DNA from: Catellatospora methionotrophica
Lineage (GTDB): Bacteria; Actinomycetota; Actinomycetes; Mycobacteriales; Micromonosporaceae
Direction of reading: 5' to 3'
Assembly: GCF_011297335.1 (NCBI RefSeq)
Contig: NZ_JAAOTJ010000013.1
Coordinates: 62,001-126,000, forward strand
DNA: 64,000 bases
The position numbers were made by a program, and so were the translations under genes. The first letter of the stretch is position 1. The number at the start of each line of letters is the position of its first letter. Below are positions 1-64,000 of the stretch, one piece after another. Below the pieces are notes generated by a model, which made no database searches, was not told the origin of the DNA, and saw only the letters and a list, made by a program, of their open reading frames with translations.

Positions 1-1
1 G

Positions 2-475
2 GTGGAGCTGGCCGTGGTGATCGGGCGGCGGGCGCGCTACCTGGACTCGCCCGCGCAGGCGCTGGAGCACATCGCCGGGTACGTGCTGTCCAACGACGTG
101 TCCGAGCGGGACTTCCAGCTGCACCAGTCGGGTGGGCAGTGGTCCAAGGGCAAGTCGTGCGAGACGTTCCAGCCGCTGGGGCCGTGGCTGGTCACCCCGG
201 AGGAGGTCGGCGACGTGCAGGGGCTCGGGCTGCGGTCGTGGGTCAACGGCGAGGTCCGGCAGGACTCGAACACCAAGGACATGATCTTCGACGTGGCGTA
301 TCTGGTCTGGCACCTGTCCCAGTACACGGTGCTGGACCCGGGTGACGTCGTGAACACGGGCACCCCGCAGGGCGTGGGCCTGTCCGGCCGGTTCCCGTAC
401 CTGGCCGAGGGCGACGTCGTCGAGGTCGAGATCGACGGCCTCGGCCGCCAGCGCGTAACCATGACCCAAGCCTGA
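2..475 (+). CDS. Fumarylacetoacetate hydrolase family protein, C-terminal part
   Basis: This is the 3' part of a gene cut by the left window edge; the true start lies outside. The 157 visible residues match the catalytic core of the FAH family: SNDVSERDFQ, the GKSCETFQPLGPW stretch (active-site lysine and loop) and the C-terminal NTGTPQGVG signature that binds the carboxylate/metal region. Family members hydrolyse or isomerise beta-diketo acids and related sugar-acid intermediates. Next to an SDR and an L-fuconate dehydratase, the best inference is 2,4-diketo-3-deoxy-L-fuconate hydrolase, which yields pyruvate and L-lactate. It is convergent with the SDR gene. Substrate is inferred from context only. 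Confidence 0.88.
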   Translation: MELAVVIGRRARYLDSPAQALEHIAGYVLSNDVSERDFQLHQSGGQWSKGKSCETFQPLGPWLVTPEEVGDVQGLGLRSWVNGEVRQDSNTKDMIFDVAYLVWHLSQYTVLDPGDVVNTGTPQGVGLSGRFPYLAEGDVVEVEIDGLGRQRVTMTQA

Positions 476-535
476 CCCGCCCCGCTTCTCGGGGCGACCA
501 GCTGCCCGACTGCCCCGGTTCCACCCCCGTTTTCC

Positions 536-600
536 ATAGACGCTGGCCTATCCCACCGAAAAATCGCGGCTGATTTTCGATGAGATAGGCCAGCGTCTAT
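536..600. terminator. Long inverted repeat between convergent genes
   Basis: Perfect 17-bp arms at 536-552 and 584-600 enclose a 31-nt loop, which contains a second short dyad (CGAAAA at 557-562 with TTTTCG at 574-579). It lies between the convergent FAH and SDR genes. There is no T-tract, so it may act as a bidirectional terminator or 3'-end stabiliser rather than a classical intrinsic terminator. Confidence 0.6.
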
Positions 601-717
601 TCGGGACGGGATGCTGGACGGGCGGCGGGGCACGGAGCGGGGCCGGGTGCGGAGCGGGGTCGGGTGCGGGCGGGTGGGCTGGGGTGGGGTGGGGTGGGGC
701 GTGGTGGGGCGTGGGGG

Positions 718-1455
718 TCAGCGGATGAGGCGGAGGCCGCTCATGCCGCCGTCCACCGCGAGGGAGGTGCCCGTCGTCGCGCCGGAGCGGGGGGAGGCGA
801 GGTAGGCGACGGCCTCGGCGACCTGGTCGGCGGTGACCAGGCGGCCGGTGGGCTGGCGGGCGGCTAGTCGGCGCTTCTCCTCGGCGGGGTCGTCGGCACC
901 GGCGAGCAGGCGGGCCACCCACGGGGTGTCGACGGTGCCGGGGGCGACGCTGACCACGCGGATGCCCTCGCCGACCAGGTCGGCGGCCATGGCCAGGGTC
1001 AGCGCGTGCACCGCGCCCTTGGTCGCGGAGTACACGGCGCGGTTCACGAGCCCGGCCGTGGCGGCGATCGAGGAGATGTTGACGATCACGCCGCTGTTCG
1101 AGCCGCGCAGGTACGGCAGCGCGGCGCGGCTGGCGCGGGCGATGCCGACGACGTTGACGTCGAGGCAACGTTGCCAATCGTCGTCGGCGGCCTGCTCGAC
1201 CGTGCCGACCGCGCTGATCCCGGCGCAGTTGACGAGGATGTCGAGGCCGCCCAGCGTGCCGGCGACCAGGGCCATGGCGTCGTCCATGGGAGCGGTCACG
1301 TCGGCGGTGACGGCCAGGTGGCGGCCGCCCCCGGCGGGGGTGCGGTCGAGCACGGCGACCGCCGCGCCGCGGTCGGCGAGCAGGTCGGCGACTGCCGCGC
1401 CGATGCCGGACGCGCCACCGGTCACGGCGGCGACCAGGCCTGTGTACTCAGTCAA
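718..1455 (-). CDS. SDR family oxidoreductase, probable 2-keto-3-deoxy-L-fuconate dehydrogenase
   Basis: A 245-residue classical short-chain dehydrogenase. TGGASGIG (about residues 12-19) binds the dinucleotide, NCAG is at 76-79, the catalytic serine is in NISS near 128, and YSATK supplies Tyr142 and Lys146. The C-terminus has the usual SLAVDGGMS. The start codon is TTG, overlapping the end of the upstream dehydratase gene by 8 nt; a GGAG at 7 nt upstream supports it and implies translational coupling. NAD-dependent oxidation of 2-keto-3-deoxy-L-fuconate at C4 is inferred from the neighbours, since SDR substrate cannot be read from sequence. Confidence 0.9.
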
Positions 1456-2755
1456 TTTTCCACTCCGGGCCGTCGGGGAAGGTATAGCGGGCCAGGGACT
1501 CCTCGTGCATTCTGGCCGAGAAGCCGGGCGCTTCGGGAGCGGCGTAGCGGCCGTTCACGATGCGGACCGGGTCAGCGAAGTGCTCGTGGAGGTGGTCCAC
1601 ATATTCGATCATCCGGCCGTCCAGCGTGGCGGCCACCGAGGTGTAGTCGAAGAACGACAGGTGCTGCACCAGCTCACACAGCCCGACACCGCCCGCGTGC
1701 GGGCAGACCGGCTTGCCGTACGCGGCGGCCAGCAGCAGGATCGCCAGGTTCTCGTTGACGCCGCCGACGCGGGCGGAGTCGATCTGCACCACGTCGATCG
1801 CGTCGGCCTGCAGCAGCTGCTTGAACATGATGCGGTTGTGCACGTGCTCGCCGGTGGCGACCCGGATCGGCGTGCCGCCGGGGCCGGACCGGGACAGCCC
1901 GGTGCGGATCGCGGCGTGGCCGAGGATCTCGTCGGGGCTGGTCGGCTCCTCGATCCAGTACGGGTCGAGGTGGCCCAGGGCGCTGACCCAGCCGATCGCC
2001 TCGTCGACGCCCCACCGCTGGTTGGCGTCGATGCCGATAGGGAAGTCCGGTCCCAGCGCCTCGCGGGCGGCGGTGAACCGGCGCAGGTCGTCGTTCAGGT
2101 CCGCGCCGACCTTCAGCTTGACCATGGAGAAGCCGTCGGCCACGGCGCGCAGCGCGCGCCGGGTGACCTTCGCGTCGTCGTAGCCGAGCCAGCCCGCCGA
2201 GGTGGTGTACGCCGGAAAGCCGGTGGCGGTGATCTGTTCGGCGCGGGCGGTCTTGCCCGTGGCGCGGTCGGTGAGCAGGTCGCGGGCGGCGTCGGGGGTG
2301 AGCGCGTCGGTGAGGTAGCGCCAGTCGACGCAGTCCACGACGGTGTCCGGCGTCAGGTCGGTCAGGTAGCGCCACAGGGGCAGCCCGGCCCGGCGCGCGG
2401 CCAGGTCCCAGGCGGCGTTGACGACGGCCCCGGCGGCCAGGTGCATGACGCCCTTCTCCGGGCCGAGCCAGCGCAGTTGCGAGTCGTGCGTGAGCCGGCG
2501 GCCGAACTCGCCGAGGTCGAGGGTGTCCAGGTCCTGGCCCACCACGTACGGTCGAAGCGCTTCGATCGCCGCGGCGCAGACGTCGTTGCCCCGCCCGATG
2601 GTGAAGGTGAAGCCGTGCCCGGCGGTGTCGCCGTCGGTGACGAGCTCGACGTAGGCGGCCGAGTAGTCGGGATCCGGGTTCATCGCGTCAGATCCGTCGA
2701 GGTGACGGGAGGTGGGGAAGCGGATGTCGCGTACGCGCAGATCAATGATCTTCAT
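1448..2755 (-). CDS. Enolase-superfamily L-fuconate dehydratase
   Basis: The 435-residue product has the length and layout of L-fuconate dehydratase (FucD/ENOSF1 group): an N-terminal capping domain, then a barrel with the KxK pair in MVKLKVG (Lys213, Lys215), metal ligands Asp243, Glu269 and Glu303 (DANQRW, WIEEP, GEHVHN), and the general-acid/base His353 in CPHAGG. It dehydrates L-fuconate to 2-keto-3-deoxy-L-fuconate. The ATG at 2755 was chosen because the frame reads further upstream only through promoter sequence and the antisense lutA. It is first in a two-gene minus-strand operon with the SDR and is divergent from lutABC. Confidence 0.88.
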
Positions 2756-2821
2756 CGCGCCCCGCCCCGGGGTGGGGAGTGGTGGTTCGGCATGTGTTTG
2801 GCTCCTTCCGGCTACATCCTG

Positions 2822-2835
2822 GATCCTATAGGATC
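2822..2835. promoter_or_regulatory. Perfect 14-bp palindrome, candidate operator for the divergent catabolic operons
   Basis: GATCCTATAGGATC is a perfect palindrome in the 124-bp gap between the fuconate dehydratase and lutA. It overlaps plausible -10 elements in both directions, for example TAGGAT on the minus strand with TTGCTC 16 bp upstream of it. Size and symmetry fit a GntR/FCD-type repressor site, but no such regulator gene is visible in the window. The factor is an inference. Confidence 0.5.
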
Positions 2836-2879
2836 TAGCCTCAAGAGCAAGGTGTCGTCGCGGAAGGAGGACCGGCCCC

Positions 2880-3563
2880 GTGCGGATCGCACTGTTCGTC
2901 ACCTGTCTTAACGACGCGCTGTTCCCGCAGGCCGGGATCGCCACGGTGACGGTGCTGGAACGGCTCGGCCACACGGTCGCGTTCCCGGCCGCGCAGTCCT
3001 GCTGCGGCCAGATGCACGCCAACACCGGCTACGCCGCCCCCGCCCGGCAGCTCGAACGCCTCACCGAGGACGCGTTCGCCGGTCAGGACGCCATCGTCTC
3101 GCCGTCCGGCTCCTGCGTCGCCCACCTGCGCGCGCACACCGCACTGCCCGTCTACGAACTGTCCGAACTGCTCGTCGACGTGCTCGGCGTGACCGACGTG
3201 GGCGCGACCTTCCCGCACCGGGTCACCTATCACCCCACCTGCCACGGCCTGCGCATGCTCCGCCTCGGCGACCGCCCCACCGCGCTGCTGCGCGCCGTCA
3301 GGGGCCTCGACCTGGTGGACCTGCCCGAACCCGAGCAGTGCTGCGGCTTCGGCGGCACCTTCGCCCTCAAGAACGCCGCCGTCTCCGGCGCGATGCTCGC
3401 CGACAAGTGCGCCAGCGCCGCGTCGACCGGCGCGGAGTACCTGGCGGCGGCCGACAACTCCTGCCTGGCCCACATCGGCGGCGGCCTGGCCCGCCATCCC
3501 GGCGCGCCGAAGCCGATCCACTACGCCGAGATCCTCGCGGCCACCGGAGGCATCCGTGAGTAG
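2880..3563 (+). CDS. lutA: Lactate utilization protein A (Fe-S, cysteine-rich CCG domains)
   Basis: The 227-residue product has the two CCG-type cysteine-rich domains of LutA/YkgE: CCGQMH near residue 41 and CCGFGG near 153, with HPTCHG between. LutABC oxidises L-lactate to pyruvate and passes electrons into the respiratory chain. The GTG start is preceded by GGAAGGAGG at good spacing. It is the first gene of a plus-strand operon whose genes overlap or nearly touch (lutA, lutB, lutC, AKR, AOR). Its place opposite the fuconate genes suggests it disposes of lactate released by fucose breakdown. Confidence 0.93.
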
Positions 3564-4989
3564 ACAGCTGCCGATCGTCGCGATCACGCCGTTCCCGCAG
3601 GCGGCCGCGCACGAACTGGCCGACACACAGTTGCGGGCCAACCTGGGGCGGGCCACGCGGACCATTCGCGACAAGCGGGCGCGGGTGGTCGCCGAGGTCG
3701 CCGACTGGGAACCGATGCGGGACCGGGCCGCGGCCGTCAAGGACGAGGTGCTGGACAACCTGGACGAGCTGCTGGCGCGGTTCGAGGCGGCGGCGGTCGC
3801 GGCCGGAGCGACGGTGCACCATGCCGCCGACGCGGCGCGGGCCAACGCGATCGTCACCGAGCTGGTGCAGGAACAGCAGGCCGACCACGTCGTGAAGATC
3901 AAGTCGATGGCGACCCAGGAGATCGGGCTCAACGAGGCGCTGGAGGCCGCGGGCATCACGCCGATCGAGACCGACCTCGCCGAGCTGATCGTGCAGCTCG
4001 CCGACGACACCCCGTCGCACATCCTGGTCCCGGCGATCCACTACAACCGCAGCCAGATCCGGGAGCTGTTCGCGCGGCGGATGCCGGGGTTCACCGCGAC
4101 GTCCGACGAGCCCGCGGTGCTGGCGGGGGCGGCGCGCGAGTACCTGCGGCGGACGTTCCTCGCGGCGAAGGTCGCGGTGTGCGGGGCCAACTTCGCCATC
4201 GCGGAGACCGGATCGCTGGTGATCGTCGAGTCGGAGGGCAACGGGCGGATGTGCCTGACGCTGCCGGAGACGCTGATCGCGGTCGTCGGCGTGGAGAAGC
4301 TGCTGCCGCGCTTCGCCGACCTCGGCGACTTCCTGCGGCTGCTGCCGCGCTCGTCGACCGGCGAGCGGATGAACCCGTACACCTCGATCTTCACCGGGGT
4401 GACGGCGGGCGACGGGCCGCAGCGGCTGCACATCGTGCTGCTGGACAACGGCCGCACGCAGGTCGCGCAGGACCCGGCCGGGCGCGCTGCGCTGCGCTGC
4501 ATTCGCTGCTCGGCCTGCCTGAACGTGTGCCCGGTGTACGAGCGCGCGGGCGGGCACGCCTACGGCTCGGTCTATCCCGGTCCGATCGGGGCGATCCTGT
4601 CGCCGCAGCTCACCGGGCAGGACGCGGGCTTCAACAAGACGCTGCCGTTCGCCTCCACGCTGTGTGGGGCGTGTTACGACGTCTGCCCCGTGAAGATCAA
4701 TATCCCGGAGATCCTGGTACACCTACGTCAGACCGGCCCGAAACCGGCCGCCGAACGGGCCGCGATGTCGACGCTGAGCTGGGTGATGCGCGACCGCCGC
4801 AGGTGGCGGGCCGCGCTGCGGGCAGCCCGCTCGGGCAGCGCCCCCCTGCGGCTGATCGCCCGCCGCCACGGCGGCACGCTGCGCCGCGCACCGTGGCCGC
4901 TGTCGGCGTGGACGGCACACCGGGACGCGCCGCTGCCCGCGGCCGAGTCCTTCCGCGACTGGTGGAGGCGCACCCATGAACAGTCCTGA
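3556..4989 (+). CDS. lutB: Lactate utilization protein B (Fe-S oxidoreductase)
   Basis: The 477-residue LutB has an N-terminal LUD/DUF162-like fold and a ferredoxin-like domain with two 4Fe-4S motifs: Cys315, Cys318, Cys321 and Cys325 (CIRCSACLNVC), and Cys370, Cys373 and Cys377 (CGACYDVC). The arrangement and length are typical of LutB/YkgF. The GTG start overlaps the end of lutA by 8 nt, indicating coupled translation. The C-terminal ~90 residues are arginine-rich and less conserved. It forms the lactate-oxidising complex with LutA and LutC in the cytoplasm. Confidence 0.94.
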   Translation: MSRQLPIVAITPFPQAAAHELADTQLRANLGRATRTIRDKRARVVAEVADWEPMRDRAAAVKDEVLDNLDELLARFEAAAVAAGATVHHAADAARANAIVTELVQEQQADHVVKIKSMATQEIGLNEALEAAGITPIETDLAELIVQLADDTPSHILVPAIHYNRSQIRELFARRMPGFTATSDEPAVLAGAAREYLRRTFLAAKVAVCGANFAIAETGSLVIVESEGNGRMCLTLPETLIAVVGVEKLLPRFADLGDFLRLLPRSSTGERMNPYTSIFTGVTAGDGPQRLHIVLLDNGRTQVAQDPAGRAALRCIRCSACLNVCPVYERAGGHAYGSVYPGPIGAILSPQLTGQDAGFNKTLPFASTLCGACYDVCPVKINIPEILVHLRQTGPKPAAERAAMSTLSWVMRDRRRWRAALRAARSGSAPLRLIARRHGGTLRRAPWPLSAWTAHRDAPLPAAESFRDWWRRTHEQS

Positions 4990-5521
4990 CCACGCGGCTC
5001 CGGGGCTGCCCGGCCTGTTCGCCGAGCGGGCGGGCGACTACCGCGCCGGGATGCACCACTGCACCGAGGACGAACTGCCCGGCGTGCTGGCCGGGCTGCT
5101 GGCTGCCGCCGCCAAGGTGGTCCTGCCGCCGGGTGTGCCCGCGGCGTGGACCAGCGGCCTGGCCGTGCCGACCCTGCTCGACGATCGCGGGCTGACCGCC
5201 GCGGACCTCGACGAGGCGGGGCTGTCCGTGCTCACCGGGTGCGCGGTGGCGGTCGCCGAGACCGGCACGATCGTGCTCGACGCCGGGCCGGGGCAGGGCA
5301 GGCGGCTGCTGACGCTGGTCCCGGACCACCACGTCTGCGTCGTACGCGACGAGCAGATCGTGGCCGACGTGCCCGACATGATCACCGCGCTGCCCGATCC
5401 CACCCGTCCCCTGACGATGATCTCGGGGCCGTCGGCGACCAGCGACATCGAGCTCAACCGGGTCGAGGGCGTACACGGGCCGCGCCGCCTCGACATCGTC
5501 TGCGTACACCCCGCGATCTGA
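4976..5521 (+). CDS. lutC: Lactate utilization protein C (LUD domain)
   Basis: The 181-residue LUD-domain protein shows the diagnostic AETGTIVLDAGPGQGR segment and the late SGPSATSDIELNRVEGVHGP motif, including the conserved SDIE and GVHGP. The ATG start overlaps lutB by 14 nt. It is the third subunit of the LutABC L-lactate oxidation system. A 14-nt gap separates it from the aldo/keto reductase, so the operon continues. Confidence 0.92.
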   Translation: MNSPDHAAPGLPGLFAERAGDYRAGMHHCTEDELPGVLAGLLAAAAKVVLPPGVPAAWTSGLAVPTLLDDRGLTAADLDEAGLSVLTGCAVAVAETGTIVLDAGPGQGRRLLTLVPDHHVCVVRDEQIVADVPDMITALPDPTRPLTMISGPSATSDIELNRVEGVHGPRRLDIVCVHPAI

Positions 5522-5535
5522 GAGGCAGTCCCACC

Positions 5536-6531
5536 ATGACCCACCTGCTCGGCGGCTCCGCGGTCGCGGTCAGCGCGCTCGGTTTCGGCGCGGCCTCCAT
5601 CGGCAACCTCTACCGGGCCGTCCCGGACGAGCAGGCCGCCGCCACCGTCGAGGCCGCCTGGCAGGCGGGCATCCGCTACTTCGACACCGCACCGCACTAC
5701 GGCCTGGGCCTGTCCGAGCAGCGGCTGGGCCGGGCCCTGGCCGGGCGTCCGCGTGAGCAGTACGCCGTCTCCACCAAGGTCGGCCGGATCCTCGTCGACG
5801 AGCCGGGCGGCGTGGGCGACGACCTGGCCAACGGCTTCGCGGTGCCCGCGACCCGGCGGCGGGTGTGGGACTACACCGCCGCCGGGGTGCGGCGCAGCAT
5901 CGAGCACAGCCTGACCCGGCTCGGGCTGGACCGGATCGACCTCGTGCTCATGCACGACCCGGAGGAGAGCCCGGACCCGGACCAGGTGCTGCGCGAGGCG
6001 TACCCGGCGCTGGCCGCGCTGCGCGCCGAGGGCGCCGTCGGCGCGATCGGCGTCGGCTCCAAGGACCCGGCGACCCTGGCCCGGTTCGCCACCCGGACCG
6101 ACGTGGACGCGCTGATGGTCGCGGGCCGCTACACGCTGCTGGAGCAGCCCGCACTCGACGACATCCTGCCCGCCTGCGCCGCGCGCGGCGTCGCGGTGCT
6201 CAACGTGGGCGTGTTCAACAGCGGCCTGCTCGCCGTCGAGTGGCCCGACGAGTCCCGGCCGTATGAGTACGGCACCGCGCCCGCCGGCGTCCTGGCCCGC
6301 GCCCAGGGCATCGCCGCCGCGTGCCGCCGCCACGGCGTGACCCTGCCGCAGGCGGCGCTCGCGTTCGCCGCGGCGCACCCGGCCGTGGCGTCGATCGTGG
6401 TCGGGGCGGGCAAACCCGACCACGTCGACCGCAGCGCCGCCTGGTTCGCCCTGCCCGCGCCGCCGCCGCAGCTGTGGGCGGAACTGGTGGAGACGGGCCT
6501 GCTACGGCCGGACGCTCCCGTCCCGGCATGA
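5536..6531 (+). CDS. Aldo/keto reductase, probable L-fucose (D-threo-aldose) 1-dehydrogenase
   Basis: The 331-residue aldo/keto reductase carries the family tetrad: Asp50 and Tyr55 in FDTAPHYG, Lys81 in STKVG and His140 in LVLMHDPEE. The C-terminal IVVGAGKPDHV segment binds the NADP phosphate/adenine region. The FDTAPHYGLGLSEQRLG block is the type seen in D-threo-aldose/L-fucose and pyridoxal dehydrogenases. Oxidation of L-fucose (or L-galactose, D-arabinose) to the lactone fits the neighbouring fuconate dehydratase. The ATG at 5536 follows GAGGCAG. The stop overlaps the AOR start (ATGA). The lactonase step is not visible in the window. Confidence 0.85.
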   Translation: MTHLLGGSAVAVSALGFGAASIGNLYRAVPDEQAAATVEAAWQAGIRYFDTAPHYGLGLSEQRLGRALAGRPREQYAVSTKVGRILVDEPGGVGDDLANGFAVPATRRRVWDYTAAGVRRSIEHSLTRLGLDRIDLVLMHDPEESPDPDQVLREAYPALAALRAEGAVGAIGVGSKDPATLARFATRTDVDALMVAGRYTLLEQPALDDILPACAARGVAVLNVGVFNSGLLAVEWPDESRPYEYGTAPAGVLARAQGIAAACRRHGVTLPQAALAFAAAHPAVASIVVGAGKPDHVDRSAAWFALPAPPPQLWAELVETGLLRPDAPVPA

Positions 6532-8285
6532 CCTGTCTGCACCTGGACCTGGCCGGCGGCGGCCAGTACAGCGAGCCGGAGGTCGGCTGGGGCGGGCCGC
6601 TGCAGGCACTGTCCACCTTGCGCAAGGCGATCGACGGGCCGGTCGACCCCGCCGATCCACGGCTGCCGGTCGCGCTGGTCACCAGCACCGTCGCGGGGCT
6701 GGGCGCGGTCGGCACCGCGCGGTGCGCGGCCGTCGGCGTGTCGCCGCTGTCCGGCGCGGTCGCCGAGACCCGGGCCGAAGGCCCCTTCGCGGCGGGACTG
6801 CGCGCGGCGGGCATCACCGGCATCAGCCTGACCGGGGCCGCCGAGCAGCCCTCGTACGTCGTCGTGGAGGCCGGGCGGGCCGCCGTGCTCCCAGCGGGCG
6901 AGCTGTGGGGCATGACGACCGGACAGGCCACCGATCTGCTGCTGGCCAGGCACGGGCCCGACGCCGCCGTCGCCGTGATCGGGCCCGCGGGGCAGGCCGG
7001 TGCGCGCTACGCCAATGTGGTCACCTGCCGGTCGTTTCCGCTGCCCCGGCTCGGGTTCGGGGCGGTCCTCGGAGCCCGGCGGATCAAGGCCGTCGTGTGC
7101 GTGCCGCCCGGCAGCGAGACCGCCGGACGCGCCCCGTGGCCGCACGACGTGCTCGCGGCGCAGGCGCTGTTCACGGCGTACCGCCGGGAGATGCCGGACC
7201 ACCCGCTGGCCGGATGGCAGTTCGCGGTCCCGGGTTTCGGGGCCTGGCCGGGCACGTCGGCCGCACCGGGCACGGCCGCCGTACGCAACTTCGCCGACAC
7301 CGCGACCGCCCCCGCGTCCTGGCCCGGCCTGCACCCCGACCGATACGCGGCATTCCTGAACTGGTCCGGTGGCTGTCCGGGCTGCCCCAACGACTGCGTC
7401 AAGGGGTACGCGGGCGCGGGGCTGCACCAGGAGGCCGTGGCGATGCTCGGCCCGAACCTCGGCATCGGCGACCTCGGCGCCATCCTCGCCGCCAACGCCC
7501 GGTGCCAGGAGCTGGGGCTCGACCCGGTGTCGCTCGGCGGCACGCTGGCGTGCGTGTTCGAGGCGGCTGCGCGCGGGCCGCTGCCGTCCTGGCTCGACCT
7601 GCCCGCAGGAGCCGGGTTCGGGGCGGCGGACCTGCTGGCCGAGCTGGTCGAACGTGCCGCACGTCCCGGTCATCCGCTGGGGCAGGGGGCCACCGCGCTG
7701 GCCGCCCGGCTCGGCGTGCCCGAGCTGGCGATGACGTGCCGGGGCGTCGAACTGCCGCCGTTCGATCCGCGCGTCCAGCCCGGCCTGGGCCTGATGTACG
7801 CGGCCGCGCCGTTCGGCCCGCGCTACGACGCCGTCGAGCACGACCTCGACTTCGATCCGGTGTACGGCCTGCCGCACTGCTACGACGAGGCCGAGCGGAT
7901 CGGGCTGTCCGTGCCCGCACCGGCGTCCACTCTGGACGTCGCCCGCACGTCGCGCCTGGCCGACCTGTGGAGCGGCCTGGACGCGCTGCTGATCTGCCCG
8001 TACGCCAGCACCCCGACCCGCCCGCTGACCCTCGACCGGATCTGCGCGCTGGTCCGGGCCACCTCCGGCCGCCCGATCAACCCCGAGGGAGTGTTCGCCC
8101 TCGGCCGGGACCGGCTGCGCGCCCAGCAGGAGATCAACGACCGCCTCGGCGTGGCCGCCGCGACCCTGCCCGCCCGCTTCTTCGACGAACCCGTCACCAC
8201 CGGCCCCCACCGCGGCGCGGTCCTCGACCGTACGGCGTTCACCACCGCCGTCGAGACGCTGCGCACCCACTGGCGGACCCGTTGA
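6528..8285 (+). CDS. Tungsten-type aldehyde ferredoxin oxidoreductase (AOR) family protein
   Basis: The 585-residue protein aligns by eye over the full length of AOR enzymes, which use a tungsten bis-pyranopterin and one 4Fe-4S cluster to oxidise aldehydes to acids. The cluster ligands are Cys283, Cys286 and Cys290 (GCPGCPNDC) with a fourth at Cys490 (LLICPYAS), close to the P. furiosus positions 288/291/295/494. The LGFGAVLGARRIKAVV block matches the pterin-binding RGGLGAVMGSK region but lacks its Arg-Gly-Gly. The usual N-terminal GGRGLG is also altered (GWGGPLQA). It overlaps the AKR stop by 4 nt, so it is co-translated in the lut/fucose operon. No ferredoxin or FAD partner subunit follows. 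Confidence 0.85.
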   Translation: MTCLHLDLAGGGQYSEPEVGWGGPLQALSTLRKAIDGPVDPADPRLPVALVTSTVAGLGAVGTARCAAVGVSPLSGAVAETRAEGPFAAGLRAAGITGISLTGAAEQPSYVVVEAGRAAVLPAGELWGMTTGQATDLLLARHGPDAAVAVIGPAGQAGARYANVVTCRSFPLPRLGFGAVLGARRIKAVVCVPPGSETAGRAPWPHDVLAAQALFTAYRREMPDHPLAGWQFAVPGFGAWPGTSAAPGTAAVRNFADTATAPASWPGLHPDRYAAFLNWSGGCPGCPNDCVKGYAGAGLHQEAVAMLGPNLGIGDLGAILAANARCQELGLDPVSLGGTLACVFEAAARGPLPSWLDLPAGAGFGAADLLAELVERAARPGHPLGQGATALAARLGVPELAMTCRGVELPPFDPRVQPGLGLMYAAAPFGPRYDAVEHDLDFDPVYGLPHCYDEAERIGLSVPAPASTLDVARTSRLADLWSGLDALLICPYASTPTRPLTLDRICALVRATSGRPINPEGVFALGRDRLRAQQEINDRLGVAAATLPARFFDEPVTTGPHRGAVLDRTAFTTAVETLRTHWRTR

Positions 8286-8371
8286 CCCACGCCACGGCCG
8301 GGTCCTGACCGGAATGCGCGAATCACTGGATTCGGCTCGGCGGGACGGGGGTCGTTGCCTAGGCTTACGTC

Positions 8372-9439
8372 ATGGCTCGTACCGCCGCTGACCAGGTGCG
8401 CAGTGAAGACTTGTTCACCACCGCGCTGTGGGGATACTCCATGGACGAGGTGGACGCCTACGTCGAGGACACCGCCCGGCGCCTGCGCCGGCTCGCCGCC
8501 GAGATCCAACGGCTGTCCATCGCGGAGAACCAGCTCGGCGCCGCCCGGATCGAGATCTCCAAACTGACCTCCGAACTCGCCGAGGCACGGCCGCTGGCCG
8601 GCGTCGGCCCCCGCGTACAGGCGATCCTGCGGATGGCCGAACGGGAGGGCGAGACGCTGCGCCGGACGGCGTTCGAGGTCCTGCGCAAGGCCTACGAGGA
8701 GGCGCGCGAAGTCCGGCAGAAGGCCGAGGACGAGGCCTACCAGGCCAAACGTGACTACGAGATGGCCCTGGCGCACCGCCGCCAGCATGACCGCGACGAA
8801 CTGCTCGCCAGCCTCCAGGCTGAAGCCGCGAGCGCCGAACCGCAGTCCGAGCGTGCCGCGGCGGGGATGCGCGAGCTGTTCGCGGCCGCCAACAACCGCA
8901 AGCCGGAGCGCAAGGAACCTGTCGCCGCAGCGGCGGCGGAACCCGGACCGGACCCGGATCCCGCACCGGACCGCGAAGCCGCCCCTGCGGTCGGCCCCAA
9001 GGCCGTGGCCGGTGCCAAGCCTGTGGCCGGTCCCAAGTCGGTGGCTGGTCGCAAGCCGGTGCCTGGGCCCGCGCCCGTGGCCCCGGTGACCGCAGCCCCG
9101 GAGCCGGTCGGGCCCGGCGCGCGACGCGACGAACCCGAGCCGCCGGTGCCGTATGCCGCCTCCGACGCAGCGTTGCAGCGTGCCGATACTGACGTCGTGG
9201 TACCGCGTGCCGAGCACGATGCGGCGGTGCAGCGTGCCGAGCCTGAGGTCGCGGCGCGGGCGGTGCCTGAGGTGCTGGAGGACGAGTATCCGGTCATCGA
9301 GGAGCCGGTCGAGCGGTTCCACAACGGGTCGAACAAGTCGCGCCGCAAGCGGACCCGTAACCAGCGCGCCAACCCGCCCGGCGTACAGCCGTCGGTGACG
9401 CCCGACCCCGCCGACACCCTGCCCGCCAAGCGGCCCTGA
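8372..9439 (+). CDS. DivIVA-like coiled-coil protein with Ala/Pro-rich tail
   Basis: The 355-residue protein starts with a DivIVA/Wag31-type segment (residues ~12-35, containing WGYSMDEVDAYVED), followed by a long coiled coil to about residue 150 (EAREVRQKAEDEAYQAKRDY). The second half is low complexity, with repeats such as VAGxKPVAGPK and a run of QRAD/QRAE units, and ends basic. Such proteins are cytoplasmic scaffolds at poles or septa. No Shine-Dalgarno is seen. TAGGCT ends 6 nt before the ATG, suggesting a leaderless transcript. Its specific role is unknown. Confidence 0.72.
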   Translation: MARTAADQVRSEDLFTTALWGYSMDEVDAYVEDTARRLRRLAAEIQRLSIAENQLGAARIEISKLTSELAEARPLAGVGPRVQAILRMAEREGETLRRTAFEVLRKAYEEAREVRQKAEDEAYQAKRDYEMALAHRRQHDRDELLASLQAEAASAEPQSERAAAGMRELFAAANNRKPERKEPVAAAAAEPGPDPDPAPDREAAPAVGPKAVAGAKPVAGPKSVAGRKPVPGPAPVAPVTAAPEPVGPGARRDEPEPPVPYAASDAALQRADTDVVVPRAEHDAAVQRAEPEVAARAVPEVLEDEYPVIEEPVERFHNGSNKSRRKRTRNQRANPPGVQPSVTPDPADTLPAKRP

Positions 9440-9466
9440 ACCGCCGCCCCTCTCACGAAGATCGTC

Positions 9467-9513
9467 GTTTCGTGCCATGATCTGCGGTCCAACCGCAGAT
9501 CATGGCACGAAAC
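9467..9513. terminator. Near loop-less long inverted repeat between convergent genes
   Basis: Perfect 22-bp arms at 9467-9488 and 9492-9513 are separated by only 3 nt (CCA). The hairpin sits between the convergent DivIVA-like gene and the short gene on the other strand. No T-tract follows on either strand. A bidirectional terminator role is inferred. Confidence 0.65.
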
Positions 9514-9526
9514 AGTGATCATCGCC

Positions 9527-9569
<43 letters not shown>

Positions 9570-9577
9570 GGCGGTGG

Positions 9578-9796
9578 TCAGCGGGTTTCGCGCCAGCCGC
9601 GCTTGAGGTCGGCGTTCCAGCCGCGCCTGATGTCGGTGGCGGCGTGCGGGGTGCCGACGCGGAGCACGTCCCAGTGGCGGCGCGGCTCCTCGGAGCTCTT
9701 CAGCGTGATCCGGTCACCGACTCTGACCTTGGGCTCCACCCAGCACGTCAGCATCCGGTTTCCGGATCTCAGGTCGACCTGAACCAGCGTTGTCAT
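9578..9796 (-). CDS. Small conserved hypothetical protein (72 aa)
   Basis: A 72-residue protein beginning MTTLVQVDLRSGNRMLTC. It has alternating beta-strand-like segments, VRVGDRITLKSSE and HWDVLRVG, and a basic C-terminus. Short proteins of this pattern with CWVE and GDxITLKxSE are common in actinobacteria but have no known function that I can name. The ATG at 9796 was preferred to the longer frame because homologous-looking sequence starts there. It is convergent with the DivIVA-like gene and divergent from the TSUP transporter. Confidence 0.7.
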   Translation of the reverse strand: MTTLVQVDLRSGNRMLTCWVEPKVRVGDRITLKSSEEPRRHWDVLRVGTPHAATDIRRGWNADLKRGWRETR

Positions 9797-9932
9797 GGCG
9801 GCGACGGTAGCAGCGATCACGGTCGACGTCCCGCGAGTTTCCGCCGCCAGGGGCCGGTCACCGGTGGGTACTGATTCACATTCTGTTCACGGGATGCCCA
9901 GCCGGGGTGACGCCGCGGGTACGGTGCCGCGC

Positions 9933-10652
9933 GTGACCCTGTACCTGCTCGCCTTCGCGGTGATCGCCGTCGCGGCCTTCGCCCAGGCCATCTCGGGCTT
10001 CGGCTTCTCGCTGGTAGCCGTGCCGCTGCTGGCGATGATCGTCGACCCGCAGCCCGCGGTGATCGCCGCCACGATCGTGAGCATGGGCCTGAACTCCGCC
10101 AACGCGTACCACCACCGCACGCACATCGACCTCGGCGCGACCCGGCGGCTGCTGCTGTGGGCGCTGCCGGGGCTGCCGCTGGGGGTGCTGGCGCTGCGGC
10201 TGCTGCCCTCGGGCGCGCTGGTCGCGGTGATCGCGCTGGTGACGCTGGCCTGCACGGTGGTCGTCTGGCGAGGCTGGCGCATCGCGCCCGGCGGCTGGAC
10301 GCTGCGCGGAGCGGGCCTGCTGTCGGGGGTGCTCACGACCGCCACCGCGACCAACGGGCCGCCGCTGGTGGCGGCGCTGCAGGCGATGCGGCTGGAGCCG
10401 CGCGCGTTCCGGGCCACGCTGGCGCTGCTGTTCGCGGTGGTGTCGCCGATCGCACTGGTCGGTTTCGGCATCGCGGGGCTGCTCGGCATGCGGGCGGTGC
10501 TGGTCGCCGTGGTCGGGCTGCCCGCGGCGGCGCTGGGCGGCTGGCTGGGCAACCGGCTGTTCGACCGGTTCGACGCGGGCATGTTCCGGCGGATGGTGCT
10601 CGGCGCGCTCGTGGTCAGCTCGGCGGCGGCGCTGGCGAAGGCGGCCCTGTAG
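9933..10652 (+). CDS. TSUP (TauE/SafE) family membrane transporter
   Basis: The 239-residue integral membrane protein has about eight hydrophobic segments. It carries the paired TSUP signatures FAQAISGFGFSLVAVPLL near the N-terminus and GAGLLSGVLTTATATNGPP in the middle, with NxxGPP in the second half. Members export or import sulfonates, sulfite or organic anions. The GTG at 9933 puts the first membrane segment at the N-terminus. The frame is open further upstream but without membrane or signal character. The substrate is not predictable. Confidence 0.85.
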   Translation: MTLYLLAFAVIAVAAFAQAISGFGFSLVAVPLLAMIVDPQPAVIAATIVSMGLNSANAYHHRTHIDLGATRRLLLWALPGLPLGVLALRLLPSGALVAVIALVTLACTVVVWRGWRIAPGGWTLRGAGLLSGVLTTATATNGPPLVAALQAMRLEPRAFRATLALLFAVVSPIALVGFGIAGLLGMRAVLVAVVGLPAAALGGWLGNRLFDRFDAGMFRRMVLGALVVSSAAALAKAAL

Positions 10653-10676
10653 CCGATGTCGGACCGCTGAGGCAGG

Positions 10677-11189
10677 GTGGACGGCGTGACTGATCGACTG
10701 GTGACCCTCGTACCCTGGTCCGACGCCGACCTCGACCTGCTGCGCCGGGTCAACACGCCGGAGATGAAGCAGCACCTCGGCGGCCCGGAGACCGAGGAGA
10801 AGGTGCTCTCCCGGCACCAGCGTTACCTGGACCTGCCGAACGGCCGCATGTTCCGGGTCGCGCTGGCGGCGACGGGTGAGCCGGTCGGCACCATCGGGCA
10901 CTGGGACCGGGAGTGGCAGGGCGAGCAGGTGTACGAGACGGGCTGGAGCGTGCTGCCCGAGTTCCAGGGCCGGGGGCTGGCCGTGGCGGCGGCCCGCGCG
11001 CTGGTCGAGGCGGCCCGCGCCGACGGGCGGCACCGCTGGCTGCACGCCTATCCGGGGGTGGACAACGTGCCGTCGAACGCGATCTGCCGCAGGGCCGGGT
11101 TCGAGCTCGTCGGGCCGTACGACTTCGAGTACCCGCCCGGCAGCCTCATGCGCAGCAACGACTGGCGTTTCGACCTGCGGAAATCGTGA
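10677..11189 (+). CDS. GNAT family N-acetyltransferase
   Basis: The 170-residue GNAT protein has the acetyl-CoA loop in VLPEFQGRGLAVAAARALVE (motif A, QGRGLA) and a later VDNVPSNAICRRAGFELVG (motif B, NxxSxAxxxRxGF). RimJ-like enzymes acetylate protein N-termini, antibiotics or small amines; the target is unknown. The start may be the GTG at 10677 or the one at 10686; both have weak purine-rich sequence upstream. Confidence 0.85.
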   Translation: MDGVTDRLVTLVPWSDADLDLLRRVNTPEMKQHLGGPETEEKVLSRHQRYLDLPNGRMFRVALAATGEPVGTIGHWDREWQGEQVYETGWSVLPEFQGRGLAVAAARALVEAARADGRHRWLHAYPGVDNVPSNAICRRAGFELVGPYDFEYPPGSLMRSNDWRFDLRKS

Positions 11190-11313
11190 TCCTCGGCGAT
11201 CCGGTAAAAAATCTTGGAAGAATCCTCCCGGCGGATGTAGAGCCCGGCGTGCCGGCTCCGACCGTGTGGTGGGGGCGGGCCGAGCGGGCCTGCCGGACCG
11301 GAGGGAAGACATC

Positions 11314-11675
11314 GTGAAGTACCTGCTGATGATCTACGGCAACCAGGAGAAGTGGGCCTCGATCCCGCCGGAGGTCTTCCCGGCGGAGGTCGCCAAGCAG
11401 GAGGCCTGGAACGCGAAGTACAAGGAGACCGGCGAGCTGCTGGGCGCGTACGGGCTGGCCGACGCGGCCGCGGCGAGGCTGGTGCGGCGCGCCGACGGGC
11501 AGCCCGCGGTGACCGACGGCCCCTACCTGGAGACCAAGGAGTACATCGCGAGCTTCTACCTGCTGGACTGCGAGAGCCAGCAGCGCGCGGAGCAGCTCGC
11601 GGCGGACCTGCCGTGGGCCGACCAGGACCCGGTCGAGCTGTGGCCGGTGCTGCACGAGTCGCCGGTCAACGACCT

Positions 11676-11679
<4 letters not shown>
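11314..11679 (+). CDS. YCII-related (DGPF-type) protein
   Basis: A 121-residue protein of the YCII/DGPF family: KYLLMIYGN at the start and the diagnostic TDGPYLETKEYIASFYLLD in the middle. The GTG start has GGAGGGA about 8 nt upstream. Members are small ferredoxin-like-fold proteins that typically sit next to ECF42 sigma factors. Here it overlaps the sigma gene by 4 nt (GTGA). The biochemical role is undefined. Confidence 0.9.
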
Positions 11680-12941
<1,262 letters not shown>

Positions 12942-12962
12942 CAGGTGAACCTTCCTTCGTCC

Positions 12963-13256
12963 CTAACGCGGCTGGGCAGGCTCGTCGTGGTGCCCGCCGT
13001 CGCGGCGGGCGTGGCGGCGTCCGGCGAGGCCGCGCAGGGCGGCCAGGCCGATCACGAGCCAGACGACGTTGACCGCCACCGACGGCAGCGCCCGGTGCAC
13101 GATCCCGTTGACCGCCAGCGCCACCGCCCCGGCCAGGTTGAGCAGCTGGTACGTCGTCCCGGCGGCGATCCGCCCGCTGGACAGCAGCCCGTACGCCACC
13201 AGCAGCGCCGCCGCGCCGAGCCAGCCGAACACCTCCACCAGCAGGTCGGCGCTCAC
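12963..13256 (-). CDS. Small membrane protein, CBU_0592-like
   Basis: The 97-residue protein has three hydrophobic helices: VFGWLGAAALLVAYGLLSSG, the YQLLNLAGAVALAVNGIVH region, and PSVAVNVVWLVIGLAALRGL. The YQLLNLxGAxxLxxNxxxHxAxPS pattern is characteristic of the CBU_0592 small membrane family, function unknown. The C-terminus is rich in His/Arg and cytoplasmic. It ends convergently against the ECF42 gene, and 13 nt separate its start from the stop of the cyclase gene upstream on the same strand. Confidence 0.75.
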   Translation of the reverse strand: MSADLLVEVFGWLGAAALLVAYGLLSSGRIAAGTTYQLLNLAGAVALAVNGIVHRALPSVAVNVVWLVIGLAALRGLAGRRHARRDGGHHDEPAQPR

Positions 13257-13269
13257 GTCCGTGGCCCGC

Positions 13270-14178
13270 TCATCGCGGCACCAGCGCGTACGCCCGCACC
13301 GGGAACGTGCCGAAGTCGCGCACCGGCGCGGGCACCGCGTGCAGCCGGGCCCCGTGCACGGGCAGCCGGTCCAGCCCGGTCAGGTGCTCCAGCACCGGGA
13401 TGCCCGCGTGCAGCAGGATCGAGTGCGCGGGCCGGGTCCTGCCGTCGGTGCAGTCGATGTTGACACTGTCCGTGCCGACCAGCGTGGCGCCGGCCTCGAC
13501 CAGGTGCTTCGCGCCGTCCTCGGTCAGATACGGGGCTCCCACGCCGTACGCGGCCGTGCGCCAGTGCCGGTCCCAGCCGGTGTGCAGCAGCACCGCCCTA
13601 CCGGCGACGTCGTAGGGCGCGAGGGCCTGTGCGGTGATCGCCCGCTCGGCCGCGCCGGTCGTGCGGACCACGACGACCGGCAGGTCTGCCAGCGACTCCA
13701 GGGGCAGCCCGGCCAGGTCGGTGCCGCCCTCATACCGGTGGAACGGGCTGTCCACGTAGGTGCCCGTGTTGCTGACCATGCTGATCCGGTCGATGGTGAA
13801 CTCGGTGCCCTCGGCGTAGACGCCGCGCGAGTCGGCGCGGGTCAGGTGCGGCAGGATCTCCGGCCCCGGCAGCCCCGGGTATGTCGTCATCCCGGCCTCG
13901 ATCACGTGGCTGAGGTCGACCAGCCGGGTGCCCTGCCCGGTGGGCGCGTCCGCCGACGGGCCGCCGCGCGAACCCTTGTGCGCCTCGGCGAAGACCTCGA
14001 CGCCCGACAGCCGCACCTGGTCCACCATCAGCAGGCCGAGGTGGCCGACGAACAGGCCGGCAAGGTCATCGGCGCTGACGGCCGGGCCGGGCACGTCGAG
14101 GCGGAAGCCCTGGGCCTGCATGCCGCCGCCGTTGAGGAAGGTCACGTCCGCGTCGAAGGACGCCCGGTACTCGGTCAT
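13270..14178 (-). CDS. Cyclase/kynurenine-formamidase-like protein with fused N-terminal domain
   Basis: The 302-residue protein has two parts. Residues ~1-75 (YRASFDADVTFLNGGG, LFVGHLGLLMVDQVRL, AEAHKGSRG) look like a small stand-alone protein family. Residues ~85-302 are a metal-dependent cyclase domain starting RLVDLSHVIEAGMTTYPG. The family motif HxGTHxDxPxH reads NTGTYVDSPFH at 137-147, so two of its histidines are Asn137 and Tyr141 while Asp143 and His147 remain. Activity on a formamide is therefore uncertain. Start at 14178 chosen to give MTEYRASFDAD. It is divergent from a LysR gene that probably controls it. Confidence 0.75.
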   Translation of the reverse strand: MTEYRASFDADVTFLNGGGMQAQGFRLDVPGPAVSADDLAGLFVGHLGLLMVDQVRLSGVEVFAEAHKGSRGGPSADAPTGQGTRLVDLSHVIEAGMTTYPGLPGPEILPHLTRADSRGVYAEGTEFTIDRISMVSNTGTYVDSPFHRYEGGTDLAGLPLESLADLPVVVVRTTGAAERAITAQALAPYDVAGRAVLLHTGWDRHWRTAAYGVGAPYLTEDGAKHLVEAGATLVGTDSVNIDCTDGRTRPAHSILLHAGIPVLEHLTGLDRLPVHGARLHAVPAPVRDFGTFPVRAYALVPR

Positions 14179-14250
14179 GGCTTGATGATCCGCCTCGGTC
14201 GGCATACAGCACAAGCGACGATCTCTTCATACGGCATGTAGCCTGACTGC

Positions 14251-15153
14251 ATGCAGATCGACCCGCGCCGCCTCGCCGTGCTGCGCGCCGTCGCCGACGC
14301 GGGCGGGGTGCTCGCCGCCGCGTCCGTGCTGCACCTGACCCCGTCGGCGGTCTCGCAGCACATCGCGCGGCTGGAGGCCGAGACCGGCGTGACCCTGCTC
14401 GACCGATCGCGGCTCGGCGGTCGGCGCGCCGCCGGACTCACCGCCGCCGGGCGACTGCTGGCCGGGCACGCCGCCAAGCTCGGCCAGGTGCTCGCCGCCG
14501 CCGAGCACGACCTGGCCGCGTTCACCGGGCAGGTCGCCGGGCCGGTGACCGTGGGAGCCTTCCCGACGGCGATCCGGCATCTGCTGGTGCCGGTCGCCGC
14601 CGAACTGGGGGAGAGCGCGCCAGCGGTCGGGCTGCGCATCCGGCAGTACGAGCCGGAGCCCGGCCGCGCGGCACTGCGCGCCGGCGAGCTGGATCTGCTG
14701 ATCACCGAGTCCGACGCGGCCACCCCGGCCCGCGACCCGGCGGGGCTGCGCACGGTGAAACTGTTCGACGACCCGTACCGCATCGTGGTGCCCCGCCGCT
14801 GGGGTCCGGTCAGCGACCTCGACGTGCTGCGCGACCGGCCCTGGGTGGACGGCCCGCCGGACACGGCGGTGCGCCGGGTGCTCGACCGGGTCAGCGCCCA
14901 GCACGGCGTGACCCTGGACCGCCGCCACGAGTGCCTGGAGTTCCCGGCCGCGCTCGCGGTCGTCGCCGCGGGCCTGGCCGCCGCCGTGGTGCCCGCGCTG
15001 GCCCTGCCCGAACAGCATCCGGCGGTCCGCGCCATCACCACCCCGCTGGTCGGCGCGCGCCGCCTCGACCTCATGCACCGGCGCGGTCGCCACGAACCCA
15101 GCCCGGCGGCCCGCCTGGTCGCCGCCGCGCTCACCGCCAAGGCCCGGTGGTGA
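14251..15153 (+). CDS. LysR family transcriptional regulator
   Basis: The 300-residue protein has an N-terminal winged helix-turn-helix (LAVLRAVADAGGVLAAASVL, then LTPSAVSQHIARLE) and a C-terminal effector-binding domain with GxVTVGAFPTA near residue 100. It is divergent from the cyclase gene with a 72-bp gap. TAGCCT lies 7 nt before the ATG, so the transcript may be leaderless. It likely regulates itself and the cyclase. Its 3' end is 8 nt from the convergent kinase gene. Confidence 0.9.
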   Translation: MQIDPRRLAVLRAVADAGGVLAAASVLHLTPSAVSQHIARLEAETGVTLLDRSRLGGRRAAGLTAAGRLLAGHAAKLGQVLAAAEHDLAAFTGQVAGPVTVGAFPTAIRHLLVPVAAELGESAPAVGLRIRQYEPEPGRAALRAGELDLLITESDAATPARDPAGLRTVKLFDDPYRIVVPRRWGPVSDLDVLRDRPWVDGPPDTAVRRVLDRVSAQHGVTLDRRHECLEFPAALAVVAAGLAAAVVPALALPEQHPAVRAITTPLVGARRLDLMHRRGRHEPSPAARLVAAALTAKARW

Positions 15154-15161
15154 GTCGGCGA

Positions 15162-16562
15162 TCAGGCGGTTCCGCCGTCCAAGGCGGTGGCGAGCCGGTT
15201 GGCGAGCGGTTCCAGCACCTGGTACGCACCGGCGGACAGGTCGCCGTCGCCGCGCATGTCGCGCAGCTTGGTCAGCAGCTCGCGGGCCTCGTCGGCGGCG
15301 TCGGCGTTGCCGTCGCGGCGTAACCGCTTCTCGACGTCCTGGACCTGTTTGCGCAGCTCGGCGGCTTCCTTACCGGCGATGCCGCCGGACCGCGCCAGCC
15401 GGTCGATCTGCTGGCGCAACTCGCCGAGCGGATCGGCAGGCCGGGCGGGCGACGGTTTGGCCGACGGTTTGGCGGCGGCGGGACGGGTGGCGCTCGCCGC
15501 GCTGCCGGCGCTCGACGGCTCTGCCGCCGCGTTGCCCGGGGGCGCACTGGCCGAGGCGAACGCGATCAGGATCAGCCCCGCCACGATGGCGACGACCGCG
15601 ATCGTGCCCCACAGGACCGGGCGCAGCCAGCGGTCGGGCCGCGCGGGCCGGGCGGACCTGACCGGTGTCGGCCGGGCGGGCAGGGGAGGCGGCACGGAGG
15701 CCACCCCGACCAGCGTGCCCGACCGGGCCGGGGACACCGGTGCGGCGATGAGGGTGTCGGTGAGCTGGGCGGTGGTGTGCGGGTCGGGGATCGTCTCGCC
15801 GATCGCCAGCAGTTGCGCGGCGACCTGCTCGGCGCTGCGCGGGCGGTGGCGCGGGTCGGCGGAGGTCAGCTGGCCGGTGAGCGCGGCGAGCGGCTCGGGG
15901 ACCCCGGCACGCAGCAGGTCTTCGCGTACGCCGTCGCCGTCGCGCCCGGTCGGCGGTGGTGCTCCGGTGAGCATCGCGTACAGCGAGCAGCCGAGCCCGT
16001 ACACGTCGGTGCGGGCGTCGACGGGGCCGCCCGCGGCCTGCTCGGGTGCGGTGTAGCCACGGGTGCCCGCGACCAGCGACGGGTAGGCGGCCTCCTGCCA
16101 GGCGGCGATGCCGAAGTCGCAGACCTTGACCGTGCCCGACGAGTTGACCAGCAGGTTCGCGGCGGTCACGTCGCGGTGCACGATCCCGGCGGAGTGCGCG
16201 GCGGCGAGCGCGGCGCAGGTCTGCACGGCGATGCCGACGGCCTGGTCGCGGTGCAGCGGGCCGTCCTGGAGCAGCGTGTGCACGCTGGGGCCGTCGACCA
16301 GTTCCATCACGACGTAGGCGTCCTCGGTCTCGACGGCCACGTCGTAGACGGCGACGATGTGCGGGTGCGGCAGGGCCGCGACGGCCTGTGCCTCCCGCCA
16401 GAAGCGCTGGCGCATGGCGGTGTCGGCGAACCGGGCCGGGTCGAGGATCTTGACCGCGACAGGGCGGCGCAGGCGCAGGTCCTGTCCGCTCCAGACGGTG
16501 GCCATGCCACCGTGCCCGATCTCCTCGTCGACCCGGTACCGGGCACCCAGCAGTCTGCCCAT
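15162..16562 (-). CDS. Membrane-anchored serine/threonine protein kinase
   Basis: The 466-residue Hanks-type kinase has a Gly-rich loop IGHGGMATVWSG (15-26), catalytic Lys38 (VAVKIL), the catalytic loop HRDVTAANLL (129-138), DFG at 149-151 and APE at 172-174. The usual lysine of HRDxKxxN is Thr133. A Pro/Arg-rich linker, one membrane helix around residues 310-335 and an extracellular Ala/Pro segment followed by a short helical domain (~380-460) complete it. There are no PASTA repeats. The sensed signal is unknown. It is convergent with the LysR gene, with only 8 nt between. Confidence 0.9.
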   Translation of the reverse strand: MGRLLGARYRVDEEIGHGGMATVWSGQDLRLRRPVAVKILDPARFADTAMRQRFWREAQAVAALPHPHIVAVYDVAVETEDAYVVMELVDGPSVHTLLQDGPLHRDQAVGIAVQTCAALAAAHSAGIVHRDVTAANLLVNSSGTVKVCDFGIAAWQEAAYPSLVAGTRGYTAPEQAAGGPVDARTDVYGLGCSLYAMLTGAPPPTGRDGDGVREDLLRAGVPEPLAALTGQLTSADPRHRPRSAEQVAAQLLAIGETIPDPHTTAQLTDTLIAAPVSPARSGTLVGVASVPPPLPARPTPVRSARPARPDRWLRPVLWGTIAVVAIVAGLILIAFASASAPPGNAAAEPSSAGSAASATRPAAAKPSAKPSPARPADPLGELRQQIDRLARSGGIAGKEAAELRKQVQDVEKRLRRDGNADAADEARELLTKLRDMRGDGDLSAGAYQVLEPLANRLATALDGGTA

Positions 16563-16779
16563 TATCCGGTCCTACCCGTGGCGGCGGCCCGCAAACCGAT
16601 TCGCGGCGATGTCACCCGTCCGCGTCGGGCGCTGTGTCGCGCAGGCGACCCGGTTCCGCCGAGGTTTAGGCGGATCTTGGGGGCCGTTTAAGGTCTCCAC
16701 AAGGGAGTTCTCCGTAGCGTTCGGGGCGTCGGCCGGATCGCGGCCGCCGCACGCCCCCGCCCTGATCGGAGTTCACCGC

Positions 16780-17595
16780 ATGCGCAGACTGATCGCCTAT
16801 CCGCTGGCGGCGCTGGGACTCGTGACCGCGTCCCTGATGATCGGGTCGCCCGCGTCCGCCCACGGGTACGTGTCGTCCCCGCCGAGCCGCCAGGCCCTGT
16901 GCGCGGCGGGCCGGGTCGGTGACTGCGGCCCGATCCAGTACGAGCCGCAGAGCGTCGAGGGCCCGAAGGGCCAGCGCAACTGTCACGGCGGCCTGGCGCA
17001 GTTCGCGGTGCTGAACGACAACGGCCGCAACTGGCCCGCGACCTCGGTCGGCACCGCGGTCACCTTCAGCTGGGTGCTCACCGCCCGGCACTCCACGAGC
17101 AGCTGGGAGTATCTCATCGGCGGCAGGCGGATCGCGTTCTTCTCCGACGGCGGACGCCAGCCGAGTGCGACGGTGTCGCACCAGGTGAGCCTGGCCGGGT
17201 TCAGCGGCCGGCAGACGCTGCTGGAGATCTGGAACATCGGCGACACCCCGATGGCCTTCTACAACTGCATCGACCTGCAGATCGGCGGGGGCGGCCCGGC
17301 CCCGTCGCCGACCGCCGCCCCGTCGCCGACGGCCCGGCCGACCGCGTCGCCGACCGCTCGGCCTAGCACCGGGCCGAGCTCCCGGCCGACGGTGCGCCCG
17401 TCGGGCCCGGCCGCTTCGCCGTCGAGCCGCCCGACGGGCACCGTGCCCGGTACGGAGTGGGCGGCGGGCACGACCTACCGGACCGGTGCCGAGGTGACCT
17501 ATCAGGGACTGCGCTACCGCTGCCGGCAGTCGCACACCTCGATCGTCACCTGGGAGCCGTCGTACTACACGCTGGCGCTCTGGCTGCCGGTCTGA
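16780..17595 (+). CDS. Secreted lytic polysaccharide monooxygenase (AA10) with CBM5/12
   Basis: The 271-residue product has a Sec signal peptide ending ASA, so the mature protein starts at His28 (HGYVSSPPSRQ), the amino-terminal copper ligand. The second ligand is His104 (TARHSTSSWEY) and the axial aromatic is Phe160 (MAFYNC). The catalytic domain ends near residue 170 and is followed by a Pro/Ser/Thr linker with APSPTA/RPTASP repeats to ~225. A C-terminal chitin-binding CBM5/12 begins TEWAAGTTYRTGAEVTYQG. It oxidatively cleaves chitin (or cellulose) outside the cell. Confidence 0.94.
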   Translation: MRRLIAYPLAALGLVTASLMIGSPASAHGYVSSPPSRQALCAAGRVGDCGPIQYEPQSVEGPKGQRNCHGGLAQFAVLNDNGRNWPATSVGTAVTFSWVLTARHSTSSWEYLIGGRRIAFFSDGGRQPSATVSHQVSLAGFSGRQTLLEIWNIGDTPMAFYNCIDLQIGGGGPAPSPTAAPSPTARPTASPTARPSTGPSSRPTVRPSGPAASPSSRPTGTVPGTEWAAGTTYRTGAEVTYQGLRYRCRQSHTSIVTWEPSYYTLALWLPV

Positions 17596-17689
17596 CCGGA
17601 CCCCGGCGGGCCGTCCCCCGGCCCGCCGGTTCCGCCGTCCCCGCTCGTCCACCCCGGCGATGACGCCGCCTGCGAACAGGAACATGACG

Positions 17690-18271
17690 ATGAGAAGGAT
17701 CGGTTTCGCGCTGGCGGCCGCCGCGCTGACCCTGCTGGCCGCGTGCGGCACCGCCGCGCCGGAGCCGGTGGCCTACCAGCCGCCCGGCCCGCCGCGCGCG
17801 GACGCGACGTTCAACGCGACCGACGTGATGTTCCTGCAGATGATGGTCACCCACCACACGCAGGGGCTGGAGATGGTCAAGCTCGCCCGGACCAGGCAGA
17901 CCAGCGAGGAGGTGGCCATGCTCGCGGGCGCGATCGAGGTCACCCAGACCACCGAGCTGGAGGTCATGCGGGGCTGGCTGAACAGCTGGGGTGAGCCCGT
18001 CAGCGCGGGTCACGACCCGAACGCGCACGCCTCGCACGGCGGTCTCCCGATCACCGGCGCGGACGAGATGGCGGCGCTGCGCGCGGCCACCGGCGCGCGG
18101 TTCCAGACGACGTTCCTGAACCTGCTGATCGGTCACCAGCACAACGCCGTCGAGATGGCCCGCACGGAGACCGACGGTGGCGCGAACCCGCAGGTCAAGG
18201 ACCTGGCGAACCGCATCACGCTGTCCCGCGACGAGCAGATCAAGCAGATGCTCGCTCTGGTCGCCGCCTGA
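17690..18271 (+). CDS. DUF305 lipoprotein
   Basis: The 193-residue protein has a lipoprotein signal with lipobox LLAAC (Cys19). Two ferritin-like DUF305 repeats follow, marked by FLQMMVTHHTQGLEM and FLNLLIGHQHNAVEM; the HH and HxH histidines are typical and may bind copper or other metal. The ATG at 17690 was chosen over 17660 because AGGA lies ~8 nt upstream and the signal peptide then begins MRRIGFALAA. It lies downstream of the LPMO in the same direction, so a copper link is possible but speculative. Confidence 0.9.
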   Translation: MRRIGFALAAAALTLLAACGTAAPEPVAYQPPGPPRADATFNATDVMFLQMMVTHHTQGLEMVKLARTRQTSEEVAMLAGAIEVTQTTELEVMRGWLNSWGEPVSAGHDPNAHASHGGLPITGADEMAALRAATGARFQTTFLNLLIGHQHNAVEMARTETDGGANPQVKDLANRITLSRDEQIKQMLALVAA

Positions 18272-18303
18272 CGCCGCGCCCGCCCGGCGGATGATCCGTG
18301 GGT

Positions 18304-19527
18304 TCACCAGTCGTGGACGGTGCCGTCCTTGAGCCGGTTGACCGGCAGGTACGCGGCCACGTACGGGAAACGCGCGGCGGCCTGCTCGTCGAGTTCGACG
18401 CCGAGGCCGGGCTGCTCGCCGGGGTGCAGGTAGCCGTCGGTGAAGGTGAACGACTGCCGGAACACCTCGTCGGTCAGCGGGCTGTGCTGCATGTACTCCT
18501 GGATGCCGAAGTTGTGGATGGCCAGGTCCAGGTGCAGCGCGGCGGCCATGCCGACCGGCGAGATGTCGGTCGGCCCGTGGATGCCCGACTTGATCTGGTA
18601 CTGGGCGGCGAAGTCGAGCAGCTTGCGCATGGCGGTGATGCCGCCGGTGTGGGTGACCGCGCTGCGTACGTAGTCGATGAGCTGTTCGCGGATCAGGGTC
18701 TGGTAGTCCCAGACGGTGTTGAAGACCTCGCCGATGGCCAGCGGCGTGGTGGTGTGCTGGCGGACCAGGCGCAGCGCGTCCTGGTTCTCGGCCGGGGTGC
18801 AGTCCTCCAGCCAGAACAGGTCGTACGGTTCCAGGTCCCTGCCGAGCCGGGCGGCCTGGATGGGGGTCATCCGGTGGTGGCCGTCGTGCAGCAGCGGCAG
18901 CTCGGGGCCGAACTCGTTGCGTACGGCCTCGAAGACGCCGGGCAGGTGGCGCAGGTAGGCGCGGGTGTCCCAGTCCTCCTCGACGGGCAGCGGGGTGCGC
19001 CGGGCGGGTTCGTAGTCGTAGCGGGCGCCCTCGGTGACCGCGGCGACGCCGTAGACCGCGTCGATGCCGGGCACGGAGGTCTGGATGCGGATGGACCGGA
19101 AGCCGAGCGCGAGGTGCTTGCGTACGGAGTCGAACAGTTCGGGCAGGTCCCGGCCGGAGGCGTGCCCGTACGCCATGATCCCGTTGCGGGACGCGCCGCC
19201 GAGCAGCTGGTAGAGCGGCATCCCGGCTGCCTTGGCCTTGATGTCCCACAGGGCCACGTCGACGGCGGCGATGGCGGCCATGGTGACCGGGCCGCGCCGC
19301 CAGTAGGCCGAGCGGTACAGGTACTGCCAGGTGTCCTCGATGCGGTGCGCGTCGCGGCCGAGCAGCAGCGGCACGACGTGGTCGGTCAGGTAGGACGCGA
19401 CGGACAGCTCGCGGCCGTTGAGCGTGGCGTCGCCCAGGCCGGTGATGCCGTCCTCCGTCGTGATCTTCAAGGTGACGAAGTTGCGGCCCGGGCTGGTGAC
19501 GATGACTTCAGCGGCGGCGATCTGCAC
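18304..19527 (-). CDS. D-mannonate dehydratase family (ManD-type enolase superfamily)
   Basis: The 407-residue protein is typical of the ManD group: [20 protein letters not shown] near the N-terminus, [12 protein letters not shown], a [16 protein letters not shown] segment, and metal/catalytic motifs [14 protein letters not shown] and IGEVFN. It dehydrates D-mannonate and/or D-gluconate to 2-keto-3-deoxygluconate; many family members are slow or promiscuous. The start is GTG with AAAGG upstream. It is convergent with the DUF305 gene and appears monocistronic. No hexuronate operon surrounds it. Confidence 0.88.
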
Positions 19528-19637
19528 GAGGTGGCCTTTCTGGACGCTGGCTCGCCGAAATGCTAGGCCCAGGCGACCCGGCGCCGCGACCCCGACGTGC
19601 CCTCATCCGCCGCGCCCTACCCGTCGAGAGCCGCGCG

Positions 19638-20603
19638 TCAGGCGCCGCTGAGGGTCTGCACCACGCCGTCGGCCAGCAGGCCGTCGTAGTACGCGCCGCC
19701 GGGGTAGTACGCGGCGGTGCTCGTGCCGGTGACGCCGTCCACGGCCCAGCCGACGGCCAGGGTCTGCAACGCGGCGACGTTGCGCGCCTGTGGCGTGCCC
19801 GAGGTCAGCGTGCACAGGCCGTCGGTGCTGCCGCCCTCGGCGTCGCAGTGGCAGCCCGTGCTCAGCCGTACGCCCAGGAACGGGCGGGACACGGCGGAGG
19901 TCAGCGCGACGGTGCCGCTGGCGTTGCTGTTGGCCAGGTACGGCGGGGACGAGATCGCGTACATCGGCAGGGCGGTGTTCCTGAGGCCGTTGAACGCGTC
20001 GGCCATGCTCTGCCCGACCGGCGACTTCACCGGGTCGAGCAGCACCAGCGCCTTCACCTTGGCGAACTGGGCGGCGTACGAGGTGCGCAGCCGGTTGGCG
20101 ACGTAGGCGGCGACCTCGCCGCCGGCCGAGTGGCCGGAGATCACGTAGCTGGTCGGCAGCGCCAGCCCGGTGCGGCCGGCCCTGGCGCGCGCGTCGGCGA
20201 AGCTGCGGCCGAGCTTGTCACCGCTGTCGGCGGCCTTGCCGAGCAGGTCGGCGACGTTGTCGAGGAATCCGGTGTTGTTGCCGATGTTGTTGACCGTGCA
20301 GCCGTAGAGGTTCGCCGACGGCAGGGTCGGCGCGAAGACCACGAAACCCGCGGTGGCGTAGTGCTCGGCGAGGTCCTGCAGGTTGCCGTTGCTGCGGGAG
20401 AAGCCGTGCTGCAGGTAGACGAGCCCGCGCGGGGTCCCGGCGGGGAAGTACCAGTCGGCGTCGGCCTTCATCGTGTAGAAGGCGCAGCGGATGTCGACGG
20501 TGTTGCTGACCTCGACGACGCCGGGTGCGGCGGTCGCGGGCGCGGGTGCGGCGAGGATCGTGGCGGCCAGGGCCAGGGCGAGGGCGGCTCTGCGGAACGA
20601 CAT
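19638..20603 (-). CDS. Secreted alpha/beta hydrolase
   Basis: The 321-residue protein starts with a Sec signal peptide (MSFRRAALALALAATILAAP, cleavage after ATA). It has an alpha/beta-hydrolase fold with an oxyanion-type QHGFSRSNGNLQDL loop, the nucleophile elbow GHSAGG, and a likely acid in VLLDPVKSP. There are several cysteines, including CHCDAEGG, suggesting disulfides. PET-hydrolase-like or lipase-like extracellular esterases have this pattern, but the substrate is unknown. Tandem operator-like repeats lie just upstream. Confidence 0.82.
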   Translation of the reverse strand: MSFRRAALALALAATILAAPAPATAAPGVVEVSNTVDIRCAFYTMKADADWYFPAGTPRGLVYLQHGFSRSNGNLQDLAEHYATAGFVVFAPTLPSANLYGCTVNNIGNNTGFLDNVADLLGKAADSGDKLGRSFADARARAGRTGLALPTSYVISGHSAGGEVAAYVANRLRTSYAAQFAKVKALVLLDPVKSPVGQSMADAFNGLRNTALPMYAISSPPYLANSNASGTVALTSAVSRPFLGVRLSTGCHCDAEGGSTDGLCTLTSGTPQARNVAALQTLAVGWAVDGVTGTSTAAYYPGGAYYDGLLADGVVQTLSGA

Positions 20604-20613
20604 GGTGCCTCCG

Positions 20614-20643
20614 GTTTCCCTTAGTGGAACAGCGTTTCCCTTA
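20614..20643 (-). promoter_or_regulatory. Direct repeat GTTTCCCTTA x2, candidate operator
   Basis: GTTTCCCTTA occurs at 20614-20623 and 20634-20643, exactly 20 bp apart (two helical turns). The second copy is part of the dyad TTCCCTTAGGGAA. The repeats sit 10-40 bp upstream of the hydrolase start codon on its own strand, where a repressor would block transcription or translation. The factor is unknown. Confidence 0.5.
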
Positions 20644-20858
20644 GGGAAGATTAAGGAGGTCGGCTGACGCCAGGTCAAGGCCTGGAACGTGCCACATTGG
20701 ACGACACCGCGACGCGGCCCGCACCGCGCACGGCCAGGGGCGGGCAGCGCGACGGCGGCTTGTCGAGGATCATCATCGGTGCGGATGGGACACCGCACGC
20801 TCGGCCGGCTCCGCGAAGGCAGCGCCGCGCCGCGTGCCGAGACGGGACGGGCCGACCG

Positions 20859-22058
20859 ATGGAGAACGCGCGATGGCGCTGGCTGATGCTGGTCGTCGGC
20901 ATGCTGGCGATGACCGCCGGAAGCACGGCCCAGTACGGCATCGCGTACCTGATCCCCGCGTTCCGGGACCAGGGACTGACCCTGGAACAGGCCGGAGTCC
21001 TGGTCGCCTGCCCCACCATCGGCGTCATGCTCACCCTCATCGCCTGGGGCGCGGCGGCCGACCGGTGGGGCGAGCGCATCGTGCTGTCGACCGGCCTCGG
21101 GCTGGCCGGGCTGGTCCTGCTCGCCGCCCGGTGGGTGCCCGGCACGCTCGGACTGGGCGTGTGCCTGGCGCTGTCCGGCGCGTTCGGGGCCTCGGTGCTG
21201 GCGAGCGGGCGGCTCATCCTCGGCTGGTTCGCCCGGCACGAACGGGCCCTGGCGATGGGCCTGCGGCAGAGCGCAGGGCCGCTGGGCCTGGCGCTGGCCG
21301 CCGCGACCCTGCCCGCCCTGGCCACGGGCGGCATCGGCTCCCCGCTGCTGTTCCTCGCGGCCCTGTTCCTGGCCGCCGCGGCAGCGTCCTTCCTGCTGGT
21401 ACGCGACCCGGCCCCGCCACCGCCGTCCGCCGCCCCGCCGACCCCCGGCACGCGGCCGGCCTCGCCCTACCGCACCTCGGGACTGTGGCGCATCCACGCC
21501 GCCAGCGCGCTGCTGGTCATCCCCCAGTTCACGATCACCACGTTCGCGCTCGTCTTCCTCACCGACGCCCGGGGCTGGGCCGCCCTGGACGCCGGGCACC
21601 TGCTGGCCGGGGCGCAACTGTGCGGCGCGCTGAGCCGGCTCGGCGCGGGCTACTGGTCCGACCGCACCGGCAGCAGGCTGCGGCCGATGCGGCTCATCGC
21701 GGTCACCACCGGCGCCGGGATGCTGGCGCTGGCCGCCGCCGCCGTAGCCGGATCGGGCCTGGCGGTGCCGCTCCTGCTGTTCCTGGCCGTGGTCGCCGTG
21801 AGCAGCAACGGCCTGTCCTTCACCGCCGTCGCCGAGTACGCGGGATCCGCGTGGGCGGGCCGGGCGCTGGGCATCCAGACCACGGGACAGAACACCCTCG
21901 CCGCCGCCGTTCCGCCGGTCCTGGCGGTGACGATCGCCGCCGTCGACTTCGCCCCGAGCTTCGCCGTGGTAGCCGCCTTTCCGCTGGTCGCCGCAGCGAT
22001 CGTGCCCGTCGCGGCCGAGCGGCGGGCGATCGCCGCGCAGACCGGTGAGCCGGGATGA
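20859..22058 (+). CDS. MFS transporter
   Basis: The 399-residue integral membrane protein has ~12 predicted helices. It has the MFS loop 2-3 motif region (WGAAADRWGERIVL) and an equivalent in the second half (LGAGYWSDRTGSRLRP). A Pro-rich central loop (PAPPPPSAAPPTPG) separates the two six-helix halves. The sequence resembles NarK/oxalate-type transporters only generally. The ATG at 20859 starts just before the first helix. It is divergent from the hydrolase gene. The substrate is unknown. Confidence 0.85.
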   Translation: MENARWRWLMLVVGMLAMTAGSTAQYGIAYLIPAFRDQGLTLEQAGVLVACPTIGVMLTLIAWGAAADRWGERIVLSTGLGLAGLVLLAARWVPGTLGLGVCLALSGAFGASVLASGRLILGWFARHERALAMGLRQSAGPLGLALAAATLPALATGGIGSPLLFLAALFLAAAAASFLLVRDPAPPPPSAAPPTPGTRPASPYRTSGLWRIHAASALLVIPQFTITTFALVFLTDARGWAALDAGHLLAGAQLCGALSRLGAGYWSDRTGSRLRPMRLIAVTTGAGMLALAAAAVAGSGLAVPLLLFLAVVAVSSNGLSFTAVAEYAGSAWAGRALGIQTTGQNTLAAAVPPVLAVTIAAVDFAPSFAVVAAFPLVAAAIVPVAAERRAIAAQTGEPG

Positions 22059-22088
22059 CCCTTCCCGAACCCGGTGCGCCGATGGGAC

Positions 22089-22117
22089 CTGACAACGGTG
22101 GCGCGGCGTTGTACGCT
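22089..22117 (+). promoter_or_regulatory. Sigma-70-type promoter for the three-gene MoxR locus
   Basis: CTGACA at 22089-22094 and TACGCT at 22112-22117 are separated by 17 bp, a good housekeeping promoter match. The start codon of the following gene is about 60 nt downstream. Confidence 0.55.
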
Positions 22118-22178
22118 TCCCCGCGATGACTACCTTCGCGATCAGATCGGGGGTCCCGTCCGCAAAAGGTGAGTGCTG

Positions 22179-23558
22179 ATGCGCTCTTCTGCTGCGACGA
22201 CGGATACCCGTCTTGCCCTGTGGCTGCGCGTGCGCGAGTTCGCCGTGCCGCCTTCGATGATCGAAAGTGCGACCGCCCGCCGGGCCGCCGGTGACTGGGC
22301 CGGGGCCTGCGCCGCCGCACGTGTCGACGTCGATCTGAACCTGCGCGCCGTGGCACACGCCCACGGCCGGGAACTCGCCGCCCAGGTCCGTGACGACCTG
22401 CGGCATCTCGCGCCCGATCTGCTGCGCTCACACATGCCGAGGATCGCCCCGGACGGACTGCTGCGCCCGGGCCTGACCATCTCCCTGGCCCGCTACGGCG
22501 GCCCCCAGCTCGTGGTCCGTACGCCACCCGCGTGGGCCGACGCCGGGCAGCGGATCAGTCTCGCGCTGTGGGACCGGTCCGGCGACGCGCCGCGCCTGCA
22601 CCCGCATCCGCAGCCCGACCGGCGTTTCCGCCTCGACCTGCACCGCCACCTGTGGGACGTGCGCCGGGCTCCCGAACTGGCCCACCGCTGCGGCGCGGAC
22701 ACCTGGCCGGACACAGCAGGTTCTGCCGTCAGCCCCGACCGGTGGGCCGTCGACCACGCGTCGGCAGGCCCGCTGCCCGGCGGCTGCGCAGTGCACCGGT
22801 GGGCAGCCGAAGCGGCGCTGGTCGTCCACGCGGACGGCCACACCGGCGGCACGGTCACGGTACGAGTCGACAGCAGGCAGCGGTTCCGGGTGGACGTCTG
22901 CTCCGAACAGGACACGGCACGGATCTCAGCCGTGCCGTCCCGGGACCGGAGCGCCGCGACCCTGGTGCTGCCCGACGCCGCGACGTGGCTGCTGCCCGAC
23001 CTGGAGCTGCTGCACCACGGGCTCGTCGACGCCGACAACCTGCATCCGCTGGTCGCGGCGGCGCTCGCGCCGGACCACCCGCCGCCCCTGCGGCCGCCGA
23101 CCCACCAGCCGGGCGGCCCGCGACACGTCGACTGCCGTGGCCAACGGCACCGGATCGCCCTGGTGGACGGCGTACTCACCGCACTCGACCACGACCCGGC
23201 CGAGATCAGGCGCGAGGAGCTGCTGACCGCACTCGGCGGCCCGCCGCTGCCGTGCCTGCGGGCGATCGACGAGACCCACCGCCACCCGGAGAGCCTCGTC
23301 GACGTGCGTGCCCGGCTCGACCACGGCGACGCCGCTGGTGCCCTCGCCGCCGTCGAGGGCCTGCTCGGACCGGACGCGCTGCTGCGCAGCGGCGCGCTCC
23401 GCGACGAGCTGGAGGCGGCCGCCCAGGGCCGGGTCACGCACGGGCTGTTCCGGGCCGGGCTGGCCGGCACCGGACCTCATCCCACCTCACGAGGCGTCGG
23501 CCGCCGCCGCGAGCGGCGCGCTACCCGCTTCCGTCCACGCCACACCACGGGCCGCTGA
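22179..23558 (+). CDS. Uncharacterized protein upstream of a MoxR ATPase
   Basis: The 459-residue cytoplasmic protein has no domain I recognise. It has an Ala/Arg-rich helical start (AGDWAGACAAARVDVDLNL), a beta-rich middle (ARYGGPQLVVRTPP, RISLALWDRSGD) and a helical C-terminal part with DVRARLDHGDAAGALAAVEGL. The opening resembles a substrate-recognition subunit paired with the downstream ATPase, but this is guesswork. The ATG at 22179 has AAAAGG 9 nt upstream and is preferred to the GTG at 22173. It precedes the MoxR gene by 243 bp without a terminator I can see. Confidence 0.65.
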   Translation: MRSSAATTDTRLALWLRVREFAVPPSMIESATARRAAGDWAGACAAARVDVDLNLRAVAHAHGRELAAQVRDDLRHLAPDLLRSHMPRIAPDGLLRPGLTISLARYGGPQLVVRTPPAWADAGQRISLALWDRSGDAPRLHPHPQPDRRFRLDLHRHLWDVRRAPELAHRCGADTWPDTAGSAVSPDRWAVDHASAGPLPGGCAVHRWAAEAALVVHADGHTGGTVTVRVDSRQRFRVDVCSEQDTARISAVPSRDRSAATLVLPDAATWLLPDLELLHHGLVDADNLHPLVAAALAPDHPPPLRPPTHQPGGPRHVDCRGQRHRIALVDGVLTALDHDPAEIRREELLTALGGPPLPCLRAIDETHRHPESLVDVRARLDHGDAAGALAAVEGLLGPDALLRSGALRDELEAAAQGRVTHGLFRAGLAGTGPHPTSRGVGRRRERRATRFRPRHTTGR

Positions 23559-23801
23559 CACCGCGTCGCCGTTCCCTGCCCGCTGCTCCGAGCGGCCTCC
23601 ACGGTGGCCAAGCCGCCTCCTTGCCCACCGTGCCGCGCCGTCGGCCGCAGCCACCGGTCGGCGGCGACCCGCCGCAGCGCCCCCGACTGTGCGCCGCACT
23701 CGCGTGTGCCACCCGCACCACCACCCGGCCTACCAGCGCACGCCCCATCCCCGCTCGACCAATGCCGTCCCGCGGCACCGACAAACCCAAGGTGATCAAA
23801 C

Positions 23802-25031
23802 ATGACCGTTATCGCTGAACCCGCCATCTCCGACGCGACCGTCCGGCAGCTCGACGTGGCTGCCGACCTGCTCGCCCTGCTCGGCGACACCGCGACCGAG
23901 CCGCGCCCCGACACCCAGCTGGAGGCGCTGACCCTCGCCGTGGCCGCCGACCTGCCGGTGCTGCTGTGGGGCGAGCCCGGCATCGGCAAGACCGCCGCGC
24001 TGACCCAGCTCGCCGCCTCCCTCGACCTGCCGCTGACCACGGTCATCGCCAGCGTGCACGAGCCGTCGGACTTCTCCGGCCTGCCCGTCGTCGGCGACGA
24101 CCCCGCCGTGCAGGGCGTGCCGATGGCCCCGCCGGACTGGGCCGTACGCCTGGTGCGGGCCGGACGGGGGCTGCTGTTCCTGGACGAGCTGTCGACCGCC
24201 CCGCCCGCCGTGCAGGCCGCGCTGCTGCGGCTGGTGCTCGAACGCCGGGTCGGCGCCCTGCAGCTGCCGCCCGGCGTGCGGATCGTCGCCGCCGCGAACC
24301 CGCGCTCGTCGGCCGCCGACGGCTGGGAACTGAGCGCGCCCCTCGCCAACCGGTTCGTCCACCTGCAGTGGGTCCACGACCACGACGTCGTGGTACGCGG
24401 CCTCGGCGGCACCTGGCCCCGCGCGACCCTGCCCCGGCTCGACCCCGAACGGCTCGCCGCATCCGTCGCGTACGCCCGCCGGGCCGTGTGCGCGCTGCTG
24501 ACTACCCGCCCCGCGCTCGTCCACCGGCTGCCCAACAGCGAGACCCGCCGCGGCGGAGCGTGGCCCTCACCCCGCAGCTGGGACATGACCCTGCGCCTGA
24601 TCGCGTTCGCGACCGCGGCGGGCACCTCCCGCGAGGTGCTGTCCATGCTGGTCCGCGGCACCGTCGGCGACGGCCCCGGCCTGGAACTGCTGGCCGGCCT
24701 GGACAGACTCGACCTGCCCGACCCGGAGACCCTGCTGGCCGACCCGGCCTCGGCCGTCCTGCCCGACCGCGGCGACCTGCGCCAGGCCGTGCTCGACGGC
24801 GTCGTCGAAGCGGTCCGCAGGCAGCCCGACCAGTCCCGCTGGGACGCCGCCTGGGCGGTGCTCGTGCGCGCCCTGGAGACCGGGGCACCCGACCTGGTCG
24901 TCGTACCCGCGTCCACGCTCGCCGCGCTGCGCACCGACGACTGGACACTGCCCGCCGACATCGAACGCCTCGCCGGTGCGGTGTCCCTGTCCCGCCGCGC
25001 CGACCAGGCCGCCGCACTCACCGGTGCCTGA
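23802..25031 (+). CDS. MoxR-family AAA+ ATPase
   Basis: The 409-residue AAA+ protein has Walker A GEPGIGKT at 57-64, Walker B LLFLDELS near 125-132, sensor 1 in IVAAANP, and an arginine region ELSAPLANRFVHLQW. MoxR ATPases usually act with VWA-domain partners as chaperones in metal insertion or complex maturation. The next gene, 1 nt beyond the stop, encodes such a partner. The start is ATG. Confidence 0.92.
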   Translation: MTVIAEPAISDATVRQLDVAADLLALLGDTATEPRPDTQLEALTLAVAADLPVLLWGEPGIGKTAALTQLAASLDLPLTTVIASVHEPSDFSGLPVVGDDPAVQGVPMAPPDWAVRLVRAGRGLLFLDELSTAPPAVQAALLRLVLERRVGALQLPPGVRIVAAANPRSSAADGWELSAPLANRFVHLQWVHDHDVVVRGLGGTWPRATLPRLDPERLAASVAYARRAVCALLTTRPALVHRLPNSETRRGGAWPSPRSWDMTLRLIAFATAAGTSREVLSMLVRGTVGDGPGLELLAGLDRLDLPDPETLLADPASAVLPDRGDLRQAVLDGVVEAVRRQPDQSRWDAAWAVLVRALETGAPDLVVVPASTLAALRTDDWTLPADIERLAGAVSLSRRADQAAALTGA

Positions 25032-25032
25032 C

Positions 25033-26238
25033 ATGGACACCGAGAAGCTGTACGCCGCCCGCCTGCACGCCGCCCGGGTCCGCCCCTACCTGGCCACGGC
25101 CCTGTTCGCACTGCACCCGGTCGCATCGTCACGGGTGCCGACGATGGCCGTCGACCGGCACTGGCGCTGCTACGTGTCCCCGGCGTTCGTCGACCGCACC
25201 CCACTGGACGAACTCGCCGGCGTATGGGTCCACGAAGTCTCCCACCTGCTGCGCGACCACCACCGGCGCGGCGACCGGGTGGCCGCCGAACGCGGCCTGA
25301 CCGGCCCGGGGGAGCGGCTGCGGATCAACATCGCCGCCGACTGCGAGATCAACGACGACGTGTACGGCGACGGTCTGGCCCGCCCCGCCGACGCCGTCGA
25401 CCCGCAACTGCTCGGCCTGTCCGACGGCGAACTGATGGAGGACTACCTGCGCCAGTTCCGCCTCGGGCCGCGTACCCAGAATCTGGTCTGGCTCGACTGC
25501 GGCAGCGGGGCCGACGGCATGGACCGGGAGTGGGACCTCGGGCCCAACGGCGCGCACGGGCTAGACGACCAGCAATGCGACGCGGTCCGGTTCCGGGTCG
25601 CTCAGGGCCTGGTCGGGTCACCCGGCCACGCCTCGAAAGGCTGGAAGCGCTGGGCCGACGAGGCGTTCCACCCGCCGCAGCCGTGGCGGGAACTGCTCGG
25701 CGCGGCGGTCCGCTCGGCGGCGACCGCCCCCGGCGCGGGCGACGACTACAGCTACGGCCGCCCGTCACGCAGGTCCGCTAGCCTGCCCGGCATCGTGCTG
25801 CCGAGCCTGCGGCGCAGGCCGCCCCGGGTCGTGGTGGTCATCGACACGTCCGGTTCGGTCAGCGACGCCGAACTGGGCAGCGCCCTGCTGGAGGTCACCG
25901 CCATCGCCCGCGCCGTCGGTGGGCGGCGGGACCTGGTCACCGTGCTGTCCTGCGACGCGGCAGCGGGGGTCGCGTACGCGCTGTGCCGGGCCGAGGGGAT
26001 TCCGCTGACCGGCGGTGGTGGCACGGACCTGCGGGCCGGATTCGCCAAGGCGCTGCGCCTGACCCCGCGCCCGGACGTCATCGTCGTCCTGACCGACGGC
26101 CAGACCCCCTGGCCGTCCGCAGAGCCGCCCTGCCGGACGGTGGTGGGCCTGTTCCCCCGCGAGAGCAGTTGGGACGAGGACTCGGAGTACGTGCCGGACC
26201 TGCCGCCGGACTGGGCGCGGGTGGTCGAGATCGGATGA
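25033..26238 (+). CDS. Putative metallopeptidase with VWA-like domain (DUF2201 type)
   Basis: The 401-residue protein has an N-terminal DUF2201-like putative metallopeptidase with HEVSH at 67-71 (HExxH zinc motif) and RINIAADCEINDD following. A C-terminal VWA-like domain has a MIDAS-type DTSGSVS and a later GGGGTDLRAGF. Such proteins pair with MoxR ATPases, and the gene lies 1 nt after one. Substrates and function are unknown; a conflict or protein-maturation role is possible. Confidence 0.88.
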   Translation: MDTEKLYAARLHAARVRPYLATALFALHPVASSRVPTMAVDRHWRCYVSPAFVDRTPLDELAGVWVHEVSHLLRDHHRRGDRVAAERGLTGPGERLRINIAADCEINDDVYGDGLARPADAVDPQLLGLSDGELMEDYLRQFRLGPRTQNLVWLDCGSGADGMDREWDLGPNGAHGLDDQQCDAVRFRVAQGLVGSPGHASKGWKRWADEAFHPPQPWRELLGAAVRSAATAPGAGDDYSYGRPSRRSASLPGIVLPSLRRRPPRVVVVIDTSGSVSDAELGSALLEVTAIARAVGGRRDLVTVLSCDAAAGVAYALCRAEGIPLTGGGGTDLRAGFAKALRLTPRPDVIVVLTDGQTPWPSAEPPCRTVVGLFPRESSWDEDSEYVPDLPPDWARVVEIG

Positions 26239-26398
26239 TCGGTTCCGGCGAACCTCCGGTGCCCACGGGCGGTCGTATCCACCCTGATTCCACTGGTCGA
26301 GGGTGGGGGAACGCGATGCCGATCGTGCTCACCCGCCGCACGCCTTCGTGATGGTCTGAACCGGAGGCGGCTAGGTCAGCGGCAATCCGGGGGCTCGG

Positions 26399-26812
26399 TC
26401 ATGAGCCAGAGTCCTGGGCGCTGCCGAGTCGACGCAGACGGTCCCAGGACAGCAACGCGAATAAGACGCCGAACTGCACCGCGAGAAGGGAGAACGGAGC
26501 TGTCGTCGCGGTCTCGCGCCGGGGGCCCGGCGGCGACGAGAGCAGTAGGAACGCCAACGGGGCCAGGAGAGTTACCGCGAACGTGGCCCTCGCCCAGAAC
26601 GGCATACGCCGTACCGGCCGCCAAGTTCCCATGCCGTAGCGCTCACCTGGCAGCGCCACGAACACCGCGTAGTACAGCGCGACCGGCAGGGTGAACACCA
26701 GGGTCACCGGCGGCATCACGGCGTTCATTGTCAGCGGCAACTCGACCAGCCCGCAAACCGCCAGGACAAGGCCAGCCACTGCGGTCGTCCGTGCCCGTTT
26801 CCGCACTCTCAC
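26399..26812 (-). CDS. Hypothetical four-helix membrane protein
   Basis: A 137-residue protein with four hydrophobic segments: AVAGLVLAVCGLVELPL, TLVFTLPVALYYAVFVALP, FWARATFAVTLLAPLAFLLL and FSLLAVQFGVLFALLSW. The start is probably GTG at 26812 or 26806, each with weak upstream purines. The same frame reads through the tRNA genes upstream, which is clearly not coding. I do not recognise the family. It is convergent with the metallopeptidase/VWA gene. Confidence 0.55.
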   Translation of the reverse strand: MRVRKRARTTAVAGLVLAVCGLVELPLTMNAVMPPVTLVFTLPVALYYAVFVALPGERYGMGTWRPVRRMPFWARATFAVTLLAPLAFLLLSSPPGPRRETATTAPFSLLAVQFGVLFALLSWDRLRRLGSAQDSGS

Positions 26813-26896
26813 GGCACCACCGTAGGACCTGACGACCGTCGCGGACACCGCCTGATCAGCTAGTCGATCTCTGCTGAGCCTCTCCACAGGAAGACG

Positions 26897-26933
26897 AAAG
26901 AGGGCCTGTCCGATGATCGGACAGGCCCTCTTT
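26897..26933 (-). terminator. Intrinsic-type terminator of the tRNA operon
   Basis: Near-perfect 18-bp arms (26897-26914 and 26916-26933) form a strong GC stem flanked by AAAG/CTTT, just 3' of tRNA-Val on the minus strand. It should end the Gly-Cys-Val tRNA transcript. Confidence 0.8.
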
Positions 26934-26935
26934 GC

Positions 26936-27010
26936 TGGTGGGCGATACTGGGTTTGAACCAGTGACCTCTTCCGTGTCAAGGAAGCGCGCTCCCACTGCG
27001 CCAATCGCCC
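26936..27010 (-). tRNA. tRNA-Val (GAC)
   Basis: The cloverleaf is complete, with 5' GGGCGAT pairing with ATCGCCC, GGTTCAAACCC in the T-arm and TTGACAC in the anticodon loop (GAC). Discriminator A and an encoded CCA follow (26936-26938). It is the last gene of a three-tRNA operon on the minus strand. Confidence 0.97.
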
Positions 27011-27031
27011 GTGCGGTACTGCGGTACTACG

Positions 27032-27102
27032 AGGTGGAGACGGGATTTGAACCCGTGTACACGGCTTTGCAGGCCGTTGCCTCGCCTCTCGGCCACTCCA
27101 CC
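27032..27102 (-). tRNA. tRNA-Cys (GCA)
   Basis: The acceptor GGTGGAG pairs with CTCCACC, the T-arm holds GGTTCAAATCC, and the anticodon loop is CTGCAAA (GCA). The discriminator is U as expected for Cys. CCA is not encoded. Middle gene of the tRNA operon. Confidence 0.97.
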
Positions 27103-27129
27103 GTGGTGACGCCTTGCGGCGGTTCTCCG

Positions 27130-27202
27130 AGCGGATGACGAGATTCGAACTCGCGACCCTCACCTTGGCAAGGTGATGCGCTACCAGCTGCGCTACATCC
27201 GC
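27130..27202 (-). tRNA. tRNA-Gly (GCC)
   Basis: The acceptor GCGGATG pairs with CATCCGC, and the anticodon loop TTGCCAA gives GCC; discriminator U, CCA not encoded. All 73 nt are identical to the plus-strand copy at 28546-28618. First gene of the operon. Confidence 0.97.
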
Positions 27203-27248
27203 TTGTCAGTTTCGCCCGCCTTCCGGCGTGCTTGCCCAACGGTTGAGA

Positions 27249-27278
27249 ACTTTAGCCGGTCCGGCGAGGTCTTGACAA
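27249..27278 (-). promoter_or_regulatory. Sigma-70 promoter of the tRNA operon
   Basis: On the minus strand TTGTCA (27278-27273) and TAAAGT (27254-27249) are spaced by 18 bp, about 46 nt upstream of tRNA-Gly. TAAAGTTCT also occurs upstream of the plus-strand tRNA-Gly at 28495. Confidence 0.65.
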
Positions 27279-27297
27279 ACCGGGGTCCCCCGGCGCG

Positions 27298-28398
27298 TCA
27301 CGTGGCGGGGCTCTTGGCCAGTCCAGTGCAGCGTGCGGCCTGTTCGAGCCTGCCCTGCACGGCGGTCAGCGCGGCTCCGGTGACGGGCTTGGGCTGGCCG
27401 TTGTTCGATACGACACCGGGGGTGAATTTCCGGGTTTTGACCTTCCCGTCCTTGATCGTCACGGTCAGCAGGCCGGTGTCGGTGCTCTTGGAGGTCGAGT
27501 ACCAGAGGAAGTTGCCCAGGCCGTAGTGCACGTAGGCGCCGCCCAGGAAGCCGTCGGCGAGCAGTACGTGGGCGTGCGTGCCGATGATCAGGTCAGCGCC
27601 CGCGTCGGACAGGGCCTTGGCGATCGACTTCTGGTCGCCGTTGGGGCAGCCCTGGCCCTCGGTGCCCCAGTGCATGAAGGCGATCACCACGTCGGCCTGC
27701 GCGCGGGCCTGCTTGATCGCGGCGACGGACAGTTTCCGGTCGAACGCCATGGCGATGCCGGGGCGGGTGGCGGTGGGCTTCCACTGCTCCTTGAGCTCGT
27801 GGACCTGGGACAGCCCGACGATCCCCAGCCGGACGCCCTTCACGGTGACCAGGTGCGGGGCGTACGCCTCGGTGGTGTTGTGTCCCGCGCCGACGATCGA
27901 CATTCCGGCGGTCTTGGCCGAGTCGAGGGTGTCGAGCAGGCCGACCTGGCCGTAGTCGAGGGTGTGGTTGTTGGCGATGGAGACAAGGTCGATTCCGGCG
28001 GCCTGGATCGCCGCGTACGCGGTCGTCGGCGCGCGGAAGTGGAACTCCTTGGGCTGCGGGGTGCCCCGGTCGGTGACCGCGGTCTCCAGGTTGACCATGG
28101 CGAAGTCGGCGGCGCGCAGCTGCTCGGCGTAGGGGCCGACGGCGGTGTCCGGGTCCTTGAGCAGGGGCAGGGTGCGGCCGGTGAAGTGCACGTCCCCGGC
28201 GAAGGCCAGGGTGATCTCCTCGGCGGGCGGGGTGCTGCTGGGGGCGGCGCTGTCGGCGGGGGCGGGCACCGGCGCGCTGGCCGCGGGGGGCTGCCAGACG
28301 GCGGGCGGGTCGGCGGAGCAGGCAGCCAGGGCCGCGGCGAGGGCGAGGGCCAGCGTGAGACGCGCGGCGCGAGGGGCGCGGGGGGAGGTCACGGGCAC
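27298..28398 (-). CDS. CapA family lipoprotein (metallophosphatase fold)
   Basis: The 366-residue protein has a lipoprotein signal (LALALAAALAAC, Cys27), then a Pro/Ala-rich spacer. A CapA/PgsA-type domain of the calcineurin-like fold follows, with LAFAGDVHFTGR, NLETAVTDRG, SIANNHTLDYG, FMHWGTEGQG and IIGTHAHVL as metal-binding motifs. Homologues are linked to poly-gamma-glutamate capsule synthesis, but isolated CapA lipoproteins are common in actinobacteria and their role is unclear. The start is GTG at 28398. It lies between two inverted copies of tRNA-Gly. Confidence 0.9.
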   Translation of the reverse strand: MPVTSPRAPRAARLTLALALAAALAACSADPPAVWQPPAASAPVPAPADSAAPSSTPPAEEITLAFAGDVHFTGRTLPLLKDPDTAVGPYAEQLRAADFAMVNLETAVTDRGTPQPKEFHFRAPTTAYAAIQAAGIDLVSIANNHTLDYGQVGLLDTLDSAKTAGMSIVGAGHNTTEAYAPHLVTVKGVRLGIVGLSQVHELKEQWKPTATRPGIAMAFDRKLSVAAIKQARAQADVVIAFMHWGTEGQGCPNGDQKSIAKALSDAGADLIIGTHAHVLLADGFLGGAYVHYGLGNFLWYSTSKSTDTGLLTVTIKDGKVKTRKFTPGVVSNNGQPKPVTGAALTAVQGRLEQAARCTGLAKSPAT

Positions 28399-28545
28399 GA
28401 GGGTACGGGCAGGTGAGGGCGTTTCGCATCACCGTCTTGACCGGGTTCTCGGCGACCGGGGGGATACCCGGTGGCGCGGCCCGGGAACGATCCGTTAAAG
28501 TTCTGTCCTGTCAGGCAGCGGGCCGCGAGGCAGGCTGACGGACGT

Positions 28546-28618
28546 GCGGATGTAGCGCAGCTGGTAGCGCATCACCTTGCCAAGGTGAGGGTCGCGAGTT
28601 CGAATCTCGTCATCCGCT
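28546..28618 (+). tRNA. tRNA-Gly (GCC), second identical copy
   Basis: All 73 nt match the minus-strand copy at 27130-27202, including the anticodon loop TTGCCAA. It has its own upstream TAAAGT-like -10 and a downstream hairpin. CCA is not encoded. Confidence 0.97.
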
Positions 28619-28630
28619 CTCTTCCACCGC

Positions 28631-28663
28631 AATCGCCGGAACCCCACGGGGTCACCGGCGATT
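28631..28663 (+). terminator. Terminator of tRNA-Gly
   Basis: AATCGCCGG (28631-28639) pairs with CCGGCGATT (28655-28663), with an inner ACCCC/GGGGT stem, followed by a pyrimidine-rich CGCCTTTCTCC. It lies 13 nt after the tRNA. Confidence 0.75.
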
Positions 28664-28718
28664 CGCCTTTCTCCACCCCCACCCCACTCCACCCCGCCGC
28701 CCGGCCCCGCCCCTTTCC

Positions 28719-28787
28719 TGCCGCAACTCTTAAAGAGTCGCGGCTACCAGGCGGCCGTGTAGCCGCGACTCTTTAAGAGTTGCGGCA
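28719..28787. repeat. 69-nt perfect palindrome with nested self-complementary arms
   Basis: Perfect 28-bp arms (28719-28746 and 28760-28787) enclose a 13-nt loop. Each arm is itself nearly palindromic around ACTCTTAAAGAGT, so it can fold either as one long hairpin or as two short ones. It lies between tRNA-Gly and the convergent kptA gene, 17 nt from the kptA stop. A terminator role for kptA is likely; another function cannot be excluded. Confidence 0.75.
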
Positions 28788-28803
28788 AGGGGGAGAGAGG
28801 GGC

Positions 28804-29346
28804 TCAGGGCGTGGGGGTTTGGCCGAGAAGGTAGGTCGGGGGGATCTCGTCGGTGAGCCAGACGCCGTTGGCGCTGCGGTAGAAGGTGTGGCCGGCGGCG
28901 GCCATGGCTTCGGCGTCGACGATGAGGATCACCGGTGCGCCGTGGCGGCTGCCGACGGTGTGGGCGGTGCCGGGGTCGCCGGACAGGTGAACGTGGTGGC
29001 GGCTGCCACGGTGTACGCCGTCGGCCATGATCGAGTCGACGTTGCGGCGGGCGGTGCCGTGGTAGAGCCGCGCGGGCGGCGTGACCGGGGTGAGTCCGAG
29101 GTCCACCTGCACGGAGTGGCCCTGGCTGGCCCGGATGCGGTCGCCGTCGATGGCGAAGCGCTGCTTGTCGTTGTCGGCCACGACGGTGTCCAGCGTGGCA
29201 CGGCTGATGCCCTTGCCGTGGGCGCGCAGTGCGGCCAGCAGGGTGTCGATCGGCACCCAGCCGTCGGGGCCCAGGGTGATGCCGATGGTGTCGGGGCGGT
29301 GGCGCAGCACGTACGCCAGCTGCTTGCTTATCTTCTTCACGTCCAT
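28804..29346 (-). CDS. kptA: RNA 2'-phosphotransferase (Tpt1/KptA)
   Basis: The 180-residue protein matches KptA over its length: KxxSKxLAYVLRHRP type start (ISKQLAYVLRHRP, with Arg15, His16, Arg17), NDKQRF at 59-64, YHGT with His96, and HVHLS at 118-122. The family transfers an RNA 2'-phosphate to NAD+, which in eukaryotes completes tRNA splicing. The bacterial role is uncertain because such tRNA introns are absent; ADP-ribosylation of RNA ends has been described for related enzymes. The ATG at 29346 gives the standard length. A tRNA gene lies on the other side of the palindrome. Confidence 0.92.
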   Translation of the reverse strand: MDVKKISKQLAYVLRHRPDTIGITLGPDGWVPIDTLLAALRAHGKGISRATLDTVVADNDKQRFAIDGDRIRASQGHSVQVDLGLTPVTPPARLYHGTARRNVDSIMADGVHRGSRHHVHLSGDPGTAHTVGSRHGAPVILIVDAEAMAAAGHTFYRSANGVWLTDEIPPTYLLGQTPTP

Positions 29347-29451
29347 GACACCGACCACCGTAGCGGCGCGCGGCACCGCCGTCGATCGAATAGGCCGCAC
29401 CGGGACCCCTCCGCGAGGCCGCGCCGCCGCGTGTACGAGGCGGAGGTGCTG

Positions 29452-29961
29452 ATGACCGACGCCGCGTCGTTCGACGAGTACGTGCGCTCCCGGCTGCCCA
29501 TGCTGGGCCGGGTGGCGTACCTGCTCACCGGCGATCCGTTCCTGGCCGACGATCTGGTGCAGCTGACGCTGCTGCGCCTGGCATCGCATTGGGAGCGCGT
29601 GTCCGAGGCCCGTGAGCCGGACGCATACGTGCGCCGCATCCTCTACACCCAACATGTGTCCTGGTGGCGGCGGGTGCGCCGGGAGGCGCTGCCGGTCGCG
29701 GTGCTGCCCGAGCGGGCGGCCGTGGACTTCTCCGGCGAGACGGTGACCGCGCTCGCGGTGCGCCAGGCGCTGGCCCGGCTGGCCCCGAGACAGCGGGCGG
29801 TGCTGGTGCTGCGCTACTTCGAGGATCTGAGTGAGGTGGAGACGGCCGCGGCGCTTGGCATCGCGGTCGGCACGGTGAAGAGCCAGACCAGGGACGCGCT
29901 GGCGCGGCTGCGGGTGATCGCCCCGGAGTTGTCGGGGTCGCTGGCGGAGGTGAACGGGTGA
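29452..29961 (+). CDS. SigE-family ECF sigma factor
   Basis: The 169-residue sigma factor has region 2 (LLTGDPFLADDLVQLTLLRL, followed by YVRRILYTQHVSWWRR) and region 4 (LAPRQRAVLVLRYFEDLSE followed by ALGIAVGTVKSQ). This is the actinobacterial SigE-like group (ECF subfamily paired with TM proteins). ATG at 29452 has GGAGG 5 nt upstream. Its stop overlaps the following gene (GTGA), which is probably its membrane regulator. Confidence 0.93.
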   Translation: MTDAASFDEYVRSRLPMLGRVAYLLTGDPFLADDLVQLTLLRLASHWERVSEAREPDAYVRRILYTQHVSWWRRVRREALPVAVLPERAAVDFSGETVTALAVRQALARLAPRQRAVLVLRYFEDLSEVETAAALGIAVGTVKSQTRDALARLRVIAPELSGSLAEVNG

Positions 29962-31292
29962 GCGAGGCGTTGCGGGAGGCGCTGCGGCGGGCCGCTGAGT
30001 CCGCGCCCGCGCCGCGGCTTGGCGAGCAGTTGTGGCGGCGGGGGCGCCGTCGGCGGCGGGTGCGCCGGGCGGCGACGGCGCTGGCCGGGGTGCTGCTGGT
30101 CGTGAGCTTGGCGGCGCTGCCGGGGCTGGTAGTGGGCGGGACGGGCCCGCAACCGGCCGACGGCCCCGCGCCGGGGGTGCTGGGTCGGCCGTACCCGTGG
30201 CAGCTGACCTACGAGCAGGATCCGAACGGGCCGGTGGTAGCCGCGTTCGTCGACGCGCACACGGTCTATCTGGAGGGGGCCGGGGTCCTGGTCGGCCGCG
30301 ACGGCTCGTACCGCCTGTTCCCGATGGATCCCGACGCGGACCTGGGCCTGCTTTCGCCGGACGGCAGGCACCTGGCGCGCCGGTCCGAGATCGTGGACCT
30401 GGTCACCGGGCATAGCGTGCAGACGGTGGACAAGGCAAGGCCGCTGGCGTGGTCACCCGACGGCCGGCGGCTGTTGCTGGTGCTCGACCGTGACGACGGC
30501 GTCATCGAGCAGCGCCCGGGCGATCGGGACGCGGTCGCGTACTTCGAGCTGGCCACCGGCGCGGTCAAGCCTGTGCTGTTCACCGTTGCGGACACCCCGG
30601 CGGCGGCGTTCTCGCCGGACGGGGAGCGGGTCGCGGTGACCACGGGCCGGGCCGGGCAGCCGCAGACGCTGACCGTGGTCGACCTCACCAGCGGGACGCC
30701 CAACATCCTGTTCGAGCTGACAGACCGGCAGCGACTGGCCGGGGAGGCGGCGTGGACGCCGGACGGCCGCTCGGTGGTGCTGATGGTCGCGGACGGTTGC
30801 GTCTGGACGGCCTGCGACGTGTACCCGGACGGCCTGTGGGGCTGGCGGATGCAGTATGTCGATCCGGTGACCGGTAAGGCCGTCGACGAGGCGGCAACCG
30901 CACGGCAGGGTCGGCCGACCGGGCTGGTGGGCTGGCGGGACGGCGAGCCGGTCTTCGTCGACCAGCGCGGCACGGAGGACACCGCGAAGCTGGTCGCCGC
31001 GAGGCCGGACGGGTCGGCGCGGGTGCTGTTGACCCTGGCCTCCGGCGCTGGCGGGCTGAACGTGCCCCGGGGCGTCGTGGAGCACGGGACGCTCGGCAGC
31101 CGGTCGGCGAATCCGGTGGACGCGCAGCCGTGGGCGTTCGGGGTGCTGCTGGCGTGCGTGGCGCCACCGGCGCTGCTGTTCATGGTGCTGCGCCGCCGCA
31201 GGCGGGCCGTACAGGTGCTACGGGACTCAGGGGTAGGGCAGGGTGCGGGGCCCGACGATCTGCGCGCCGAGGGCGGTGACACGGTCGCGTAG
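29958..31292 (+). CDS. Membrane protein with beta-propeller domain, likely sigma partner
   Basis: The 444-residue protein has a short cytoplasmic Arg-rich N-terminus (LREALRRAAESAPAPRLGEQ), a membrane helix around residues 42-60, and an extracytoplasmic TolB/WD40-like propeller with repeated SPDGR/TPDGR turns (LSPDGRHLA, WSPDGRRLL, FSPDGERVA, WTPDGRSVV). A second membrane helix lies near 395-415. GTG start overlaps the sigma stop. By position it is the regulator of the SigE-type factor; no zinc anti-sigma motif is visible. The last 66 nt overlap the convergent NYN-like gene. Confidence 0.78.
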   Translation: MSEALREALRRAAESAPAPRLGEQLWRRGRRRRRVRRAATALAGVLLVVSLAALPGLVVGGTGPQPADGPAPGVLGRPYPWQLTYEQDPNGPVVAAFVDAHTVYLEGAGVLVGRDGSYRLFPMDPDADLGLLSPDGRHLARRSEIVDLVTGHSVQTVDKARPLAWSPDGRRLLLVLDRDDGVIEQRPGDRDAVAYFELATGAVKPVLFTVADTPAAAFSPDGERVAVTTGRAGQPQTLTVVDLTSGTPNILFELTDRQRLAGEAAWTPDGRSVVLMVADGCVWTACDVYPDGLWGWRMQYVDPVTGKAVDEAATARQGRPTGLVGWRDGEPVFVDQRGTEDTAKLVAARPDGSARVLLTLASGAGGLNVPRGVVEHGTLGSRSANPVDAQPWAFGVLLACVAPPALLFMVLRRRRRAVQVLRDSGVGQGAGPDDLRAEGGDTVA

Positions 31293-31616
31293 CCCGCGGT
31301 CGGCGGTGGCGACGACGACGGGCCGTGCCGCGACCTCCTCGCGTACCAGGTCGACGATCGCGTCGTCGCCGCTGTGGGGCGCGGCGAGCACGCGCACCTC
31401 GGGTGTGGCCGCCACGCCACGGGCCGCGCCCTCGACGACGAGCACGACGTCGATCGGGCCGGGCAGCTGCGGCAGGCCGGGTTCGGCCACTCGGGCGACG
31501 GCGTCGCGCAGCCGGGTCGCGGCGCCGTGGCGGTCGCGCCACCAGCCGTCGGGTACGGAGCCGACGACGTTGGCGGCGTCGACGACGAGCAGCGGGCGGG
31601 GCGCGGGTGTGGTCAC
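31227..31616 (-). CDS. NYN-domain-like (PIN fold) protein
   Basis: The 129-residue protein begins PRPLLVVDAANVVGSVPDGW, the acidic VxDxxNV start of NYN/PIN-like RNases. VVVATADRGLRDRVTALGA near the end supplies the second acidic DRxLR motif. Such small actinobacterial proteins are often labelled NTP pyrophosphohydrolase, but the motifs fit a nuclease fold. The GTG start at 31616 overlaps the end of the acetyltransferase gene. Its 3' end overlaps the propeller gene by 66 nt in antisense. Confidence 0.72.
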   Translation of the reverse strand: MTTPAPRPLLVVDAANVVGSVPDGWWRDRHGAATRLRDAVARVAEPGLPQLPGPIDVVLVVEGAARGVAATPEVRVLAAPHSGDDAIVDLVREEVAARPVVVATADRGLRDRVTALGAQIVGPRTLPYP

Positions 31617-32065
31617 AGTGCCAGTTTCATGCCCACGTGGGTCGCTGCGAAGCCCAGACCCTCGTAGAAGCGGTGCGCGTCGGTGCGGGACCGGTCGGTG
31701 GTGAGCTGGACCAGGCCGCAGCCCTCGGCGCGGGCGCGGTCGATCGCCCACTGGATCAGCTGCCGTCCGGTGCCGTGGCCGCGCTGGTCGGCGCGTACCC
31801 GCACGGCCTCGATCAGGGCCCGGCTCATCCCGCGGCGGCTGAGCCCGGCGATGACGGTGAGCTGCAGCGTGCCGACGACCTGACCGTCGCGTTCGGCGAC
31901 GGCCAGCAGTTGGTGCGGGTCCGCGTCGAGCAGGGCGAAGGCTCGGGCGTACGCCGGGTCGGCCGGGTCGCCCTCACGGGTCGCGCCGAGCGGGTCGTCG
32001 GCGAGCATCGCGACGATGACGGGCACGTCAGCGAGGGTGGCACGGCGAATCTCAAGATCATTCAC
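31613..32065 (-). CDS. GNAT family N-acetyltransferase
   Basis: The 150-residue GNAT has LEIRRATLADVPVIVAML at the N-terminus, motif A in VRVRADQRGHGTGRQLIQWA (RGHGTG acetyl-CoA loop) and motif B with AHRFYEGLGF. The start is GTG at 32065. It forms a two-gene operon with the downstream NYN-like gene (4-nt overlap). The substrate is unknown. Confidence 0.9.
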   Translation of the reverse strand: MNDLEIRRATLADVPVIVAMLADDPLGATREGDPADPAYARAFALLDADPHQLLAVAERDGQVVGTLQLTVIAGLSRRGMSRALIEAVRVRADQRGHGTGRQLIQWAIDRARAEGCGLVQLTTDRSRTDAHRFYEGLGFAATHVGMKLAL

Positions 32066-32134
32066 AGCGCGACGGTAGCAGAATGCCGACGATGTACGGA
32101 CCTACCGTGGCGGCCGCCCTCTACGCTGGCGCGC

Positions 32135-32359
32135 ATGGAACGTATCTCTCGTGTTTGGGCCGCTGTCGTCACCGGCTTCCTCGCCACCGTGCTCATCCCG
32201 GCCACCGCGTGGGCGGAGGAGTCGGGCGTCGCCGACATCGTGCGCAAGAAGAAGAGCAGCTTCGGCTTCGGCGGCATCTTCAGCGTGCTGTGCTGCCTGG
32301 TCGTGGTCGCGATCATCGTCGGCGTCGTCTTCCTGGTCATGCGCAGCCGCAAGAAGTGA
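32135..32359 (+). CDS. Small membrane protein (74 aa)
   Basis: The 74-residue protein has an N-terminal hydrophobic segment resembling a signal peptide (AAVVTGFLATVLIPATAWAE), a short Lys-rich region (IVRKKKSSFGFGG), and a second hydrophobic helix (FSVLCCLVVVAIIVGVVFLV) with a basic end RSRKK. TACGCT lies 7 nt before the ATG, compatible with a leaderless transcript. No family is recognised. It is convergent with the Cvn operon. Confidence 0.6.
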   Translation: MERISRVWAAVVTGFLATVLIPATAWAEESGVADIVRKKKSSFGFGGIFSVLCCLVVVAIIVGVVFLVMRSRKK

Positions 32360-32416
32360 CGCGAAGACGCCGGTGGGCGCGCGCGGGGCGCGTCCACCGG
32401 CGTCTGTCGTCGCAGG

Positions 32417-33004
32417 TCAGGCGGGGACGGTGCTGCGGACCATCGTCAGCACGTGCTCGACCAGCGTGATCAGCACGTTCTTCACCGACATGCGGTCGCG
32501 CGCATCGGTGAGCAGCACCGGCACGTGGCCGTCCACGTCCAGCGCCTCGCGCACCTGCTCGGCGGTGTAGCGCTGGTCGTTGTCGAAGCAGTTCACCGCG
32601 ATGACGAACGGCGTGTTGCGCTGCTCGAAGTAGTCGATCGCGGCGAAAGAGTCGGCCAGCCGCCGGGTGTCGGCGAGCACGACCGCGCCCAGCGCGCCGG
32701 TGGCCAGCTCGTCCCACAGGAACCAGAACCGGTTCTGCCCCGGGGTGCCGAACAGGTACAGCACCAGGCTCGGGTTGATGGTGATCCGGCCGAAGTCCAT
32801 CGCCACCGTCGTGGTGGTCTTGGTGGCGACCCCCGTGGTGTCGTCGGTGCCGACGCCCGCCGTGGTCAGCACCTCCTCGGTCCGCAGTGGAGCGATCTCG
32901 CTGACCGCGCCGACCAGGGTCGTCTTGCCGGCGCCGAAGCCCCCGGCGACCAGGATCTTGAGAGCCTGGGGGACCGGTGCGGTGTCAGAGCGCACGGAGT
33001 CCAT
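32417..33004 (-). CDS. cvnD: Conservon GTP-binding protein CvnD
   Basis: The 195-residue small GTPase-like protein has P-loop GGFGAGKTT at 21-29 and the switch/Walker B region VLYLFGTPGQNRFWFLWDEL, where TPGQ replaces DxxG as in MglA-like bacterial GTPases. NCFDND takes the place of the NKxD specificity motif. It is the last gene of a cvnABCD operon and overlaps cvnC by 20 nt. Cvn proteins form a membrane-associated complex resembling eukaryotic G-protein signalling. Confidence 0.94.
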   Translation of the reverse strand: MDSVRSDTAPVPQALKILVAGGFGAGKTTLVGAVSEIAPLRTEEVLTTAGVGTDDTTGVATKTTTTVAMDFGRITINPSLVLYLFGTPGQNRFWFLWDELATGALGAVVLADTRRLADSFAAIDYFEQRNTPFVIAVNCFDNDQRYTAEQVREALDVDGHVPVLLTDARDRMSVKNVLITLVEHVLTMVRSTVPA

Positions 33005-33374
33005 GGATCACCGCCTGCAGGGTTTCGACGTTGGGGAGATGGTCTGTGGAGGGAGGATCGTAGCGGGCGATCAGCCCGTCGGAAAGCAGATCACACAACA
33101 GCACGCGGACGACACCCAGGGGTAGATCGACGCGGGACGCGACCTCGGCGACCGCGCGCGGCTCCTGGGTCAGCGCCAGGATCGCCTGGTGCTCCGGGCT
33201 GGGGGTGTCCGCGGCGAGCGTCGCCGTGGCCACCAGGTAGGTGATCAGGTCGAAGTCGACGGTGGTGGGCCGGACCCGCCCGCCGGTGACCATGTACGGG
33301 CGCACCACGGGGCCGGCCTCGTGGTCCCACCAGGCCGGGCCTTCCTCGACACCGTCGAGCGGGTCAGTGGACAT
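32985..33374 (-). CDS. cvnC: Conservon protein CvnC (DUF742)
   Basis: The 129-residue DUF742 protein has VVRPYMVTGGRVRPT, FDLITYLVAT and a winged-helix-like segment EVASRVDLPLGVVRVLLCDL followed by GLI. It overlaps both neighbours (11 nt with cvnB, 20 nt with cvnD). DUF742 proteins bind the GTPase in conservons. Confidence 0.94.
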   Translation of the reverse strand: MSTDPLDGVEEGPAWWDHEAGPVVRPYMVTGGRVRPTTVDFDLITYLVATATLAADTPSPEHQAILALTQEPRAVAEVASRVDLPLGVVRVLLCDLLSDGLIARYDPPSTDHLPNVETLQAVIHGLRAL

Positions 33375-33783
33375 CGGTGCCCGTCCGCGACGGCGTGGAC
33401 AGGTGCGTGCCCACGCGGGTTGCCAGCATGGCCATCTCGTACGCGAGGATGCCCAGGTCGCTGTCGGGGTCGGCGAGCACCGCGAGGCAGGAGCCCTGTC
33501 CGGCCGTGCTCACCAGGAGGAACGCCTCTTCCATCTCGACGATGGTCTGGCGCACCTGGCCGCCCTTGAAGCGCTGGCCGGTGGCGGTGGCGAGACTGGA
33601 GAACCCGGACGCGATCGCGGCCAGGTGCTCGGCGTCGTCGCGGGACAGGCCGCTGGAGACTCCGGTGAGCAGGCCGTCGACGGAGAGCACGACGGCGCAG
33701 CGGGCCTGTGGCACACGCGCGAGCAGGTCGTCGAGCAGCCAGTCGGTCGCGGGTCGGGTCGTCGTCGGTACCACGTCAGGCAC
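33364..33783 (-). CDS. cvnB: Conservon roadblock/LC7 protein CvnB
   Basis: The 139-residue roadblock/LC7 domain protein has WLLDDLLARVPQARCAVVLS and DGLLTGVSSGLSRDDAEHLA near the N-terminus and VEMEEAFLLVSTAGQGSCLA in the middle. Such proteins serve as GTPase-activating or scaffold partners of MglA-like GTPases. It starts with GTG and overlaps the kinase gene by 8 nt. Confidence 0.94.
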   Translation of the reverse strand: MPDVVPTTTRPATDWLLDDLLARVPQARCAVVLSVDGLLTGVSSGLSRDDAEHLAAIASGFSSLATATGQRFKGGQVRQTIVEMEEAFLLVSTAGQGSCLAVLADPDSDLGILAYEMAMLATRVGTHLSTPSRTGTDVH

Positions 33784-36094
33784 GTCCTTCCAGGGTGGAG
33801 CTGTCTTCCATACCGGCGCTGTCTTGCGGGGTGGGTGCTGCGGTGGGCTCGTCCGCGCTCGCGAGGCTCTCGGTGGAGGCCTTCGCGCGCCCGCGCACGG
33901 TACCCGACTGGAACGCGGACATCATCGTCCGGACCTGGTCGGCGCTGCGCTGGCGGGGGACCACGGCGGGCTCGGCGGAACCGAGCGCGGCGGTGGTCTC
34001 CTCGGACGCGGCCGGGGCGGTCTCCACGGCCGCCTTGCGGACCCGCTTGGGCAGCACGGTGGTGGTCTCGTCGCCACCGCGACCGCCCAGGTCGACGGTC
34101 TGCTCCTCGACCGGGACGGCCGGGGCCGCCTCGACGGCGCGGGGTGCGCGCGGGGCGAAGATGCCCACCGGCTCGCCCTTGTCGGTCGGGTCGGTCAGCG
34201 CCAGCTCGGTCGGGATGAGCACGACGGCGGTGATGCCGCCGTATGACGACGGGCGCAGCCGCACGGTGATGCCCTGCCGGGCAGCCAGCCGGGCGACGAC
34301 CAGCAGACCCAGGCGGGAGCTGCTGGCGGGGTCGAATGCGGGCGGCTCGGCCAGCTTGGTGTTGGCCTCGGCCAGCTCGGCGTCGCTCATGCCCAGGCCG
34401 CGGTCCTCCACGTGCAGAGCCAGGCCGTTGCTCACCTGCTCGGCGAACACCCGCACACGGGTGTGCGGCGGGGCGAACGAGGTCGAGTTCTCCAGCAGTT
34501 CGGCCAGCAGGTGGATGATGTCGCCGACGGCCCGGCCGACGACCTTCACGTCGGGCAGCCGGTCGATGGTGACCCGCTGGTAGTCCTCGATCTCGGACGT
34601 CGCGCCGCGCACGACGTCGATGACCGGGACCGGGTGCCGCCAGCCGCGGCCCGGGGCGGCACCGGCGAGGATGACCAGCGCCTCGGCGTGACGGCGCATG
34701 CGGGTGGCCATGTGGTCGAGCCGGAACAGGTCTTCGAGCTCCTGCGGCTCGGTGGTGCGCCGCTCCATCCGGTCGAGCAGGGTGAGCTGGCGGTGCAGCA
34801 GCGCCTGCGAGCGGCGGGCGATGTTGAGGAAGACCTCGCTGATGCCGCGGCGCAGCACCGCCTCGTCGACGGCGGCGCGCACCGCGGTGCGCTGCACCGC
34901 GCCGAACGCGTGGCCGACCTGGCCGACCTCGTCGGTGCCGACGGCCACCAGTGGCACGTCGGTCAGCGACGGGTCGTTGACCAGCGCGCCGGGCTGGCGC
35001 AGGGCGGCGATGGCGCGGGGCAGCCGCTCGTGGGCTACCTCCAGGGCCGACACCCGCAGGCGCTCCAGGCGGCGGACCACCGAGCGGCCGGTGCGCAGGG
35101 CCAGGACCAGCGAGATCGCCGCGCACAGCAGGCCGAGCAGGGCGGCGACGATGGTCTGCGCGAAGGCCGCGATGCCCAGCTCGTTGGCCAGGTTGGAGGT
35201 GGCCGCGGCGGCCGCGCCCTCGGTGGAGTCCATCTGCTGGTAGATGGCGTCGTTCGTGCTGCGCCAGGTGGCGGGGTCGACGAGGACCTTGCCGGGGCGG
35301 GAGGTGCTGAGCGTCTCCTCCATCGCGAACAGGGTGCCGTAGGTGTCGCTGTCGAAGATCTGCCGGAAGTGCTCGCGGTGCGGCTCGGGCAGCGCGGCCA
35401 GCGCCTCGTCGTGCACCTGGCGGCGGGCGCCGATGGCGCGCAGCACATGGTTCTGCTCGATCAGGGTGAGCTTGCCGTCGGCGACGGTGCCGGTGATGAC
35501 GGCGTCTTCGCGGGCCAGCAGCTCGCGGGCCCGGCTGATGGCGAAGATGCTGTGCGCCAGCGCGGCCAGCTCGGGGTCGGCCAGCTTGGTCATCGGGGTG
35601 AACGCCTGGTAGAGCGTGTCGATGATCTCGGAGTAGCGGCGGACGGCGGCCGCGGCGTCGAGGTCGCCGGCGTCCACCTCGGTGCGCAGTTCGGGCAGCT
35701 TGGCAAGCTTGGCCAGGAACGCGTCGACTGCGGCGAGCTGGTCCGGCGGCAGGTCGTCGCGCAGTTTGCTGTCGGCAAGTCGGGTGTGGAACTGCTGCTC
35801 GCGCTCGTCGGTGGCGCGCCGCTGGGCGGCGAGCACGGGGGAGCCGGGCTTCTCGGCGACCGAGATCCGCCGCTCCTTCTGCATCTCGACCATCATGCGC
35901 TCGCCGTATGCGCCGAAGACCTGTTCGTAGTCGCGGGCGGCGAGCAGGTTGAGCGCGTCGCCCGCGCTGACCGCCACTCCGAAGACGGAAAGGCCGGTGA
36001 TGGCAACCAATGGCACCACCGCCAGGGTCATGATCTTGGCGCGAATGCTCCAGCCACGGTTTCTCACACTGACCACGTCCAAGGTACGGCTCAC
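33776..36094 (-). CDS. cvnA: Conservon sensor histidine kinase CvnA (NIT domain)
   Basis: The ~772-residue protein has a first membrane helix (IMTLAVVPLVAITGLSVFGV) and an extracytoplasmic nitrate/nitrite-sensing-type helical domain to about residue 300. A second helix (TIVAALLGLLCAAISLVLAL) is followed by a HAMP-like linker. The histidine kinase core has the ATPase N-box LLAELLENSTSFAPP and G-boxes VEDRGLGMS and SSRLGLLVVARLAARQGI. No standard phosphoacceptor H-box is obvious. The C-terminal ~150 residues are Ala/Glu-rich and disordered. The start is uncertain: GTG at 36094 or 36067. Confidence 0.92.
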   Translation of the reverse strand: MSRTLDVVSVRNRGWSIRAKIMTLAVVPLVAITGLSVFGVAVSAGDALNLLAARDYEQVFGAYGERMMVEMQKERRISVAEKPGSPVLAAQRRATDEREQQFHTRLADSKLRDDLPPDQLAAVDAFLAKLAKLPELRTEVDAGDLDAAAAVRRYSEIIDTLYQAFTPMTKLADPELAALAHSIFAISRARELLAREDAVITGTVADGKLTLIEQNHVLRAIGARRQVHDEALAALPEPHREHFRQIFDSDTYGTLFAMEETLSTSRPGKVLVDPATWRSTNDAIYQQMDSTEGAAAAATSNLANELGIAAFAQTIVAALLGLLCAAISLVLALRTGRSVVRRLERLRVSALEVAHERLPRAIAALRQPGALVNDPSLTDVPLVAVGTDEVGQVGHAFGAVQRTAVRAAVDEAVLRRGISEVFLNIARRSQALLHRQLTLLDRMERRTTEPQELEDLFRLDHMATRMRRHAEALVILAGAAPGRGWRHPVPVIDVVRGATSEIEDYQRVTIDRLPDVKVVGRAVGDIIHLLAELLENSTSFAPPHTRVRVFAEQVSNGLALHVEDRGLGMSDAELAEANTKLAEPPAFDPASSSRLGLLVVARLAARQGITVRLRPSSYGGITAVVLIPTELALTDPTDKGEPVGIFAPRAPRAVEAAPAVPVEEQTVDLGGRGGDETTTVLPKRVRKAAVETAPAASEETTAALGSAEPAVVPRQRSADQVRTMMSAFQSGTVRGRAKASTESLASADEPTAAPTPQDSAGMEDSSTLEGRA

Positions 36095-36213
36095 CGCGAC
36101 GTCAACATCGTGGTCCGGGGGCCAGCCGGAGCACGAAACGGAACCATGACACGCCACAGGTCGCTATTTGACAATGCCTCCGGGCAGTGAACCTAGTCGG
36201 CGATGGCATTCCT

Positions 36214-36242
36214 GTCCACTGCGGTGGATGTCCATTGTGGAC
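36214..36242. promoter_or_regulatory. Tandem imperfect palindromes upstream of cvnA
   Basis: TCCACTGCGGTGGA is directly followed by TCCATTGTGGA within a GTCCA...TGGAC frame. This lies in the 258-bp gap between the divergent cvnA and the membrane-anchored hypothetical gene. Two adjacent dyads of the same half-site suggest cooperative binding of a dimeric regulator. The factor is unknown. Confidence 0.4.
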
Positions 36243-36352
36243 GAAGTCACTTAAGGCGATGGAGTGCTTGCGCTGGGTGTACGGGCTTGGCACGTACCCG
36301 GCCGCCCGGCACACTGTCGCACGGCAGCGGCGTCAGATCTGGAGGATCATCG

Positions 36353-37153
36353 ATGGGCGATATCGTCACCGTGGTATCGGCGGCGCTGTCCGTGCTCGGC
36401 GCGATCGTCGCCGGTGTGATGACGACCTGGTCGGCCCGCCGCAACGCCATGTTCGAGTACCGCCTGGCCGCCGAGCGCCACGAGGCCACCAAGGCCGAGC
36501 AGGCCCAGGAGGTGATCAGCCGGTACCGCGAGCCGCTGCTGCTGGCCGCGTTCAACCTGCAGTCCCGGCTGCACAACGCCGTCGGCGGCACCTACCTGGC
36601 CGAATACCTCAATCACGAGGACGAGGACGAGCGGCGCTACGCCCGCGACTACACCGTCTACGTGCTGGCCGACTACCTGTGCTGGGTCGAGATCATCCGC
36701 CGTGACCTGCGCTTCCTGGACCTGGGCGACGAGGACAGCAACCGCACCTTCAACCGCCACCTGACCTCGGTCGGCGCGGCGTTCTCGTCGCTGAAGCTGC
36801 CCGGCACCCACTTCCGGCTGTTCAAGGGCCAGCAGCGGGCCATCGGCGAGCTGCTCATCGAGTCCGCCAACGGCCGCGCCGACAGCATGACCTACCCGGT
36901 CTTCTGCGCCCGGCTCGACCAGAGCCTGGAGTTCCGCCGCTGGTTCCGCCGGTTGCTCGACGACGTCGCCGAGATCGTGACGCACGACCGGACCGGCAAC
37001 GAGCGGCTGCTGCGCGCCCAGCACGCGCTGATCGACCTCATCGACTTCCTCGACCCGGCCCGCACCCGCCTGCCCGACGACCGCGCCAAGCTGGACGAGA
37101 CCGTGCCGCCGGGCCAGCCACAGGACGCACAGGCCGCCCCCGCCACCCTCTGA
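36353..37153 (+). CDS. Hypothetical protein with N-terminal membrane anchor
   Basis: The 266-residue protein has one N-terminal hydrophobic helix (VSAALSVLGAIVAGVMTTW) followed by a helical cytoplasmic domain with many charged residues and aromatic patches (YVLADYLCWVEIIRRDLRFL, RFRLFKGQQ-like HFRLFKGQQRAIGELL). ATG at 36353 has GGAGG 7 nt upstream. Actinobacterial proteins of this kind are annotated as hypothetical, and I cannot assign a function. It is divergent from cvnA, 258 bp away. Confidence 0.8.
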   Translation: MGDIVTVVSAALSVLGAIVAGVMTTWSARRNAMFEYRLAAERHEATKAEQAQEVISRYREPLLLAAFNLQSRLHNAVGGTYLAEYLNHEDEDERRYARDYTVYVLADYLCWVEIIRRDLRFLDLGDEDSNRTFNRHLTSVGAAFSSLKLPGTHFRLFKGQQRAIGELLIESANGRADSMTYPVFCARLDQSLEFRRWFRRLLDDVAEIVTHDRTGNERLLRAQHALIDLIDFLDPARTRLPDDRAKLDETVPPGQPQDAQAAPATL

Positions 37154-37214
37154 GCGTGCCCGCGCGGGCAGGCCGCGACAGTCGTTGTCGGACGGGGTGG
37201 CTACGGTGGCGCGC

Positions 37215-38540
37215 ATGTCCGAACCGACCGAGCCGCCCTGGACCGCCGAACAGGTCCAGGGACTGGCCCCCGACGCGTCGTCGTTCACCGCGGCCCGCAA
37301 ACTCGCCGGGGCGTCCGGCTGGAGCGCCACCGGCCACGGCGGCACCCCGGCCGGCCTGTGGGGGCTGTGCAAGGGCAGCGGCAGCAACCCGTACCAGATC
37401 TGCATCGATCTGACCGAGCCCGCCTACCGCTGTTCCTGCCCGAGCCGCAAGTTTCCCTGCAAGCACGCGCTCGCGCTGCTGCTGCGCTGGTCGTCAGGCC
37501 AGGTCGCGGACACCGAGCCGCCGCAGTGGATGACCGAGTGGACCGACTCGCGCGGCTCACGCGCGGCGAAGAAGGCCGAGCAGGCCGCCGCGCCGCGCAC
37601 CGAGGCCCAGGAGCGGGCCGCACAGCGCCGCGCCGGCAAACGCGCCGAGTCCGTCGCCGCGGGCATCGCCGAGCTGCGCACCTGGCTGTCCGATCAGGTC
37701 CGGCACGGCATCGCCGGGCTCGACCAGGCCGGTTACCGGCCGTTCGAGCAGGTCGCGGCGCGGCTCGTGGACGCGCAGGCCCCCGGCCTGGCCGCCGCGG
37801 TGCGACGGCTCGCCCCGTTGCCCAGTTCCGGCCCCGGCTGGGAGCAGCGGCTGCTGGCCGAGCTGTCGCTGCTGCACCTGCTGGCCGGTGCCGCCGCCAA
37901 CCCCGACGCGCTGCCCGAGGAACTGGCCGCGACGGTGAGCAGCCGCGTCGGCCAGGCCGTGACCACCGAACAGGTGCTGGCGGGCGAGCCGGTGCGGGAC
38001 CGGTGGCAAGTCGTCGGCACCCGCGACGACACCGAGGACAAGCTGACCAGCCGCCGGGTATGGCTGCGCGGCCGCGACACCGGACGCGCGGCGCTGGTGC
38101 TGTCGTTCGCGATGCCCGGCCAGGCGCTGCCCGTCGACCTCGTGCTCGGCACCGAACTCGACGCCGAACTGACCTACTACCCCGGCGCGGCCCCGCTGCG
38201 GGCCGTGGTCGCGGCCCGGCACGGCGCCCCCCGGTCCTGCCCGGTGCCCGGACCGGCGCAGACCGTCGCGCAGGCCCTCGACGAGGTCGGCGCGGCGCTG
38301 GCCGCCGACCCGTGGCTGTTCCAGTGGCCGGTGCTGGTACGCGGGGTGCTCGCCCCCGGCAGCCCCTGGCACCTGGTCGACCCCGACGGCGACGCGCTGC
38401 CGCTGGACCCCGCGCTCGCCGAGCCGTGGCGGCTGGCCGCCGTCGCGGGTGGACAGGAGATCACCCTCGCCGCCGAGTGGGGACCGGCCGGGCTGCGCCC
38501 GCTGGCCGTGTACGACGGCACGGAGGTGTCCCGCGCATGA
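37215..38540 (+). CDS. SWIM zinc-finger protein
   Basis: The 441-residue protein has an N-terminal SWIM domain: Cys73, Cys75, Cys82 and His84 in CSCPSRKFPCKH. The long Ala/Leu-rich remainder is of unknown fold (EQRLLAELSLLHLLAGAAA, FAMPGQALPVDLVLGTEL). SWIM domains bind nucleic acid or protein. It is the first gene of a five-gene operon with DUF5691, MoxR, DUF5682 and VWA genes, a combination recurrent in actinobacteria. TACGGT 7 nt before the ATG hints at a leaderless start. Confidence 0.9.
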   Translation: MSEPTEPPWTAEQVQGLAPDASSFTAARKLAGASGWSATGHGGTPAGLWGLCKGSGSNPYQICIDLTEPAYRCSCPSRKFPCKHALALLLRWSSGQVADTEPPQWMTEWTDSRGSRAAKKAEQAAAPRTEAQERAAQRRAGKRAESVAAGIAELRTWLSDQVRHGIAGLDQAGYRPFEQVAARLVDAQAPGLAAAVRRLAPLPSSGPGWEQRLLAELSLLHLLAGAAANPDALPEELAATVSSRVGQAVTTEQVLAGEPVRDRWQVVGTRDDTEDKLTSRRVWLRGRDTGRAALVLSFAMPGQALPVDLVLGTELDAELTYYPGAAPLRAVVAARHGAPRSCPVPGPAQTVAQALDEVGAALAADPWLFQWPVLVRGVLAPGSPWHLVDPDGDALPLDPALAEPWRLAAVAGGQEITLAAEWGPAGLRPLAVYDGTEVSRA

Positions 38541-38581
38541 GGCCTTATTACTACGGCGCGCAGCCAGGGGTGTCGGCATGA
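38537..38581 (+). CDS. Possible 14-residue coupling peptide
   Basis: A tiny reading frame, MRPYYYGAQPGVSA, starts at the ATGA that ends the SWIM gene and stops at the ATGA that starts the DUF5691 gene. Each junction shares four bases. It may only serve to pass ribosomes across the 37-nt gap (translational coupling), or encode a short peptide. No independent evidence of expression. Confidence 0.3.
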   Translation: MRPYYYGAQPGVSA

Positions 38582-40065
38582 GCACGAGCATCTGGTCCGA
38601 TCTGATGTCCAGCGCCCTCGTCGGCACCGACCGGCGCAGACTGGTGCTGCCCGGCACGGACGGTCCGCTGGCCACCGTGCTGGCGGCGCTGGGCGGCGAA
38701 CTCGGCCCCGACGGGCTGCTGTCGGCGGCGGCCGCGGTGACCGTGGCCCGCCGCGCGGGGCAGACCCCCGCCCGGACCTCGCGTCCCGAACCCGCGACCG
38801 CCGAGACCGCGCCGTACGCCTCGCCCGCCGCGCAGCAGCGGCTCGCGGCACTGCTGTCCGGCGGCAGCGTCGAACTGGACCGGACCACGACCCGGGAACT
38901 GGCCGGGGAGTGGCTGCGCGTGGCCGCCGACCGTGGCCTGCTGGCCGGACCGGCGATCCTGGTCGCGCTGCTCGACCTGGGCAGCGCCGACACCGCCGCC
39001 CGCGCGGCGGTGCGCTCGGTCGGCGGGGCCCGGCTGGGCTGGCTGGCCCTGCAGGGACCGGGCCGCTGGGCCTGGGCCGTGCAGCAGGACGCCCCGGCAC
39101 AGGCCGCCGACTGGGACACCGGACGGCTCGCCGACCGCGTCCGCTACCTCACCGAACTGCGCGCCCGCGACGCCGCCGCCGGGCGGGACCTGCTGGCGCA
39201 GGCATGGCCGCAGGAGAAGGCGTCCGACCTGGCCGCGCTGCTCGCCGCCTGCGGCACCGGGCTCGGGCCCGACGACGAGCCGTGGCTGGAGCACACCCTC
39301 GACGACCGGCGCGCGCAGGTCCGCGAGGCCGCGGCGCGGCTGCTCGGCGCGCTGCCGGGCTCGGCATACCGGCAGCGGATGGCCGACCGGGCGCTGGCCT
39401 GCGTACACGTCGCGGACCGGCGGCTGGTCGCGACGCCACCGGCCGAGTACGACGACACGATGCGCCGCGACGGGATCAGCGCCAAACCGTCGACCGGCGT
39501 CGGCGAGCGCACCCACTGGCTGCGCCAGATCATCGAGTACGCGCCGCTGGACTGCTGGACCGCGTTCGACCCGACCCCGGCCGGGCTGCTCAGCCGCAAG
39601 TTCGACGACACCTGGGGCGCGGTGCTGCGCGCCGGGCTGACCCGCGCCGCGATCACCCAGCGCCACGCGGCCTGGGCCGCGGTGCTGATCCTCGACGGGA
39701 TCGGCCGCCACGACATGAACGAGCTGCGCGAACTCGCCGCTGTTATGCCCGAGCAGGACCTTGCCGAGCTGATCGCCGCCCAGCTGCGCCGCAAGGTCGA
39801 CGCGGTGGTCCGGTTCCTCGACGTGCTGCCGCAGCCGTGGCCCGCGCCGGTCGCCGACGCCGTGCTCGAATGCCTGGCCGACACCGAGCGCCGCCGTTCG
39901 GGCTGGTGGCAGCTGCTGCGCCACGCCGAGTGGGGCTTCGACCCGGCGTACGCGGGCAAGGCCCGTGCCCTGCACGACTCCCTGCCGACCGCGGACCAGC
40001 AACTGCTGGTCCGCTTCACCACGATGCTGCAGATCCGCCTCGACATCCACCAGGAGCTTTCATGA
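38578..40065 (+). CDS. DUF5691 family protein
   Basis: The 495-residue protein begins MSTSIWSDLMSSALVGTDRR, the signature of the DUF5691 family. It is helical and repeat-like (VREAAARLLGALPGSAYRQR and similar blocks), compatible with an alpha-solenoid. It always appears with SWIM, MoxR and VWA genes, so it is probably a scaffold or adaptor of that complex. The function is unknown. It overlaps the MoxR gene by 4 nt (ATGA). Confidence 0.88.
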   Translation: MSTSIWSDLMSSALVGTDRRRLVLPGTDGPLATVLAALGGELGPDGLLSAAAAVTVARRAGQTPARTSRPEPATAETAPYASPAAQQRLAALLSGGSVELDRTTTRELAGEWLRVAADRGLLAGPAILVALLDLGSADTAARAAVRSVGGARLGWLALQGPGRWAWAVQQDAPAQAADWDTGRLADRVRYLTELRARDAAAGRDLLAQAWPQEKASDLAALLAACGTGLGPDDEPWLEHTLDDRRAQVREAAARLLGALPGSAYRQRMADRALACVHVADRRLVATPPAEYDDTMRRDGISAKPSTGVGERTHWLRQIIEYAPLDCWTAFDPTPAGLLSRKFDDTWGAVLRAGLTRAAITQRHAAWAAVLILDGIGRHDMNELRELAAVMPEQDLAELIAAQLRRKVDAVVRFLDVLPQPWPAPVADAVLECLADTERRRSGWWQLLRHAEWGFDPAYAGKARALHDSLPTADQQLLVRFTTMLQIRLDIHQELS

Positions 40066-41150
40066 CCTCCACCATCGACGCCACGCCCACGGTGCTGCGC
40101 CCGCACGCCGAGCAGCTCTACGCCGCGGAGCTGGAGGCGCTGGCCGCCGCCGACGACCTGCCCCGCCCGCCCGGCTGGCGGATGTCGCCCCAGGCCGTCG
40201 TGACGTACCTGCTCGGCGACGGCAAGGACGTCAGCGCCAAGTACATCGGGCCGCGGCGGCTGATGGAGGTGGCCGTGGCGACGCTGGCCACCGACCGGGC
40301 GCTGCTGCTGCTCGGGGTGCCCGGCACCGCCAAGACGTGGGTGTCGGAGCACCTGGCGGCGGCGATCAGCGGCGACTCGACGCTGCTGGTCCAGGGCACC
40401 GCGGGCACGCCCGAGGAGGCCATGCGGTACGGCTGGAACTACGCCCGGCTGCTGGCCGAGGGCCCGACCGCGGGTGCGGTGGTGGCCAGCCCGGTGATGC
40501 GCGCGATGCGCACCGGGGCGATCGCCCGGATCGAGGAGCTGACCCGGGTGCCCTCCGACGTGCAGGACACGCTGCTGACGATCCTGTCGGAGAAGACGCT
40601 GCCGGTGCCGGAGCTCGGCGAGGAGGTGCAGGCGGTCAAGGGCTTCAACGTCATCGCCACCGCCAACGACCGCGACCGGGGCGTCAACGAGCTGTCCAGC
40701 GCGCTGCGGCGGCGGTTCAACACCGTCGTGCTGCCGGTGCCGGGCACCGTCGAGGAGGAGGTCGAGATCGTCGCGCAGCGGGTCGCGTCGCTGGGCCGGT
40801 CCCTGGAGCTGCCGGAGGTGCCGGACGCGATCACCGAGATCCGGCGGGTGGTGACCGTGTTCCGGGAGCTGCGCGAAGGGCTTACCGCCGACGGGCGTAC
40901 CAAGCTCAAGAGCCCCAGCGGCACCCTGTCCACCGCCGAGGCGATCTCGGTGATGACCAGCGGCATGGCCCTGGCCTCGCACTTCGGCGACGGCACCGTC
41001 CGGGCCGCCGACGTCGCCGCGGGCATCCGCGGTGCGGTGGTCCGCGACACCGTCTCCGACGCGGTCGTGTGGCGGGAGTACCTGGAGACCGTGGCGCGCG
41101 AGCGCGACGGCTGGAAGGACTTCTACCGCGCCGCCCGGGAGGCGGAGTGA
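40062..41150 (+). CDS. MoxR-type AAA+ ATPase of the SWIM/VWA operon
   Basis: The 362-residue AAA+ ATPase has Walker A GVPGTAKT (85-92), a Walker B-position IARIEEL (154-160) with Glu-Glu instead of Asp-Glu, sensor 1 in NVIATANDRDRG and the arginine finger region SSALRRRFNTVVLP. It belongs to the RavA/MoxR-related class. The start overlaps the DUF5691 stop, and the stop overlaps the DUF5682 start. It probably remodels a target together with the VWA protein. Confidence 0.92.
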   Translation: MTSTIDATPTVLRPHAEQLYAAELEALAAADDLPRPPGWRMSPQAVVTYLLGDGKDVSAKYIGPRRLMEVAVATLATDRALLLLGVPGTAKTWVSEHLAAAISGDSTLLVQGTAGTPEEAMRYGWNYARLLAEGPTAGAVVASPVMRAMRTGAIARIEELTRVPSDVQDTLLTILSEKTLPVPELGEEVQAVKGFNVIATANDRDRGVNELSSALRRRFNTVVLPVPGTVEEEVEIVAQRVASLGRSLELPEVPDAITEIRRVVTVFRELREGLTADGRTKLKSPSGTLSTAEAISVMTSGMALASHFGDGTVRAADVAAGIRGAVVRDTVSDAVVWREYLETVARERDGWKDFYRAAREAE

Positions 41151-43429
41151 GCACCGACCGGGTGCACGTCTTCGGCGTACGCCACCACGGGCCGGGTTCG
41201 GCCCGGGCGCTGGTGCGGGCGCTGGACGAGCTGAAACCCGACGTCATCCTGGTGGAGGGCCCGCCCGAGGCGGACGGTCTGGTGGCGCTGGCGGCCGACG
41301 AGCGGCTGGAGCCGCCGGTGGCGCTGCTGGCCTATCCGACCAGCGCGGCCAAGGGCGAGCACGCGCGTACCGCATCGTTCTGGCCCTTCGCGGTCTTCTC
41401 CCCGGAATGGCAGGCGATGCGCTGGGCCGTCACCCACGACGTGCCGCTGCGCTTCTGCGACCTGCCCGCAGGCCACCGCTTCGCGGCCCGCGCCGCCGAG
41501 CCCGCCGCCACCGAACCGGCCGGGCCGGTCGACGACAGCGGCACGGCGGCCGTCACGGACACCGAGGAGGAACTGCGCGTCGACCCGATCGCCGGGCTCG
41601 CCCACGCCGCCGGGTACGACGACCCGGAGCGCTGGTGGGAGGACGTGATCGAGCACCGGCGCGACGTGCCGCCGTTCGCGGCCGTGGCCGAGGCGATGGC
41701 GGCGGTCCGCGAGGTCGCCCCGGCGATCACCGAGGACCTGGTCCGGGAGGCGCACATGCGCCAGGTGCTGCGCGCTGCCCTGAAGGAGGGCCACCAGCGC
41801 GTCGCGGTGGTCTGCGGCGCGTGGCATGTGCCCGCGCTGACCGGTGACCTGCCACCCGCCAGGGACGACGCGGCCCTGCTCAAGGGCCTGCCGAGCACCC
41901 CGACGACGGTGACCTGGGTGCCGTGGACGCACGGGCGCCTGGCGTCGTGGAGCGGCTACGGCGCGGGCGTCACCGCGCCCGGCTGGTACCACCACCTGTT
42001 CACCGCCGAGGACCAGCCGGTGGAGCGCTGGCTCGTCGGCGTCGCCGGGGTGCTGCGCGCCGAGGACCTGGCGGTCTCCAGCGCGCACGTCATCGAGTCG
42101 GCGCGGCTCGCCGACACCCTGGCGGTGCTGCGGGGGCGGCCGCTGCCGGGCCTGGCCGAGGTCACCGAGGCGACCCGGGCGGTGCTCTGCGACGGCGACG
42201 ACACCCGCCTGGAGCTGGTCCAGCGCAAGGTCGTGGTGGGGGAGCGGCTGGGCGCCGTACCCCCGGACGCCCCCGCGGTGCCGCTGGCCCGCGACCTGGA
42301 CGCCACCTCCCGCCGCCTGAAGCTCGCCCAGCAGGCCCTGATCAGCGAACACGACCTCGACCTGCGCAAACCGACTGACCTGGAACGTTCCCGGCTGCTG
42401 CACCGGCTGCGGCTGCTCGGCGTCGGCTGGGGCACCGCCAAGCCGCCCAAGACGGGCAAGGGCACCTTCTGGGAGTCCTGGCAGCTGCAATGGCACCCCG
42501 AGTACGCCGTCGACCTCATCGCGGCCAGCGGCTACGGCACGACCGTCGAACAGGCCGCGACCGCCAAGGCGATCGAGGCCGCCGCCGAAGCCGACCTCGC
42601 GGCGCTGACCGGCCTGCTGGAGTCGTGCCTGCTCGCGCAGCTGCCCGACGCCCAGCCCGCCGTGCTGCGCCACCTGTCCGACCGGGCCGCCCTGGACACC
42701 GACGTCGCCCAGCTCATGGCAGCCGTCCCGGCGCTGGCCCGCTCGCTGCGCTACGGCGATGTCCGCGCCACCAGCACCGACGCGCTCGCCGAGGTGCTGA
42801 CCGGCCTGGTCACCCGGATCCGGCTGGGCCTGCCCGGCGCGCTGACCGGCCTCGACGACGACGCCGCCCGCGCGATGCGCGTCCACCTCGACGCCACGCA
42901 CGAGGCGCTGGGCCTGCTCGCCGACCGGCTGCCGCTGCGTACGGAGTGGCTGGACACCCTGTCCCGCCTCGTCGACCGCTCGGACCTGCCCGGCCTGCTC
43001 GCCGGGCGGCTGCTGCGGCTGCTGCGCGACGCGGGCACCCTCGACGCCGACGCCGCCGAACTGCGGCTGGCCCGCACGCTGACCGTCGGCGTGCCACCGG
43101 TGACCGCGGCCGGCTACGTCGAAGGCTTCCTGTCCGGCGGCGGCCTGCTGCTGGTGCACGACGAGGCACTGCTGACACTGACCGACCGCTGGCTGGCCGG
43201 GCTCGCCCCGGACGTGTTCACGGCGGTGCTGCCGCTGCTGCGGCGCACCTTCGCCGCGTTCGCCGCCCCCGAGCGGCGCGCGGTCGGCGAGCAGGTCCGC
43301 CGCCTGGGCACGGGCGCGTCGCGCCCGGCCTCCGAAGTGGACGAACTCGGCGACCTGGACCCGGCACGGGTCGCGCGGGTGCTGCCGACGCTGGAACTGC
43401 TGCTGGCAGCGGGAAGGGGAGCACGGTGA
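41147..43429 (+). CDS. DUF5682 family protein
   Basis: The 760-residue protein starts with RVHVFGVRHHGPGSARALVR, typical of DUF5682. Its conserved His-rich N-terminal block (GVRHHGPGS, VVCGAWHVPAL at ~225) suggests metal binding and possible hydrolase chemistry. The C-terminal two-thirds is helical and repeat-like (LLADRLPLRTEWLDTLSRLV). The start is GTG overlapping the MoxR stop. The catalytic activity is unknown; it is the likely effector or substrate-processing subunit of the operon. Confidence 0.86.
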   Translation: MSTDRVHVFGVRHHGPGSARALVRALDELKPDVILVEGPPEADGLVALAADERLEPPVALLAYPTSAAKGEHARTASFWPFAVFSPEWQAMRWAVTHDVPLRFCDLPAGHRFAARAAEPAATEPAGPVDDSGTAAVTDTEEELRVDPIAGLAHAAGYDDPERWWEDVIEHRRDVPPFAAVAEAMAAVREVAPAITEDLVREAHMRQVLRAALKEGHQRVAVVCGAWHVPALTGDLPPARDDAALLKGLPSTPTTVTWVPWTHGRLASWSGYGAGVTAPGWYHHLFTAEDQPVERWLVGVAGVLRAEDLAVSSAHVIESARLADTLAVLRGRPLPGLAEVTEATRAVLCDGDDTRLELVQRKVVVGERLGAVPPDAPAVPLARDLDATSRRLKLAQQALISEHDLDLRKPTDLERSRLLHRLRLLGVGWGTAKPPKTGKGTFWESWQLQWHPEYAVDLIAASGYGTTVEQAATAKAIEAAAEADLAALTGLLESCLLAQLPDAQPAVLRHLSDRAALDTDVAQLMAAVPALARSLRYGDVRATSTDALAEVLTGLVTRIRLGLPGALTGLDDDAARAMRVHLDATHEALGLLADRLPLRTEWLDTLSRLVDRSDLPGLLAGRLLRLLRDAGTLDADAAELRLARTLTVGVPPVTAAGYVEGFLSGGGLLLVHDEALLTLTDRWLAGLAPDVFTAVLPLLRRTFAAFAAPERRAVGEQVRRLGTGASRPASEVDELGDLDPARVARVLPTLELLLAAGRGAR

Positions 43430-44577
43430 GCGACGACGAGCGTTTGCGCCGCTGGCGGCTGGTCCTGGGCGGAGAGGGCGCCGAAGGCACCGGCGTCGCA
43501 CTGGCCGGGACGGACAAGGGCATGGACGAGGCCCTGGCCGCCCTCTACCGCGACGGCGACGGCGAGGGCGGCTCCGGCCGCAGCGCCGGGCTGGGCGGCA
43601 GCGCGCCGAAGGTGGCCCGCTGGCTCGGCGACATCCGGCAGTACTTCCCTTCCACCGTGGTCCAGGTCATGCAGGCCGACGCGATCGAACGGCTCAACCT
43701 GACCCGGTTGCTGGTCGAACCGGAGATGCTGGAGGCCGTCGAACCCGACGTGCACCTGGTCGGCACGCTGCTGTCACTGAACAAGGTGATGCCCGACAAG
43801 GCCCGCACCACCGCCCGCATGGTCGTCGCGAAGGTCGTCGCGGAGCTGGAACGCCGCGTCGCGCAGCGCACCCGGGCCGCGATCACCGGTGCCGTCAACC
43901 GCGCCGCCCGGATCACCCGCCCGCGTCACCGCGACATCGACTGGAACCGCACCATCCGCGCCAACCTCAAGCACTACCAGGCCGAACACCGCACCGTCGT
44001 GCCGGAGCGGCTGATCGGCTACGGCCGCCAGACCCGGTCCGTGCACCGTGATGTGGTGCTGTGCGTGGACCAGTCCGGCTCGATGGCCGCGTCGGTGGTC
44101 TACTCCGGAGTGTTCGCCGCCGTGCTGGCGTCGATGAAATGCCTGCGTACGTCGCTTGTCGTGTTCGACACCGCGGTCGTGGACCTCACCGACGAGCTGC
44201 ACGACCCGGTCGAGGTGCTGTTCGGTACACAGCTGGGCGGCGGCACCGACATCAACCGGGCCATCGCCTACTGCCAGGGCCTGATCACCCGTCCCCGGGA
44301 CAGCATCTTCATCCTCATCAGCGACCTCTACGAGGGCGGGGTGCGCGCGGAGATGCTGCGCCGCGTCGCCACCATGAAAGCCGCCGGGGTGCAGGTCATC
44401 GTCCTGCTCGCACTGTCCGATGAAGGTGCCCCGGCGTACGACCACAGCAACGCCTCGGCCCTGGCCGCGATGGGGGTCCCCTCGTTCGCGTGCACACCGG
44501 ACGCGTTCCCGGAACTGATGGCGGCCGCGATCGAACGCCGGGAACTCCAGCCGATCATCGAGAAGATGGGGCGCTGA
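43426..44577 (+). CDS. VWA domain protein of the MoxR operon
   Basis: The 383-residue protein has an N-terminal helical region and a C-terminal VWA domain with MIDAS motif VDQSGSM (214-220), a later GGGTDINRAI threonine motif and ILISDLYEGG. The MIDAS motif is complete (DxSxS, Thr, Asp). GTG start overlaps the DUF5682 stop. It is the last gene of the operon and the canonical partner of the MoxR ATPase. Confidence 0.93.
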   Translation: MSDDERLRRWRLVLGGEGAEGTGVALAGTDKGMDEALAALYRDGDGEGGSGRSAGLGGSAPKVARWLGDIRQYFPSTVVQVMQADAIERLNLTRLLVEPEMLEAVEPDVHLVGTLLSLNKVMPDKARTTARMVVAKVVAELERRVAQRTRAAITGAVNRAARITRPRHRDIDWNRTIRANLKHYQAEHRTVVPERLIGYGRQTRSVHRDVVLCVDQSGSMAASVVYSGVFAAVLASMKCLRTSLVVFDTAVVDLTDELHDPVEVLFGTQLGGGTDINRAIAYCQGLITRPRDSIFILISDLYEGGVRAEMLRRVATMKAAGVQVIVLLALSDEGAPAYDHSNASALAAMGVPSFACTPDAFPELMAAAIERRELQPIIEKMGR

Positions 44578-44604
44578 GCCACGGATCAGCCACAACGCAC
44601 GGAC

Positions 44605-44644
44605 CCGGCCGCGCTGACCTGGGGAGGTTGACGGGCGCGGCCGG
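44605..44644. terminator. Inverted repeat after the SWIM/VWA operon
   Basis: CCGGCCGCGC (44605-44614) pairs with GCGCGGCCGG (44635-44644) with a 20-nt loop. It lies in the 199-bp gap between the operon end and the convergent PGPGW protein gene. There is no T-tract. Confidence 0.4.
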
Positions 44645-44776
44645 ATCACTCTGATCACACCGCCTGCCACGCGTCCGGTCAAGTCCTCCGGACGTACGGG
44701 CCCTGCTGTCCGGAGCGCTCGCCCGCCCCGCTCACCGGTGGTCTCGGTGCTGCGTCCGGCACGTCCGGCCGCCCGC

Positions 44777-45205
44777 TCAACGGGTGTTCACGTAGGCCCA
44801 CGCCTGGCTGACCACGTTGATGCCGAAGCTGTACCGCAGTGTGGTGAGCAGCACGGCGGCCACGAACACCAGCCCGGCCAGCCCGATCAGCACGCGGACC
44901 AGCAGCGACTGGCGCGTGACCCACCCGGTCCAGCCGCGCACCTTGTCCTTGGTGAACTGCAGCAGGTGGCGTGCCCACACGAACTCGATCGCCCAGATCG
45001 CCAGACCGCCGATCACGATCAGCCAGCCCGGCCCCGGCAGCGGGATGAGCAGGATCCCGATCGCGACCACGACCGCGCCCAGCACCCCGATGATCACTTT
45101 GAGCGCTACTGCCCCGGTCGGATTAGCCCGAACGGTCTGATGCGCTATCCGTGCCCGGTCCCGCCAGGAGCTGGAGCCCTGAGGAAAGTCCGGTTTGTCG
45201 CTCAT
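44777..45205 (-). CDS. TIGR02611 (PGPGW) family membrane protein
   Basis: The ~142-residue protein has the PLPGPGWLIVIGGLAIWA motif after a first helix (ALKVIIGVLGAVVVAIGILL). A third helix (VRVLIGLAGLVFVAAVLLTT) lies near the C-terminus. The PGPGW family is a common actinobacterial membrane protein of unknown function. The ATG at 45205 is preferred to 45226 because AAGGGTGGGGAG lies directly upstream. Confidence 0.88.
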   Translation of the reverse strand: MSDKPDFPQGSSSWRDRARIAHQTVRANPTGAVALKVIIGVLGAVVVAIGILLIPLPGPGWLIVIGGLAIWAIEFVWARHLLQFTKDKVRGWTGWVTRQSLLVRVLIGLAGLVFVAAVLLTTLRYSFGINVVSQAWAYVNTR

Positions 45206-45496
45206 CTCCCCACCCTTGTCAGCCATGTCGCCAGGGTCGCGGAATCACCCGTCACCAACCCCGATGACTGGACGTTACCGGAGTGTGTCGACGGTCCTGG
45301 CCGGCATCGCATATCAGCAATACCGGCAAAAGCACGGCATCTTACTCCCTGTAGGTAGGTCCGTGCCCCCGTAATCATCGATCTTCCCGCTATCGGGTGA
45401 GATCGAACGATGACGGAGCGTATAGGGGAGGGTCACCTTGAGTATGGGAGGGGCGGGGCGGTCAAGCTCCGCCGCAGTGCCGGGGGGAGTACGTCC

Positions 45497-45928
45497 ATGA
45501 GTGCTATCCGTCCTACGACCGTCGAGGTCGAGACATCGTTGCGGCTGGTCGCGCCCGACGCGACCTCGCTTCCGGTGCGGGCGAGTCTTCGCTACGACCC
45601 GGTCGACCCGTACGCGGTGCATGTGCTCTTCCATGCCGAGTCTGCCGGTGGCGAGGCGGTGAGCTGGTCGTTCGCCCGAGAACTGCTGGTCACCGGACTC
45701 GACGAACCGGCCGGCATCGGCGACGTGCGGGTCTGGCCCTGGGCCACCCCGCGCGGAGACTTCGTCGCGCTCGCCCTGTCGTCACCCGACGGCAACGCGC
45801 TCTTCGAAGTACCGCGAAGCGTGCTCGTACGCTTCCTGCGCCGCACCTACGTCGTGGTTCCCCGCGGTCGCGAGACCGACCACCTCGACGTCGACGCGGC
45901 GGTCAACCGGCTGCTCGCCGGACGATGA
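45497..45928 (+). CDS. SsgA/SsgB-family sporulation and cell division regulator
   Basis: The 143-residue protein matches the SsgA-like family along its length: SLRLVAPDATSLPVRASLRY, DPVDPYAVHVLFH, SWSFARELLVTGL and GDVRVWPWATPRGDFVALAL. SsgB recruits FtsZ to septum sites in sporulating aerial hyphae. Of the family, SsgB is the one conserved across morphologically complex actinomycetes, and the only visible copy here resembles it most. ATG has GGGGGGAG upstream. A compound hairpin follows. Confidence 0.93.
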   Translation: MSAIRPTTVEVETSLRLVAPDATSLPVRASLRYDPVDPYAVHVLFHAESAGGEAVSWSFARELLVTGLDEPAGIGDVRVWPWATPRGDFVALALSSPDGNALFEVPRSVLVRFLRRTYVVVPRGRETDHLDVDAAVNRLLAGR

Positions 45929-45993
45929 TCAACTGCTGACCAGCGGCGGTCAGCAGGATGATCACTCCCTTGAGCTAGGCGAACTCCGGCCGG

Positions 45994-46060
45994 ACACCCG
46001 GTCAGCACTCCGACGAGGTGCTCACGTTGAGCACCTCGTCTCGTGCTGTCCGGGTGTTTT
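45994..46060 (+). terminator. Nested compound terminator after the SsgB-like gene
   Basis: Inner perfect 13-bp arms (46012-46024 and 46028-46040, loop CGT) sit inside outer 15-bp arms with one mismatch (45994-46008 and 46043-46057), followed by TTTTG. The resulting ~60-nt stem plus short T-run is a good terminator between the ssg gene and tRNA-Val. Confidence 0.8.
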
Positions 46061-46134
46061 GTCGGACTCGACACGCGGGAGGGGTACCGAGATGCGTCAG
46101 CCGCCCCGGGTGCTGTAGAGTTCCATCTCGTTGC

Positions 46135-46209
46135 GGGCGATTGGCGCAGCGGGAGCGCGCTTCCTTCACACGGAAGAGGTCACTGGTTCGATCCCAGTAT
46201 CGCCCACCA
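46135..46209 (+). tRNA. tRNA-Val (CAC)
   Basis: The cloverleaf is complete, with GGGCGAT pairing ATCGCCC, anticodon loop TTCACAC (CAC), discriminator A and encoded CCA (46207-46209). It differs from the minus-strand tRNA-Val(GAC) at 26936-27010 at only four positions, including the first anticodon base. A TAGAGT -10-like element lies about 20 nt upstream. Confidence 0.97.
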
Positions 46210-46234
46210 ATACAATACGGACATTTCGCCGTAT

Positions 46235-46265
46235 CGAAGTCCCGGCCCTATGGGCTGGGACTTCG
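46235..46265 (+). terminator. Terminator of tRNA-Val(CAC)
   Basis: CGAAGTCCC (46235-46243) pairs with GGGACTTCG (46257-46265), with an inner GGCCC/GGGCT stem. A close copy of this trailer recurs at 49335-49390. Confidence 0.7.
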
Positions 46266-46485
46266 CTCGTTGATGGTGTCGATAGGTCGATGTGCCCGAC
46301 CCTCACAGCGGCGCAGCCGACCTGCCGACAGCTGACTTTCAGACCCTCTACGACCCCACCCGAACCCGTCTCACGGAGGCCTGATCGACGAAAGCGGAGT
46401 CCCTGGTCTCGAGGGTGTCTTGGAATGACTCACCTCGAAACCGGAACTCCGCTTTTCTCAATCGCGCGACACGTCACCCTGACAA

Positions 46486-46514
46486 CCAACGCCGCTCTAA
46501 CCGAGCGGCGTTGG
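46486..46514 (-). terminator. Hairpin at the 3' end of the ThuA-LamG gene
   Basis: Perfect 12-bp arms CCAACGCCGCTC (46486-46497) and GAGCGGCGTTGG (46503-46514) with a 5-nt loop lie 16 nt beyond the stop codon of the minus-strand gene. Likely terminator. Confidence 0.75.
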
Positions 46515-46530
46515 GACTAGCGCAGCGCGT

Positions 46531-48741
46531 TCACCGGCGACCCGAGTACAGCTGCGTCACGTGCTCGGCGCTGAGCTCGTAGCCGTATAGCCGGAAGTCG
46601 TCGATCAGTCCGTCGAACCGAGGGTCGCCCCAGCTCGTTCCGCCGATGAAGTTGGCCGTGGTGGTGCCTCCTACGCCCACGTTGCCGATGCCGATGGGAA
46701 AGTTGGTACGGGTGCCCTGGAGCACGCCGTTGAAGTAGATCTTGCCGGTAGAGCCGTTCATCGTGAACACCACATGGGTCCACTGGTTGAGCGGCAGGTC
46801 CCGGCCGGAGCCGAGCGTGAGGCGCTCCTGCGCCGGGTTTCCCGCCGCTTTGAAGGTGGCCCCGAAGCCGGTGGTTCCGCTGTTCGTGCCCGACTGGAGC
46901 AGGAAGAACGTGTCCGTGCTGCTGCCGATCTGCAGCAGTGGCACCCAGTTCGGGAGGGTGTCCGGACGCGCCCAGAAGGACACCGCGAACTGGTTGGTCA
47001 GTCCGGCCTGGATGTTGTCGGGCAGCCTGACCTGGTTGCCGGAGCTCGCGGCGCCGCCCGGCAGGTTCACCGCGCTGCCGAACCGACCGGCCGCCCAGGA
47101 CGTCGCACCCTGCAGCGCGGCCGCACCGATCGACGCCTTCGCGCCCGAGTTCCCGGCGGCGGTGCCGGTGTTCTCGTTGAAGGTGTAGCGCACGGCGCTG
47201 CCCTCGTTGTACATCGCCGTCACCTGCGAACCGTTCAGCGCCGACGACGTGTACACCCGGACGTCGTCGATCAGCCCGTCGAAGGCGGCGTCGCCGTAGC
47301 CGTTGCGGCCCAGCCAGTTGTTGGCCGTCGAGCCGATGCCGGTCATGGTGACGGTCAGGTCGGAACGGCTCGCGATCGCCGCGCCGTTGAGGTACAGCGT
47401 GCCGGTCGAGCCCTGCCGGGTGAACGCGACGTGGTTCCACTGGTTGGCGACCACGTCCCGGACGGGATTGGCGTACACCCGCTCCTCGGGACCGGTCTTC
47501 GCCTTGAAGCTGGCGGCGAGTCCGGTGTTGCCGCTGACCTGGGTCTGCATCTGGATGTGGAAGTAGCTCCCGGTGCCGCCGAGGCCGTCACCGATGTGGA
47601 ACATGCTGGTCCAGTTGCTCTTGGTGTCGGGACGCACCCAGAACCCGACGGTGAAGTTCGCCGCGTTCTGCAGCAGGTTGTCCGGCAGGTCGACCGCGTT
47701 GGCGGTGCTGCCGCCGGGCAGGTTGACCGCCTTGCCGAGGATGCCGTTGGTTGACCAGCCGGTGGTCCCGGTCAGCACGGCCGAGCCGATGCTGCCGAGG
47801 CTGCCGGAGTTGGCGCCGACGGTGCCGGTGCCCTCCTCGAACTCATAGCGGACCGGGACACCGGCCGGGGGCGGCGGCGGTGAGCAGTCGGCGCTCAGCA
47901 GCCCGGCGGCGTAGGCGAGGCCGTTCTTCATCTGGGCCCGCATGTAGGCCTCGGAGTAGGCAGAGCCCTCGTGGCCCATCGCGGTGTACCAGGACCGGCC
48001 GGAGTCGATCTTCTGGCACCAGGTGATCGGGTGGGGGGAACCGTTGGCGCCACCGCCGTAGGACGACTCGTCGGCCTCGATCAGGGTGCGGACGTTGGGT
48101 GCGGGGTTGACCACCCAGTCGTACCATTCGTCGCTGCGGGTGATCGAGGCGGTCACGCCCTGGGTCAGCGGGTGGCTGGTGTCCGGCACGAACACGCGAC
48201 CGGGCCGAACGCCGGGGTTCTCCGGATGTCCCTCGGAGACGGCGCCGACGAGGCGGTAGTAGAACGGGTTGACGTCGTGCTCGCTCTGCCCGACCGACCA
48301 GCCGGCGTAGTGCATGCCCATGTAGCCGCCGCCACCGCGGATGTAGGCCTCCAGGGCGGAGCGCTGGGCCGCGTCGAACAGCACGCCACCGGTCTGCGCG
48401 AAGACCACGGCGTCCTTGGTGGCGAGGTTCACGGTGGTGAAGGCTGCGGGGTCCTCGGTCTCCTGGATGTCCACCGGCAGGTTGTACTGCGTGCCGAGCT
48501 GGGTGGCCAGGTCACGCACGGCCTGCCGGGCCTGCACGTGGGAGGCGTGGAAATTGGACTTGTAGAACAGCAGTACGGCGAGCCGACCGTCGTCGCCGGG
48601 TGCCGCGAGGGCTGCGGTGGGGGCGGCGATGGAGGCCGTCGTCCCGGCGACCAGCGCCAGCGCGACGAACGCCGGGGCGAACACCCGCCATCGAACGGCA
48701 CGTGCGAGGACGGGGAGCGGGGAGTACCGGGGCACCTTCAT
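46531..48741 (-). CDS. Secreted ThuA-domain protein with two LamG domains
   Basis: The ~736-residue protein has a long signal peptide (FVALALVAGTTASIAAPTA, cleavage near ALA-AP). A ThuA-like domain of the glutamine-amidotransferase-like fold follows (LAVLLFYKSNFHASHVQ, GGGGYMGMHYAGWSVG, YYRLVGA, ITWCQKIDSGRSWYTAMGH). After a PPPPP hinge come two LamG/concanavalin-like domains (NHVAFTRQGSTGTLYLNG, THVVFTMNGSTGKIYFNG). ThuA-domain proteins are linked to glycan use in actinomycetes. The ATG at 48741 with AAAGGACG upstream was preferred over 48765. Confidence 0.88.
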   Translation of the reverse strand: MKVPRYSPLPVLARAVRWRVFAPAFVALALVAGTTASIAAPTAALAAPGDDGRLAVLLFYKSNFHASHVQARQAVRDLATQLGTQYNLPVDIQETEDPAAFTTVNLATKDAVVFAQTGGVLFDAAQRSALEAYIRGGGGYMGMHYAGWSVGQSEHDVNPFYYRLVGAVSEGHPENPGVRPGRVFVPDTSHPLTQGVTASITRSDEWYDWVVNPAPNVRTLIEADESSYGGGANGSPHPITWCQKIDSGRSWYTAMGHEGSAYSEAYMRAQMKNGLAYAAGLLSADCSPPPPPAGVPVRYEFEEGTGTVGANSGSLGSIGSAVLTGTTGWSTNGILGKAVNLPGGSTANAVDLPDNLLQNAANFTVGFWVRPDTKSNWTSMFHIGDGLGGTGSYFHIQMQTQVSGNTGLAASFKAKTGPEERVYANPVRDVVANQWNHVAFTRQGSTGTLYLNGAAIASRSDLTVTMTGIGSTANNWLGRNGYGDAAFDGLIDDVRVYTSSALNGSQVTAMYNEGSAVRYTFNENTGTAAGNSGAKASIGAAALQGATSWAAGRFGSAVNLPGGAASSGNQVRLPDNIQAGLTNQFAVSFWARPDTLPNWVPLLQIGSSTDTFFLLQSGTNSGTTGFGATFKAAGNPAQERLTLGSGRDLPLNQWTHVVFTMNGSTGKIYFNGVLQGTRTNFPIGIGNVGVGGTTTANFIGGTSWGDPRFDGLIDDFRLYGYELSAEHVTQLYSGRR

Positions 48742-48830
48742 GAGACGTCCTTTGGGGTTCGGCATGGCGGATACCACCACCGGAGGGATTGAACGTAAAC
48801 ACTTCTTAACACAAGTAAGTGAACCTCGTC

Positions 48831-48867
48831 CATATACTCGAACATCACTGCGACAGGTTCGTATATG
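48831..48867 (-). promoter_or_regulatory. AT-rich dyad upstream of the ThuA-LamG gene
   Basis: CATATACTCGAAC (48831-48843) is nearly the reverse complement of GTTCGTATATG (48857-48867). A second dyad, CACTT...AAGTG within 48801-48821, lies closer to the gene. Both are in the 5' region of the minus-strand gene and are candidate repressor sites, for example for a sugar-responsive LacI-type factor. Confidence 0.4.
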
Positions 48868-49304
48868 TGAATCGAATCCCGAATCCGTATTGCGGGAGGC
48901 GTGCCCCGCACCGGCCGATGGAGTCACGACCCGGGCGGTCTCACCGGCGCGGTAGTGTTCGTGCCTTCATGTGAACTCCTTGGTGTTGAGGTCGGTTCCG
49001 CCACGCAGCGCCCTGCTCATGGAGCAGCAGCACGCTCCAGCGGCGTACGCGTCGTGGCCGGGGCCGGGGCCGGTTGTCTGCGTCAGCCGGACGGCAGGCC
49101 CGGCAGCTGCCGCGCGATCGTGGGTGACCCGCCCGGCCATGACCGTGGCGGCGACGGGGACCTGCGCGAGGTCGTGCGATCGACGTCGTTGTTTGGGTCG
49201 TGTGGCCCCTCCGACACCAATACACGGCACGCCGGGCACCGACGGACTACATTCGCCGGGATCGCACCGCGGTGACGGTCACAACCGGCCCCTGAGCTCG
49301 GGGA

Positions 49305-49390
49305 CGCGGTTCGGATTGTTCGGGGCATGGTCGACCCATACAATGCGGACATATGGCCGTTTGAAGTCCAAGCTCGTTGAGCTGGGACTT
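49305..49390. other. Decayed tRNA 3' end plus duplicated tRNA-Val trailer
   Basis: 49335-49390 closely follows the sequence after tRNA-Val(CAC) (46204-46265): CCCA, TACAATxCGGACAT, a GCCGT spacer and a hairpin with AAGTCC/GGACTT arms (49364-49390). Just before it, CGGTTCGGATT at 49306-49316 resembles a T-arm. The same motif recurs at 52404-52414. This suggests a former attachment site or tRNA duplicate. Confidence 0.45.
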
Positions 49391-49735
49391 CGTCCGTTCT
49401 TCGGGTCCGGTAAGTGGCTATAGCGTTGCAACGCCCGATTAGCTCAGCGCGAACCACTGCTGCAGCCAAAGCGAGATGGCCCGGCTAGACGAAGCAATTG
49501 ACCTCCTTGCTGCCAGTGGTGGCAACCTGGCAGCAAGGAGGGCTGTTGAGTTCGGCTGCTCTGCAGGTGCCGTGGAGCTCGTGCGTGTGGGGACTCCGAA
49601 GGCGTCAGTCGGTAGCGACGGGGTGACCAGTTGTACGAACTCAGTGGGCAACCGTGCTGCGTGTAATCCACCATTTCGCCCCGCTCGGCGGTTGTTGGGA
49701 GGGCGACGACAAGCTATCGCCGGTCCTACGCTCGC

Positions 49736-50872
49736 ATGATGGGGTTCTCGATCAAGCTAGCGCCGGGTGTGCGGATCCGCGCGTCGTCCCGAGGTATCCG
49801 TACGAGCGTGGGACCGCGGATCGCGCGGGTTCACGTTGGTGCGGGACGTACCGGCGTCTCCACGGGTCTTGGCCCGGTCGGGTTCTACACGTCGCTGGGC
49901 GGCGGCCGCCGGCGAGGGGGAGGCACCAGCAGCGGGGTCTCTGCGGCAGCCGGCTATCAGCGACAGCTCGCGGCTCAGCAACGGCATGCAGTCCAGGTTG
50001 AGCGCGCCGATCGGGCGCGTGGTCTGGCTGACGCGTTCCTGCGCATCCTCAACCTGCACCGTGCCGATTTCACTCCCGCGGCACGTCCTGTGGCGCCAGC
50101 ACCGCAGCAGCCGAACCGCGCAGCGATCTACGTTCACTACGAGAAGCATGCGCTGGCCGGGCTGAGCATCTTCCAACGTGCTGAGCGCACTCAGGCCAAG
50201 CAACGCGCGGCGGGGTGGACAGAAGCAGAAGTGCAGCGGCTGTGGACAGCAGCCTGCGAACAGCGGGCACAGGTGCAGCAGTACTTCGACCACCGGTGGC
50301 ACCTGCTCACCACGAACGATCCCGACGTCGTCCTCGAGACGCTCAACCTAGCGTTCGAGGACAACGAAGCCCCCACGCTAGCCCTGGGCGTTACCGGAGC
50401 GGACACCTCGATCGTGATCCTGGCACCGTCGGTCGACCAGGTGGTGCCCGAGCAGATGCCCACGACTACCCAGGCAGGGAACCTCTCGTTCAAGAAGCTT
50501 CCTCAACGCGACCGCGCCGACTACTACAAGGTGTTCGTGTGCGGGCAGATGCTGGTCACTGTACGAGAGGCGTTCGCCGTGGCACCGGCGCTGACGACGG
50601 CCCGTGTTGCGGTGTTGAGGAATGACGGGGACGACGCCTACGGCAGGCCGCGGGCCGTGGCGATCATGGCGGCCACGTTCCAGAAGGCCGCGCTAGCTGG
50701 CGTGCAGTGGCAGACCACGGACGCGGGCAGGATTGTCAACGACGTCTCCGCGGACCGAATCTTCAACGAGCGCGGCCGCAGTGGAGAACTCGCGCCGATC
50801 AATCTGGCAGCTGAGCCCGACCTGGCGCTCCTGGTCGCCGCAGTTGACATCGACGAGCTCGCAGGCGAGTAG
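49736..50872 (+). CDS. DUF4236 domain protein with unknown C-terminal region
   Basis: The 378-residue protein begins with a DUF4236 domain (residues 1-60): FSIKLAPGVRIRASSRGIR, VGPRIARVHVG and VSTGLGPVGFYTSLGGG. The remaining ~300 residues are of unknown fold, with a helical stretch (FLRILNLHRADF, RAERTQAKQRAAGWTEAE) and a beta-rich C-terminal part (GVTGADTSIVILAPS, FVCGQMLVTVREAFAV). DUF4236 is often fused to diverse domains, including in mobile or defence contexts. It lies in the patchy accessory region and is convergent with the HEAT-like gene. Confidence 0.75.
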   Translation: MMGFSIKLAPGVRIRASSRGIRTSVGPRIARVHVGAGRTGVSTGLGPVGFYTSLGGGRRRGGGTSSGVSAAAGYQRQLAAQQRHAVQVERADRARGLADAFLRILNLHRADFTPAARPVAPAPQQPNRAAIYVHYEKHALAGLSIFQRAERTQAKQRAAGWTEAEVQRLWTAACEQRAQVQQYFDHRWHLLTTNDPDVVLETLNLAFEDNEAPTLALGVTGADTSIVILAPSVDQVVPEQMPTTTQAGNLSFKKLPQRDRADYYKVFVCGQMLVTVREAFAVAPALTTARVAVLRNDGDDAYGRPRAVAIMAATFQKAALAGVQWQTTDAGRIVNDVSADRIFNERGRSGELAPINLAAEPDLALLVAAVDIDELAGE

Positions 50873-50929
50873 ATCTACCTGATCCCGGCTTGATGGGCCG
50901 CCTTCAATGCGGGGTTGCCCGGCGGGATC

Positions 50930-50953
50930 CTGCCTCCGGCGGCCCGGAGGCAG
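50930..50953. terminator. Hairpin between convergent accessory genes
   Basis: CTGCCTCCGG (50930-50939) pairs perfectly with CCGGAGGCAG (50944-50953), loop 4 nt, between the DUF4236 gene and the convergent HEAT-like gene. No T-tract. Confidence 0.6.
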
Positions 50954-50983
50954 CAGCCCACAGGTTCGCGTGGTGCGTGGCGG

Positions 50984-52192
50984 TTACTCGTCGAGCTCGG
51001 CATAGGTCCGCAACGCCGCGTAAGTCGTCGGAAGTCCGTGCTGGCGCAGCGGGCCCTCGGGGCCTGACGTGCCGAATACGTGCGGGTTCTCCGTGAGCCA
51101 GATGACCACGGCCCGCTGCGCTGGGGCCAGTTCCTGGAAGGTGCGGCCGTGGTCCGGCTCCATCCGGGGGAAGGCGCGGTTCAGGACCACGTTGAAGTGG
51201 TTGTGCCAGTTCGACGTGGGCTGCTTGGCCAGTACGGCGGCGACGTGTTCCGCGCGTACCGCTTCGGCTACCGGCCGGGCGACGCGGTCGAGCATCGTGA
51301 GCGCCAGATCGCCGCGTCGGGCACCCCAGACGGTCTGGCCGGTGTCCTGGCCCCTGATGGCCGCCCAGCCGCGGAGTTCGGCCACTGCCGTGTCCGGCAC
51401 GTCCTCCAAGGCAAGGTGCGCCCAGGCCACGGCAGCCGACCATCTCAGGTGCGGATCGGTGGTACGCAGGTGCGTGTCAAACAGGTCTGATACAGGCTGG
51501 GTGAGCGTGCCGCCGAGCAGGCCGACGGCGACCAGTGCTGCTCCAGCGATCTGTTCCGGCTGCTGATTGTCCGAGGTGATCGCGAGCAGGCGGGGGCGGA
51601 TCGAGGTGATCTCCTCGGGGAACCAGGCCAGGGCGTGGATCGCCTCGCCGGCCACCTCGGCGTCCAGGTCGTCCAGGCAGTCCAGCAGCACCGGGACGCT
51701 GGCCCGGACGGCGTCGTACGCGGCCAGCTCGTGCCGGGTTTCCAATGCGCGCCGTTCCGGCTTGCTGAGCGGGATCGGCTGCCGCTGCCCTGTGCTGACG
51801 ATGTCGTACCATTCCTTCATCGCCTGCGACCAGCTCTGCCAGGTCTGGTCGGGAACCTGGGCCATGGTGTCGCGCATCGCGGCTATCGGGAAGCCGGTCG
51901 CGGCGTGGTGGTGCCCGTATCCGACGGCGAGGCTGGCGAGCAGCCGGATCAGCTCTTGCCGGTCCGGCGTCGTCGAGTCGGCCACCAGCTCCAGCAGGAA
52001 CGGGACGGCGTACGCGCTGGCCTCGTATCGGCTGCCCTGGTGGAAGATGTTGCCGTACAGCTCGGTCATCGCCTCGCCGCGGACATCGGCATCAGATGAC
52101 CGCAGGGCGCCGATAAGGTCGGGCACGTCCTCGGCGCTTCCGTACGCGTGCGTCAGCGACGCCCAGTCAATGCTGCTCAGATCAAGTTGCAC
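50984..52192 (-). CDS. HEAT-like repeat protein
   Basis: The 402-residue protein starts (GTG at 52192) with VQLDLSSIDWASLTHAYG. It contains several HEAT/PBS-type helical repeats: DVPDLIGALRSSDADVRGEA, ASVPVLLDCLDDLDAEVAGE, LRWSAAVAWAHLALEDVPD. The IDW..L.HAYG..DVP.L start is typical of a family of actinobacterial HEAT-repeat proteins of unknown role. The upstream 14 codons of the open frame look non-coding. It probably acts as a protein-protein scaffold. Confidence 0.78.
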   Translation of the reverse strand: MQLDLSSIDWASLTHAYGSAEDVPDLIGALRSSDADVRGEAMTELYGNIFHQGSRYEASAYAVPFLLELVADSTTPDRQELIRLLASLAVGYGHHHAATGFPIAAMRDTMAQVPDQTWQSWSQAMKEWYDIVSTGQRQPIPLSKPERRALETRHELAAYDAVRASVPVLLDCLDDLDAEVAGEAIHALAWFPEEITSIRPRLLAITSDNQQPEQIAGAALVAVGLLGGTLTQPVSDLFDTHLRTTDPHLRWSAAVAWAHLALEDVPDTAVAELRGWAAIRGQDTGQTVWGARRGDLALTMLDRVARPVAEAVRAEHVAAVLAKQPTSNWHNHFNVVLNRAFPRMEPDHGRTFQELAPAQRAVVIWLTENPHVFGTSGPEGPLRQHGLPTTYAALRTYAELDE

Positions 52193-52398
52193 GTGGCGGA
52201 TTCTGCACGATGCGAGCCGGGCGCGGTGCACCACGCCGGGGACTTCCGAATTCGGACGGATGCTGGAGAGTGGGCCGCGTGGCGGTAGCAGCGGGTGGCA
52301 CGAGTGGTGTTCGCTGGGCGTTCATCAACGCATTCCGGTCGGGCCGATCCGTCGGGCTCGAACCGGCGCTACGAACACGGCCGTGCCGTGAGCTGTTG

Positions 52399-52431
52399 GA
52401 ATACGGTTCGGATTCTGCCGGGTATGGTCCG
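52399..52431. other. tRNA-T-arm-like sequence repeated from 49305
   Basis: CGGTTCGGATT and ATGGTC at 52404-52427 repeat the pattern at 49306-49331 with about 24 of 30 bases shared. The following bases run into a perfect hairpin. With the truncated integrase next to it, this may be a remnant of an attachment site. It is too decayed to fold as a tRNA. Confidence 0.35.
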
Positions 52432-52438
52432 CCAGCTC

Positions 52439-52471
52439 AAAGGGCACATCCGGTAGCCGGATGTGCCCTTT
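52439..52471. terminator. Perfect hairpin after the integrase remnant
   Basis: AAAGGGCACATCCGG (52439-52453) and its exact complement (52457-52471) with loop TAG form a 15-bp stem flanked by A/T runs. It lies at the 3' end of the minus-strand integrase remnant. Confidence 0.8.
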
Positions 52472-52472
52472 C

Positions 52473-53285
52473 TCATTGCCGAGTGACTAACTGAGTGACT
52501 AAGCCTCTCCGCTCGTGCTCATCGCTGTCCGCTTCGGCGAAAATCTCATCCATGGCTGTCGCTCCGCTGAGCAGCATCGGGCGGAGTTGGTGGCGGTAGA
52601 CCGCTTCGGTTACCCGCGTGCCCGCGTGGCCGCACAGTTCGGCGATGTCCTCCAGGCGCATCCCGCTGTCTGACAGCAGCGACACGAAGCTGTGCCGTAG
52701 CTGGCGCGGTGTCCAGTCGGTGTGGGCCAGTCCGACGGCCTTCGCCACGCGGCGGAAGGCGCGGCGGACGTTGGCCGCGTCCAGGGCGGTGCCGACGCTG
52801 GAGGTGAAGACCAGGCCGGTATAGCGCCAGGTGTCGCCTGCGTGCTGGCGGGCCTGGTCCTGCTGGCGCTTGTGGCGGGCGAGGGCGTCGGTGCCGCGTC
52901 GGGGCAGCGCTGGGGGTGGCGTGACTTCCTGGTCTTGGTGTCGCCACCAGCGCGGACCGACCGCCACACGTGGATGCATGGAGGTGCGGCGGCCGGTCTA
53001 GTTCGACGTGATCCCACGTCAGCGCGCGCAGTTCCTCTGTTCGGCCACCGACCAGCAGTGAGATCACGATGTAGGCGCACAGCGGGCTCTCCTCGGCAGC
53101 CCTGAGTAGCGCCTTGGCCTGGTCAAGGTTGAGGGACTTCGACGTACGGCCGGGTAGCCCCTTCGGGATGCCGGACAGCGTCACATCGTTGCGCTTCACC
53201 TTGTCGCGTGCCATAGCGCGGTGACCGCGCGGTTGAGGCATTCGTGCAGACGGGCGAACGGTGCTGCTGCTGAGTATGGCGGCCT
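52473..53285 (-). pseudogene. Frameshifted tyrosine recombinase/integrase remnant
   Basis: Homologous integrase sequence runs through three frames on the minus strand. LHECLNRAVTALWHATR lies in one frame to about 53212. VKRNDVTLSGIPKGLPGR through GGRTEELRALTWDHVELD is in a second, to about 53010. VWRSVRAGGDTKTRKSR is in a third, and DALARHKRQQDQ to the end returns to another frame from about 52905. The catalytic residues are still present: Arg in GGRTEE, RQLRHSF, CGHAGTRVTEAVY. At least three frameshifts and a missing N-terminal DNA-binding domain make it inactive. Its coding bias is actinobacterial. Confidence 0.82.
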
Positions 53286-53427
53286 TGGCCTACGTGGTGA
53301 GCGTACGGCCGCGCGGGATCGTGCCGTCGTCTCCTGCGATGGGTGTGTGACATTCGGGGGTCTGGCTCCGTCTTTCCTGGTATGAGAGAGCATCTACCGG
53401 GCCGGGGAGGTCACGATCGCCACGACC

Positions 53428-53889
53428 ATGGCAGACCTGTTCCGGGCCCACTGGGGCGCGGTCTACGGGTACGTCAGCCGGCGGACCGGGGACCGCGCGC
53501 TGGCCGAGGAACTGAGCCAGGAGACGTTCGCGCGGGCGGCGGCGGCGTTCCTGGGGTGGCGGGGCGAGTCCACGCTGCCGTGGCTGCTGGCCATCGCGCG
53601 CAACGTCGTTGTCGACCATCACCGCCGGGGGCGGCCGCTGGTCGCGATCGAGGAGTCGCTGCTGCCGCCGATCGAGTTCCCGGATACGGCGATCGAGGTC
53701 CGGGATCTGCTGCGCCGGCTGCCCGAAACCGGCCGACGCCTGCTGGAACTGGTCTACCTGGACGGATTCAGCCACGCCGAGGTGGCCGCGATGACGGGCC
53801 AGTCGCCGGCGGCCGTGCGCACCGCGGTCTGGCGGGCACGGGACACGCTGCGGGAACTCGCCCGGCAGGGATACGCCGATGAACGCTGA
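53428..53889 (+). CDS. ECF RNA polymerase sigma factor
   Basis: The 153-residue ECF sigma has region 2 (AVYGYVSRRTGDRALAEELS, then LPWLLAIARNVVVDHHRRG) and region 4 (LPETGRRLLELVYLDGFSHA followed by MTGQSPAAVRT). ATG at 53428 is used; a strong GGGGAGG lies 17 nt further up, so a slightly longer non-ATG start is possible. It is coupled to the next gene by an 11-nt overlap, which encodes its likely membrane partner. Confidence 0.92.
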   Translation: MADLFRAHWGAVYGYVSRRTGDRALAEELSQETFARAAAAFLGWRGESTLPWLLAIARNVVVDHHRRGRPLVAIEESLLPPIEFPDTAIEVRDLLRRLPETGRRLLELVYLDGFSHAEVAAMTGQSPAAVRTAVWRARDTLRELARQGYADER

Positions 53890-54799
53890 GCAGGTGACCG
53901 ACATCCCGGAGTTCGACGAGTGGGCCGTGCGGCGGGCGATGCGCCGGGCCGTGTGGAGAGGGCTACTGCGTACCGCCGCGATCGTCACAGCCGCGCTGAC
54001 CTCGCTGATGGTGCTGGTCACGCTCGTGTCGTTCGGCGTCAGCGGGGTACGCGGCCGCAGCTTCTTCGGCTTCGCGTACTACGGCACCAGGCTGGCGCAT
54101 CCCGAGTTGGAGATGAAGCAGGACGGTAACTGCTGCGCCGCGGGGCCGCTGTTCGGGTTGACGAACCTGGGCCTGGCCAACGAGATGACGCTGCGTTTCC
54201 GGCCGCTCGGTGCGCTCAACCACGTGGGCACCACGACGGTCGTGGTCGAGGGGGACGTCAGCGGCGAGATCCACGCCAGCATCGACTCGTCGGACACTCC
54301 GCTGATCGGCGGGCTGGCCCGGGGACGGCCGACCCTGTCCGCAACCGCCGCGTACCTGCAGAAGCTGCCGGAACCGATGATCGCCTCGGCGCTGATCGAG
54401 TTCGACGGGCCGCTGTCGGTGGAGGCGTACGAGCTGTTCTTCGACAAGTACGTTTCGGTGTTCGAGGTGCCGAACCGTAGCGCGCCGGTGTTCCTGTCCG
54501 ATCCGTACCACGAGGGCACTGGCATTGGCGTGCCGGTCTCCTGGTCGAGCACGGGCTTCGGTGAGCTGAGGGAATGGGCGGCGGGGCTGTCCTCCGCCGA
54601 CGACGCGCAGCTCAACCGTATCGGCGCGCCGTCCTCGGATGTGATCAAGAAGGCGGCCGATGCGGGCATGGTCTATGCGTTCGTCGTGCCGAGGATGCCG
54701 CTGTCGCTGGCCCGGACCCTGGTGGCGACGACCGGGGTGCGCAGTGTCAACGTCCTCGACACCGCCTTCGACCAGGACTGGCAGACCCGCCGCGGTTAG
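53879..54799 (+). CDS. Membrane protein downstream of ECF sigma, probable anti-sigma factor
   Basis: The 306-residue protein has a ~35-residue cytoplasmic N-terminus (IPEFDEWAVRRAMRRAVWRG), one membrane helix (IVTAALTSLMVLVTLVSFGV) and a large extracytoplasmic domain of mixed structure. The C-terminus has VYAFVVPRMPLSLARTLVA and VRSVNVLDTAFDQDW, reminiscent of the Sigma_reg_C domain of Bacillus anti-sigma proteins. Coupling to the sigma gene supports an anti-sigma role. No HRRxxC zinc motif is seen. Confidence 0.72.
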   Translation: MNAEQVTDIPEFDEWAVRRAMRRAVWRGLLRTAAIVTAALTSLMVLVTLVSFGVSGVRGRSFFGFAYYGTRLAHPELEMKQDGNCCAAGPLFGLTNLGLANEMTLRFRPLGALNHVGTTTVVVEGDVSGEIHASIDSSDTPLIGGLARGRPTLSATAAYLQKLPEPMIASALIEFDGPLSVEAYELFFDKYVSVFEVPNRSAPVFLSDPYHEGTGIGVPVSWSSTGFGELREWAAGLSSADDAQLNRIGAPSSDVIKKAADAGMVYAFVVPRMPLSLARTLVATTGVRSVNVLDTAFDQDWQTRRG

Positions 54800-54887
54800 G
54801 CGTCGTCTCACGGCAAGCCGGTCGCTGTGCCCGGGCAAGGCGGCGTTCCTGCCACCGTGAGGCCTCGACCCATCCCGACCGCGGGAC

Positions 54888-54924
54888 CGGTGCCACACCC
54901 CGCAACCGCCGGGGTGTGGCACCG
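54888..54924. terminator. Strong hairpin between convergent anti-sigma and LysR genes
   Basis: CGGTGCCACACCCC (54888-54901) and GGGGTGTGGCACCG (54911-54924) are perfect 14-bp arms with a 9-nt loop, in the 186-bp gap between convergent genes. No T-tract. Confidence 0.75.
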
Positions 54925-54985
54925 CAAGTCCAGATGGCAGCCCTACGGTCTTCGTCGACGCGGTGCGGCGTGACGCTGCCGGCGT

Positions 54986-55891
54986 TCACCGGAGTTGTTT
55001 CTTGCCGGGGTCGGTCTTGGCGAATGCTTGTCGGCTGTGTACCAGTAGCTCGCGCATCATCGGGCTGCGCGTGCTCCTCCAGACCAGGGCGAGCAGAGCG
55101 GGTGTTGGTACGTCGTCGATGGTGATGGCGGTAAGCCGGTCGCGGTGGCGTGCGGCCATGGAGTCGCTGAGGATGGCGACGGCGAGTCCGCGGGTGGCGA
55201 GATCGGCGATGGCGTCGGCGGCGCTGGCCTGCAGCGCGATGACCGGTTGCATGCTCTGTGCCGCGCAGGCCTGGTCGAACACGGTGCGCAGGCCGGTGCC
55301 GGGTGGCATGCACACGAGGGGGTAGGCGCCTACGTCACGCAGGTTCACCCGCCGCTTCCTGGTCAAGGGGTGCCCGGCCGGAACGGCCGCGACGAGCCGT
55401 TCGCTGATGATCGTCAGTGCGTCCAGACCGTCGGGGGTGGCGGTCGCCGTGCCGATGAGGGCGAGGTCGAGCGCGCCGGCACGTACTGCCTCGACGAGCC
55501 GGTCGGAGTTGTCCTCCAGCAGCGAGATCTCCACCCCGGGATGCGCCCGGTGGAATGCGGCGAGGGCGTCGAACAGCGGGGTGACGGTGCAGCCGATGAC
55601 CATCCCGATGGTGAGCCGACCCCGGATCAGATCGGTGACCTCGCCCACTGCCTGGCTGACCGCTCCCGCGGCGGCGAGCGCAGCGCGGGCGTGTTCGAGT
55701 GCGGCCTTTCCCGCGACGGTGAGCGTGGCGGCGCGCGTCGAGCGGTCGAACAGTTCGGCGCCGAGTTCCCGTTCCAGCTGGCGGATCTGGGCGCTGACGC
55801 CGGATTGGCTGATGTGCACCCGCTCGGCCGCCCGGGTGAAGTTCTGCTCCTCGGCGACCATGACGAAGTATTCCAGCTGCCTCAATTCCAT
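54986..55891 (-). CDS. LysR family transcriptional regulator
   Basis: The 301-residue LysR protein has MELRQLEYFVMVAEEQNFTR and SQSGVSAQIRQLERELGAEL as its wHTH, then an effector domain (GRLTIGMVIGCTV, LLEDNSDRLVEAVRAGALDL). It is divergent from the SnoaL-like and DHA2 exporter genes, which it probably controls through the dyad at 55901-55918. Confidence 0.93.
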   Translation of the reverse strand: MELRQLEYFVMVAEEQNFTRAAERVHISQSGVSAQIRQLERELGAELFDRSTRAATLTVAGKAALEHARAALAAAGAVSQAVGEVTDLIRGRLTIGMVIGCTVTPLFDALAAFHRAHPGVEISLLEDNSDRLVEAVRAGALDLALIGTATATPDGLDALTIISERLVAAVPAGHPLTRKRRVNLRDVGAYPLVCMPPGTGLRTVFDQACAAQSMQPVIALQASAADAIADLATRGLAVAILSDSMAARHRDRLTAITIDDVPTPALLALVWRSTRSPMMRELLVHSRQAFAKTDPGKKQLR

Positions 55892-55900
55892 GACTGGAGA

Positions 55901-55918
55901 TTCTAGCTAGCAGTAGAA
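55901..55918. promoter_or_regulatory. Candidate LysR operator TTCTA-N8-TAGAA
   Basis: TTCTAGCTAGCAGTAGAA is a dyad of the T-N11-A LysR type in the 97-bp gap between the divergent lysR and SnoaL-like genes. It starts 10 bp upstream of the lysR start codon. Confidence 0.55.
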
Positions 55919-55988
55919 CCATCTGTTGGACTTCTGATCGGCGTGCGGTGACGCTGGGAGACGACCAAGTCTGACCCAGGAGGAACCC

Positions 55989-56354
55989 ATGCCGGAGTAC
56001 GAGAAGGCCGTGCGGCCCGAAGACCTCACCCGCTTGTTCGTCGAACGATCCAATGCCGGTGACGCGGCCGGAGTCGCCGCACTTTACGAAGAGCACGCGG
56101 TGATGGCGTACCCGCCCGGCGGCCAGACGGTAGGGCGGGAGGCGATCCGCGCGCTGTGGGAGAGGGTGCTGGTCAACCGTCCCCGCTTCGAGCCGGAACA
56201 GCCGCTGCCGACCTTGCTGAGCGGCGACATCGCCCTCACCTCGACCCCGCCGAGGGACGGGGCCGGCGCCCGCGCGCAGGTCGTCCGGCGCCAACCTGAC
56301 GGAACCTGGCTTCGCGTACTCGACCAGCCCGAGTTCATCCCCTCCACCCGCTGA
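55989..56354 (+). CDS. SnoaL/NTF2-like protein
   Basis: The 121-residue protein has an NTF2-like pattern: RLFVERSNAGDAAGVAALYE, then AVMAYPPGGQTVGREAIRAL and WLRVLDQPEF near the end. Members are polyketide cyclases, isomerases or accessory proteins; no catalytic residues can be assigned. ATG has AGGAGGAA upstream. It lies 37 bp before the DHA2 exporter gene and is probably co-transcribed under LysR control. Confidence 0.88.
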   Translation: MPEYEKAVRPEDLTRLFVERSNAGDAAGVAALYEEHAVMAYPPGGQTVGREAIRALWERVLVNRPRFEPEQPLPTLLSGDIALTSTPPRDGAGARAQVVRRQPDGTWLRVLDQPEFIPSTR

Positions 56355-56391
56355 AGCCGCCGCCTCCACCACGAGAAACACAGGTATCGAC

Positions 56392-57927
56392 ATGCGCAGG
56401 TGGCTGCCCCTGCTGACGGTTTGTCTGGGCACGTTCATGCTGCTGATCGACGTCACGATCGTGAACGTGGCCCTGCCGGACATGGTCGGGGACCTGGGCG
56501 CGTCCTTCGGGGCGCTGCAATGGGTCATCGACGCCTACGCCCTCGCGCTGGCCGCACTGGTGCTCGGCGCTGGGTCGGTAGCCGACCTCGTCGGGCACCG
56601 CCGCGTCTACATCGCCGGACTCGCGATCTTCGCGATCTCATCACTGATATGCGGACTCGCACCCGACCCTGGCGTGCTGATCACCGCACGCACCCTGCAG
56701 GGCATCGGCGCGGCCGCCATGTTCGCGACCACGTTCGCTCTGCTCAACAGCGCCTACGCGGGCCGCGACCGCGGGAGTGCCTACGGCATCTGGGGCGCGG
56801 TGGCCGGTGCCTCGGCCGCGGTGGGCCCGATCCTCGGCGGACTGCTCACCGAGGGCGTCTCCTGGCGCTGGATCTTCTTCGTCAACCTACCGGTCAGCGC
56901 CATCGCGATCGTGCTGTGCGCCACGACCCTCGCCCGCGCCCACGGCGTGGCCCGCGGCAGGGTGGACATCGGTGGCATAACCAGCTTCACCGCCGCGGCA
57001 GGCTGCGCGACGTACGCCCTCATCCGCGCGAACGAAGACGGCTGGGCCCAGCCCGGAGTCTGGTGGCTGCTCCTACTGGCGGCGCTCGGCCTGGCCGCGT
57101 TCGCCGTACTACAGGCGCGCTCGCCGCACCCCATGCTCGACCTCGCGCTGCTGCGCAACCGCGCGTTCGTCGCAGTGCTGCTCGCCGGACTCCTGCTGAC
57201 GTTCGCAGCATTCGCCACATTCACCTACACCTCGATCTGGCTGCAGTCGGTGGTGGGGCTGAGCCCGCTCGAGGCGGGGCTCACCGGCCTGCCGATGTCG
57301 ATCACGGCGTTCGCCGTCTCGGCAGGACTCGGGCGCGTGCTGCACGGCCGGCGACCAGATCTGGTGATCGGCGCGGGCCTGCTGTTCATCGGCCTCGGCG
57401 GCCTGCTCACCGCTGCGCTCATGCGCGGTCCCGCCAGTTGGCCGGCGCTGATCCCGGGCTTCGCTCTGATCGGCATCGGCGTCGGTATGGCGACGCCGAT
57501 CCTCGGCTCGGTCTCCATGTCCCTCGTGCCCGCCGAACGCGGCGGCATGGCCGCCGGCGCGGTCAACACCACCCGCCAGCTCGGCTTCGCGTTCGGCATC
57601 GCCGTGCTGGGCAGCGTCTTCACCGCTCGAGCACAGAGCACCCTGGCCGGAGTCGGCATCCCGGACCCCGCGCACGTCGCTCACGCCATCGCCGGCGGAC
57701 GCACGCCCGGCCTGCTGCAAGCTGCCCCGCCAAGCGGGCGACAGCTCTTTGACAATGCGGCGCACGTCGCGGCGGTAGCCGGCGTCCAGGCGACGTTCGC
57801 CGTCGCCGGAGCCGTAGGCATCCTCGCCGGCCTGCTCGTCATCATCCTGATGCGACCGACCGGCGGGCACCGCCCGGTGGGAAGCAGCACGCCCGCCCCC
57901 GTCAGCGTCGACGCAACAGCGGGCTGA
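56392..57927 (+). CDS. DHA2-type MFS drug exporter (14 helices)
   Basis: The 511-residue membrane protein has the DHA2 hallmarks: LLTVCLGTFMLLIDVTIVNV in helix 1, ALQWVIDAYALALAALVL, GSVADLVGHRRVYI in loop 2-3, and motif C-like GAVAGASAAVGPILGGLLTE. The second half has motif-like LVPAERGGMAAGAVNTTRQL. This is the EmrB/QacA group of proton-driven multidrug exporters. It follows the SnoaL-like gene and is likely induced through the LysR regulator. Confidence 0.93.
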   Translation: MRRWLPLLTVCLGTFMLLIDVTIVNVALPDMVGDLGASFGALQWVIDAYALALAALVLGAGSVADLVGHRRVYIAGLAIFAISSLICGLAPDPGVLITARTLQGIGAAAMFATTFALLNSAYAGRDRGSAYGIWGAVAGASAAVGPILGGLLTEGVSWRWIFFVNLPVSAIAIVLCATTLARAHGVARGRVDIGGITSFTAAAGCATYALIRANEDGWAQPGVWWLLLLAALGLAAFAVLQARSPHPMLDLALLRNRAFVAVLLAGLLLTFAAFATFTYTSIWLQSVVGLSPLEAGLTGLPMSITAFAVSAGLGRVLHGRRPDLVIGAGLLFIGLGGLLTAALMRGPASWPALIPGFALIGIGVGMATPILGSVSMSLVPAERGGMAAGAVNTTRQLGFAFGIAVLGSVFTARAQSTLAGVGIPDPAHVAHAIAGGRTPGLLQAAPPSGRQLFDNAAHVAAVAGVQATFAVAGAVGILAGLLVIILMRPTGGHRPVGSSTPAPVSVDATAG

Positions 57928-58060
57928 CCAGCCGCAGAGCGGGGCGCTCGACAGCCTTGTGCGCGCTTCTTGTCGACCTGATACATCAGCAGCCGTGGTG
58001 CCTGGTCGATCGCCGCGACCAGCTATCAAACGATCTGTGCGCAGGGTGCGCTGATCCGGA

Positions 58061-59443
58061 TCAGAGTCCGTGCAGGGTGCGGGCTAACAGGTCGATGGCG
58101 GCCGGGTAGCTCGCCCGGCTCGCGGTGCCATACCCGATGATCAGGCCTTGGGCGGCGGCCGGGTCCGGTTGGTGCCAGTGCGGTCCCAGCGTCCCCACGG
58201 CCAGTCCGCGTGCGCCGGCGCTCGCCACCACGGCAGCCTCGTCGGGGCTGCCCGGCGGCAGGCCCAGCAGCGCGTGCATCCCGGCGGCGATGCCGTGCAA
58301 CTGGTGGTGTCGGCCGAGCCGCTCGATCAGCAGGTCCCGGCGGCGGCGGTAGTTCAGGCGGCAGGAGCGGATGTGCCGGTCGTAGCCGTGCGTGGTGATC
58401 AGGTCGGCGAGGGCGAGCTGCCCGATCGACTCCGTGTGCAGATCGGCCAACCGCTTGGCCGCCGACACCGGCCCGACCAGGCGTTCGGGCAGGACCATCC
58501 AGGCCAGCCGCAGCGCCGGGCCGAGGGTCTTGGCCGCGGTGCCGACGTAGACGACGTGCTCCGGCGACATGGCCTGGAGCGCCCCGACGGGCTGCCGGTC
58601 GTAGCGGAACTCGCCGTCGTAGTCGTCTTCGATCACGATCGCGTCGTGCGTCCGCGCCCAGGCGACCGCGGTCCGGCGCCGGGCGGGGTGCAGGGTCATC
58701 CCTATCGGGTACTGGTGGGCCGGGGTCAGCACCGCTGCCCGCACCGGCAGGTCCGCGCCGCCCAGCAGGTCGGTACGGGCGCCCAGCTCGTCGACCGGCA
58801 GCGCGAGCACGTCCGCGCCCTGATGGCGGACCACCTCGCGGTGAAACCCCAGTCCCGGATCCTCCATCGCGATCGGACCGCCGACCGTCCGCGCCAGCAG
58901 CCCGAGCGCCTGGACGTACCCGGAGCAGATGATCATTCGTTCAGGGTCGGCCAGCACGCCTCGGGCGCGGCCCAGGTAGGCGGCCAGGGCGGCGCGCAGT
59001 TCGGGGCGGCCGCGCGGATCGCCGTAGTCGTACGCCGACACCGGTGCGGCGGCCAGGGCCCGCCGGACGGCCCGCAGCCACGCGTCGACCGGGAAGGTGC
59101 CCACCTCGGGACTGCCGGGGCGCAGATCGAAACGCGGGGCGGTGGCCGGGGCGGGGGTCGCGGCGGGTGCCGGGCGCGGCGGCGCACCCGCCACCTCGGT
59201 GCCCGAGCCGACCCGGGCGCTGAGATAGCCCTCGGCGGTGAGCTGCTCATACGCGGCGGCGACGGTGTTGCGGGCCAGGTTCAGTCCGGCCGCCAGCGCC
59301 CGGGTCGAGGGCAGCCGGGTCTGCGGGCCCAGCCGTCCGGACCGGATCGCCTCGCGTAGTGCCCGTTCCAGCGCCTGCCGGCGGCCGCCCGCCGCTTCGA
59401 GGTCCAGATGCAGGTCGATGGAAATGGCCCACTCGATGCTCAT
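58061..59443 (-). CDS. MocR/PdxR-type regulator (GntR wHTH plus aminotransferase domain)
   Basis: The 460-residue chimera has a GntR winged helix at ~20-85 (ALREAIRSGRLGPQTRLPST, RNTVAAAYEQLTAEGYLSA) and a fold-type I aminotransferase domain. The PLP-contacting residues include VIEDDYDGEFRYD and the Schiff-base lysine in GTAAKTLGPALRL. MocR proteins sense PLP or an amino compound. It is divergent, 47-bp gap, from a three-gene operon with a CMD-like decarboxylase, a PEP-mutase-like enzyme and a cupin, which it presumably regulates. Confidence 0.93.
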   Translation of the reverse strand: MSIEWAISIDLHLDLEAAGGRRQALERALREAIRSGRLGPQTRLPSTRALAAGLNLARNTVAAAYEQLTAEGYLSARVGSGTEVAGAPPRPAPAATPAPATAPRFDLRPGSPEVGTFPVDAWLRAVRRALAAAPVSAYDYGDPRGRPELRAALAAYLGRARGVLADPERMIICSGYVQALGLLARTVGGPIAMEDPGLGFHREVVRHQGADVLALPVDELGARTDLLGGADLPVRAAVLTPAHQYPIGMTLHPARRRTAVAWARTHDAIVIEDDYDGEFRYDRQPVGALQAMSPEHVVYVGTAAKTLGPALRLAWMVLPERLVGPVSAAKRLADLHTESIGQLALADLITTHGYDRHIRSCRLNYRRRRDLLIERLGRHHQLHGIAAGMHALLGLPPGSPDEAAVVASAGARGLAVGTLGPHWHQPDPAAAQGLIIGYGTASRASYPAAIDLLARTLHGL

Positions 59444-59490
59444 ACAAGTGGACCTTAGTAGGGAGCCATTTACCTCGTAGCGTCATGGTC

Positions 59491-59952
59491 ATGACCGACA
59501 CGTACACCGAGATCCCCGTCCGCCTCGCCGTCGGGACGCTCGCCCCGCACATCAACAAGGCCATGAACGCCCTCGACACCGCCTCCCGCGAGGTCAGCCT
59601 GGAGGCCGGGCTGCTGGAGCTGGTCCGGGCCCGCGCCTCCCAGCTCAACGGCTGCGCGTACTGCGTGGACACCCACTCGCGCGACGCGGTCACCGGCGGC
59701 GAGGACCCGCGCCGGATGTACGCGCTGCCCGTGTGGCGCGAGACGCCGTTCTTCACCGGTCGCGAGCGGGCCGCCCTCGCCCTGACCGAGGCGATGACCC
59801 GCCTCACCGAGGCGCCGGTCGGCGACGGCGTCGTCGCCACGGCTGCCGAGCACTTCAGCGAGGTGGAGTTGGCCGAGCTGATGTGGACCATCACGGTCAT
59901 CAACGCCTGGAACCGGCTCGGTGCCGCCGCCCGGCCCTGGCCGCTGTCGTGA
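59491..59952 (+). CDS. Carboxymuconolactone decarboxylase / AhpD-like protein
   Basis: The 153-residue protein has the AhpD-like ELVRARASQLNGCAYCVDTH, with the CxxC pair and following His, and FFTGRERAALALTEAMTRL. Family members are decarboxylases or alkylhydroperoxidases; MocR-linked ones of this type are typically peroxidase-like. The ATG at 59491 or 59485 starts the gene; the upstream has no clear Shine-Dalgarno. It overlaps the next gene by 4 nt (GTGA). Confidence 0.92.
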   Translation: MTDTYTEIPVRLAVGTLAPHINKAMNALDTASREVSLEAGLLELVRARASQLNGCAYCVDTHSRDAVTGGEDPRRMYALPVWRETPFFTGRERAALALTEAMTRLTEAPVGDGVVATAAEHFSEVELAELMWTITVINAWNRLGAAARPWPLS

Positions 59953-60812
59953 CGTCGCACGGTCGGTGGTCTCCCGCCGCCGAGCGCGGGCAGACCAGGG
60001 ATCCCGCCGCCACGGTCAACCGGCACGCCGCGGTGCTGCGCGACCTGCACCGGCCCGGCGCGCCGCTGGTGTTGCCGAACGTATGGGACTGCTCCTCGGC
60101 GTACGCCATGGTGGCCGCCGGGCTGCCGGCCGTGGCCACCAGCAGCGCGGCGATCGCCGACAGCCTCGGCTACCGCGACGGCGAGGCGGCCCCGGTCGGG
60201 CAGATGCTCGACGCGGTCGCCCGGATCGCCGCCGCGGTAGGAGTCCCCGTTACCGCGGACCTGGAGCGCGGATACCAAATGAGCCCCGCCGAACTGGTCG
60301 AGCGCCTCGCCGCCACGGGGGCGGCGGGGTGCAACCTGGAGGACTCCGACCCGGGCACGGGTGAGCTCGTCGACGCCGGGCGGCAGGCCGACTTCCTGGC
60401 CGCCGTCCGGGCCGCCGCCCGGGAACGGGGCCTGGACCTGGTCCTCAACGCCCGGATCGACACGCACCTGCGCTCCGCCGGCGACGCGGTGTCGGTGCTG
60501 GACGACACCATCCGGCGCGCCCGGCGTTACCGCGAGGCCGGTGCCGACTGCGTCTACCCGATCGGGCTGTCGCGGTTGCCAGCGATCGCAGAGGTCGTCG
60601 CCGCAGCCGAGGCGCCGGTCAACATCCTGGCCCGGGGCGGTGCCGAGCCGGGCAGGCTGGCCGCGCTCGGGGTCGCCCGCGTCAGCTTCGGCCCGTACCT
60701 GTACCGCGCCGCCCGCGACCACCTCGACGAGCTCATCGCCGGGTATCTCGCGGACGCCGAGCCGGCGCCCCGGCAATCGACAGAGTCGATCGACGAAGGA
60801 GAATCACGATGA
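59949..60812 (+). CDS. Isocitrate lyase/PEP mutase family enzyme
   Basis: The 287-residue protein of the ICL/PEPM superfamily has LVLPNVWDCSSAYAMVAAGL, VATSSAAIADSLGY, VPVTADLERGYQ, GCNLEDSDPGTGEL and LVLNARIDTHL. The metal ligands (Asp in ADLERGY, Glu in NLEDS) are present. The family includes carboxyphosphoenolpyruvate mutase, 2-methylisocitrate lyase and oxaloacetate decarboxylases; the substrate is not clear. The GTG start overlaps the CMD-like gene, and the stop overlaps the cupin. Confidence 0.9.
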   Translation: MTSHGRWSPAAERGQTRDPAATVNRHAAVLRDLHRPGAPLVLPNVWDCSSAYAMVAAGLPAVATSSAAIADSLGYRDGEAAPVGQMLDAVARIAAAVGVPVTADLERGYQMSPAELVERLAATGAAGCNLEDSDPGTGELVDAGRQADFLAAVRAAARERGLDLVLNARIDTHLRSAGDAVSVLDDTIRRARRYREAGADCVYPIGLSRLPAIAEVVAAAEAPVNILARGGAEPGRLAALGVARVSFGPYLYRAARDHLDELIAGYLADAEPAPRQSTESIDEGESR

Positions 60813-61288
60813 CAGACCTCTCGCCCGCCACGAGCGCCGGGTTCCACCCAGCCGACGCGGCCGAGGGCGTGACGATGACCACGGGCAGCATCGCCCGGTT
60901 CGTCGCACCGGGCGGGGCCACCCAGGGCCGGTTCGGCCTGTTCGAGTGGGTGTCGGCGCCCCGCACCGGCGGAACCGACGCGCACCTGCACAAGACGTTC
61001 TCGGAGTCGTTCTACGTCACTGCCGGAGCGCTGACCCTCTACGACGGCACCAAGTGGATCACCGCGCGCAGCGGCGACTTCCTGCATGTGCCCGAGGGGG
61101 TGGCGCACGGTTTCCGCAACGACACCGACGAGACCGCCTCGATGCTGGTGCTGTTCGCGCCCGCGCCGCCCCGGGAAAAGTTCTTCCGGGAGCTGGCCGA
61201 GATCGGCGCGTCAGGGCGCACCCTCACCGAGGACGAGTGGATTGACTTCTGGGCCCGGCACGACCAGTACCAGGTCAAGCTTGGGTGA
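60809..61288 (+). CDS. Cupin domain protein
   Basis: The 159-residue single-cupin protein has the metal-binding His pattern: DAHLHKTFSESFYVTAGALT (motif 1) and GDFLHVPEGVAHGFRNDTD (motif 2). Its role is unknown; it may be a dioxygenase or isomerase of the operon's pathway. The ATG overlaps the previous stop by 4 nt (ATGA). It ends the three-gene operon. Confidence 0.9.
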   Translation: MTDLSPATSAGFHPADAAEGVTMTTGSIARFVAPGGATQGRFGLFEWVSAPRTGGTDAHLHKTFSESFYVTAGALTLYDGTKWITARSGDFLHVPEGVAHGFRNDTDETASMLVLFAPAPPREKFFRELAEIGASGRTLTEDEWIDFWARHDQYQVKLG

Positions 61289-61573
61289 GTCCCGATCAGG
61301 GCACGTGGGTGACGCCCTCGGCGGCCACGACCCGTCGACCGCGTCCCGGTGGAGATTCAGCGACGACCACCTTGGCGGCTCCGGCCGCCAGCTCACCGGG
61401 TCGCGTGCCGGGCCACGTCCAACAGCAGGCGGTTGAGACACGACAAGGGCTGCTCGCTCCGAACGGCGAGCTGCTCGGCCTCCTCGACCGGCTGCCGGAA
61501 TCCCGTCACCGGGAGCGCGACCTAGATGCTTGTCATCGCGTGCCGGTCTTCGTCGAACCGCTATCGTGCGTCG

Positions 61574-62206
61574 ATGCGATCGATTCGGTGGATGGCGACC
61601 GCTCTGGCCGTCGGTGTGGCGCTGGGCACCGGTGCGGCTCTGGTGAACAACGTGCCGATCTTCCTCGGCGAGGTGCATGAGAGCCGCGAGAATCGGAGTG
61701 GCTGGTCACAGACGGCAGAGTTCCTGAGCCTGATCCTCGACTCGGGATGGGCATGGGCCGCGGTCGCCGTGGCCGCTGGTTGGCTGGTGAGCAAGGGCCT
61801 CCGGTCACCCGCGTCGGCCCTGCTCGTGGGAGCACTGGGCGGGTGTATCGCACTCCTGGGCGCGACGCTGGTCTACTCGATCCTGGAGACGCTGTTCCAA
61901 CATGTCACCCTGGGCGTACGGACACTGCTCTTCTGGCTCGTCCTGAGCGTGGTGCTGGGACTGCCCCTCGGGGCGGTGGGAGCCGCGATTCGGCGGCCGG
62001 GCTGGGTGGGCGCCCTCGCGGCCCTTGTCGTTCCCCTTGGTGCAGCGCTCGGCGTGGTCGTGGACGCCCCTGCGGCGGAGAGCCCTGCGGCGGGGGTGGT
62101 CAAGCTGTTGGTATGGGCCGTCGCTGCGACGGCCGCGGTCATCGTGGTGACATGTGCCGTTCGCGCTCGGCGGAGCGGTACTGGCCGCGCTGGTTCGACG
62201 GTCTGA
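61574..62206 (+). CDS. Hypothetical multi-helix membrane protein
   Basis: The 210-residue protein has about six hydrophobic helices (MATALAVGVALGTGAALV, AWAAVAVAAGWLV, ALLVGALGGCIALLGATLV, LLFWLVLSVVLGLPLGAVGA, ALAALVVPLGAALGVVV, LLVWAVAATAAVIVVTCAV). TATCGT lies 6 nt before the ATG, suggesting a leaderless transcript. DUF6518-like by general appearance; no function. Its upstream 285 bp contain no convincing gene. Confidence 0.7.
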   Translation: MRSIRWMATALAVGVALGTGAALVNNVPIFLGEVHESRENRSGWSQTAEFLSLILDSGWAWAAVAVAAGWLVSKGLRSPASALLVGALGGCIALLGATLVYSILETLFQHVTLGVRTLLFWLVLSVVLGLPLGAVGAAIRRPGWVGALAALVVPLGAALGVVVDAPAAESPAAGVVKLLVWAVAATAAVIVVTCAVRARRSGTGRAGSTV

Positions 62207-62939
62207 CGGTGCCGATGCGCTGGTGTCCGAGTGCAGCCGGATGCCGGCCTGGCGGCGGCGTTCCGTCCAGGACCAGCGGTGGACCCTGGCCCGGGTGTCG
62301 GCGCTGATCTCCACGATGTTCCGTTTCCTTGGTAAAGCTTGGGCCTGTCGAGTCGTGAGTACAACCTGGGCGATACAGGGCCGTATGCACCCTGGCGGGA
62401 AGCAATCGCCGCAAAGGGCAGGCAACCGCACAGGAGATGACGCCTCTGTCAGGGCGCGTGCTCGACTGCGCTGTCGTTGAGGAGTGCACCGCGCCGGCGT
62501 CCGACGACGTCTCCGGTGGCGGATGGCGTGCGCGAGCCATCCCGGTGGCGGCGACTGAAGCGTCGCGGCGCGGGTATGCGGCGGTCATGAACAAGCACGC
62601 GGTGGCGTACGGACCCGTCGGTGTCGTCGGCGGAGCAGTGGCCGAGGCGGGCGTGGACCGTAGCGGAGCACCTGGCGTCACCTCGCCCGGCGGCCGCCGG
62701 CCGGACTGAGCGTCCGTACGGCGGAGTCCGTGCCTCCCGGCCGGTGGCGCGGGCTCTGCCGTACGGCATCGTGCCGGGGTGCCGCCTCGCCACCACCACT
62801 CGATCTACCAGCGACGGGCCGTCGCGCCGACCGCACGGCAGGCACCGCCGGGGTGCCGTTCGACCCATGACAGCCAGCCGGGACGGGCTGGCGGAAGGAA
62901 CATGATCATGCCATCCATGTGTCGCACAGGAGCGCGTCG
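62207..62939. other. About 0.7 kb without a convincing gene
   Basis: Several overlapping frames of 60-180 codons occur on both strands, none with domain, start site or codon-position signal that I trust. A minus-strand stretch around 62210-62330 (RKRNIVEISADTRARVHRWS) has protein-like character and may be a remnant of a larger gene. I assign no function. Confidence 0.6.
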
Positions 62940-64000
62940 ATGACCCAGGACGAGATGCCGCGCAGCCGGTGGCGGCCCAGCCTGGTGCTGGATTGGTACG
63001 CCCGCATCGTGGTCGCGCTGCGCTGGCCCATCGTCGCCGGGTGGCTGGCGGCCACCGCCGCCGCGATGATCTACCTGCCGCCGCTCGGGCAGGGCGGCAG
63101 CGACCTCGGCCAGCTCGTGTCGGTGAACAACCCCGCGGTGCAGAGTGAGGTCCGCTCCTTCGACAAGTTCGGCTTCCCGCTGCTCAGCCGGGTCTCGATC
63201 GTCCAGCGCGACCCGAACGGACTGTCCCCGGCGGTGCAGGCCGAAGCGCTGCAACGCGCCAAGGCGCTCAGCGACGGCACGCTGCCCGACGCCGGGCCGA
63301 TCCTGGCCGCGATCCCGGTGACCAACAGCCTGCAGCTGCTGCCCGGCTCGCGGGAGAACGGCACCACCGTCATCACCATGCTGTTCACCAGTCCCGAGGT
63401 CAGCTTCGCCAGCCAGCTCAAGGCCGCCCAGGACTTCGCGGCCAGACACTACGACGCCGACGACCACGTGGTCGGCGTGACCGGCTCGGTGCCGGCCCGC
63501 GTCGAGCAGGGCGACATCGTCCTGTCCCACCTGCCATGGCTGGAGGCGATCACCATCGCCGCGGTGTTCATCATCGTGGCGTTCGCGTTCCGGTCCCTGA
63601 TCGCACCGCTGCTGGCGCTGGCCGTCGCCGGGGTCGCCATCATGCTCACCATGCACGTCGGCGGCGAGCTGGCCGGCCGGTTCGGGGTGCCGGTGCCGCA
63701 GGAGACACAGCCGCTGCTGGTCGCGCTGCTGCTCGGCGTCGTCACCGACTACGTCGTGTTCTACCTGTCGGGAATGCGTACCCGGCTGGCCGCCGGTGAG
63801 GACCGCCTCGAAGCCGCGCGCCAGGCCGGAGCCCGGTTCACCCCGATCATCGCCACCGCCGGCGCCACCGCCGCGGCGGGCACCGGTGCCCTGATCGTGG
63901 CGGACTCGGCCGCGTTCAGAGCCTTCGGGCCCGGTATGGCCCTGGCCGTGCTCATCGGCATGCTCGTGTCCGTCACGCTCGTGCCCGCGCTGCTGGCCAT
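62940..64000 (+). CDS. MMPL/RND family transporter, N-terminal part
   Basis: The reading frame from ATG 62940 runs open to the window end (353 codons visible). The first helix contains WPIVAGWLAATAAAMIYLPP. A large external domain follows (GSDLGQLVSVNNPAVQSEVR, and FDKFGFPLLSR). Then come helices with FIIVAFAFRSLIAPLLALAV, LLGVVTDYVVFYL and GATAAAGTGALIVADSAAF. MMPL proteins export lipids and related compounds and are about 700-800 residues, so roughly half is missing to the right. AGGAGCGC lies ~8 nt before the ATG. The orientation matches the upstream membrane protein. Confidence 0.88.
   Translation, partial: MTQDEMPRSRWRPSLVLDWYARIVVALRWPIVAGWLAATAAAMIYLPPLGQGGSDLGQLVSVNNPAVQSEVRSFDKFGFPLLSRVSIVQRDPNGLSPAVQAEALQRAKALSDGTLPDAGPILAAIPVTNSLQLLPGSRENGTTVITMLFTSPEVSFASQLKAAQDFAARHYDADDHVVGVTGSVPARVEQGDIVLSHLPWLEAITIAAVFIIVAFAFRSLIAPLLALAVAGVAIMLTMHVGGELAGRFGVPVPQETQPLLVALLLGVVTDYVVFYLSGMRTRLAAGEDRLEAARQAGARFTPIIATAGATAAAGTGALIVADSAAFRAFGPGMALAVLIGMLVSVTLVPALLA

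Follow-up and report, generated by a model that had tools for sequence, protein, structure and literature searches.

The non-phosphorylative L-fucose pathway, the type of which is found in Xanthomonas, is not known to contain a step catalysed by an enzyme of the AOR family. Within this family, a 2026 WOR classification counts only 5 of 92 clades with a member of defined physiological role, and describes BmWOR, from the strictly aerobic Brevibacillus massiliensis, as a ferredoxin-linked monomer that works in air (PMC13328260). Here we consider a 64,000-nucleotide stretch of Catellatospora methionotrophica DNA (the window), in which an AOR-family gene is placed in what is apparently a complete non-phosphorylative L-fucose cluster (Table 1), so that its gene neighbours point to a pathway, to a handful of candidate substrates and to a residue set.

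Table 1. Features of the AOR-family gene and of the surrounding cluster, by position in the window
Feature	Positions	Strand	Basis
FAH-family hydrolase, 3' part	2..475	+	NF053535 284.4 bits, below cut-off 500
SDR, probable 2-keto-3-deoxy-L-fuconate dehydrogenase	718..1455	-	Pfam SDR; role by context alone
L-fuconate dehydratase (FucD)	1448..2755	-	2hne L-fuconate dehydratase, E 1.8e-178
LutA-like, two CCG domains	2880..3563	+	Pfam domains
LutB-like	3556..4989	+	LUD, Fer4_8, LutB_C; TIGR00273 432.8 bits, just below cut-off 444.8
LutC-like	4976..5521	+	LUD domain, gene order
Aldo/keto reductase (AKR), probable L-fucose dehydrogenase	5536..6531	+	PF00248; best PDB match 9w6y
ATGA overlap, 4 nt: AKR stop / AOR start	6528..6531	+	Sequence
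AOR/WOR-family large subunit, 585 aa	6528..8285	+	Pfam AFOR_N and AFOR_C, 1aor match
Cys283-x2-Cys286-x3-Cys290, three predicted [4Fe-4S] ligands	7374..7397	+	Alignment to 1aor Cys288/291/295
Glu302, at the position of catalytic Glu313 in P. furiosus AOR	7431..7433	+	Alignment
Signature GPRYDAVEHDLDF, replacing the RGGCH(448) block	7815..7853	+	Alignment of members
Cys490, fourth predicted [4Fe-4S] ligand	7995..7997	+	Alignment to 1aor Cys494

The reading frame is open over its whole length and its product belongs to the AOR/WOR family, as the first-pass annotation had proposed, both domains scoring far above their Pfam cut-offs (AFOR_N, 130.1 bits against 29.8; AFOR_C, 158.8 bits against 27). 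It is the sole AFOR_C match of its genome and its PDB matches include 9mqx (E 1.5e-48), the Pyrococcus furiosus AOR 1aor (E 1.6e-46) and 8c0z (Aromatoleum AorABC). The 4-nt overlap with the AKR gene, also reported earlier, was confirmed in the sequence (stop TGA at 6529-6531, ATG at 6528-6530), and an ATGA or GTGA overlap is kept in six of seven named relatives, the AKR stop of the seventh (L006) lying 5 nt upstream of the AOR start used here. As first described, no partner Fe-S or FAD subunit gene is visible among the genes called around the AOR gene, save LutA and LutB; it is surrounded by AKR, lutABC and fucose genes and not by those of the Class III (AorABC) arrangement. A Class I WOR would consist of the large subunit alone, with ferredoxin as acceptor. 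An AlphaFold2 model built for the window protein from an alignment with seven relatives (69-89% identity) had a mean pLDDT of 42.3 and a pTM of 0.33 and was discarded.

This cluster brings together genes for a dehydrogenase, a lactonase, an L-fuconate dehydratase, an SDR and a hydrolase; the FucD assignment is firm, and those of the AKR, SDR, lactonase and hydrolase come from family membership and gene context, the lactonase and the hydrolase scoring below the equivalog cut-offs. The best PDB match of the AKR is an L-galactose dehydrogenase (9w6y, E 4.7e-41). The FAH-family gene starts 367 nt outside the window and is preceded by a fuconolactonase-like gene (NF052480, 198.4 bits, cut-off 400) and a GntR regulator gene.

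The link to a sugar pathway proved stronger than was visible to the first-pass annotation. Among the 25 Micromonosporaceae genomes with a match, 24 carry the gene (two of them a fragment) inside a fucose cluster next to FucD, either after AKR (9 genomes), between FucD and SDR (12) or after FucD (3), and in six low-GC actinobacterial drafts (the f12 genomes) a subclade AOR gene is followed by L-fucose isomerase-like genes, that of G071 scoring 1032.7 bits with TIGR01089 (cut-off 850) and the other five being recognised by tblastn. The gene that the AOR start overlaps is AKR in Catellatospora and LutC in Rhizocola; in all eight genes checked from other genera it is FucD. In G1081, G1008 and G852 a fuconolactonase-like gene lies in the same cluster as the AOR gene, and nothing matching the window's AKR was found, so AOR could be the sugar-oxidising step there. 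FucI, FucD, lactonase-like or FAH genes occur in 15 of 17 subclade neighbourhoods versus 0 of 25 control AOR neighbourhoods, the 17 being hand-chosen relatives that are not independent (six come from the 25 Micromonosporaceae) and the fucose queries being taken from such subclade neighbourhoods. Given that it is encoded in a fucose cluster and that its kin have fucose genes as neighbours in clearly different bacteria, the protein probably carries out a sugar-related reaction.

The gene had been placed at the end of lutABC and a search for homologues beside lutABC and AKR had been suggested: lutABC does lie directly upstream of AKR in the window, and 9 Micromonosporaceae genes follow AKR, but this setting is lineage-specific, 14 of the 25 genomes having lutABC in the stretch read and 11 showing none nearby. 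LutB, the electron partner first suggested, is therefore rejected as a general one. The gene lies directly after lutABC in Rhizocola, and neither the Rhizocola nor the Nonomuraea copies have a fucose cluster in the stretch read. A plasmid search with the FucI-linked AOR, for which 20 of 82 matching records were listed, gave a Nonomuraea gerenzanensis match, the sole one inspected, that carries the subclade motif described below. A tree of 62 of 67 rows, with five close Catellatospora rows omitted, supports a single origin for the subclade without securing it, since the program warned of long branches meeting where the Micromonosporaceae and f12 groups join; the warning also concerned G1081.

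The four cysteines expected of an AOR-type [4Fe-4S] site are indeed present at equivalent positions and are invariant in 13 diverse subclade members; those of the control rows (34 open stretches from loci L010-L082, with no row from L069 or L081) are uninformative because the rows were picked for holding CxxCxxxC. Glu302 is Glu in 24 of 24 orthologue rows and its position is retained by most subclade members, G1081 having Leu and G1118 Gln. By contrast, of the second-shell residues of aldehyde-oxidising WOR (Thr243, Glu313, Tyr427 and His448), the window protein keeps only Glu313, with Phe, Glu, Phe and Tyr at these positions (448 being alignment-dependent), and no comparable subclade row retains Thr243, Tyr427 or His448. 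Members have instead the motif GPxYxxxEHDxDF, present in 0 of 25 control AOR neighbourhoods and of which Gly430, Pro431, Tyr433, Glu437, His438, Asp439, Asp441 and Phe442 are invariant in the 13 members. The predicted active site thus looks rebuilt relative to known aldehyde-oxidising AORs, and the oxidation of an aldehyde, as first claimed, becomes uncertain with three of the four residues replaced. The pterin motifs are altered, as reported earlier: Asn93, Gly95, Arg182, Ala183 and Asp338 of 1aor are Arg, Glu, Phe, Pro and Gln here (Arg76, Arg186, Gly341, Asp343 and Asp489 are retained), but positions 93, 182 and 183 vary among ordinary AORs of the same alignment table, so these changes are less telling than those of the second shell.

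The genome of C. methionotrophica encodes MoaA, two MoeA-type proteins and the molybdate binder ModA, and WtpA gave only a below-cut-off score, at the ModA gene; the label 'tungsten-type' is not supported. Among 36 genomes searched, 33 have MoaA and 34 have MoeA. Two drafts with a listed completeness of 98%, G004 and G047, have neither although the AOR gene is present, G147 has MoeA with no MoaA found, and G1081 has both beside an operon resembling nitrate reductase by eye; G483 and G485, also surveyed, have no intact AOR. Cofactor genes were considered as proof of pterin use and are not decisive, given G004 and G047 on the one hand and G483 and G485 on the other. No Mo/W-cofactor riboswitch was found in stretch L086 (-11999 to 8000, ending before the AOR 3' end).

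Pairwise dN/dS of the AOR gene is 0.21-0.37 against six relatives (Catellatospora, Rhizocola), a range shared with AKR and LutC, so the gene is, on these ratios, not a product of chance and is under purifying selection. An intact copy is missing from nine fucose clusters. Fragments are present in G484, G483 and G416, a clean 156-nt in-frame deletion in G704 has removed two Fe-S cysteines, and seven g240 and g2 genomes have copies about 60 residues shorter. Judged from these clusters, the AOR gene is dispensable and has been repeatedly lost, complete clusters working without it.

We tentatively propose, as a plausible but by no means assured reading, a single-subunit Class I-like AOR/WOR acting as an optional ferredoxin-linked accessory oxidoreductase on a carbonyl of the fucose pathway, most likely at sugar C1. 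The protein would hold one [4Fe-4S] cluster and a predicted bis-pterin centre with Mo or W, and would pass electrons to a soluble ferredoxin; L-fucose or a related aldose would be the most likely substrate, its C1 carbonyl being oxidised to give the acid or the corresponding lactone alongside the NAD(P)-dependent AKR and the lactonase. Such a route would keep low-potential electrons as reduced ferredoxin, and the altered second shell may be an adaptation to a bulky polyhydroxylated substrate. Oxidation at C1 is favoured by the linkage to FucD, the start overlaps with AKR, LutC and FucD, the FucI neighbours, the 15 of 17 versus 0 of 25 comparison and the dN/dS values, and also by an aldehyde/acid couple near the ferredoxin potential and by monomeric ferredoxin-linked enzymes of the family in an aerobe (PMC13328260). 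BmWOR likewise contradicts the earlier premise that the AORs of aerobes need Fe-S and FAD subunits, and a general need for them is rejected on that evidence (PMC13328260). Against C1 oxidation stand the AKR and lactonase already in the pathway, the complete clusters that work without AOR, the three replaced residues, the f12 genomes, where the aldose is used by an isomerase with which an L-fucose-oxidising AOR would compete, the AOR genes of G004 and G047 without MoaA or MoeA, and the Rhizocola and Nonomuraea copies outside fucose clusters. More speculatively still, there may be a separate EHD-type branch, in actinobacteria of very different lifestyles, for ferredoxin-linked oxidation of the anomeric carbon of L-fucose (or reduction of the acid or lactone), with a second-shell mechanism that does without His448, Tyr427 and Thr243.

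In fucose breakdown an aldolase route follows the isomerase, and the enzyme could be an L-lactaldehyde:ferredoxin oxidoreductase, the L-lactaldehyde of the aldolase route giving L-lactate and then pyruvate via LutABC. Lactaldehyde or lactate is the product common to the fucose routes (PMC10444878), so this reading would unite the FucD and FucI settings; the Rhizocola gene directly after lutABC fits it, as do G450 and G454, whose clusters have FucD and AOR with no FAH or window-type SDR gene in the stretch read, as an aldolase would predict. We consider it unlikely all the same: 21 of 24 fucose-linked genomes show an FAH or SDR gene belonging to the lactate-forming route, so lactaldehyde would not be a major product, none of the clusters has an identified aldolase gene, AOR accompanies lactonase-like genes in G1008 and G852, and the second shell differs from that of small-aldehyde enzymes. 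Equally improbable in our view is that the enzyme catalyses another redox step of the pathway, for instance by reducing a sugar acid or lactone or by oxidising a different carbon, with Tyr433, Glu437, His438 and Asp439 as a new acid-base set. The replacement of Thr243, Tyr427 and His448 by an invariant EHDxDF block in all comparable rows would suit it, and the family already includes benzoyl-CoA reduction and a sulfonate-oxidising enzyme (PMC13328260), with acid reduction among AOR capabilities (PMC6365974); Glu313 is however kept in most members, and no direct evidence favours one particular reaction. General detoxification of reactive aldehydes from sugar growth, with no specific pathway step, is the role assigned to several Class I enzymes (PMC13328260) and would suit an optional gene, but is quite improbable given the altered second shell and the tight fucose-gene linkage in several lineages, versus 0 of 25 controls. 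Very improbable is a decaying enzyme, or a protein put to a different use after loss of the metal centre, for despite the fragments, the G704 deletion, the shortened copies and the lack of MoaA and MoeA in G004 and G047, dN/dS in Catellatospora and Rhizocola is like that of AKR and LutC, and the cysteines and EHDxDF do not vary among the 13 diverse members.

Should oxidation of the sugar at C1 be correct, an AOR-family enzyme would act on a free sugar in actinomycetes, and it would illustrate how re-tooling of the family's active site is possible. The window cluster resembles the known non-phosphorylative L-fucose pathway in its AKR, lactonase-like, FucD, SDR and FAH genes. With the P. furiosus AOR (1aor, Class I WOR) the window protein has in common both AFOR domains, an apparently single large subunit, the four cysteines and the Glu313 equivalent; it differs in having Phe, Phe and Tyr for Thr243, Tyr427 and His448, in its EHDxDF block and in its sugar-gene setting. 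It has an AOR-type catalytic subunit in common with Aromatoleum AorABC (Class III), which by contrast depends on an Fe-S and a FAD subunit; no genes for such subunits were seen around the window AOR. Catellatospora is an aerobe, and the protein, set beside BmWOR (Class I) by description, is like it apparently a single subunit without partner genes in an aerobic host. BmWOR differs in preferring aromatic aldehydes. GAPOR and the C. bescii GOR are family members that work in sugar breakdown with ferredoxin (PMC13328260). These last two differ from the window AOR in using glyceraldehyde 3-phosphate in glycolysis, GOR with a second subunit, and the window AOR scores only 19.6 bits with NCBIfam GAPOR_Arch, the cut-off of which is 1300.

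The AFOR_N and AFOR_C domains are both recognised in the window AOR, a protein of the tungsten-enzyme (AOR/WOR) family, well above their Pfam cut-offs, and a phmmer search against the PDB matched it to the AOR 9mqx (1.5e-48) and to that of Pyrococcus furiosus (1aor, 1.6e-46). The four [4Fe-4S]-binding cysteines that the first-pass annotation had noted are all found in the sequence, and the start codon is indeed shared, as ATGA, with the stop codon of the aldo/keto reductase (AKR) gene directly before it. The gene gives the only AFOR_C match in its genome, that of a Catellatospora in which the window spans contig C5:62001-126000.

According to published work, Thr243, Glu313, Tyr427 and His448 (1aor numbering) are conserved second-shell residues of AORs (PMC12096430; PMC13328260). 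In 24 orthologue rows (the window, 22 other Micromonosporaceae and the genome G1008), position 243 is Phe in 23 and deleted in one, and Glu at 313, Phe at 427 and Tyr at 448 are found throughout. As the 34 rows of other actinobacterial AORs also vary (Thr243 in 31, Glu313 in 29; Tyr, His and Met at 427 in 24, eight and two; His and Tyr at 448 in 32 and two), position 427 taken by itself discriminates poorly, and Tyr at 448 also occurs outside the group. A motif near position 448, GPxYxxxEHDxDF, has eight positions invariant in 13 diverse members, and was found neither in 25 neighbourhoods of other actinobacterial AORs nor in any of five solved AOR-family structures inspected in alignment. When 62 rows were placed in a maximum-likelihood tree, a single branch (support 100/99, recovered in 100% of 200 bootstrap trees) set the 26 rows with the motif apart from the others, but the program warns that long branches meet where the two main parts of this subclade join. 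Glu313 is not universal within it, being replaced by Leu in G1081 and Gln in G1118.

Reading upstream of the window fills out a fucose cluster with a GntR regulator, a lactonase-like gene, an FAH-family hydrolase, a probable 2-keto-3-deoxy-L-fuconate dehydrogenase (SDR), FucD, lutABC-like genes and AKR, which, on the usual order of the reactions, together apparently encode everything needed to turn L-fucose into pyruvate and lactate; the pathway thus leaves no obvious gap for the AOR. Routes ending in pyruvate and lactate or lactaldehyde have been described (PMC10444878).

Features read in and around the AOR loci (L-numbers denote stretches read; bit scores are followed by model cut-offs)
Feature	Position	Strand	Remarks
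AOR ORF	window 6528-8285	+	585 residues
AKR	window 5536-6531	+	L-galactose dehydrogenases are best PDB relatives; L-fucose is 6-deoxy-L-galactose
L-fuconate dehydratase (FucD)			2hne, E 1.8e-178
L-fucono-1,5-lactonase-like amidohydrolase	upstream		198.4 bits, below 400
FAH-family hydrolase	upstream		best model 2,4-didehydro-3-deoxy-L-rhamnonate hydrolase, 284.4 bits, below 500
Rfam ASdes sRNA match	L086 4085-4152	+	60.2 bits, cut-off 40; 7.9 kb before window; gene there acyl-ACP desaturase-like by eye
Second enolase-superfamily gene	L088 18166-19251; L095 16879-17964; L099 1002-2087; L102 13433-14518		361 aa, ~29-31% to FucD
Similar gene in G1118	L143 9758-10846		
UroD/MtaA-like (corrinoid methyltransferase-type) genes	L115 9546-11984; L120 724-3147; L121 7359-8606; L122 6318-8735; L116 4385-5632		between AOR and L-fucose isomerase
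AOR of G704	L094 8871-10346; L119		clean 156-nt in-frame deletion takes out first two Fe-S cysteines; rest open

An AOR match is present in 25 of 354 Micromonosporaceae genomes, and in 24 of these FucD and further fucose genes share a stretch with the gene, which in two cases (G484, G416) is reduced to a C-terminal fragment; the exception is Rhizocola, where it directly follows lutABC without a fucose cluster in the stretch read. Among the 24, AOR follows AKR in nine, all Catellatospora, stands in the order FucD-AOR-SDR in 12, and follows FucD without an adjoining window-type SDR in three (G450, G454, G416). The proposed position at the end of lutABC holds for the window cluster but not in general: of the 25 genomes, 14 show lutABC within the stretch read and 11 do not. 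All eight genes checked from outside Catellatospora and Rhizocola have a 10-nt overlap between the start of AOR and the end of the preceding gene, which is FucD in the three such cases read. By eye and tblastn, three loci (L088, L095, L099) have AOR in a gene run starting with sugar ABC transporter genes. The conserved feature is membership of a fucose cluster, not the identity of the coupled gene. Many of these fucose operons also carry a second enolase-superfamily gene beside the transporter genes.

Outside the Micromonosporaceae, six low-GC actinobacterial drafts of one family have sugar-type ABC transporter genes on the upstream side of AOR (the G004 stretch shows just the ATPase and one end of the binding protein) and, downstream, one or two UroD/MtaA-like genes and then an L-fucose isomerase (FucI). 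The isomerase of G071 scores 1032.7 bits (cut-off 850) and both its UroD-like genes match Pfam URO-D; in the other five drafts, isomerase and UroD-like genes were identified from sequence similarity. An EHDxDF-bearing AOR, split over two contigs, also occurs in a seventh genome, G243. In G1081 (1.3 Mb), from a family with any AOR match in three of 151 genomes (one very weak), AOR and a lactonase-like gene 2 nt apart diverge from a FucD relative (50% identity), with a sugar transporter near. G1008 and G852 have AOR with SDR, lyase, pyruvate-dehydrogenase-E1-like and fuconolactonase-like genes (the last 210.5 bits in G852, below the cut-off of 400), and the stretches read gave no match to the window AKR or FucD; G1008 also has sugar transporter genes nearby. 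The AOR of G1118 has as neighbours an SDR, a zinc alcohol dehydrogenase and a dehydratase of the enolase type (29% to FucD), together with genes that by eye resemble a sugar ABC transporter.

FucI, FucD, a fuconolactonase-like or an FAH gene was matched in 15 of 17 subclade neighbourhoods tested (weakly in G1118; the G1008 lactonase lies in the adjoining stretch L145), the Rhizocola and Nonomuraea neighbourhoods having none, and in none of 25 around other actinobacterial AORs, where a sugar ATPase was weakly matched in four; the queries came from subclade neighbourhoods, and genomes that are related do not count as separate cases, but the link to fucose genes recurs in gene settings of several kinds.

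FucD is matched at 1e-120 in 293 of the 354 Micromonosporaceae genomes, a count that may include related dehydratases. By eye and tblastn, nine hand-picked clusters, not a random draw, hold fucose genes without an intact AOR: seven have none (G485, G529, G527, G468, G417, G514, G667), G483 keeps a 31-residue fragment and G484 about 70 residues. Catellatospora has an intact gene in eight of 11 genomes, and copies about 60 residues shorter occur in seven genomes of the groups g240 and g2. Yet within Catellatospora and Rhizocola dN/dS is 0.21-0.37 for AOR (AKR 0.31-0.45; LutC 0.12-0.35), and given such constraint alongside loss or truncation in several genomes, the gene is useful but optional.

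Family, ligands, linkage and selection can be read from sequence; as to the metal, the enzyme could hold Mo, W or neither. The window's genome has one MoaA, two MoeA-type genes and ModA, at which the WtpA model scores below its cut-off. Two AOR-bearing drafts listed as 98% complete, G004 (L116) and G047 (L123), gave no MoaA or MoeA match, the subclade AOR being their only match at 1e-70; this may reflect gaps in the drafts, a cofactor acquired from outside the cell, or an enzyme lacking pterin.

The redox potential of the aldehyde/acid couple is close to that of ferredoxin, about -500 mV (PMC13328260). If the open-chain sugar were oxidised to the acid, electrons that go to NAD(P) in the AKR route could thus be conserved at low potential. 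Such an optional energy-saving bypass fits the conservation of AOR as well as its loss. The bypass does not account well for AOR beside L-fucose isomerase, a setting that oxidation of lactaldehyde would suit too, and our confidence in the bypass is therefore a little below even.

The main text of the 2026 WOR classification (PMC13328260) contains neither fucose nor sugar, nor words in actinobacter- or actinomycet-. Two papers in the open literature mention both aldehyde ferredoxin oxidoreductase and fucose, and among the further open-literature matches listed no title or abstract opening links the two. By analogy with characterised Class I enzymes, single-subunit WORs, the window AOR would combine a metal-pterin redox centre and one Fe-S cluster with ferredoxin as acceptor.
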